Shown: positions 1 through 28,167 of the stretch, in pieces
How the letters are laid out: every line of letters begins with the position of its first letter
Position numbering within the stretch: position 1 is the first letter of the stretch
IMG/VR virus record: IMGVR_UViG_3300026510_000112
Span: 1-28,167 of that record
From: a virus
DNA: 28,167 nucleotides
Strand: one strand, 5' to 3'
Notes under the pieces: model-generated
Told to the model about the DNA's origin: nothing
The model's input: the letters and a program-made list of their open reading frames with translations, nothing else
Database searches by the model: none
Made by a program: the position numbers and the translations under genes

Positions 1-1100
1 ATCTGGTTGTCTGAAATCCCCGGTTGGAGCGTCAGCAGGTGCTTTTCGTCAATCCGTTCAGCTTCGGCTAGAACTTGGCGCCATCTGTCCTTCAGTGTCG
101 ACTTGACGCCCAACATGGCAAGAAGGCTAGGATCGAACGCCTGATCGTGGTATTCTACAGATCCAGGAAACAGAAAGTCCGGCTTCGACTTGCCTTCCGT
201 CTGTGCTCCGCGCTCGTAGCGCAGCCCCCAAGCGCTTACCGCCGCTTCGACGTGGTTCTCGAGCGACAGCCCCATGCGCGATTTCCGCCGGTTCAGCACC
301 GAAAGCGCGGTGGACACGAAGCCGTCCACGTCCGGCTCGCCATCCTCTAGGAAACCGGCGCGTATCCGCGTGCCGAGATAGGCACGCTCGAGGCGGCGAA
401 ACAGCGCCTCTTCGAATTCTAGCCAAGCAAGCAGAGCGGCGTCCGGATCATCCCGAGGGTCCGGTGCTTCGGCATTGCTGCGGGCCATTTCCGATACGAA
501 CCTCGTCGTAGGGAACTCAAAATGCCCGTTGCCGACGATACCGGCCACCAGCTCGTCGATACGGTTTTCCTCTGGTTCTTCAGTCTCGATGCCGAGTTCG
601 TCGAGGATGAAACGGGCGGCAAAATCCAGTTCCCGGTCACCCCCCTCAATATCCTCGAACAGAAACCTCTGCCCGACATCATCGCCAACTCCGAAGAGCC
701 ATAGGAGGCCACGCTCGATCGAGGACTCGGCAGGTGCGACGACAACAAGAAGCGAACCTCCAGGGCGTCTGGCAATGAGCAGAATGTCGCCTTCAGATGC
801 CAGATCCATGACGTCGTTGGAGGGAAAATACAGGCGCCACTCCGAGCGTTTTGGATGCCGCTCGCGCGCATCATACCAAGTCAGGAAGCCGTCGGCCGAC
901 ATTCCCTCGTTTTCACCGCCCAGCCAGATGAACCTGGCAGGCATCCGCTCAATCCGCTCCGCACCCAGCAACTGCTTCAACGCCTTTGTTCCGTTGAACT
1001 CATGCTGGTTAGATGTCACTGGCTCCGCCTCGACCGCCGCTAGCCGCTTGGCAACGACGCCGGTGAAAAGATGTGACAGGTGCTCCCTGCGCATGCCCAT
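1..1100 (-). CDS. EcoRII-type restriction endonuclease, C-terminus cut by window edge
   Basis: Type IIE restriction endonuclease predicted to cut DNA at CCWGG sites that the adjacent methyltransferase has not modified. The frame is open from ATG at 1100 to the window edge, giving 366 residues; family members are about 400, so roughly 40 are missing. Residues 1-170 match the EcoRII effector-DNA-binding half. The rest matches the EcoRII catalytic half: LSLENHVEAAV, then KPDFLFPG (Asp about 308), YHDQAFDP, GVKSTLKDRWRQV (Lys about 333) and HLLTLQPGIS. This is the PD-(D/E)XK layout of R.EcoRII, seen by eye and not by alignment. It starts 8 bases after the methyltransferase stop, with AGGCGG upstream, so the two genes are probably co-transcribed. 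I see no frameshift in the visible part. The call is firm; exact specificity is inferred from family and partner. Confidence 0.9.
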   Translation of the reverse strand, partial: MGMRREHLSHLFTGVVAKRLAAVEAEPVTSNQHEFNGTKALKQLLGAERIERMPARFIWLGGENEGMSADGFLTWYDARERHPKRSEWRLYFPSNDVMDLASEGDILLIARRPGGSLLVVVAPAESSIERGLLWLFGVGDDVGQRFLFEDIEGGDRELDFAARFILDELGIETEEPEENRIDELVAGIVGNGHFEFPTTRFVSEMARSNAEAPDPRDDPDAALLAWLEFEEALFRRLERAYLGTRIRAGFLEDGEPDVDGFVSTALSVLNRRKSRMGLSLENHVEAAVSAWGLRYERGAQTEGKSKPDFLFPGSVEYHDQAFDPSLLAMLGVKSTLKDRWRQVLAEAERIDEKHLLTLQPGISDNQ

Positions 1101-1108
1101 GCAACCGC

Positions 1109-2356
1109 CTACTCGGCCGCGATGGCAATTTCGTCCTCGGTGTCAGCCGTCACCGTCCTGATAGTCGGCGCCATGTGGCGGGCGACAGCCTCGACTACCG
1201 GGACCACGACGGCATTGCCGAACTGCTTGTAGGCCTGGGTGTCCGACACTGGAATGACGAAATCAGCGCGGCCGGGCTTTTCGAATCCCATCAGTCGTGC
1301 ACACTCACGGGGTGTCAGACGACGTGGATTGCGGCCTTTTCCGCGGGAAACGAGGATCTCCGAACCATCCTTGTAGTAACGAGCGGATAGCGTGCGCGCT
1401 ACATCATCCGGTTCTACCAGTCCAAAACCGAAACCGTTGCCCTTGCGTCGGTGCTTCTCGGCATAGTCCTGCAGATATTTCCACAGCTTGTCCGAGAGAG
1501 TGTATTTCTCAAGAACCTTGCCGTTGTCATCAAGGAACGCAGGGTCGGCCGGTTCAGTTCCATCCTCTGGATGCAGGATGGTGCGCAGTTTCGGCCCGGT
1601 CGCAGGATCCGGAAGGTCCAGCGTTGAAAGATCGATTGGACTCTCCAAGTCGCCGCGCACACCCACGATGAAAATGCGTTCACGATGTTGCGGAATCAGG
1701 CTCTTGGCGTCGATCACTCGGCAGGAAACATCATAGCCAAGTTCTTCCTCGAGCGTTCGCTTGATCACTTGGAAAGTCCGCCCCTTGTCGTGACTGGTAA
1801 GGTTCTTAACGTTCTCAAGCAGAAACACGGACGGCCGGTGGTGCGCGATGATGCGCGCCACGTCGAAGAACAGCGTTCCTTGAGTGTCGCAGGAAAAACC
1901 ATGCGCGCGGCCAAGCGCGTTTTTCTTGCTCACACCGGCAATCGAGAACGGCTGGCAGGGAAAACCCGCCACCAGAACGTCGTGCGGCGGAATATCTGAG
2001 GCATCAACCTCGGTAATGTCGCCCGCGAAAACGTGGTCAGGGCCGTCATGGAAGTTCGCCAGGTAGGTCGCCTGCGCATACTTGTTCCACTCTGATGTGA
2101 ACACGCAGCGCCCGCCGATGGCCTCGAAACCGAGGCGAATTCCGCCAATACCCGCGAACAGATCTATGAATCTGAACCCCGAAACTTTCCGGCGCGCGTG
2201 CCCAGCGATTTTTTCAAGTGTCGAAACAGCTTCGGTCGGTGCTTTGACCTCCCCGTGCTCCCACCGGTAGGCCGTGCTGATGGCACACCCGACCGTATCG
2301 GCTGCCTCTTGAACGCTCAAACCAGCACGCTGCCGGAGTTCCGAAAATGTGGACAT
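1109..2356 (-). CDS. dcm: DNA cytosine-5 methyltransferase, EcoRII/Dcm type, with N-terminal HTH
   Basis: Methylates cytosine-C5, by family most likely the inner C of CCWGG, protecting DNA from the EcoRII-like nuclease encoded next. It has 415 residues. The C5-methylase motifs occur in order: DLFAGIGG (65-72, SAM binding), GFPCQPFS (130-137, catalytic Cys134), ENV (181-183), QHRER (223-227) and a C-terminal QFGNAV. Residues 1-50 ([20 protein letters not shown] and following) form an XRE-like helix-turn-helix ahead of the catalytic domain. M.EcoRII and M.SsoII have a comparable extension that represses their own promoter, so autoregulation is likely. The ATG has GGAGG seven bases upstream. The gene sits downstream of the lysis genes with its own roughly 120-bp upstream gap, as expected for phage-borne cargo. 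Confidence 0.95.
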
Positions 2357-2416
2357 GTTGTCGCCTCCGCTGGGACATTTTTTTCGACCATCTCATGAAA
2401 ACGAAACCAGAACAAG

Positions 2417-2464
2417 GTTAAAATGCGACTGACAGAAATGTCACGTTGAACTTGGGATCCCAAG
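2417..2464 (-). promoter_or_regulatory. Putative promoter and operator palindromes of the restriction-modification cassette
   Basis: Two perfect palindromes lie in the gap before the methyltransferase gene: TGACAGAAATGTCA (2430-2443) and CTTGGGATCCCAAG (2451-2464). On the minus strand GTGACA (2444-2439) and TTTAAC (2422-2417), 16 bases apart, resemble -35 and -10 boxes. The first palindrome overlaps the -35 box, so a bound protein would block initiation. The HTH extension of the methyltransferase is the obvious candidate. The palindromes are seen directly; promoter and operator roles are inferred. Confidence 0.4.
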
Positions 2465-2476
2465 CGGAAACACTTC

Positions 2477-2725
2477 TCACCCACAGGCGCGCAGCTGTTC
2501 GCGCAGGACGGCGTAATCCCGCAGGAGTTCCTCGATTGCCGAGTCAGGCGGAAGCATGGCGAGTTCGTCGGCGGCCTGGGCGCGCAGGTCTGCGCCGTAA
2601 GCGGGCAGCGGCGGGCAGACGCCTGTCACCCGCTCAGAAGTCACCGTCGCGCAGGCGGCGAGCAAGCTCGTCGCGAGAACGGGGCCGACGAGACGCGGCC
2701 TCGGCCATGCGGCGCTGAATGTCAT
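2477..2725 (-). CDS. Rz1-like outer-membrane spanin lipoprotein
   Basis: Probable outer-membrane subunit of the spanin complex that disrupts the outer membrane in the last step of lysis. The 82-residue product has a hydrophobic stretch ending in a lipobox, LLAAC, with Cys25 as the predicted lipidated residue, then a short periplasmic part with CPPLPAY and PPDS proline patches. Its first 92 bases overlap, in another frame, the 3' end of the inner spanin gene. That overlap is the characteristic Rz/Rz1 arrangement and the main support, since spanin sequences are poorly conserved. It starts with ATG. The last gene of the lysis group, it is followed by the restriction-modification promoter region. 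Confidence 0.7.
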   Translation of the reverse strand: MTFSAAWPRPRLVGPVLATSLLAACATVTSERVTGVCPPLPAYGADLRAQAADELAMLPPDSAIEELLRDYAVLREQLRACG

Positions 2726-2891
2726 TGGCTTTCTCCAGGTGATCGAGGCGCTCGGCCAGACGACCGGCGCGCTCGGCGGTTCGGCGGAACGAGAGGATGA
2801 ACAGGGCGATGGTGAGCGCGAGTGCCGCCCACAGGGCGAGCGTGCGCAGCGTTCGGCTGCCGGCTATGACGCCCAGGAACTGCGCGATCAC
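2634..2891 (-). CDS. Rz-like inner-membrane spanin
   Basis: Probable inner-membrane spanin. The 85-residue product has a transmembrane segment at about 16-35 (LALWAALALTIALFILSF) and then a charged, heptad-like helix (about 37-63) rich in Arg, Glu and Leu, as expected of a periplasmic coiled coil linking to the outer-membrane partner. The GTG start overlaps the endolysin stop as GTGA, so it is translationally coupled. The 3' third also encodes the start of the Rz1-like lipoprotein in another frame. Assignment rests on topology and gene arrangement, not on a conserved motif; a small holin-like membrane protein is the alternative. Confidence 0.65.
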   Translation of the reverse strand: MIAQFLGVIAGSRTLRTLALWAALALTIALFILSFRRTAERAGRLAERLDHLEKANDIQRRMAEAASRRPRSRDELARRLRDGDF

Positions 2892-3562
2892 CGCCGCCCC
2901 CGCCGCCAGTCGTCCCAGCGGGCGTAGATCGTCAGCGCGACACCGGCGAGCGCAGCGGCGATGAAAGCCCAGCGCAGGGTGTCGAGATATGGGATCAGCG
3001 GCTGCAGGCTGGATTGGGCGTCCTGCAGCGACTGCTGCGCCATCTCGACGCCTGCGGCGCCCACGGTGCTGGCCCCGGCCACACCGCCGCCCTTCATTGT
3101 GCGACTATCGGCGAGCGTTTCGCGCAGTCGCGGCGGTTCCTCGGCGAAGCGGCCCTCGCGGTGTGGGAATGGATCGCCCCAGCGGCGCGGCCGCCCGGTG
3201 TCGATGTGCATGAAGTTCTGGCGCGGATATGTGCCGAAGCCGGTGAAGCCAGCGTTGCGGGCGGCGGTCTCGAAATCCACTGGGTCGTGATTGGCCATCG
3301 ACACGTCGAAGGCCGCGCCCTGCAGGTGCATCGACTTCGGCACACCACCGACCTTCTTGTTGTAGCTCGGGCTGCGATATGCCGAATGCACGATCATCGG
3401 CTTGCCCAGCGTCTCGCGCAGCTTCTGCAGCCGATCGAGTGCGGGCGCATTGACCAGCAGCGTGCCGTCACCACGGCAGGCGATCTCCTGGGGAGTGAAG
3501 TTCTTCCAGCGCCAGAATCCATCCGGCACGTCGCGCCAGTTGGCGAAATATGTGGTCGTCAT
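2888..3562 (-). CDS. Peptidase M15-type endolysin with C-terminal membrane segment
   Basis: Peptidoglycan-degrading lysis enzyme of the M15 (D-Ala-D-Ala carboxypeptidase-like) zinc peptidase family. In its 224 residues the zinc site is visible: SMHLQGAAFDV supplies His79 and Asp86, and FMHIDTG supplies His119; SAYRSPSYNKKVGG (about 60-73) precedes it, as in the family. The catalytic domain ends near 130. An Ala/Gly/Gln-rich linker and a hydrophobic segment (about 198-213, WAFIAAALAGVALTIYA) follow, with a basic tail (RRGRR). The protein therefore looks C-terminally membrane-anchored, unlike typical soluble endolysins. The SD AAGGAG lies just upstream of the ATG. It heads the endolysin-spanin operon and follows a terminator-like hairpin. 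Function is confident; the role of the tail is inferred. Confidence 0.85.
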   Translation of the reverse strand: MTTTYFANWRDVPDGFWRWKNFTPQEIACRGDGTLLVNAPALDRLQKLRETLGKPMIVHSAYRSPSYNKKVGGVPKSMHLQGAAFDVSMANHDPVDFETAARNAGFTGFGTYPRQNFMHIDTGRPRRWGDPFPHREGRFAEEPPRLRETLADSRTMKGGGVAGASTVGAAGVEMAQQSLQDAQSSLQPLIPYLDTLRWAFIAAALAGVALTIYARWDDWRRGRR

Positions 3563-3580
3563 GATCTGTCTCCTTGAAAC

Positions 3581-3623
3581 AAAAAAGCCCGCCGTGTGGC
3601 TGGCCTTTCCGTGGTTTGCGGGC
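3581..3623 (-). terminator. Possible rho-independent terminator before the endolysin gene
   Basis: On the minus strand GCCCGC (3623-3618) can pair with GCGGGC (3592-3587), followed at once by six T (3586-3581). It lies just past the stop of the DUF6127-like gene. The stem is short and the loop long (25 bases), so termination may be partial. The endolysin SD begins a few bases downstream, so read-through would still supply the lysis genes. Confidence 0.4.
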
Positions 3624-3625
3624 GC

Positions 3626-3958
3626 TCAGCCGAAAAACTTCATCCGCACCGCCACGCCTGCCATCAGCGCCAGCAACAGTGCTGTTACGATGAGTCTAAT
3701 GAAAGTCTGGAAAGCAGTGCGCCTTGCATCCCTGATTGCCGCAAGCAGGGTGCGCAGATCGCGGATGTCCACAGCCGCGTCATTGCCGTCGAGGCCGACG
3801 TCTGCCAGTGCGCGCCGCGCGCCCTGCTCTGCGGCACGGGACAGTATTTCCTCGAACTCGGCCTCCGGCATACGCACGAATTCGTCGGATTTCCGCCCCT
3901 TCATGTCATCCTCCACAAATGGAAGAACCACCACTTTTGATGTTGCTGGCGTTCCCAT
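3626..3958 (-). CDS. DUF6127-like small membrane protein (possible holin)
   Basis: A 110-residue protein of unknown function. I start it at ATG 3958 because AAAGGAG lies six bases upstream; an ATG at 4021 extends the frame but has no SD. The N-terminal half is soluble and acidic, with FEEILSRAAEQGARRALADVGL (about 35-56) and DIRDLRTLLAAIRDARR (64-80), a pattern I associate with DUF6127. One hydrophobic segment follows (about 85-106, FIRLIVTALLLALMAGVAV) with a short basic tail. Position between tail tip and endolysin, plus one membrane span, suggests a holin or lysis-associated role. That is inference from context only. Confidence 0.7.
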   Translation of the reverse strand: MGTPATSKVVVLPFVEDDMKGRKSDEFVRMPEAEFEEILSRAAEQGARRALADVGLDGNDAAVDIRDLRTLLAAIRDARRTAFQTFIRLIVTALLLALMAGVAVRMKFFG

Positions 3959-4017
3959 AGGATGCTCCTTTGTCGCTGCGTCATTTCGGTTTCCTTGTCG
4001 TCGGTATTGTTTTGTAA

Positions 4018-4740
4018 TCATGCCGGTGGCGCGAACGTTAGAGCATAGATGGAGATCGACACTGCACCGCTGATGAAGTTCCCCTGGTTACCTGCAAGAA
4101 CAACTGGTGTATCCGCATAAAATGCCTGTGGACCGATCACACCTATGTTGCTGCTGCCAGCATTAAGATCCATATATGAACCAAACTTCCCAAGAGCACC
4201 GGAAACACCGCAATGGAAGTTTGCTGGTCCTGTTATTGTTGTTACAACCCTTGATGAAACACCAAGGCAGATCGAGCGGTTTGGTATAACGACAGTTGAG
4301 TTAACCGTGGCTCCTGACAGGCCGGACAGCGTTTCCTCGATCACCTGCAGCGAGATTGCGCCGCCCAACGCGCCGCGCGCCAGCTCGACGTTCTGGGACT
4401 TGATCAGCACGTCGGCGGACCACGTTGCGCCTGAGCGGACCAGGAGCAGGCTTTCGTCCTCCACCCACACCAGCCAGCCGTTCTTCGGCGGAAGGCGCAC
4501 CCAGGCCCCGCCGGTAAACAGCACCACGTCGTCATCCAATCCGGCCCATGCACCTGTGGCACCGGTAGCGACGATGTAGCGGTCGCCATTGACCGGGCTG
4601 GCTGGGGGCGCAGTCAGATGCCGGTCCTTGACCGACAGTTGGACGAGTCCATCGAGGCGTGAAAGTGACTCGTTGACTGTAACATGCTTCTGCGCTTGTG
4701 CGGCAGCTAGGAGCGGCAGGGCGAGGTTCGGGCTTGTCAT
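4018..4740 (-). CDS. DUF2793 tail-tip or fibre protein
   Basis: Probable tail-tip appendage protein of 240 residues. The DUF2793 signature is at the N-terminus: PNLALPLLAAAQAQKHVTVN, then LDGLVQLSV, PVNGDRYIV and GAWVRLPPKNGWLVWVEDE. After about residue 120 the sequence turns Ser/Gly/Val-rich and lower in GC, ending SVSISIYALTFAPPA, typical of variable receptor-facing domains. The start is ATG 4740, which overlaps the hub stop as ATGA and has GGAGG five bases upstream. A longer open frame to 5598 overlaps the hub gene and is rejected. DUF2793 proteins usually lie just downstream of the GTA-type hub, as here. Receptor binding is inferred. Confidence 0.85.
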   Translation of the reverse strand: MTSPNLALPLLAAAQAQKHVTVNESLSRLDGLVQLSVKDRHLTAPPASPVNGDRYIVATGATGAWAGLDDDVVLFTGGAWVRLPPKNGWLVWVEDESLLLVRSGATWSADVLIKSQNVELARGALGGAISLQVIEETLSGLSGATVNSTVVIPNRSICLGVSSRVVTTITGPANFHCGVSGALGKFGSYMDLNAGSSNIGVIGPQAFYADTPVVLAGNQGNFISGAVSISIYALTFAPPA

Positions 4741-7700
4741 AGTGCCTCCGTGATGGTGATGGTGGTTGCAAGCGGCACGCCACGGCCCAGTGCGCCAATC
4801 TGATAGATGCGGACGGACAGGCTGGCGACCGGCCCGCCGAAATCGGCGGTCTGCATGGCGGCGGTGTAAAGCGCGGTCGGGGTCGCAACCGTCAAGATTC
4901 GCTTGACCGTTGCCCCGGACAGGATTTCGAGCTCGTAGCTTTCGGATGCCTCGGACATGGGAACGTCTGTCAGCACCCAGCTGTCGGCGGAAAGCGATCG
5001 GTCGCGCCGTATCCAGCGCAGATCGAGATCGCCGCCCGCAATCCTCCGCATTCTGGCCTGGGCTGGGGCAAATGGTTTCAGGCCGCGTCCGTTCGGCGTG
5101 AAGGTGAGCGCCTGCATGATGACGTCGGAGGGCGCGGCATTGCCAGGACCGACGCGCCAGTTCCATGGCATTCCAAGATCGGACTCCGTGATGGAGATCG
5201 GCACGGTGGCAGCATCCAGCACGACCACACGCGCGCCGGTAGGCGTAGGGTTGCCGATGGCATCCTCGGTGCCGCGTTGCCCGCGCAGCAGGTGGGTGAG
5301 GCGGTAGCGCCCTGTCGCCACCAGCGATGCCGTGCCCGCCTGCACGATCTCCCAGACGCCGGGCGCGCTTTCCACGGCCAGCGCATTGGCCCCAGCGAGC
5401 AGCTCGTCGTCGGTGACGCTGGTGAGTGTGCCGGAACTGATGTCGATCAGAAGCTGGCTGCCATTGTCCAAAATATCGGTCGGCCCGGCGGTGAAATCGG
5501 CGGCAAGCCGCCCCATGCGCGCCGCCTGGCCCAGCGCGTCGAGCAGTTGGAACCCGGAATTGCTGGCGCTGCGCCAGACAGCTGCCGTTCCATACCATGG
5601 ATTTGCAAATACAGCTGCATATGGGCGATGCGTCGGCACTGTGTCGGCCAACTGCGGCAGGTCCATCATCACCACGTCGGCAGGACCGAACACCGCCGGT
5701 GCGTACAAATGTGTAGCTCGAACCTTGCCGGGTGGCATATCATAGATATCCGGATCGGATCGTGTTGCCTCGATCGTCCGTTGACCTGCATCGCCGATGC
5801 GCGCGATACGGTAGTCCACCTTTCGCCCGTCATGGTCGAGCGCGATAACGTCGCCAGGATCGAGCGCGATGTGGGAGGGCGGCAGCTTGGCTGTGAGCGT
5901 CTCCCGACCGGCCCAGGCTTCCAGCAATGCCCGGCGGCAGCTGCGATCCGCTTCCTCAAGCGATACCGCCAGCGGGAATTCGGTGGATGCTACGCCGTTT
6001 GCCACAACATCGACGCGGCGGGCCTCGACCGTGACCGCATCGTATTCTTCGTCTGCACGAACCAGCTTCCATTTCAACGCCTTGGGCAGCTCTGTCTCCT
6101 GACCGCGCACAAGTTCCATGCTCTCACCATTCGAGCCGACCATATCGTCGGGGCGGATGGTGGCAGCAGGCACACGACCGCGCGTTCGGAACACGATCTT
6201 GCCACCACTCTCAACGGCATCGAAGCCGAAGTGCTGCGCCAGAACCGAAATTGACGTGCGAGGGCTTTCCACTGCAGTCACGGTGAAACCTGTCACGATT
6301 TCGGATATTTCGGAGACGTCCACCAAGGTATCGGACAGCCCGGCCGCGCGGCAGAGATCGCGCACCAGCGCGCCCAGCGGTACCTGCCCAAGTCGCCCGC
6401 TAATCCAGTGTCCAAGCCTCCAGTTTGATGTATCTGACCATACATCTTCTCTGGATGGGAAGTCAGGATATGGCCGCGCATCAAACGTCCACACGGTTGC
6501 GTTTTTAACATCAATCATTGGGCCAAAATACATAGTGGACATTGGATTGTTTGTTGGATCAATCCAGTATCCAAGCATCGCCTCGATATAGCACCGCTGG
6601 ATGGCTTCATCCTGCCAGCCACGCGAAAAGTGCGGCAAAGCGCTTTCGGCCGACTTCTGATCATAGAACACATTTGGCTGATTTGTTCCGCGATCGACCG
6701 CTGGACAGCCTATCTCCGTGAAACGAATAGGTTTTGATAGCGGCATCCAGTCTGTTGGTGTTGTGTTTTCCACCCCGCCAATCCTGTCGTAATGTCTGTT
6801 TCCCCACCACGCGTGGATATCCTTGGGCCTAAATACCCATGGCTTGTTGTATGAAGCGTCGGTAATTGGAGTGCGGATTTGGGCGTCTCTGTCTGAATCA
6901 GAGGCATAGAACCAGTCGAACCACTCGCCGCCCTCTATATTGGCCTTGAGATAGTCAAGATCACGGATAGATGACCATCCGGCCTGCGCGTCCATGTGGT
7001 CTGTGCCGTCGCGCCAGTCGGAAAGCGGCAGGTAATTGTCGATGCCGATGAAGTCTATGGCCGGATCAGCCCAGAGCGGGTCGAGATGGAACAATGCATC
7101 TCCAGATCCGTCCTGCGGCTGGTGACCGAAATACTCGCTCCAGTCGGCGGCATAGCTGATCTTCGTGCCGACCCCGAGGATCGTGCGCACGTCGGCTGCC
7201 AGCTGCCTCAGTGCCGCCACCGCCGGAAACCCAGTGGCGCTGTCCCGGATCGTGGTCAGCCCCCGCAGTTCCGAACCGATCAGGAAGGCATCGACGCCGC
7301 CCGCTGCCTTGCAGATGTGGGCGTAGTGCAGGATCATCCGCCGATAGCCCCAGTCGGCGCCCCCGGCCCAGGTAACGTTTTCGCCCGAGACGGTAAAATC
7401 CGAGATCTGCGCATTCCCGAAGAATGCATTGACCTGTCCGGTCGCGGCTGCAGTCTTGTCCACGGTGCCGGTGTAGCCGGCGGCCGGCGTACAGGTGATG
7501 CGCCCGCGCCATGGGTGCGCGCTCTGCGCGATGCCAACAGCGTTGTCGGAATATGGGTTCGGCAGGGTGTTTCCGGATGGAATGTCCATCATCAGGAAGG
7601 GATAGAAAGTGACACGATAGCCACGCGCCTTCATCTCCTTGATCGCCTGCACCACAGAGAAGTCTGCTGGCGTGCCGCCATAGTTCACCTTTCCATTTAC

Positions 7701-8684
7701 ATCTGTGCTGATCAGATGCGCGCCAGACCTGTTCACACCGTTCACGTCCCATGTTTTCGGCGTTGTTATTTTTGTTGCTGTCTCGACGCCAGGCTTCAGC
7801 TGGCAGTTGCCCGCGCGAAGATCGAGGCCGAACCAGCTGACCACAAGCGAGACGTTCTGCACGGCTGGCGCTGCTGATTTCAGGTTGTCGAGCGCCGCCA
7901 GGATGTCAGGCTTTACTGTGGCGTTGTTCACATTTTCAGAGGTCGTGTTGCCACTGGTGCCGCGCGAGATCGGCTCTGTTGCATAAACGAACTCGCCGGA
8001 GCCGGGTATCATAGTAACCGATTTCACCAACCCTTCAGCGGTTGCGGTCTCCACAAGCGGGCGGAACACCTCGAAGGACAGTTGCGGGATGCGATTGCCG
8101 AATTGTTCCAGCGGCAGTTCCTCGAACATCACATAGGCCGTGCCACGATAGGCAGGGGCATTGCCGGTTCCCATTTTGGCCTCAATGAACGGGTCCGGTT
8201 GTTGGGTCTTGTCGCCGGTGTAAATCCGCCATGTGACGCCGGAGAGATCGAGCGGTTTGCCATCGGCCCAGATGCGCCCGATGCCGGAAATCGGCCCTTC
8301 GCACAGGGCCACCGCGAAAGACGCGGAATAAAGATAGGCCGTGGTCGTCACCTTCGGCCCGCCGCCCTTGCCGCCGCCCTGCGTGGTTGTGTTCACGGTT
8401 TCGGTAAAATCCGTGGCCCAGATGATGTTGCCACCGAGTCGCATCCGACCCCAGACACGCGGGATCACCGCACCATCGGTTGATGTGGTCACAGCGAGGT
8501 TCTCAAGCCGCGCCCCATCGATGCGCTGCCCCGGCGCGAGCGATGAGACGATCCAGCTGTCCACCAGCGAACCAGCCATAGAACCGATGGCCCCGCCGAT
8601 GGTGGCGGCGGATACGCCGAGAACTGCTCCACCAATAGAGGCCCCGATTGCCTGACCGGCTGCTGCAAGTACTATAGACGCCAT
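4737..8684 (-). CDS. GTA-type tail hub protein with TIM-barrel-like domain (host specificity)
   Basis: Large baseplate hub or host-specificity protein of 1315 residues, homologous by layout to Rhodobacter GTA gp15. The N-terminus is a Gly/Ala-rich hydrophobic stretch (1-48) followed by RVWGRMRLGGNIIWATDF. A TIM-barrel-like domain spans roughly 380-760, with WGYRRMILHYAHICKAAGG, FLIGSELRGL, ISYAADWSEYF, DFIGIDNYLPLSDWRDG and the tryptophan-rich WFDWFYASDSD. The C-terminal half carries the hub or gp27-like part (APGVWEIVQAGTA, RYRLTHLLRGQRGTE, SESYELEILSG). These domains probably thread the tail tip and contact or degrade cell-surface material. A stretch encoding the end of the barrel (about 6420-6960) is visibly lower in GC than the flanks. 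It starts 3 bases after the NlpC/P60 stop. Confidence 0.95.
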   Translation of the reverse strand: MASIVLAAAGQAIGASIGGAVLGVSAATIGGAIGSMAGSLVDSWIVSSLAPGQRIDGARLENLAVTTSTDGAVIPRVWGRMRLGGNIIWATDFTETVNTTTQGGGKGGGPKVTTTAYLYSASFAVALCEGPISGIGRIWADGKPLDLSGVTWRIYTGDKTQQPDPFIEAKMGTGNAPAYRGTAYVMFEELPLEQFGNRIPQLSFEVFRPLVETATAEGLVKSVTMIPGSGEFVYATEPISRGTSGNTTSENVNNATVKPDILAALDNLKSAAPAVQNVSLVVSWFGLDLRAGNCQLKPGVETATKITTPKTWDVNGVNRSGAHLISTDVNGKVNYGGTPADFSVVQAIKEMKARGYRVTFYPFLMMDIPSGNTLPNPYSDNAVGIAQSAHPWRGRITCTPAAGYTGTVDKTAAATGQVNAFFGNAQISDFTVSGENVTWAGGADWGYRRMILHYAHICKAAGGVDAFLIGSELRGLTTIRDSATGFPAVAALRQLAADVRTILGVGTKISYAADWSEYFGHQPQDGSGDALFHLDPLWADPAIDFIGIDNYLPLSDWRDGTDHMDAQAGWSSIRDLDYLKANIEGGEWFDWFYASDSDRDAQIRTPITDASYNKPWVFRPKDIHAWWGNRHYDRIGGVENTTPTDWMPLSKPIRFTEIGCPAVDRGTNQPNVFYDQKSAESALPHFSRGWQDEAIQRCYIEAMLGYWIDPTNNPMSTMYFGPMIDVKNATVWTFDARPYPDFPSREDVWSDTSNWRLGHWISGRLGQVPLGALVRDLCRAAGLSDTLVDVSEISEIVTGFTVTAVESPRTSISVLAQHFGFDAVESGGKIVFRTRGRVPAATIRPDDMVGSNGESMELVRGQETELPKALKWKLVRADEEYDAVTVEARRVDVVANGVASTEFPLAVSLEEADRSCRRALLEAWAGRETLTAKLPPSHIALDPGDVIALDHDGRKVDYRIARIGDAGQRTIEATRSDPDIYDMPPGKVRATHLYAPAVFGPADVVMMDLPQLADTVPTHRPYAAVFANPWYGTAAVWRSASNSGFQLLDALGQAARMGRLAADFTAGPTDILDNGSQLLIDISSGTLTSVTDDELLAGANALAVESAPGVWEIVQAGTASLVATGRYRLTHLLRGQRGTEDAIGNPTPTGARVVVLDAATVPISITESDLGMPWNWRVGPGNAAPSDVIMQALTFTPNGRGLKPFAPAQARMRRIAGGDLDLRWIRRDRSLSADSWVLTDVPMSEASESYELEILSGATVKRILTVATPTALYTAAMQTADFGGPVASLSVRIYQIGALGRGVPLATTITITEAL

Positions 8685-8687
8685 AGA

Positions 8688-9155
8688 TCAGACCTTTTTT
8701 CGTTTTGGCACAGGGAACCGGAAGGCGAAGGCAATGCGGCGCGCCCAGGCCTCGGTCAGCGGTTCCTCGACCACGCCAGTGCGCTCGTAGGCGTGAATGA
8801 AACGGTGAATATTTTGTCGTCCATTCGTGAGAATCCCGACATGTTTGGCAATCGCGCGCGTGTGCATTCGAAACAGCACCACGTCGCCTGTGCTGGCATC
8901 TGCTGGTGCAATTTCGATCATCGCCTCCCGAGCGGCCTCGGCCAGAACCTCGACCGGCCCAGCCTCGCCCCAGTCGCGCGAATATGGCGGCACCTGCATG
9001 GGCTCTGGGCCGATCACTTCGCGCCAAACCCCGCGCAGAAGCCCGAGACAGTCGCAGCCAACTCCCTTGACTGACGCCTGATCATGGTAAGGCGTTCCGA
9101 CCCAACTTCGCGCCGACTTTACAACGCGTGCAGGCATGATTCTCGAGGCACTCAC
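8688..9155 (-). CDS. NlpC/P60 cell-wall peptidase, GTA gp14-like tail protein
   Basis: Tail-associated peptidoglycan peptidase of 155 residues, expected to open the cell wall during DNA entry. NlpC/P60 features are visible: GTPYHDQASVKGVGCDCLGL with catalytic Cys36, and AKHVGIL with His105; a later His in FIHAYER (121) may complete the triad. The GTG start overlaps the upstream stop as GTGA and has GGGGAT upstream; ATG six codons later is an alternative. Placement between DUF2163 and the hub is the conserved GTA-type order. Confidence 0.93.
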   Translation of the reverse strand: MSASRIMPARVVKSARSWVGTPYHDQASVKGVGCDCLGLLRGVWREVIGPEPMQVPPYSRDWGEAGPVEVLAEAAREAMIEIAPADASTGDVVLFRMHTRAIAKHVGILTNGRQNIHRFIHAYERTGVVEEPLTEAWARRIAFAFRFPVPKRKKV

Positions 9156-10036
9156 AGCACATCCCCAGTGTTCGGATCACTGCTCGTCGCGTAACGTATA
9201 ACTACGTCCTGCCCCGGAATGTGCGGAAAGCCCCTGAAATTGATTGCGTTGTCGAACTTCGTCTTGCAGGTCTCGAAGGACTTGTCGCAGCCGGCGAATA
9301 TGTCGAAGGCATCGCCTGTTCCGAGCGGACGCACCGGGATCTCCATCAAAGTGATAGTGACGGTGGCGCTCGCGAGCGCGTGAGCCATGATTTCAGCTTT
9401 GCGACCAGCATTGGCACCGCTGGTCCAAGTGAGTGTGCCCAGCGCAAACCAGCCATCGGCGAAACCAGTGAGTCCGGACGCTGAGAACGCGCGCGCGCCC
9501 GAAACCGTCACCACCGAACCGTTGCCCTTGTTGGCTGGATCGTCAAGGTTCACACCGCAGCTGGTATCGCCGATGGTGGCATCGCAGTTTGCCTGATACG
9601 TCCGCCCGACGCTCTGATTCAGGACATGGGAGAGCGAGCGCATCTCGGCCACGAATTGCACCCGCCCGCGCCGCACCTGTCCGATGGCACCACGGCGCAT
9701 CAGCACGCGCTGGCTGGTGTCAACCCAGTTAACGCGCCAGATTTCCACGGCGGCATTGTCCCATCGCCCGTCGAGAATATCGGTTTCGGTGATGGTGGTA
9801 GATGTCAGCACCCCTTCAGCGTCCTGCGCATCAACGGATAGATCGTTTCCGGCGCGGATTTCTGATGCTGTTAAACCTGATTCCGGTTCGAATGTCGTGC
9901 CGTCAAACACCAGTGGCATGTCGTGATCTGTGAAGCCGAACACTTGACCGTCTGATCTGGTCAGCCTCCAGCACCATGACATGGTTGTTGTTCCTGTATC
10001 TAGATGCTCTTGCAGGCCTTTCGGAAGTTCTTTCAT
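9152..10036 (-). CDS. DUF2163/BR0599-type tail-tip protein, GTA gp13-like
   Basis: Structural tail-tip (distal tail or hub-adapter) protein of 294 residues. The N-terminal DUF2163 domain is recognisable from TTTMSWCWRLTRSDGQVFGF, TDHDMPLVFDG and TFEPESGLTASEI. The C-terminal phage BR0599 domain has GCDKSFETCKTKFDN, INFRGFPHIPGQD and scattered Cys residues (ANCDATIGDTSCGVN). ATG overlaps the DUF2460 stop as ATGA and its own stop overlaps the NlpC/P60 start. Rhodobacter GTA gp13 has the same domains and neighbours. The family call is firm; the precise position in the tail tip is knowledge from homologues. Confidence 0.93.
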   Translation of the reverse strand: MKELPKGLQEHLDTGTTTMSWCWRLTRSDGQVFGFTDHDMPLVFDGTTFEPESGLTASEIRAGNDLSVDAQDAEGVLTSTTITETDILDGRWDNAAVEIWRVNWVDTSQRVLMRRGAIGQVRRGRVQFVAEMRSLSHVLNQSVGRTYQANCDATIGDTSCGVNLDDPANKGNGSVVTVSGARAFSASGLTGFADGWFALGTLTWTSGANAGRKAEIMAHALASATVTITLMEIPVRPLGTGDAFDIFAGCDKSFETCKTKFDNAINFRGFPHIPGQDVVIRYATSSDPNTGDVL

Positions 10037-10659
10037 CTCCGAACCTCAATCATGGGTATGGATGTAATGGATCCGAGGCGTTCGATGTCCATGGTTACGT
10101 CAAGCTGGTCTGTGTCAAAACGCACTGGAACATCGAACTCGAATCCAGCAGTGACAAGAGCACCATTTGAAGGTGCTGTGCTGAATGTAATCACCCCTGT
10201 CGTCTCATCAACAGACCACCCAGTCGTTAGTGGCGCACTAGCCAGTCCAACTTTGACCGTTCCTGATACTGGCTTCGTAATTATTCTGGTCCAGCTGTTG
10301 GAACCAGATGTGTATTTTTTAACCAACTGAAATGACTTTGTGACTCCATCTCCTGTCCCGATAATCTGATCGGTCTCACCGACAGGCTTTGATGGCAAGT
10401 ATGATTTATAATCCGCCCAATCCTTCCAGCGAAACCCGTATAGCCGCCCGTTGCGGGCCTCGAAGAATGCCACCACGGTGGCCAGATCGTCGGCGCGGCG
10501 AATGCCGTATGCAGCATCATAACGGCGGCGAGAATTAGCCCAGCTGGCATTCCTCTCCTCGTCACCAGAGGCCAGCTCGACAATCTGCGTGCGCCGCTCT
10601 GGTCCGCCCCGCGCACCACGGCTGATGTTATCCGGAAAGCGGATTTCGTGAAAAGCCAT
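10033..10659 (-). CDS. DUF2460 tail protein, GTA gp12-like
   Basis: Tail-tip structural protein of 208 residues (distal tail protein-like in GTA particles). Family marks are FHEIRFPDNISRGARGGPER at the start, SRRRYDAAYGIR, VVAFFEARNGRLYGFRWKDW, and a C-terminal half with VDETTGVITFSTAP and FEFDVPVRFDTD. It starts directly after the tape-measure stop (TAGATG) and ends inside the next start codon. Part of the gene (about 10130-10400) is lower in GC than its neighbours. Confidence 0.93.
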   Translation of the reverse strand: MAFHEIRFPDNISRGARGGPERRTQIVELASGDEERNASWANSRRRYDAAYGIRRADDLATVVAFFEARNGRLYGFRWKDWADYKSYLPSKPVGETDQIIGTGDGVTKSFQLVKKYTSGSNSWTRIITKPVSGTVKVGLASAPLTTGWSVDETTGVITFSTAPSNGALVTAGFEFDVPVRFDTDQLDVTMDIERLGSITSIPMIEVRR

Positions 10660-12663
10660 CTACATGCCCCTCCGCCCCATGGCGACAGCACGGGCAATAT
10701 CGGCGGCGACCTGAGCGCGGGATTGCCGGAAGCTCTCGGCATCACGGGTCTGAATGGTGATGTTGACGGGTGCGGATCCAACGGCGCCATTCGCTACTTC
10801 GCGGCGTGACAAAACACGCTCGCCGCGTTGCAGGATCGCCGGCACCTCGTCTGGTCTCAACCCGGCCCAACCGCCGGAATGCATGCGCGGCGCACCTGCG
10901 AATGCAATTGCCGGCACAGCCCGTGTCTGCCCACCAGATCCAACCATGCCGCCAGAGTGGAAAATCTTAGCCAGCCAACCTCCACCTCCAAAAGACCCGG
11001 ATAGTGCTTGTGCGAGCGGCCCAAGCAGGTATTTACGTGCTGATAGTTGTGCAAAATCTGCCAATATGGATGTCACCAGAGATTTGAATTCCAGCTTCCC
11101 ATTCCGGACAAAATCCCCGATGGCGCTCTCGGCGCTATTGAAAGCACCAACCAGACTGTCGCCGAGACCCTTGCCAAGGTCAGAAGCCTTCTTGATATAG
11201 GCATCCAAAGTTTCCTTGGCCGCGTCCAGACCTGTGGACTGTTCCTTGATTGCTCTAGTCGTGGCCCGAACACCACCAGCAGCTGAACGTTGTGCTTGGT
11301 TCCATGCTGCCAGTGCCTGCTGGTTTCTGGCCACTGCTTCGGCATTGGCCACATAGGCTTCGCGCTGACGGCGCAACCCTTCCTGCAGTATCGGATCGGC
11401 ACCGGACACGTCTCCAACACTGGCATCGAACCGCGCGCCCGCCAGCGCCGATGCCTGACCGATTGGATCATCCTTGAACTTCAGGCGGATTTCGCTCTGG
11501 CGCAGGGACGTGAGGCTTTGCGCCACCAGCGACATGGCGTTGCCTGCGGCTCGTGCCAGTTCGTCGGCCAGCATGGTCGCCTGCGCCGCAGCACCGCCTA
11601 CCGAGCCCGATGCGTCATCCATGGTAGATCGGAACCGGATCGTGGCCAGCGCGGCGTCGGTGAGTTGCTTCAGCATGGTGCGCTGCTCGGCGGTCATGTT
11701 CTCGACGCCGCCCAGCGCAGCGGTATAGGACTCGCGCAGACGCTCGAGCGCCACTGCCTTGTCCTCGATGCCCTTGGCGTCCCGCAGGTCGGCCATGGCG
11801 CCGGCCAGGGCAACGGCATCCTTCATGGTAATGCCCAGCGCCTCGCGCAACTCGTAGACCGGGCCGGTCAGATCGCCCATCGAGATCAGGCTGTTCTGCA
11901 GCTCGGAAATCCGGCCCATGATTTCGAGGTTGCGACTGGCATTGTTGCCAACGTCCAATCCATCGCTTGCCAGTTGCCGCTGTTCCTGACGCAGTTGCTC
12001 GATTTCCGCGTTGACCATGCCGACTTCACCAGCCGCCTTTTCGAATTCGCTGCGGGTTAGGCTGCCGATCTCGCCCAGCGCATCGCGGGCGGCGGTCAAG
12101 CCGACGGCGATCTGGTCGAGCGCCTCGAGCTTGGCCAGATCGCGCTGCACCACCAGAAGCGATCTGGCTTCGCCGGCCAACTGACCGTATTTCTTGACGA
12201 GATCGCCGGTCGGGGCGTTCGCCGCGCGGGCGCTCGAGGCGTATGCGGAAACGGCGGTTTCCAACTTCTTGACGCTGTCAGCTAACTTGCCGCTGGTATC
12301 CCAGGCTTTAATCATGTCAACGATGAACGGCCCGAGAACGCCTGCAACGATGCCGATGGCGATTCCGAGGCCACCGAAGCCCAGCAGCAGGTCTGGCATC
12401 TGGATCGTCAGCGCCCGGAAGTAATCGCCCGTTACCGCGCCTTGCTGGGCCACCTGGTTGAGCTGCATGCCCATGTTGCGCATCGCAAATCTCGTCCCGC
12501 GAGATGTGTTCCCCAATCGACCGAGGCGCCTGTTCAGGCCGTCTACTTCGCGACCGACCATGGAAAATGAACGTTTCCCATCATCGCCGATTCCGCGAAA
12601 TTCGGCGCGCACCTGCTTGCCTCCAGTCGCGGCGATTCGAACGCTGACGCGCTTTTCAGCCAT
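10660..12663 (-). CDS. Tail tape-measure protein
   Basis: Tape-measure protein setting tail length and acting in DNA ejection; 667 residues. It begins KRVSVRIAATGGKQVRAEFR and has a hydrophobic segment at about 92-117 (LLLGFGGLGIAIGIVAGVLG). A long Ala/Glu/Arg-rich, helical, coiled-coil-like middle (about 120-500) follows. The C-terminus, with Gly-rich GSFGGGGWLAKIFHSGGMVG, AGLRPDEVPAILQRGERVLS and ITIQTRDAESFRQSRAQVA, is the common end of GTA-like and lambdoid tape measures. With the usual approximate scaling (0.15 nm per residue) the tail would be near 100 nm. It follows the tail-chaperone frameshift gene, as in lambda. Confidence 0.93.
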   Translation of the reverse strand: MAEKRVSVRIAATGGKQVRAEFRGIGDDGKRSFSMVGREVDGLNRRLGRLGNTSRGTRFAMRNMGMQLNQVAQQGAVTGDYFRALTIQMPDLLLGFGGLGIAIGIVAGVLGPFIVDMIKAWDTSGKLADSVKKLETAVSAYASSARAANAPTGDLVKKYGQLAGEARSLLVVQRDLAKLEALDQIAVGLTAARDALGEIGSLTRSEFEKAAGEVGMVNAEIEQLRQEQRQLASDGLDVGNNASRNLEIMGRISELQNSLISMGDLTGPVYELREALGITMKDAVALAGAMADLRDAKGIEDKAVALERLRESYTAALGGVENMTAEQRTMLKQLTDAALATIRFRSTMDDASGSVGGAAAQATMLADELARAAGNAMSLVAQSLTSLRQSEIRLKFKDDPIGQASALAGARFDASVGDVSGADPILQEGLRRQREAYVANAEAVARNQQALAAWNQAQRSAAGGVRATTRAIKEQSTGLDAAKETLDAYIKKASDLGKGLGDSLVGAFNSAESAIGDFVRNGKLEFKSLVTSILADFAQLSARKYLLGPLAQALSGSFGGGGWLAKIFHSGGMVGSGGQTRAVPAIAFAGAPRMHSGGWAGLRPDEVPAILQRGERVLSRREVANGAVGSAPVNITIQTRDAESFRQSRAQVAADIARAVAMGRRGM

Positions 12664-12666
12664 TGA

Positions 12667-13328
12667 TCATTCCTCGCTCTTTTCATTCATAGCCCGCACC
12701 ATCACCGCCTCGATCGGGGGCAGCAGGTGGCCGACCGACGCGGGATCGACGCCCAGCGCCCCGGCCAGAGCCAGCGCCGCGCCCATGTCCAAGCCGATGA
12801 TGCCGCCGGCGGGCGCCATGCGCAGCTGCCCACCGAGACGTCCCACCAGGTCCCAGACTTGGCATCCTTCAATGGTTTGTGGTGCATTCAGACGTCGTGG
12901 GCATTCTTCACAGAAGCCTTCGCAACTTTCACAGTAGTCGCCGCCCCCGCAGAACTCCCATTCTGCAAGGGCGGTGAGGCGTTTTTTTCCGATTCCAACG
13001 TGTGCAAAGGTGCCAGATATAGCGCCCTGAATGCTAGGTAGACCCATGGGACGTCCATCAGCGCGTCGATCAGTGCAGGTGCGGGTGTCTCCAGCACCTC
13101 GCCGTCGGCATCACCAACGCCTTCCCATTCGATGATCACGCGCCGCGCCCAGGCTTTCGCCTCGAGCACGCCCGCATCGATATCGGCATCTTCCTCGAAC
13201 GCGCCGGCTTCGGCCATTTCCTGCCACACCTGCGCCGCGATGGAGCTCAGCGGCGGGTGCACCTTGACACGCACGCCACGCCCGATGTCGAGCCATTTCG
13301 GCTCGCTTGAAAGGTTCAATCTGATCAT
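12667..13328 (-). CDS. Tail assembly chaperone, -1 frameshift product (GT-like)
   Basis: Predicted fusion made when ribosomes slip -1 on A AAA AAC (12987-12981). They leave the upstream chaperone frame after codon 116 and continue in the frame ending at 12667, giving about 220 residues. The added part reads RLTALAEWEF, a cysteine cluster (CGGGDYCESCEGFCEEC), RLNAPQTIEGCQVWDLVGRL, then an Ala/Gly-rich helical end (DMGAALALAGALGVD). That tail resembles small ORFs usually annotated separately before tape-measure genes in alphaproteobacterial phages. This frame has no convincing start of its own within the overlap. In lambda the equivalent GT protein binds the tape measure and recruits tube subunits. 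Slip site and hairpin are seen; frameshifting in vivo is inferred. Confidence 0.72.
12888..13328 (-). CDS. Tail assembly chaperone, unshifted product (G-like)
   Basis: Zero-frame tail chaperone of 146 residues. It begins MIRLNLSSEPKWLDIGRGVR and has VKVHPPLSSIAAQVWQEM, AKAWARRVIIEWEGVGD and LMDVPWVYLAFRALYLAPL, consistent with phage tail-chaperone proteins between tube and tape-measure genes. After the slip site (codons GAA AAA AAC) it continues for about 30 low-complexity residues to the stop. Its ATG overlaps the tube-protein stop (TGATG), so it is coupled to tube synthesis. No catalytic motif is present or expected. Confidence 0.85.
   Translation of the reverse strand: MIRLNLSSEPKWLDIGRGVRVKVHPPLSSIAAQVWQEMAEAGAFEEDADIDAGVLEAKAWARRVIIEWEGVGDADGEVLETPAPALIDALMDVPWVYLAFRALYLAPLHTLESEKNASPPLQNGSSAGAATTVKVAKASVKNAHDV
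12941..12987 (-). promoter_or_regulatory. Programmed -1 ribosomal frameshift signal
   Basis: The slippery heptamer A AAA AAC (12987-12981) is phased as X XXY YYZ in the chaperone frame. Six bases (GCCTCA) separate it from a hairpin at 12974-12941. The 5' arm CCGCCCTTGCAGAA pairs with TTCTGCGGGGGCGG around the loop TGGGAG: 14 pairs, two of them G-U. Slip sequence, spacing and stem all match the classic design, and the overlapping frame downstream is in the required -1 register. Confidence 0.8.
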
Positions 13329-14266
13329 CAGTAACTTGCCACCGTGTTCTTGAGTTCAACTGTGCACATCTGACCTGCCACGCTGTCGAATGCCGCCTGC
13401 CAGTCGAAGCTGGCCTGCACACCCTGCGGCCCCTGGATTTCCACTTTAGGGCGCGGCAGGTAAACCTTGTGCGCCGTCAGCTTCAGGCTGACGGTGCTCG
13501 AGATGGTCCAATCGAACACCAAGGATGCGGAGCCGCCAGCAATCGCCTGGTCCATCAGCACGGTGTCGGCGAAACGCACGTCGATCCGACCGGTGAGCTC
13601 GGACATCGACGGATCGGCCCCGTCGATCTTGCCGTCGGAGCGGATCGTCTCGATGCGGTCGAGGTTGTTTTTGTAGCTCACGTCCGCCGACACGATGTTG
13701 CCGAGGCTGCTGCCGTTTCGCAGGATCGAGCCGTTGAAATGGCCGAAGCGCTGCAGATTCCAGGCGGTCGGTGTGCCCGCTGCCGTGGTGGTGGCGACAT
13801 TCTCGCCCTGGGCCACCATGCTGGCCGTGGCGGTCAGCAGGCCGCGCCGTTCCATGGTCCAGCGCAACTCGTCCATGACGCAGCCGGTATACATCGCAAA
13901 ACGCGGGATCTCTGGTAGGGCGACCTCGATGGCCATGCTCGGCAGGCTCCACGATCCGCTCTTGAAGGTGTGGGTCTTGTTGGTGGTGCCGGTGGTGGTC
14001 GGCGCGCCGAAGGCCGCCTTCAGCCAGAATCCGATGGCCTCGGCGTCGATGGGAATCTCGATATCGCCGTCCGCCGTCACCGCGTCCTTGACCGGCGCCA
14101 GCGGGTCGCGGCCGTATCCGAGCAGTTCGGAGTTCAGGAGCGGCTGTTCGGCCCCCAGCGAAGAGCGGGCAAACGGCATCTGGAAGAAGCCGCTTGCCGG
14201 GGCGATGCCATAGGTCGTCTCGAACGCGGCCGCAAGTTGCGACCGCGCGCCTTGTGCGCGTGCCAT
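13328..14266 (-). CDS. Major tail tube protein
   Basis: Phage tail tube subunit of 312 residues. It starts MARAQGARSQLAAAFETTYG, with ASGFFQMPFARSSLGAEQPL, then GDIEIPIDAEAIGFWLKAAF, a pattern common in tube proteins whose termini assemble into hexameric rings. The C-terminal part, from VYLPRPKVEIQGPQGVQASF to CTVELKNTVASY, is typical of the beta-rich end. A strong SD (GAAAGGA) lies upstream of the ATG. It sits between the tail-terminator gene and the chaperone, where lambda gpV lies. High expression is expected. Confidence 0.88.
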   Translation of the reverse strand: MARAQGARSQLAAAFETTYGIAPASGFFQMPFARSSLGAEQPLLNSELLGYGRDPLAPVKDAVTADGDIEIPIDAEAIGFWLKAAFGAPTTTGTTNKTHTFKSGSWSLPSMAIEVALPEIPRFAMYTGCVMDELRWTMERRGLLTATASMVAQGENVATTTAAGTPTAWNLQRFGHFNGSILRNGSSLGNIVSADVSYKNNLDRIETIRSDGKIDGADPSMSELTGRIDVRFADTVLMDQAIAGGSASLVFDWTISSTVSLKLTAHKVYLPRPKVEIQGPQGVQASFDWQAAFDSVAGQMCTVELKNTVASY

Positions 14267-14288
14267 GTGTCAGTCCTTTCGTTGTGTT

Positions 14289-14720
14289 TCAGCCGAGCGG
14301 GTCGCTCGTCGTGTAGTGCAGCGTCACCGCGATAACCGCGGCCTTGAGTGCCTGCGCGCCCTCGATCGGCAGATCGGCAGGTTGCGGCGCGTCCGGCTCC
14401 GACCAATCGCACAGGCCGCCCAGCGTGCGGTCGGCGGCAAGAGCCGTGCCGATGGCGGCGGCGAGCGCATCGAAGGCGGCATCGCGTGCAGACGGAGTTT
14501 TCCCCTGCACGATCACCTCGACCTCGGCGCGGTGCTGCCAGTGGTATCGCAGGGGCGAGAGTGTGACTTCCGGCTCGCCCGGTTCGCCGTCGCGCAGGAT
14601 CACGAGGCCACCGGATGGAATCCGCTCTGGCAGCACGTCGCTGCGCAGCACCTTTGCGCCGGACACCCCCTGCAACACGCCGAACAGCGCCTGTAGAACG
14701 TTCTCACGGGTGGTTGGCAT
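14289..14720 (-). CDS. Tail terminator-like protein
   Basis: A 143-residue protein resembling small phage proteins often mislabelled 'acyl-CoA transferase', which occupy the tail-terminator (gpU-like) position. Visible features are TTRENVLQALFGVL, GGLVILRDGEPGEPEVTLSP, RYHWQHRAEVEVIVQGKTP and the ending IEGAQALKAAVIAVTLHYTT. No enzyme motif is seen. The SD GGAGG overlaps the preceding stop region. Position between the head-tail joining genes and the tube gene supports a role in capping the tail tube. Confidence 0.8.
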   Translation of the reverse strand: MPTTRENVLQALFGVLQGVSGAKVLRSDVLPERIPSGGLVILRDGEPGEPEVTLSPLRYHWQHRAEVEVIVQGKTPSARDAAFDALAAAIGTALAADRTLGGLCDWSEPDAPQPADLPIEGAQALKAAVIAVTLHYTTSDPLG

Positions 14721-14723
14721 CGT

Positions 14724-15362
14724 CTACCTCCAGTTGCTCACGATGGCGTTCGGAACAGTGCGCGCGACCACCTCGGCCGAGCGAGCGAGATCGAGGCGCT
14801 TTGACAGTTTCACCTGCGGCACCAGCACAAAAATCGGGATGGTGACATTCTTTCTGAACCGACGTTTAGACGCGGTGAAGCTGAGCGGATCGGACGTCCT
14901 GCGCTGCCTGGAGGTTCCATCGTCCACCAGAAGCGGATTGCGGCCGCGACGGTAGACGAACCGCAGACGCCGTCCTGTCCGTTCTTCCCAGATATGTGGC
15001 GTTACGCGGGCATTACGCGGCCCGCGCATCCGTTTGGCGATTCGGTCGATCGGGATGGCCAGCCAAAACCCGTCCTTCGAGCGGATCAAGGCGCCACGAT
15101 CATGCGCCCCGACGATTTCCGGAGCGTTCGACCAGATGAATGCGGCGGCGTCCATACTGTCTGTTTCTTCCGGATATCGCTTCGCCCTGATCGTATTTGC
15201 CAGCCGTCTACCGAGACCGGCGCTTCTGATTTGTCCACGCCAGTCACGTTTTACGGCGCGCCCGGCGCGGTCCATGGTGAGCGAGACAGCCTTTTCGCCC
15301 GCCAGAAACTCACGGTGCAGCGCCGCCTGCAGATCCTCTTCGGTGCGAAATGTGATCATCAT
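14724..15362 (-). CDS. DUF6441-like head-tail connector/tail completion protein
   Basis: A 212-residue basic structural protein. I start it at ATG 15362, which overlaps the previous stop as ATGA; the open frame extends upstream to 15725 but that part overlaps the previous gene and reads as out-of-frame sequence. Motifs are VSLTMDRAGRAVKRDWRGQI, GLGRRLANTIRAKRYP, FIWSNAPEIVGAHDRG and DGFWLAIPI; the C-terminus is SKRLDLARSAEVVARTVPN. I recognise this as the DUF6441 pattern from alphaproteobacterial prophages. Position suggests neck or tail completion; the biochemical role is unknown. Confidence 0.75.
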   Translation of the reverse strand: MMITFRTEEDLQAALHREFLAGEKAVSLTMDRAGRAVKRDWRGQIRSAGLGRRLANTIRAKRYPEETDSMDAAAFIWSNAPEIVGAHDRGALIRSKDGFWLAIPIDRIAKRMRGPRNARVTPHIWEERTGRRLRFVYRRGRNPLLVDDGTSRQRRTSDPLSFTASKRRFRKNVTIPIFVLVPQVKLSKRLDLARSAEVVARTVPNAIVSNWR

Positions 15363-15673
15363 ACCGGTACCAGTTCCGCCGTCCAGATTAGCCGTTCGGC
15401 ATCGCGCGCAGGCTCGCCCTGCACGGTGTATGATAGGCCGCCAAGATCGATCTTGTCGCCCGGCGCGAGGTTCGGCGCCGCGCTCACGAGCAGGTCGACG
15501 ATCAGCGTTTCGGAAAACACCCGCGCGCCAGCGAATGTGGTCACGTCGTCCGGCAGGCGGGCGATCACGCGCACGGGCGTGCCAGCGCCGGTACCGCCTG
15601 GAAACAGGATGGCGTCCCTGGCCATGATAGGGTTGGAAAAGATCGTGGCCAGGGCACCGGGGAGCGCGGTCAC
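15359..15673 (-). CDS. Head-tail joining protein (gpFII-like stopper)
   Basis: A 104-residue small protein, likely the head-tail stopper. It has FSNPIMARDAILFPGG, an all-beta-looking body (VRVIARLPDD, ALTDL-like VDLLVSAAPNLAPGDKIDLG) and YTVQGEPARDAERLIWTAEL at the end, consistent with gpFII or phage head-tail joining folds. It begins with GTG two bases after the DUF2190 stop; no clear SD is seen, suggesting translational coupling, and ATG at codon 17 is an alternative start. The stop overlaps the next gene's ATG. Confidence 0.7.
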   Translation of the reverse strand: MTALPGALATIFSNPIMARDAILFPGGTGAGTPVRVIARLPDDVTTFAGARVFSETLIVDLLVSAAPNLAPGDKIDLGGLSYTVQGEPARDAERLIWTAELVPV

Positions 15674-15675
15674 CG

Positions 15676-16011
15676 TCAGACGGTGCCGTTGAGGCGCACG
15701 GTGCCGGTGGTGTCATTCGCACCACCTGCCACCGCAGCCGTGGCCACGCCGATCAGCGTGTTGCCGGTCGCGACAGTGGTGCAGCGATTGTTGGCGGAGT
15801 CCCAATAGACCTTCGCGCCGACTGTCCAGGCTTGTGAGCCGACTTTTGGCATGGTGAACACGCCCTTGACCACGATTGCAACCTGGTCGCCAGCAGCTGC
15901 ATCACTCGATGCAACACCGAACAGAGAACCGACAAGCACGCCGTCACCACTGTTGAGTGCGGCTGGTGCGGAAACGGTGATGTTGTTACCTGCAGAAACG
16001 TAGTTTTTCAT
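15676..16011 (-). CDS. DUF2190 capsid-associated protein
   Basis: A 111-residue DUF2190 protein: MKNYVSAGNNITVSAPAALN, GDGVLVGSLFGVAS, GDQVAIVVKGVFTMPKV, WTVGAKVYWDSANN and IGVATAAVAGG. Family members lie directly after the major capsid gene and are thought to decorate or cement the capsid. A strong SD, GAAAGGA, is upstream of the ATG, and a hairpin separates it from the capsid gene, so its expression may be set independently. The capsid-decoration role is from family knowledge. Confidence 0.9.
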   Translation of the reverse strand: MKNYVSAGNNITVSAPAALNSGDGVLVGSLFGVASSDAAAGDQVAIVVKGVFTMPKVGSQAWTVGAKVYWDSANNRCTTVATGNTLIGVATAAVAGGANDTTGTVRLNGTV

Positions 16012-16037
16012 GAGATTGTCCTTTCATTGGAGGATTC

Positions 16038-16061
16038 CCGGTGCCCCGTGCGGGGCACCGG
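16038..16061 (-). other. Perfect hairpin between capsid and DUF2190 genes
   Basis: CCGGTGCCCC, a four-base loop GCAC, and GGGGCACCGG form a perfect 10-bp stem about 10 bases after the capsid stop. No T run follows, so it is not a standard terminator. It could stabilise the 3' end of capsid mRNA, act in RNA processing, or attenuate transcription. The structure is seen; its role is inferred. Confidence 0.5.
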
Positions 16062-16071
16062 TTGCCCGTCA

Positions 16072-18129
16072 TCAGGCACCAGCGTTCTTGAACAGACCGC
16101 GCCAGTCGATCGCCTTGGTGGCGAAGTCGTGCCGCGCCTTGATCTCGACGCCATCCACCTCGAAACCAACGCGGGTCTCGGTGTAGACGCCGTCCTGACC
16201 GTCGAGGTAGGCGTATTCAACCGTGTCGATCCGCGCGGTGTCGGCGGCCAGGAACCACGGATCCGTGCCGCTTGCCGGGATCAGCCGCGGTTCTTCCACC
16301 ACCTGCAGACGGTTGGCGAATGTGTTGACGTCCGCCGTCGAATTTGGCGTGGTCGCTGTCACCTGCTTGCGAGCTTCGATGGCGCGGCTGCCAGGCGGCG
16401 TGATGATGTAACTCGGCAGCACCGAGATCGGACGCCCCTCAAGCCCCTTCTGCTTGCCGAACAGCTTGTAGGCTTCGCCCAGCGCCGCCTCGGTGATTGC
16501 GGACGCGGTGCCCATGTTGCCGTGGTTCGCATGAAACAGCGCTGTGCCGTCGGCCATGGTCGGGTTGCCCGTCAGGATGGCGTATACCAGATCGCTCTCG
16601 AGATCGGCAGCCGCAGCGCCGAACGACGCCGGGATGCGGGTCAGCGCATCGATGTCGTCGTTGATGATCGCCTGACGGGTAATCGCCACGATCCTGCCAT
16701 AGGTGGCCAGGTTATAGGTTTCCTTCCCGTCCGAGATCGCACCGTAGGTGTATTCGGCGTTCTCGGCGATCCAGCGCAGATCCGGCGCGCCGGCGATCTG
16801 GGTGCGGTTGACCGGCTTGAAGTCCGAGATCGTCGCGCGGCGCGCCCACATCGCGAAAGTGCGCGGCGTGGCCTCGTAGGCCCGGCGCAGGGTCTTGTTG
16901 GCCACATTGGCCAGGATCGCGGGAAAGTCGCTGGTGCTCATGGCCCCGGCGCGGGACTGGAATGCGGCGCTCGCCAGTTCCATCTTGCTCATCCCGCTGG
17001 TGCTCACGCCGCCGCGCTCCAGAATGTGGCGCGCCTGCTCGAGCAGCGACATGCCGCGGAACTCGCGGGCATCCGAGGTCATCTCGACATTGCCGGGATC
17101 GGCCCGGTGCATGATGGCGGTGGTTGCGGCATCGCGGTAGGCGATCTCCGTTTCTCCGGCGCTCTGCGCCTGTGCCGGCACGGCAGTGCGACCCTCGAAC
17201 GGATCGCCGTCGGCCAGGTGGTCGAGGATTTCGGCCCGCGCCTCATCCAGCGAGACGCCGCGCTTGATCATGTCCTCGGCCCGGTCGTCGAGACCGTGGC
17301 GCTTGCAGAGCGTCAGGATTTCGCTGGCGCGCTGGCGCTCGGCATCGATCGCCGCCGCCGAATTGTCGGTGGCAGGCGCGGTTGCGGACGGCTCGGAACT
17401 GCGCACCGCGTCGTTGGTCACGTCGGTCGAGCGCTGCTCGATGGTGTCGGTCGCACGGGTGTTTTCGGCGGCACCGTCTGCCGCCGACTTCTTGATCGGC
17501 TTCTTCGCCATGATATGTCCTTTCGGTTGGTCCGCAGCAGCGGTGGTTGAATCGCGCCGGATGATGGCGCATGGGTGGAGCCGTTCCTGCCCGGTTTCGT
17601 CCGAGCGGATGGATGCTCCCGGATCGGCGGGCATGGCGACCGCCGAAATCTCGTAGGGTTCCCAATCGACGGCGCGCCACAACTCGCGCTCGCCGTCGCG
17701 TTTCTCAATCTCGTATTTGTGTACGCGGTAGCCCACCGAGACCTTGTTCACCGATCCTTCGAGGATGCGGTGAATGACGGATTCCGCGTCAGTGGCCGAG
17801 GTCAGCCGGATTGTCGCCCGGCCTTCGCCGCCCTCGATCTTCACGGAGTCCGGCACCACGTTGCCGAGCACGGAATTCAGCGACCATGCCCTGTGCGATT
17901 CCAAGAATGGCGCGCAGTCGTTCAGGCGCTCAAGCCGCACGGCGTCTGGCGCGACGATCAGTTCCTCGTCATACTCGACGTATGTGTCCCAGCCTTCCCA
18001 GCGCGCCCGGCGCACCGTGGCGCCGGTGGTCCAGACCACGTCGATGGTCCGGTCCTCCTTGTTGATCGCACCGGGCACGACTGTGGCTTCCCGCCCGAGC
18101 ACGGGCAGGTTCAGCATGTCTTTCGGCAT
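16072..18129 (-). CDS. Prohead protease/major capsid protein fusion
   Basis: A 685-residue fusion of a capsid maturation protease and the major head protein. Residues 1-205 are an HK97-type prohead protease: FLESHRAWSLNSVLGNVV (His79), VNKVSVGYRV (Ser131) and WEPYEISAVAMPADPGA. Residues 207-350 are acidic, Ala-rich and helical (KRHGLDDRAEDMIKRGVSLD), consistent with a scaffold or delta domain. The rest is a Mu gpT-like/HK97-fold capsid protein with TLRRAYEATPRTFAMWARRA, RWIAENAEYTYGAISDGKET, ALFHANHGNMG and VLPSYIITPPGSRAIEARKQ. Processing would presumably release mature capsid protein. Met207 (17511) has its own strong SD, so separate capsid synthesis is possible. The ATG has AGGAG upstream and follows the portal gene by 9 bases. 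Confidence 0.93.
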   Translation of the reverse strand: MPKDMLNLPVLGREATVVPGAINKEDRTIDVVWTTGATVRRARWEGWDTYVEYDEELIVAPDAVRLERLNDCAPFLESHRAWSLNSVLGNVVPDSVKIEGGEGRATIRLTSATDAESVIHRILEGSVNKVSVGYRVHKYEIEKRDGERELWRAVDWEPYEISAVAMPADPGASIRSDETGQERLHPCAIIRRDSTTAAADQPKGHIMAKKPIKKSAADGAAENTRATDTIEQRSTDVTNDAVRSSEPSATAPATDNSAAAIDAERQRASEILTLCKRHGLDDRAEDMIKRGVSLDEARAEILDHLADGDPFEGRTAVPAQAQSAGETEIAYRDAATTAIMHRADPGNVEMTSDAREFRGMSLLEQARHILERGGVSTSGMSKMELASAAFQSRAGAMSTSDFPAILANVANKTLRRAYEATPRTFAMWARRATISDFKPVNRTQIAGAPDLRWIAENAEYTYGAISDGKETYNLATYGRIVAITRQAIINDDIDALTRIPASFGAAAADLESDLVYAILTGNPTMADGTALFHANHGNMGTASAITEAALGEAYKLFGKQKGLEGRPISVLPSYIITPPGSRAIEARKQVTATTPNSTADVNTFANRLQVVEEPRLIPASGTDPWFLAADTARIDTVEYAYLDGQDGVYTETRVGFEVDGVEIKARHDFATKAIDWRGLFKNAGA
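17509..17523 (-). promoter_or_regulatory. Internal ribosome-binding site and start inside the protease-capsid fusion
   Basis: On the minus strand AAAGGA lies six bases before an in-frame ATG (17511-17509, residue Met207, MAKKPIKKS), exactly where the protease domain ends. The same GAAAGGA-type SD precedes the DUF2190 and tube-protein starts. Initiation here would give a 479-residue scaffold-capsid protein without the protease. Confidence 0.6.
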
Positions 18130-18138
18130 GGTATTCTC

Positions 18139-19686
18139 CTATTGTTGCGTGTTGTTCTGGCCGTCGCCAGGCTGGGTCGGATCGGTGGCCTGCGCAAGGC
18201 CCGCTTTGGTCACAAGACGCGGATCGCTGTCGAACACCAGATCGCGCTCATCGGTCTTGTCGGAGAATGAAGCCCATTCATCGATCACCTCTTCCGGATC
18301 GCGGCCACGGCGGGCGATCTGTTCTGGCAGCGTCGAGAATCCCGCGCGCACCTCCAGCATATCCGCCTGCACGTCCTGCAGCGGGTTCACGCTTTCAAAG
18401 CGCGGCGGCGTCCATGATGCAGGGATTTCCCGGTCGGCTGGCAGCAGCCCTGCCACCTGCGCCATCTCCACGAACCAGCGCCAGACCTGTTCGCAGAACA
18501 TCGGAATGACGGTCTGGTTTTGCAGCTGCGTCACCATCCGTCGGAACTCGTTGAGGCCGACGCGCGAGGACGAAAAGTTGGTCTGGCTCAGATCCCCTGT
18601 CATCAGCGCATATGGCACCCTGAAACCGGCGGCGATGATGTGCAGCTGCGTCTTGTGCCACTCATAAACGCCGGCGGTGCTGCCAGGCGTGTTGAATTTG
18701 ATGTCCTTTCCTCCGCGCGCGTAAGCGATCAGACCCGGTTCGAACTGTTCGATCAGATTGCCGTCGGCGTCCTGAACCTGCGGCGCGATGGCCATCTGGT
18801 CCTCGTCGTTGCCGAACACGATGCCGACCATACAGGCTTCAGTCTTCTTGCGCACGAGCTCTGCGCGCTGCCAGTCGCCGACGTCGCGGATCGCCGACAT
18901 GGCCGGAGTACCCCACGGCACGCCCCTGTTCTGCACCCGTTGGCGCTCGAACAGATGCGCCACCTTCTCCGCCGGCACCCGAACCGGTTTCAATGCTGCG
19001 GACGAGTGGGAATCTCCAGGATGGTTGCGATACATCCAATATGCCACACGCCGACCGAAGCGGTCATATTCGATACCCTGGACGACGCGGTTCGCCGCAC
19101 CTACCGGCCCGAGCCGTTCCTCGGCCAGATGATCGGCCTCGCGCAGTTCGATCTTGAGCGGCACGCCTGCTGGCAGATCGTTGCCGTTCTTGCGCAGAAC
19201 CCGTTTTATGGAGAACACCTCGCCGCCCTCTAGCATCTCGCGCACAGCGAGGGTCAACAGCCCCTGAAACGTGGTGTGCCCGTGCGCGTCCGGCCCCTTG
19301 GCCCAGCGCTTCCAGAGCTGGTCGACCTGCTTGTCGAGGCGAGGGTCGCCCGTGTTGGCGCGCGGCACGATGCCCTTGCCGCCGCAGATGTTGTTGACCA
19401 GCACCTGCACGGCCTGGGCGGCGATGGCGTTGTTGCGCACCAGATCGCGCATGCGGTTGCGCAGAAGCGCGCCGGCCACGGAGATTTCGGCGTCGGCCGA
19501 GGTGGCCCCTGTCGTCCAACCGTCTGTTCCGCGCCCGCGCGCCGCTCCATCGTAGCCACGCCTCAGATTGTCGATCGAGACGCGGGCGGCATAGCGTTTC
19601 GCCGCCGTGCGCGGAGCCACCGCCGAAAGCGCCGCGTCGAACAGCGTCCAACGCACCTGCGGTGCCTGTGGCTTCCTGGTGCTCAT
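18139..19686 (-). CDS. Portal protein, lambda gpB family
   Basis: Dodecameric portal through which DNA enters and leaves the capsid; 515 residues. Lambda-family marks are RGYDGAARGRGTDGW (about 43-57), LLRNRMRDLVRNNAIAAQAV, LWKRWAKGPDAHG, EMLEGGEVFSI and, near the C-terminus, SSSRVGLNEFRRMVTQLQNQ with FCEQVWRWFVEMA. The ATG overlaps the gpW-like stop as ATGA. Order terminase-gpW-portal-protease/capsid is that of lambda-type packaging modules. The C-terminus ends in a Gln/Asn/Asp-rich tail. Confidence 0.95.
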   Translation of the reverse strand: MSTRKPQAPQVRWTLFDAALSAVAPRTAAKRYAARVSIDNLRRGYDGAARGRGTDGWTTGATSADAEISVAGALLRNRMRDLVRNNAIAAQAVQVLVNNICGGKGIVPRANTGDPRLDKQVDQLWKRWAKGPDAHGHTTFQGLLTLAVREMLEGGEVFSIKRVLRKNGNDLPAGVPLKIELREADHLAEERLGPVGAANRVVQGIEYDRFGRRVAYWMYRNHPGDSHSSAALKPVRVPAEKVAHLFERQRVQNRGVPWGTPAMSAIRDVGDWQRAELVRKKTEACMVGIVFGNDEDQMAIAPQVQDADGNLIEQFEPGLIAYARGGKDIKFNTPGSTAGVYEWHKTQLHIIAAGFRVPYALMTGDLSQTNFSSSRVGLNEFRRMVTQLQNQTVIPMFCEQVWRWFVEMAQVAGLLPADREIPASWTPPRFESVNPLQDVQADMLEVRAGFSTLPEQIARRGRDPEEVIDEWASFSDKTDERDLVFDSDPRLVTKAGLAQATDPTQPGDGQNNTQQ

Positions 19687-19889
19687 GTCGGCCTCCGGAA
19701 TAACGCGAACCCGGCCACCGGCTGCTTCTTTCCGGACGCTGCCGCCATTTCGCCCTCGATCACCCGGATGCGACGCAGCAGATCGTCGGCGCTGCCGTAT
19801 TCCACGGTCTTGCCCTCATAAGTCAGCCGCAGGATGCCCTGGGCGTAGGCCGCCTTCAGGGCGTCGAGCTCGGTTTGCGAATATGCCAT
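19683..19889 (-). CDS. gpW-like head-tail joining protein
   Basis: A 68-residue protein resembling lambda gpW: TELDALKAAYAQGILRLTYE, then GKTVEYGSADDLLRRIRVIE. The helix-hairpin-helix pattern with RLTYEGKTVEY as the hairpin matches the family. It starts immediately after the terminase stop (TAGATG) and its stop overlaps the portal ATG. In lambda gpW stabilises filled heads and lets the tail join. Family and position agree. Confidence 0.88.
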   Translation of the reverse strand: MAYSQTELDALKAAYAQGILRLTYEGKTVEYGSADDLLRRIRVIEGEMAAASGKKQPVAGFALFRRPT

Positions 19890-21875
19890 CTAGAACCAGT
19901 TTCCTCGTCGTTTAGTACCCAGCCAGTCTGAGCGCCGGCGCGGCGTGGTTTTCTGTTGCACGCGCCCCGGCATCCCGGCCGGCGCGCTCTCTTCCTTGTC
20001 GGGCGCAAGCTGCGCCTCCAGTTCCTCCCACCGCCGGTCGTCCCAGCGGTCAATCCCCATGAGCCATGCGGCGGCGCGGGCGTAGACACGGCAATCCAGC
20101 GCCTCGTTACGATCCCGCGTCTTCTGCCATTCCAGCTTCTGATAGCCATGCCTGGTCTTGATCACCACCAGCTGCTCTGCGGTCAGCTGCTTGAACCATT
20201 CGGCTGGTGTCCCCTTGGCGATGTGCACGTAGCCTGCTGGCCAGCCGGAGCCTTCCGCCAGTTCTTCCTCTGTCGGCTTCGGTAGACGTAGAAAGCGGTA
20301 TGTCTCGCTCTTGAAAACCGCGCCAGCGACCTTCCAGAGCTGTAATCCACGCTTGAGCTTGCGCCCTGCCGCCGTAACCTCGACGTAGGACGGCCCGTCG
20401 ACCGGGGTGGATCGGTCGAATCCTCCCACGCCCTTGACTGCAATCACCTGACCACGTCCGGCCGCCCTGACCCATGAATAGACCGAACCTGTGGTCACGC
20501 CGTCGCCGGTGTCGATTGCCAGCCGTGCCAGCGCCATCTGCTGGCCGCTCGCATGTTCCCATGTCGTGCCTAGAAACTCTGTCATTTCCCGCCACACGGC
20601 CTCCTGCGCCGTGTCGCCGTCGAGAACAACGTGATCGATCAGCCAGCTTTCGTTGCCGCGGCCCCAGCCCCAGACATCAATTTCCAGGCGGTCGCGCTGC
20701 ACGTCAGCGCCGGCTGTCAGCACCAGCGCGCCATCCGGCACCGTGCCGAGCTTCCAGTCATCGCGCCGCTCGTAGAGCCGTTCCCAATCCGGCGCTTCGC
20801 CCTTTTCCTGCCAGGTTTCGCCCAGGATCGTGTTCTTGACCGTCTTGAGCGCCGCGTCGTTGCCGACCGCCTCTTCCCATTTACGGGCGATCTCGGCCCA
20901 GCTGAGCCATCCAAGCGGCGAATAAAGACCGTTGATGTGATAGCCGACGATGCCGGCGGATTCGGCGCGTTCGCGCGTCTCGTCGTCCGCCGTCGCCATC
21001 CAGCATGCGCCGTTTTCCTCTGCCATCATCTGCGACTTGAAACGCTCGTCTATCGGCTCTTCGCAGTGCTCGCAGATGTAGCGCGCGGTCTCCGGCAGGC
21101 CATTTTCCCAGCGCAGGCGTTCGAACTGCAGCCATTGCAGGGCTCCGCAATGCGGGCATGGCACATGGTAGCGGCGTTGATCGCTCAATTCATACTCCCG
21201 CTCGACGCGGCTGGCGCCGGTGATCGTGGGCGTGGACGCCAGAAACAGCTTGGCCCGGTGCCCGAAACTGGCGCAGCGCGCCTCGGCCAGCGCGATCGGA
21301 TCGCCTTCACCGTCCACGTCTACCGGATAGGCGTCGACTTCATCCAGAAACACCCATCGCGCCGGCATCGAGCGCATGCCCACCGCGCTTAACGCCCCGG
21401 TCAGCACCAGCTGGCCGCCAGGAAACCGTTTGGACAGGATCGTGTTGCCGCTGTCCTTCGAGCGCGACGGCGAGATGCGCTCGCGCAACTCTGGGCTTTC
21501 CTCGATCAGCGGCGCGATCCGCTGCTGCGACAGGCGCTTGGCAGTTTCCACCGTCGGCTGCACCATCAGGAACGGTCCAGGTGCTCTGTGAATGCAGTAT
21601 CCAAGCCAGTTGTTGCCTGCCTCGGTTGCGCCCACCTGCGCCGCCTTCATGAAAACGATGCGCCGCGCCGGGTCGCTCGGGCTTAGTGCATCCATGATCT
21701 CGCGCATGTATGGTGTTCGCGCTGTGCGGTATGGCCCGGCCTCTGATGCCGCCCGCGACGAAAGAATCCGGTGCCGGTCGGACCATTCAGAAACGGTCAG
21801 CGCCGGGTCCGGGGCCAGCCCCGCGAGCCAGGCGCGGCGGATGTCCTCGGCACCGTCGAAGTCAGCGAGCGTCAT
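19890..21875 (-). CDS. Terminase large subunit, GpA family
   Basis: DNA-packaging ATPase and nuclease of 661 residues. The N-terminal ATPase has a Walker A-like KAAQVGATEAG (77-87, the variant form of lambda gpA) and Walker B WVFLDEVDAYP (174-184). A zinc-ribbon pattern follows: CPHC (240-243) and CEHC (268-271). The C-terminal nuclease starts at LTAGADVQRDRLEIDVWGWG with Asp391 as a probable metal ligand. GpA-type terminases usually cut at cos sites, which predicts cohesive-end packaging. SD GGAAG lies just before the ATG, which overlaps the short ORF upstream by 14 bases. Confidence 0.96.
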   Translation of the reverse strand: MTLADFDGAEDIRRAWLAGLAPDPALTVSEWSDRHRILSSRAASEAGPYRTARTPYMREIMDALSPSDPARRIVFMKAAQVGATEAGNNWLGYCIHRAPGPFLMVQPTVETAKRLSQQRIAPLIEESPELRERISPSRSKDSGNTILSKRFPGGQLVLTGALSAVGMRSMPARWVFLDEVDAYPVDVDGEGDPIALAEARCASFGHRAKLFLASTPTITGASRVEREYELSDQRRYHVPCPHCGALQWLQFERLRWENGLPETARYICEHCEEPIDERFKSQMMAEENGACWMATADDETRERAESAGIVGYHINGLYSPLGWLSWAEIARKWEEAVGNDAALKTVKNTILGETWQEKGEAPDWERLYERRDDWKLGTVPDGALVLTAGADVQRDRLEIDVWGWGRGNESWLIDHVVLDGDTAQEAVWREMTEFLGTTWEHASGQQMALARLAIDTGDGVTTGSVYSWVRAAGRGQVIAVKGVGGFDRSTPVDGPSYVEVTAAGRKLKRGLQLWKVAGAVFKSETYRFLRLPKPTEEELAEGSGWPAGYVHIAKGTPAEWFKQLTAEQLVVIKTRHGYQKLEWQKTRDRNEALDCRVYARAAAWLMGIDRWDDRRWEELEAQLAPDKEESAPAGMPGRVQQKTTPRRRSDWLGTKRRGNWF

Positions 21876-22059
21876 GATCTTCCAACATCGCCGCTGCCGA
21901 ATTGACCATTTGCGGGATCGACATGAAATCGATTTGTTTCTTCTGTTCCGGCGTCAGTTGCAGTTCCCACCAGCGCAGAAGCTGGTATCTCTCTGCGGCG
22001 AACCACCTTCCGTGAAAATTGTAGTGCGGATACGGCAGCGGTATGTTTTCAACGTCCAT
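21862..22059 (-). CDS. Short hypothetical protein between terminase subunits
   Basis: A 65-residue protein starting at ATG 22059, one base after the small-subunit stop, and overlapping the large-subunit start by 14 bases. It is aromatic-rich at the start (PLPYPHYNFHGRWFAAERYQ), then LLRWWELQLTPEQKKQIDFM. I recognise no domain. Tight coupling on both sides argues that it is a real gene with a packaging-related role, but that is inference. A TTG start at 22074 is possible but lacks an SD. Confidence 0.72.
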   Translation of the reverse strand: MDVENIPLPYPHYNFHGRWFAAERYQLLRWWELQLTPEQKKQIDFMSIPQMVNSAAAMLEDHDAR

Positions 22060-22060
22060 C

Positions 22061-22633
22061 TCAGCGCAGTTCAATCTCGATCTCCGACAGTTCTGCCAGC
22101 TGCTTTCGCAGGTGACGTTCCAGCACCTGTTCCATGGTGTGTGCGTCCACGCCGAGATCGGCCGCCATGTCGGCAGCGGCCCGCGGTGGCCAGTTTTGCC
22201 AGGCGTCCCGTTCGCGCCGTGCCAAATCGAACACCATGGCCGTGGCCTTCTCGCGATCCACCAGCTCGCCCTTCATCTTGGCGAGCTTCACCTTGGAGGT
22301 CTGTGCCTTCAGCACCTCGTTTGCCATGCGGGCGCGCAGGAACGATACCTCGCCGTCGCCTGGTGGCGTATCGCCAATGGTCTCGTCCACCGCGCGGAGC
22401 GCCGCCTTAGGCACAGGCTTTGTCTTCACGCGCGTCTTTGCACCCATCGCCTTTTTTGCATGCTCGCCGCGTTGTTTTGCAGGGTCTGTTTGAGCGGCCC
22501 ATTCCATGTCGGCCTTCTCCGGATCGATCGTGCCGTCTGGCTCTGTCGTAATGCGTCCGGAGGTGATGGCTTTGCGCACCGCTGTGTGGCTCACACCACG
22601 GTGGCGAGCATATGCGCGGATTGATATGCCCAT
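22061..22633 (-). CDS. Terminase small subunit, Nu1-like
   Basis: DNA-recognition subunit of the terminase, 190 residues. The N-terminus is a winged-helix or HTH domain: ISIRAYARHRGVSHTAVRKA, followed by GRITTEPDGTIDPEKADMEW, the Nu1-type wing. A basic linker (AKKAMGAKTRVKTKPVPKAA) leads to a helical assembly part (RMANEVLKAQTSKVKLAKMK, ELVDREKATAMVFDLARRER). The order DNA-binding domain, linker, oligomerisation region, and the gene's place before GpA, support the call. It would bind the packaging start site. ATG overlaps the preceding stop (TGATG). Confidence 0.9.
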   Translation of the reverse strand: MGISIRAYARHRGVSHTAVRKAITSGRITTEPDGTIDPEKADMEWAAQTDPAKQRGEHAKKAMGAKTRVKTKPVPKAALRAVDETIGDTPPGDGEVSFLRARMANEVLKAQTSKVKLAKMKGELVDREKATAMVFDLARRERDAWQNWPPRAAADMAADLGVDAHTMEQVLERHLRKQLAELSEIEIELR

Positions 22634-22854
22634 CAGATATTCCTCACTCGGATGTGCTCGAACAGCCGCCGGAGCGTGTATGAGCGGATAAGCGACACCA
22701 AAGTGAAGATGCCTCCCAGCGCCAGATGCCGTGTCGGACCGATCTCGATTCCGAACAGCGGGAATACCATAACCTGCGTTCCGAGCGCCACACCGAAGCC
22801 GATGGCGACATTCGCAACCGCCTCGACCATGGACATACGACGGCTTTGCTTCAC
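22633..22854 (-). CDS. DUF7220-like small membrane protein
   Basis: A 73-residue protein with two hydrophobic segments (about 11-34 and 42-58), a basic start (KQSRRMS) and an ending RSYTLRRLFEHIRVRN. The pattern EAVANVAIGFGVALGTQVMV followed by SLIRSYTLRRLF matches DUF7220, found in alphaproteobacterial phages. The start is GTG with GGGAG six bases upstream. Function is unknown. Confidence 0.8.
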   Translation of the reverse strand: MKQSRRMSMVEAVANVAIGFGVALGTQVMVFPLFGIEIGPTRHLALGGIFTLVSLIRSYTLRRLFEHIRVRNI

Positions 22855-22939
22855 TCCATTCTCCCGATTATTCCATGCTCCAGATAGAGATCATAAAGCA
22901 ATGATATTACACGTTATTTTGATGATAACCGCCTCCTGA

Positions 22940-23442
22940 CGATCAATTGTAATCGCAGGAATCGATCGCATTGCCATGCCGCTGCCCGACCGTCTGCGTG
23001 GCGGGGCCGCCAACAAGGTGATCGTGCCGCTGATCCAGAAGGGTTTTCTGGACGAGGTCGAAGCCGACATCCGCAAGAATGAGCCCACTTGGCGCAAGAC
23101 CGGCGATGGCCACGGCACCACGCTGGTCATACCGATGCTGGGCTCGAGGCCATCGGGATCGATGCCGACAGCGCGCCACAGTCGCCCGACGTGGCCGATG
23201 AAACAACCAGCGCGGCCACCAACACCGAAGCCGCCAAAGATGCGCCAGTGTGCAGCGCTCCGCGCGCCGGAACCAAGCTGGCCATGCTGGTCGACATGCT
23301 GCGCGACGAACTGGCTGCCGCCCTCGAATGGCGGCGCCACACGGTGCGCGGCGCCCTCGCGGGCGCCGTCCGCAAACGGCTGGGCCTGAATGTGATCGCC
23401 CGCGTCATTGACGGGCGCGGTCGTGTGTACTCGATCGAGTAG
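22940..23442 (+). pseudogene. Frameshifted DUF3489 gene remnant
   Basis: Plus-strand remnant of a DUF3489 protein, opposite to all phage genes. One frame reads IAMPLPDRLRGGAANKVIVP, then LIQKGFLDEVEAD and TWRKTGDGHGTTLVI. The homology continues in a second frame from TDAGLEAIGIDAD through SAPRAGTKLAMLVDML to HTVRGALAGAV and GRGRVYSIE, ending at TAG 23442. The join needs one base: GTCAT/ACCGAT at 23130-23131 would read VITDAG with one more base. The segment DMLRDELAAALEWRRHTVRG also looks about seven residues short of the usual motif, and the N-terminus is broken by a stop at 22937. The gene appears dead; its function was unknown. It abuts the convergent methyltransferase stop. Confidence 0.75.
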
Positions 23443-24681
23443 CTACGCCGCCTCCCGCTCGTCCGCGATCTCGTCAAACGAACGGCCATCCCCTTCAAGG
23501 GTGGCCGTTTCGCCTGTCAGCTCCTGCCATCGCTCCACCGCCACATCGACGTAGGCCGGATTCAGCTCGATGCCAAAACACACCCGCCCTGTCGTTTCCG
23601 CCGCGATCAGCGTGGTGCCGGATCCCATGAACGGCTCGTAGACCGCCTGACCGGGGCTGGAATTGTTCATGATCGGGCGGCGCATGCATTCCACCGGCTT
23701 CTGCGTCCCGTGGACCGTTTCCGCGTCCTGATCCTTGTTGGCGATCTGCCACAGCGTGGTCTGCTTGCGATCCCCGACCCAATGGCCCTTGCCGGTTTTC
23801 TTGACGGCATACCAGCACGGCTCGTGCTGCCAGTGGTAATCGCCGCGGCTCAGCACCAGCCGATCTTTTGCCCAAATGATCTGCGAGCGGATCGTGAACC
23901 CGCTGGCGATCAGGCTTTCGGCGACGGTCGTCGCATGAAGCGCGCCGTGCCAGACATAGGCCACGTCCCCCGGAAACAACGCCCAAGCCTCGCGCCAATC
24001 CGCGCGATCGTCATTCAGCACCTTGCCGGTGCGTTTGGTTTTTGCCGCACCTGCCTGGTTGCGCCATGAAGGATCGTACTCCACGCCATATGGCGGATCG
24101 GTGACCATCAGCAGCGGCTTCACCGTCCCGAGCAGTCGTTCCACATCCGTGGCGACGGTGCTGTTGCCGCACAGCAGGCGGTGATTGCCGAGGATCCACA
24201 GATCGCCAGGTTGGCTTACGGGATCCTCCGGCGTCTCCGGCACGTCGTCTTCACCATCGACCGCGCCTTCAGGCCCACCGTCCAACTCGCCAAGCAGGTC
24301 GTCCAGTTCCTCGTCAGAGAACCCGATCAGGTCGATGTCGAATTCCAGCTCCTGCAACGCCTCGATCTCGAGGCGCAGCATTTCCTCGTCCCAGCCGGCA
24401 TTCTCGGCGATCTTGTTGTCGGCGATCACGAGCGCGCGGCGCTGGGCGTCTGTCAGATGATCCAGCGTAATCACTGGCACCTTCTCGAGCCCCAGGCGCT
24501 GGGCCGCCAACAGCCGACCGTGGCCGGCGATGATCACGCCCTCGCCGTCTGCCAGGATCGGATTGGTAAAACCGAATTCCTCGATCGAGGCGGCGATTTG
24601 GGCGATCTGCTCGTCCGAGTGCGTCCTGGCGTTACCTGAATACGGTTCCAGCTTCGCCGGTGGCGTCATCTTGATTTTCAA
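23443..24681 (-). CDS. ParB-like domain fused to DNA adenine/cytosine-N4 methyltransferase
   Basis: A 412-residue fusion. Residues 1-90 are a ParB/Srx-like domain (YSGNARTHSDEQIAQIAASI, EFGFTNPILAD, IIAGHGRLLAAQRLG). A helical, acidic linker spans about 100-155. Residues 160-400 are a beta-class amino-methyltransferase: DPPYGV (195-200, catalytic), then HGTQKP (324-329) and FMGSGTT (351-357, SAM binding), the DPPY-before-FxGxG order. It would methylate adenine-N6 or cytosine-N4; the target site is not predictable here. Phages use such enzymes against host restriction or to mark packaging sites. The start is TTG 24681 (GAGAG about eight bases upstream); ATG 24669 is an alternative. It lies downstream of the tRNA gene. 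Confidence 0.93.
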   Translation of the reverse strand: MKIKMTPPAKLEPYSGNARTHSDEQIAQIAASIEEFGFTNPILADGEGVIIAGHGRLLAAQRLGLEKVPVITLDHLTDAQRRALVIADNKIAENAGWDEEMLRLEIEALQELEFDIDLIGFSDEELDDLLGELDGGPEGAVDGEDDVPETPEDPVSQPGDLWILGNHRLLCGNSTVATDVERLLGTVKPLLMVTDPPYGVEYDPSWRNQAGAAKTKRTGKVLNDDRADWREAWALFPGDVAYVWHGALHATTVAESLIASGFTIRSQIIWAKDRLVLSRGDYHWQHEPCWYAVKKTGKGHWVGDRKQTTLWQIANKDQDAETVHGTQKPVECMRRPIMNNSSPGQAVYEPFMGSGTTLIAAETTGRVCFGIELNPAYVDVAVERWQELTGETATLEGDGRSFDEIADEREAA

Positions 24682-24708
24682 GAATGTTCTCTCTTGTTGC
24701 TGACTTTG

Positions 24709-24736
24709 ACCATTTTTCCGACTTCGGTAAAATGGT
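24709..24736 (-). repeat. Inverted repeat at the 3' end of the tRNA gene
   Basis: The minus strand reads ACCATTTT, A, CCG, AAGT, CGG, then A/AAAATGGT: two arms pairing over about 11-12 positions with one A-A mismatch. The 5' arm begins with the tRNA discriminator base and CCA. It may be a trailer hairpin for processing or weak termination, or a dyad left by recombination at a tRNA 3' end. The repeat is seen; no role is established. Confidence 0.5.
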
Positions 24737-24808
24737 TGCTCGGGCCGGATTCGAACCGGCGACCTCCTGGTTATGAACCAGGCGAGCTGACCTCTGCTCC
24801 ACCGAGAC
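24733..24808 (-). tRNA. tRNA with anticodon CAT (Met or lysidine-type Ile)
   Basis: A 76-base cloverleaf can be built by hand. The D stem is GAGC/GCTC, and the anticodon stem CCTGG/CCAGG encloses TTCATAA (anticodon CAT). The variable loop is AGGTC, the T stem GCCGG/CCGGC encloses TTCGAAT, and the 3' end is A plus an encoded CCA. The acceptor stem pairs at positions 3-7, but positions 1-72 (G/A) and 2-71 (T/C) do not pair. The anticodon stem lacks the three G-C pairs of initiators, so it is an elongator Met or Ile2 type. Being inside a phage cluster with divergent acceptor ends, it is likely phage-encoded. Confidence 0.85.
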
Positions 24809-24889
24809 TCAAGAAATGTGCTGTGCGATGCTCACATGTGGAAACCGGGCACCCAAACGGTGGGAACCCAGAAAAAATCCTTTGTCGCT

Positions 24890-24970
24890 AGAGGCTTAAT
24901 GCGCCCAGCCCCCCCGCATACGTGTCACGCCCACGGAGGAACCAATGCAGGGGGGGGTGGGCAAGCCTCT
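24890..24970. repeat. Long inverted repeat with G/C tracts in the gene-poor stretch
   Basis: The left arm has AGAGGCTT (24890-24897), then GCCCA and a run of seven C, then GCAT (to 24919). The right arm mirrors it: ATGC (24945), a run of eight G, TGGGC and AAGCCTCT (to 24970). The arms pair over about 24 bases apart from a five-base insertion and single-base bulges, around a 25-base loop. No T run follows directly on either strand. The surrounding 24809-25097 holds no convincing gene. Possible roles are a structured RNA, a transcription barrier, or a packaging or replication site. Confidence 0.6.
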
Positions 24971-25028
24971 GCGATCCTATCTGTTTTATGCTATGAAACG
25001 CCCAGAAATGTCGCGCCAAAAGTTCAAC

Positions 25029-25070
25029 GGTTTCATCCGGTTTCACCACAGTTTCATCCGGTTTCACCAC
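25029..25070. repeat. Two-copy 21-bp tandem repeat
   Basis: The unit GTTTCATCCGGTTTCACCAC plus one base occurs twice head to tail (25029-25049 and 25050-25070), differing only at the first base. It lies just downstream of the DUF6362 gene. Within each unit GTTTCA occurs twice. It could be an iteron or binding site, or a slippage product; no function is shown. Confidence 0.7.
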
Positions 25071-25097
25071 GACGAACTGAATGATTTTCTTTGCCAA

Positions 25098-25559
25098 TCA
25101 GATGTTTAGCGTTTCCTGTCTTTTTGTGGTTTTTTTCGACTTTTTTCCGGTCTTTCCTGCTTTGGCCCGTGATTTGCGCCCGTTCCGCCGGTTCGTGACG
25201 GTCTGCAGCGCCGCAACCCAGCGCCGCCACGCAGTCTGCCTGACCAGCCCAACGTGAACGCACACGTGCCGCCAACGATGTCCTTCGGCACGCATCCAGA
25301 TAATCTTGGCGTCAACAGAATCAACGAGAGCGAGCCATCCGATGCACTCTTCCATGCGCGCGATCTCTGCCGCCGACGGCACGATCTTCATGGTCGCATC
25401 ATGGTATCCGTAAGCATGCCTAGCATCGCGGATGTACTCCGGCCAGCTCGAGCCATAGCCCTTCGGGCCGGAGCCTGGCGGGTCGGGAAGGCGGCGCAGG
25501 GTGCGAGCCGCCTCCTCGAAGCGATCCTCGATCTCGCGAAGCGTCATCTGTTTCGTCAT
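25098..25559 (-). CDS. DUF6362-like protein
   Basis: A 153-residue protein matching the DUF6362 pattern: IEDRFEEAARTLRRLPDPPG, SSWPEYIRDARHAYGY, PSAAEIARMEECIGWLALVD and IIWMRAEGHRWRHVCVHVGL, then RQTAWRRWVAAL, which looks like a helix-turn-helix. A lysine-rich tail of about 30 residues (GKTGKKSKKTTKRQ) extends past the usual end and should add DNA binding. These proteins occur in early regions of alphaproteobacterial phages; the exact role is unknown, with DNA-binding regulator the best guess. The ATG at 25559 follows AGGA directly; ATG five codons later is an alternative. Confidence 0.8.
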   Translation of the reverse strand: MTKQMTLREIEDRFEEAARTLRRLPDPPGSGPKGYGSSWPEYIRDARHAYGYHDATMKIVPSAAEIARMEECIGWLALVDSVDAKIIWMRAEGHRWRHVCVHVGLVRQTAWRRWVAALQTVTNRRNGRKSRAKAGKTGKKSKKTTKRQETLNI

Positions 25560-25581
25560 TCCTGTTGCCCCCGTTGTTTAT

Positions 25582-26007
25582 TCATTTCACGACCCGAACA
25601 TTCGCGGCCTCGCGCTTCATCCGCTCCGCCAGCTCCTGCTCGTAGAATTGGGCGATGGTGATCGTTTTCGGCCACCCTCCGAAGTTACCGGAGCCACTCG
25701 ACCGCCGTCGCGCCGGCAACCTGAGCTGACGGCGTCTCGTGGTGATTGCCGCCCTTCCGCAATACCCGAACGCTTCAGCCATCTCAGAAGTTGATACGCC
25801 GGCCAACCACATTCTCGTGAACGTCTTGTCATCGACGAACTTGATCCTGTTCTTCGCGCGGCTCGGCAGGCCGAGGCTTTTTGCCTTGTAACTGAGAGCC
25901 TGCCGTGTGACGCCGAGGCGGGTGGCAATGACTTCAGTAGGAATATCATGCCGCATCCAGACCGGTTCCAGCACCTCGCGGGTGATATTCGCGAGCGGGC
26001 GTGTCAT
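25582..26007 (-). CDS. Helix-turn-helix DNA-binding protein, two repeats
   Basis: A 141-residue protein with two HTH-like units: PTEVIATRLGVTRQALSYKA then KSLGLPSRAK (about 23-52), and STSEMAEAFGYCGRAAITTR then RRQLRLPARRR (about 72-102). Each ends in LxLPxR, like GcrA-type or resolvase-like HTHs in phages, but I cannot place it in a named family. The C-terminal part (TITIAQFYEQELAERMKREA) is helical. The start overlaps the previous stop as ATGA. Likely a regulator of phage or host genes; that is inferred. Confidence 0.75.
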   Translation of the reverse strand: MTRPLANITREVLEPVWMRHDIPTEVIATRLGVTRQALSYKAKSLGLPSRAKNRIKFVDDKTFTRMWLAGVSTSEMAEAFGYCGRAAITTRRRQLRLPARRRSSGSGNFGGWPKTITIAQFYEQELAERMKREAANVRVVK

Positions 26008-26183
26008 TCACCCATCTCAATAATCTGCCCGCGAGGACCGACACAGGCCATACCGATTTTCCCATGATATCGTTCCATCAGATTGAGCGTAGCGAGGCAC
26101 TGTTCCTTTGGCATTTGCTCAAACTCAATCGAGTATGACGATAAATTTGGCGTCAGAATGATCAGGATCCATAGTCCGTTCAT
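26004..26183 (-). CDS. Small hypothetical protein (59 residues)
   Basis: Short gene joined at both ends by ATGA overlaps: ATG 26183 overlaps the DUF1064 stop, and its own stop overlaps the HTH gene start. The product begins with a hydrophobic stretch (NGLWILIILTPNL) and continues FEQMPKEQCLATLNLMERYH and GKIGMACVGPRGQII. GGAGGTAATTGA lies upstream of the ATG. The coupling and SD make it a likely real gene. The hydrophobic start could be a signal or anchor; no family is recognised. Confidence 0.7.
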   Translation of the reverse strand: MNGLWILIILTPNLSSYSIEFEQMPKEQCLATLNLMERYHGKIGMACVGPRGQIIEMGE

Positions 26184-26524
26184 ACTTCAATTACCTCCAC
26201 ACCTTGGGCAGCCGCCACCGCCCGGCGCACCTCGTAGTCGCGGGTCGGCACGCCCTTGGCGTCCTCGTAGATCGTCCGACCTGTCGCCAAGTCTGTATAG
26301 GCGAAATCCATGGTCAGCCGCATGCGCCGCCCTGTGCGCGTCAGCAGCGGGCCATCGCGACCTTCCAGTTCCAGCACCACCTGCCGGCGCAGATCGGCGA
26401 TCTCGCCCGCCCGCTCCAGCAGGCAGAGCTCTGCCCAACGCTTCGCCTCGCGCTTGGAGTCGAACGGGATCCCATCCAGCTCTGTGCGCTTTGCGGCGTA
26501 CTTGTTCCGACGTTTCCGGATCAT
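26180..26524 (-). CDS. DUF1064-like PD-(D/E)XK nuclease-type phage protein
   Basis: A 114-residue protein that I start at ATG 26524, which overlaps the preceding stop as ATGA; the open frame to 26692 overlaps the upstream gene and is rejected. Motifs are NKYAAKRTELDGIPFDSKRE, AKRWAELCLLERAGEI, LTMDFAYTDLATG, IYEDAKGVPTRDY and EVRRAVAAAQGVEVIEV. The order E (FDSKREAKR), D (MDFAY), ExK (YEDAKG) fits a PD-(D/E)XK endonuclease core, as in DUF1064. It probably acts in phage DNA recombination or repair. The catalytic assignment is inferred from the motif pattern. Confidence 0.85.
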   Translation of the reverse strand: MIRKRRNKYAAKRTELDGIPFDSKREAKRWAELCLLERAGEIADLRRQVVLELEGRDGPLLTRTGRRMRLTMDFAYTDLATGRTIYEDAKGVPTRDYEVRRAVAAAQGVEVIEV

Positions 26525-27369
26525 GCGAAGCACTCCCCGCCGTCGGCCTGACACAGCGCGTCCTCGGTTCTCAGCGCCCAATCGCCCTGTCGCGCCATGA
26601 AGTCGCGCATTTCGGCGCGCGTGTATCGTTTCGACCAATGCGCCGCCGATCTGGCGGACAGGTTGGACGCCAGCGCCTCCATCCGTTCCCACCAGGCCGC
26701 GCGATCAGGAAACTCGCGTGTGAAAGCGGCGATATTGGCCTCGCTTTTGAGGAAGCACCCGTCGCAGTTGCCAAGCCAGCACCGGCCGCCCACATTCGGC
26801 AGATGCAGGTCGAACGGCTGCCGGTGCCAGAAGGCGACAACATCGTGCCGGGACACGCCAGCATCGGCGAGCGGGGTCCAGACAGTCCAGCGATCTCTGG
26901 GGGCGGGCTTGTTCAGGCGGTCTGGCTCATCGGCACGCAAGCCGACGCAGTTGGTCCAATGGTCCCAGCCCAGACTGCGGAGGTAGCGCTTTGCGGTCCT
27001 GACCTTCAGTTCCGTGGTGCAGAACCGCGCCTGCTGATTCGGCAGGTAGCGGCGCTTGCGGATCAGCGCCTCGAACGGCGCGCCATCCCGCGCCGCGCTA
27101 TTGTGGCTGACGATCTCGAAGAATGGCGTGTCGGGTCGGTATTCTAGCCACACGATCCGCACCGCCCAGCGCCGACTGACCTCGGCCACGAAATCGAGTG
27201 TCTGCGGCATTTCCCGGCCGGTGTTCTGGAACGTGACCTGCACGCGATCCGGCAGGGGTCCGTTGGCCTCGAGTATCTGGTGCAGCATGAAGGCGGAGGT
27301 GCGACCGCCGGAAAAGGCGATCTGCACATTGCCGTCAGGCAAGGCGTATGGCGATGTCGATCCCGGCAT
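26521..27369 (-). CDS. PAPS reductase-like protein (adenine nucleotide alpha-hydrolase fold)
   Basis: A PP-loop ATPase-fold protein of the phosphoadenosine phosphosulfate reductase family, about 282 residues. SGGRTSAFML near residue 20 is the PP-loop, and VQVTFQNTGREMPQTLDFV follows as in PAPS reductase. RFCTTELKVRTAKRYL carries one Cys, and CWLGNCDGCFLK carries three; the four together could bind an iron-sulfur cluster, as in some non-assimilatory relatives. Many phages carry such genes in early regions; the substrate is not known and need not be PAPS. ATG 27369 has GGGG eight bases upstream; GTG 27375 overlaps the previous stop and is an alternative start. Confidence 0.85.
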   Translation of the reverse strand: MPGSTSPYALPDGNVQIAFSGGRTSAFMLHQILEANGPLPDRVQVTFQNTGREMPQTLDFVAEVSRRWAVRIVWLEYRPDTPFFEIVSHNSAARDGAPFEALIRKRRYLPNQQARFCTTELKVRTAKRYLRSLGWDHWTNCVGLRADEPDRLNKPAPRDRWTVWTPLADAGVSRHDVVAFWHRQPFDLHLPNVGGRCWLGNCDGCFLKSEANIAAFTREFPDRAAWWERMEALASNLSARSAAHWSKRYTRAEMRDFMARQGDWALRTEDALCQADGGECFA

Positions 27370-27371
27370 GC

Positions 27372-27755
27372 TCACATCCCCATTGCTTCGCGGTACATTT
27401 CCAGCACTGCCTGTTCCTCAGCCAGATCGTCCTTGTCGCGCTTGCGCTCCCTGATGATTATGCGCAGCACCTTGGTGTCGTATCCGCGCCACTTGGCCTC
27501 GGCCATCACCTCCTTCTGCTGGTCCGCGATATCCTTCTTCTCGGCGTCCAGGCGCTCAAAGCGCTCGACGAACTGGCGCAGTTCGGCAGCGCTCACGCGA
27601 TACGCTTTTTCGCTCGCCGCATCGAAATCTGGATCGCTTTTCATCGGCACCCGGCCTCCAGAATTCGCCGCGCGCTTGAGATCGTCGAGCGTGAATGGTT
27701 CTGTCTCCCTACCATCAGGCGCTATGATCGTCATCGTCGTTTCATCCATTGCCAT
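27372..27755 (-). CDS. GapR/DUF2312 nucleoid-associated protein
   Basis: A 127-residue protein whose C-terminal 75 residues are GapR/DUF2312: SAAELRQFVERFERLDAEKK, DIADQQKEVMAEAKWRGYDT, KVLRIIIRERKRDKDDLAEE and QAVLEMYREAMGM. In Caulobacter GapR is a clamp-like dimer or tetramer that binds overtwisted DNA and supports replication. A phage copy may act on phage replication or host chromosome topology. The first 50 residues (MTIIAPDGRETEPFTLDDLK) are an extra N-terminal segment. GGGAG precedes the ATG. The family call is firm; the phage role is inferred. Confidence 0.93.
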   Translation of the reverse strand: MAMDETTMTIIAPDGRETEPFTLDDLKRAANSGGRVPMKSDPDFDAASEKAYRVSAAELRQFVERFERLDAEKKDIADQQKEVMAEAKWRGYDTKVLRIIIRERKRDKDDLAEEQAVLEMYREAMGM

Positions 27756-27996
27756 TTCTCCCTTCGAGTTCAGCCAGCCACTTCTCCACGGACGCGCGGC
27801 GGTACATCACGCGCCGCCCGATCTTCACCGCCGGCGGGCCAGTCCCATCTGCCGCCCAGCGCGCCAGGGTGTCCGGCGTCACGTCGAGCTCGCGCGCCAG
27901 TTCGGCCCGCGCGATCCAATCGGACAATATCGGCTTTCTCGCAGGCTTGGGCTTTGTTGGGGTCGGAACGACGCGAGGATAGGTCTTGGCGTTCAT
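27742..27996 (-). CDS. AlpA/excisionase-like helix-turn-helix protein
   Basis: An 84-residue small DNA-binding protein of the MerR/AlpA-like HTH_17 type. It has a basic, proline-rich start (PTPTKPKPARKP) then WIARAELARELDVTPDTLAR and WAADGTGPPAVKIGRRVMYR, ending SVEKWLAELEG. Such proteins act as excisionase-like directionality factors or transcription activators in prophages. I start it at ATG 27996, which overlaps the partial upstream gene's stop (ATGA), rather than ATG 28020. It overlaps the GapR gene by 14 bases. Confidence 0.85.
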   Translation of the reverse strand: MNAKTYPRVVPTPTKPKPARKPILSDWIARAELARELDVTPDTLARWAADGTGPPAVKIGRRVMYRRASVEKWLAELEGRNGNG

Positions 27997-28167
27997 GGGC
28001 TCAGCCCCACCGCTTCGCATTCGTCGCGGGTGACCAGCCCCAAGCGCACCAGCTCGCGGGCACGGGCATCGGAAACATGTGTGGCGACCCAGTGCTTCCC
28101 GGCCCGGATGCTTTCGGCAATCGACTTCGCAACGTCCGCCTCCGTGGCCTTGGGTTTCGGAATGTGC
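27993..28167 (-). CDS. Hypothetical protein, N-terminus outside window
   Basis: The last 57 codons of a gene that enters from the right edge and ends at TGA 27995-27993, overlapping the next ATG. The visible end reads HIPKPKATEADVAKSIAESI, RAGKHWVATHVSDARARELV and RLGLVTRDECEAVGLSP. It is helical and charged; I recognise no domain, and too little is visible to assign a function. Coupling to the HTH gene suggests the same operon. Confidence 0.6.
   Translation of the reverse strand, partial: HIPKPKATEADVAKSIAESIRAGKHWVATHVSDARARELVRLGLVTRDECEAVGLSP

Follow-up and report, generated by a model that had tools for sequence, protein, structure and literature searches.

A frameshift connecting the tail assembly chaperone G with its extended form GT is established for phage lambda and is widespread in tailed phages (PMC5009743, reviewing Levin 1993; Xu, Hendrix and Duda 2004). 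For the Caulobacter phage phiCbK, a chaperone frameshift located ahead of the tape-measure gene has been published for gp93/gp94 with the heptamer AAAAAAC, and GGGAAAC is found in phage Colossus (PMC3556154). In E. coli, ribosomes shift far less readily on A_AAA_AAC than on A_AAA_AAG (PMC5009743). Here we describe a chaperone locus in a viral DNA stretch of 28,167 nucleotides, which is designated the window in the following. Judged by its sequence features, the locus probably encodes a programmed -1 ribosomal frameshift of the lambda G/GT type, a reading to which we assign a probability of about 0.94.

All features of the locus are located on the minus strand. A tail tube protein (13328..14266; Phage_tube_2, E 3e-57) and a lambda-type tape-measure protein (10660..12663; Tape_meas_lam_C and PHROG tape measure families) flank a pair of overlapping ORFs, the second of which is in the -1 register. 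The first ORF, designated G (12888..13328, 146 amino acids, 0-frame, from the ORF list and translation), matches PHROG 313 'Tail assembly chaperone' with E 1.5e-5, and its homologues carry tail assembly chaperone names. These identities support the proposal of the earlier note that a G/GT-type frameshift is situated between the tube and the tape-measure genes. Beyond the tape-measure gene, the module encodes distal tail, hub and GTA_TIM proteins similar to those of gene transfer agents, among them a GTA_TIM or Rcc01698-like tail protein of 1315 amino acids (4737-8684); in its distal tail part, the module is reminiscent of the Rhodobacter capsulatus gene transfer agent. The host of the phage is a Rhodobacteraceae-type bacterium. 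Elsewhere, the window encodes a C-5 cytosine DNA methylase with an N-terminal helix-turn-helix (1109-2356), an N6/N4 DNA methylase fused to a ParB-N domain (23443-24681), and a phage-borne GapR-like DNA-binding protein (27372-27755), which adjoins a protein with a PAPS-reductase domain (26521-27375).

The elements of the frameshift site can be read directly from the strand and its translation. The heptamer A_AAA_AAC (12981..12987) lies in the G frame, whose codons at this position are GAA AAA AAC, and thus has the X_XXY_YYZ phase. It is followed by a 6-nt spacer, GCCTCA (12975..12980), and by a hairpin composed of the 5' arm CCGCCCTTGCAGAA (12961..12974, supported by the fold and by pairing in relatives), the loop TGGGAG (12955..12960) and the 3' arm TTCTGCGGGGGCGG (12941..12954, supported by the fold and by a codon bias that favours pairing); the stem comprises 14 pairs, two of which are G-U. 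In the -1 frame, no stop codon occurs between about 13110 and a TGA at 12669-12667, and the tape-measure ATG follows at 12663. After the slip, this frame encodes 104 amino acids, designated the T domain (12667..12981, delimited by an alignment of 54 diverse T domains and by AlphaFold2), and the predicted GT fusion comprises 220 amino acids with the junction ...LESEK[N/K]RLTALAEWEF.... Every component of the signal that had been reported earlier, i.e. the in-phase heptamer, the spacer and the 14-bp hairpin, was recovered in this reading, as was the open -1 register that extends to 12667, just ahead of the tape-measure gene.

According to the favoured scheme, most ribosomes would terminate at the end of the 0-frame and release the chaperone G, and a minority would be halted by the hairpin while tRNA-Lys and tRNA-Asn occupy A_AAA_AAC, slip back by one base into the -1 frame and append T to yield the GT fusion. 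If lambda is taken as a model, G would coat the tape-measure protein, the T part would recruit the tube protein, and both G and GT would depart before the virion is completed. The comparisons presented here show the anatomy of the signal, its conservation and the selection acting on the RNA stem; that ribosomes slip at this site, how often they do so and how G and GT share the work is inferred. The near-universal use of A_AAA_AAC in this family despite its weakness in E. coli is mildly unusual, and it is conceivable, albeit doubtful, that alphaproteobacterial ribosomes or tRNAs slip more readily at this heptamer, as the weakness in E. coli would imply.

The conservation of the site was determined in 195 loci including the window, which were obtained by scans of viral and genome collections and whose named hosts are mostly Rhodobacterales. 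A canonical heptamer is present at the boundary in 194 of them (AAAAAAC in 182, GGGAAAC in eight and AAAAAAA in four); the type of heptamer differs by lineage, yet fits tandem slippage in all canonical loci. Since a search based on the boundary itself could bias such a census, copies of DUF7697, the C-terminal half of T (see below), were additionally sought by profile in 30 host genomes and the DNA upstream was read; all 79 copies read in this way carry a heptamer in the tandem-slip phase, although they are not all independent, as at least 30 of them are or overlap loci of the first set. The comparison of slip site and stem in homologues had been put forward in the earlier note as a means of refuting the fusion, and both elements turned out to be kept essentially without exception. 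A nucleotide-level search of phage records gave no match, and at the protein level the fusion was found in 14 phage records, eleven of which belong to R. capsulatus phages. A single Rhodobacterales genome can contain as many as six such DUF7697 modules, which suggests several related prophages per strain, and a DUF7697 match is also present in a Caulobacter control genome.

Three deviating cases were treated as sequencing or assembly noise or as decayed copies rather than as a new mechanism. The single locus with a non-canonical heptamer (L123, AAAGAAC) stems from a metagenome-assembled genome and adjoins Ns. In a second one (L002:2990-3020, IMGVR 2517572012), a run of eight instead of seven A residues brings T into the frame of G; the fusion would then result from ordinary translation and the short form from a -1 slip, and this A8 is likely a sequencing error. 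A run of nine A residues in Salibaculum griseiflavum (L148:1990-2010, identical to L221) is followed soon after the slip site by the end of the G frame and puts T out of reach of a single -1 slip, such that a different shift would be needed. The A8 and A9 loci may be either sequencing errors or dead copies.

The T domain matches profiles only in its C-terminal half, namely Pfam PF24752 (DUF7697; 12673..12816, 74.4 bits compared to a gathering cut-off of 27) and PHROG 11212 (phrog_11212, E 5e-18). A literature search for DUF7697 yielded no paper. In the alignment of the 54 T domains, R1, W8, G13, Y16, C17, C20, C24, C27 and G39 are invariant, i.e. conservation sets in at the codon directly behind the slip and includes a CxxC...CxxC motif, whose four cysteines are putative zinc ligands. 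DUF7697 is merely the C-terminal half of the domain reached by the slip, and the half-coverage by both families probably results from gene callers taking an internal start codon. The AlphaFold2 model of T, built from 54 aligned T domains, is confident, with a pLDDT of 93. A Foldseek search of PDB with this model gave nothing significant, and the best match of the T profile to PDB sequences (E 0.0068) was not significant either. When the model was compared to BFVD, several proteins named as tape measure chaperones appeared near the top with probabilities of 0.97-1.00 and E values of only 0.006-0.1; these model-based matches point independently to T as a probable T-like extension.

One alternative to a frameshift is that the downstream ORF is a separate gene with its own start, either ATG 13047 or an ATG near 12817 inside T, which would give an ORF of DUF7697 size, and is perhaps translationally coupled to G. 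The -1 frame of the window does hold ATG 13047 upstream of the slip site, the Pfam and PHROG families hold only the C-terminal part of about 50 amino acids, and the records of two phages with the same arrangement, Nostoc phage Nsp-JY21 and Synechococcus phage Sc-Yong805-1, list the second ORF as a gene of its own that begins approximately 120 nt after the slip. However, 135 of the 195 loci have no ATG, GTG or TTG in the -1 frame ahead of the slip site, and in a dozen loci this frame is closed 6-18 nt ahead of it. Moreover, an internal start would lose the conserved N-terminal part of T including W8 and the cysteines, and separate genes would leave the heptamer and the stem unexplained, which makes this alternative very unlikely. 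The assertion of the earlier note that a conventional annotation would miss the fusion holds for the Nostoc and Synechococcus phages and fails for the R. capsulatus phage records examined, in which a joined CDS is already annotated.

The fusion could also arise from transcriptional slippage on the A7 run, by which mRNAs with one base more or less would be formed and read by ordinary translation. In favour of this process, runs of seven or eight A residues are present in most loci, and the A8 and A9 variants described above exist. On the other hand, the eight loci with GGGAAAC, which include lineages other than Rhodobacter phages, have a homopolymer too short for it, A_AAA_AAC stands in the tandem-slip phase throughout, and the strongly selected downstream stem fits a translating ribosome. 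Slippage at the level of transcription is thus considered very unlikely.

Selection on the RNA supports the frameshift from a different side. The hairpin stretch of the window has a minimum free energy of -30.3 kcal/mol (z -4.4 compared to dinucleotide shuffles, none of 200 being as stable). Of 1000 synonymous recodings of the -1 frame, which preserved the T protein sequence and followed the codon usage of T, none reached this stability (z -3.8). The window contains 88 XXXYYYZ heptamers, both strands being counted, and among these the slip site has the most stable downstream 50 nt. Chance, i.e. an A-rich lysine codon pair next to a GC-rich coding stretch that folds fortuitously, as many stretches of the GC-rich window do, is refuted by the recodings, by this first rank and by the conservation in nearly every relative, and its probability is negligible.

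Across the family, the synonymous recoding test gave median z values of -2.7 to -2.9. Within 132 distinct sequences, 88% of the cells at stem positions are paired, as opposed to 43-57% for partners shifted by 1-3 bases. The number of double changes does not by itself distinguish the true register from the shifted ones, and therefore the claim of covariation rests on the level of pairing, on codon choice and on individual cases. The conserved stem comprises about 12-13 of the 14 pairs, the outermost (12974/12941) and the loop-closing pair being variable in relatives, and the stem is weaker in a few divergent loci. Codon usage in T shows that the stem is held by synonymous choice: the Leu5 codon is CTC or CTT in 122 of 122 cases and never CTG, the commonest leucine codon elsewhere in T, and the Gly12 codon is GGG in 102 of 115 cases compared to 18% elsewhere. 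In the window, a compensatory pair of changes (GCC to GCA and, on the opposite arm, GGC to TGC) converts a glycine, which is conserved in 127 of 131 relatives, into cysteine, so that a conserved protein residue was apparently sacrificed for an RNA pair.

Overlapping coding is not the cause of the stem, since 53 loci in which the 0-frame stops one codon after the slip keep the same stem (median z -2.9). In this early-stop class (L021, L026, L032, L034 and about 50 others), which has the AAC GCC TGA type of sequence, G extends hardly beyond the slip site. The G proteins of the other class carry a seemingly dispensable tail of about 30 amino acids, which is of low complexity and has a high content of S, P, G, A and T. 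A Shine-Dalgarno-like upstream stimulator as in dnaX was considered and is not a conserved part of the signal, such tetramers being present in only 39 of 131 relatives. The existence of the downstream structure and the selection acting on it are supported by the comparisons given above, and the stem is a putative stimulator of the slip; in frameshifts of the G/GT type, such downstream structures are frequent without being obligatory.

With the identification of DUF7697 and PHROG 11212, both of unknown function, as the C-terminal half of a chaperone extension reached by frameshifting, a gap in the databases is closed; as a consequence, gene callers likely miss the fusion in many Rhodobacterales prophages. 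Furthermore, a large family in which three types of heptamer are combined with one conserved stem represents a good natural data set for studying the co-evolution of slip site and stem.

In comparison to known systems, the locus shares with lambda G/GT the position ahead of the tape-measure gene, the -1 direction, the combination of a short and an extended chaperone and an in-phase XXXYYYZ heptamer, and differs from it by the heptamer itself (A_AAA_AAC), by the conserved strong hairpin of 12-14 bp and by the four conserved cysteines of T. Also close are the Rhodobacter capsulatus phages RcKai, RcDormio, RcKemmy, RcMeacham, RcKvothe and others (PMC8601537), which have homologous G and T proteins with 40-45% identity over the fusion, the same gene order and the same stem at the same place; they differ by the heptamer G_GGA_AAC and by T-A stem pairs (CTTGC/GCAAG) at positions that are occupied by T-G pairs in the window. 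The likeness to phiCbK and Colossus concerns the position, the heptamers and the alphaproteobacterial hosts, and is based on the published arrangement rather than on protein homology. Among the BFVD entries, the tape-measure chaperones of Enterobacter phage F20, Klebsiella phage Solomon and Escherichia phage vB_EcoS_W011D match the T model with Foldseek probabilities of 0.98-1.00, at E values of only 0.009-0.1 and 15-21% identity; as judged from the model, they are likely homologues of T. Because of the lambda precedent, the Caulobacter heptamers and a homologous gene pair that is already annotated as joined, the locus is of a known kind: it is a very clean, fresh example of a long-known type of siphophage recoding rather than a new phenomenon.
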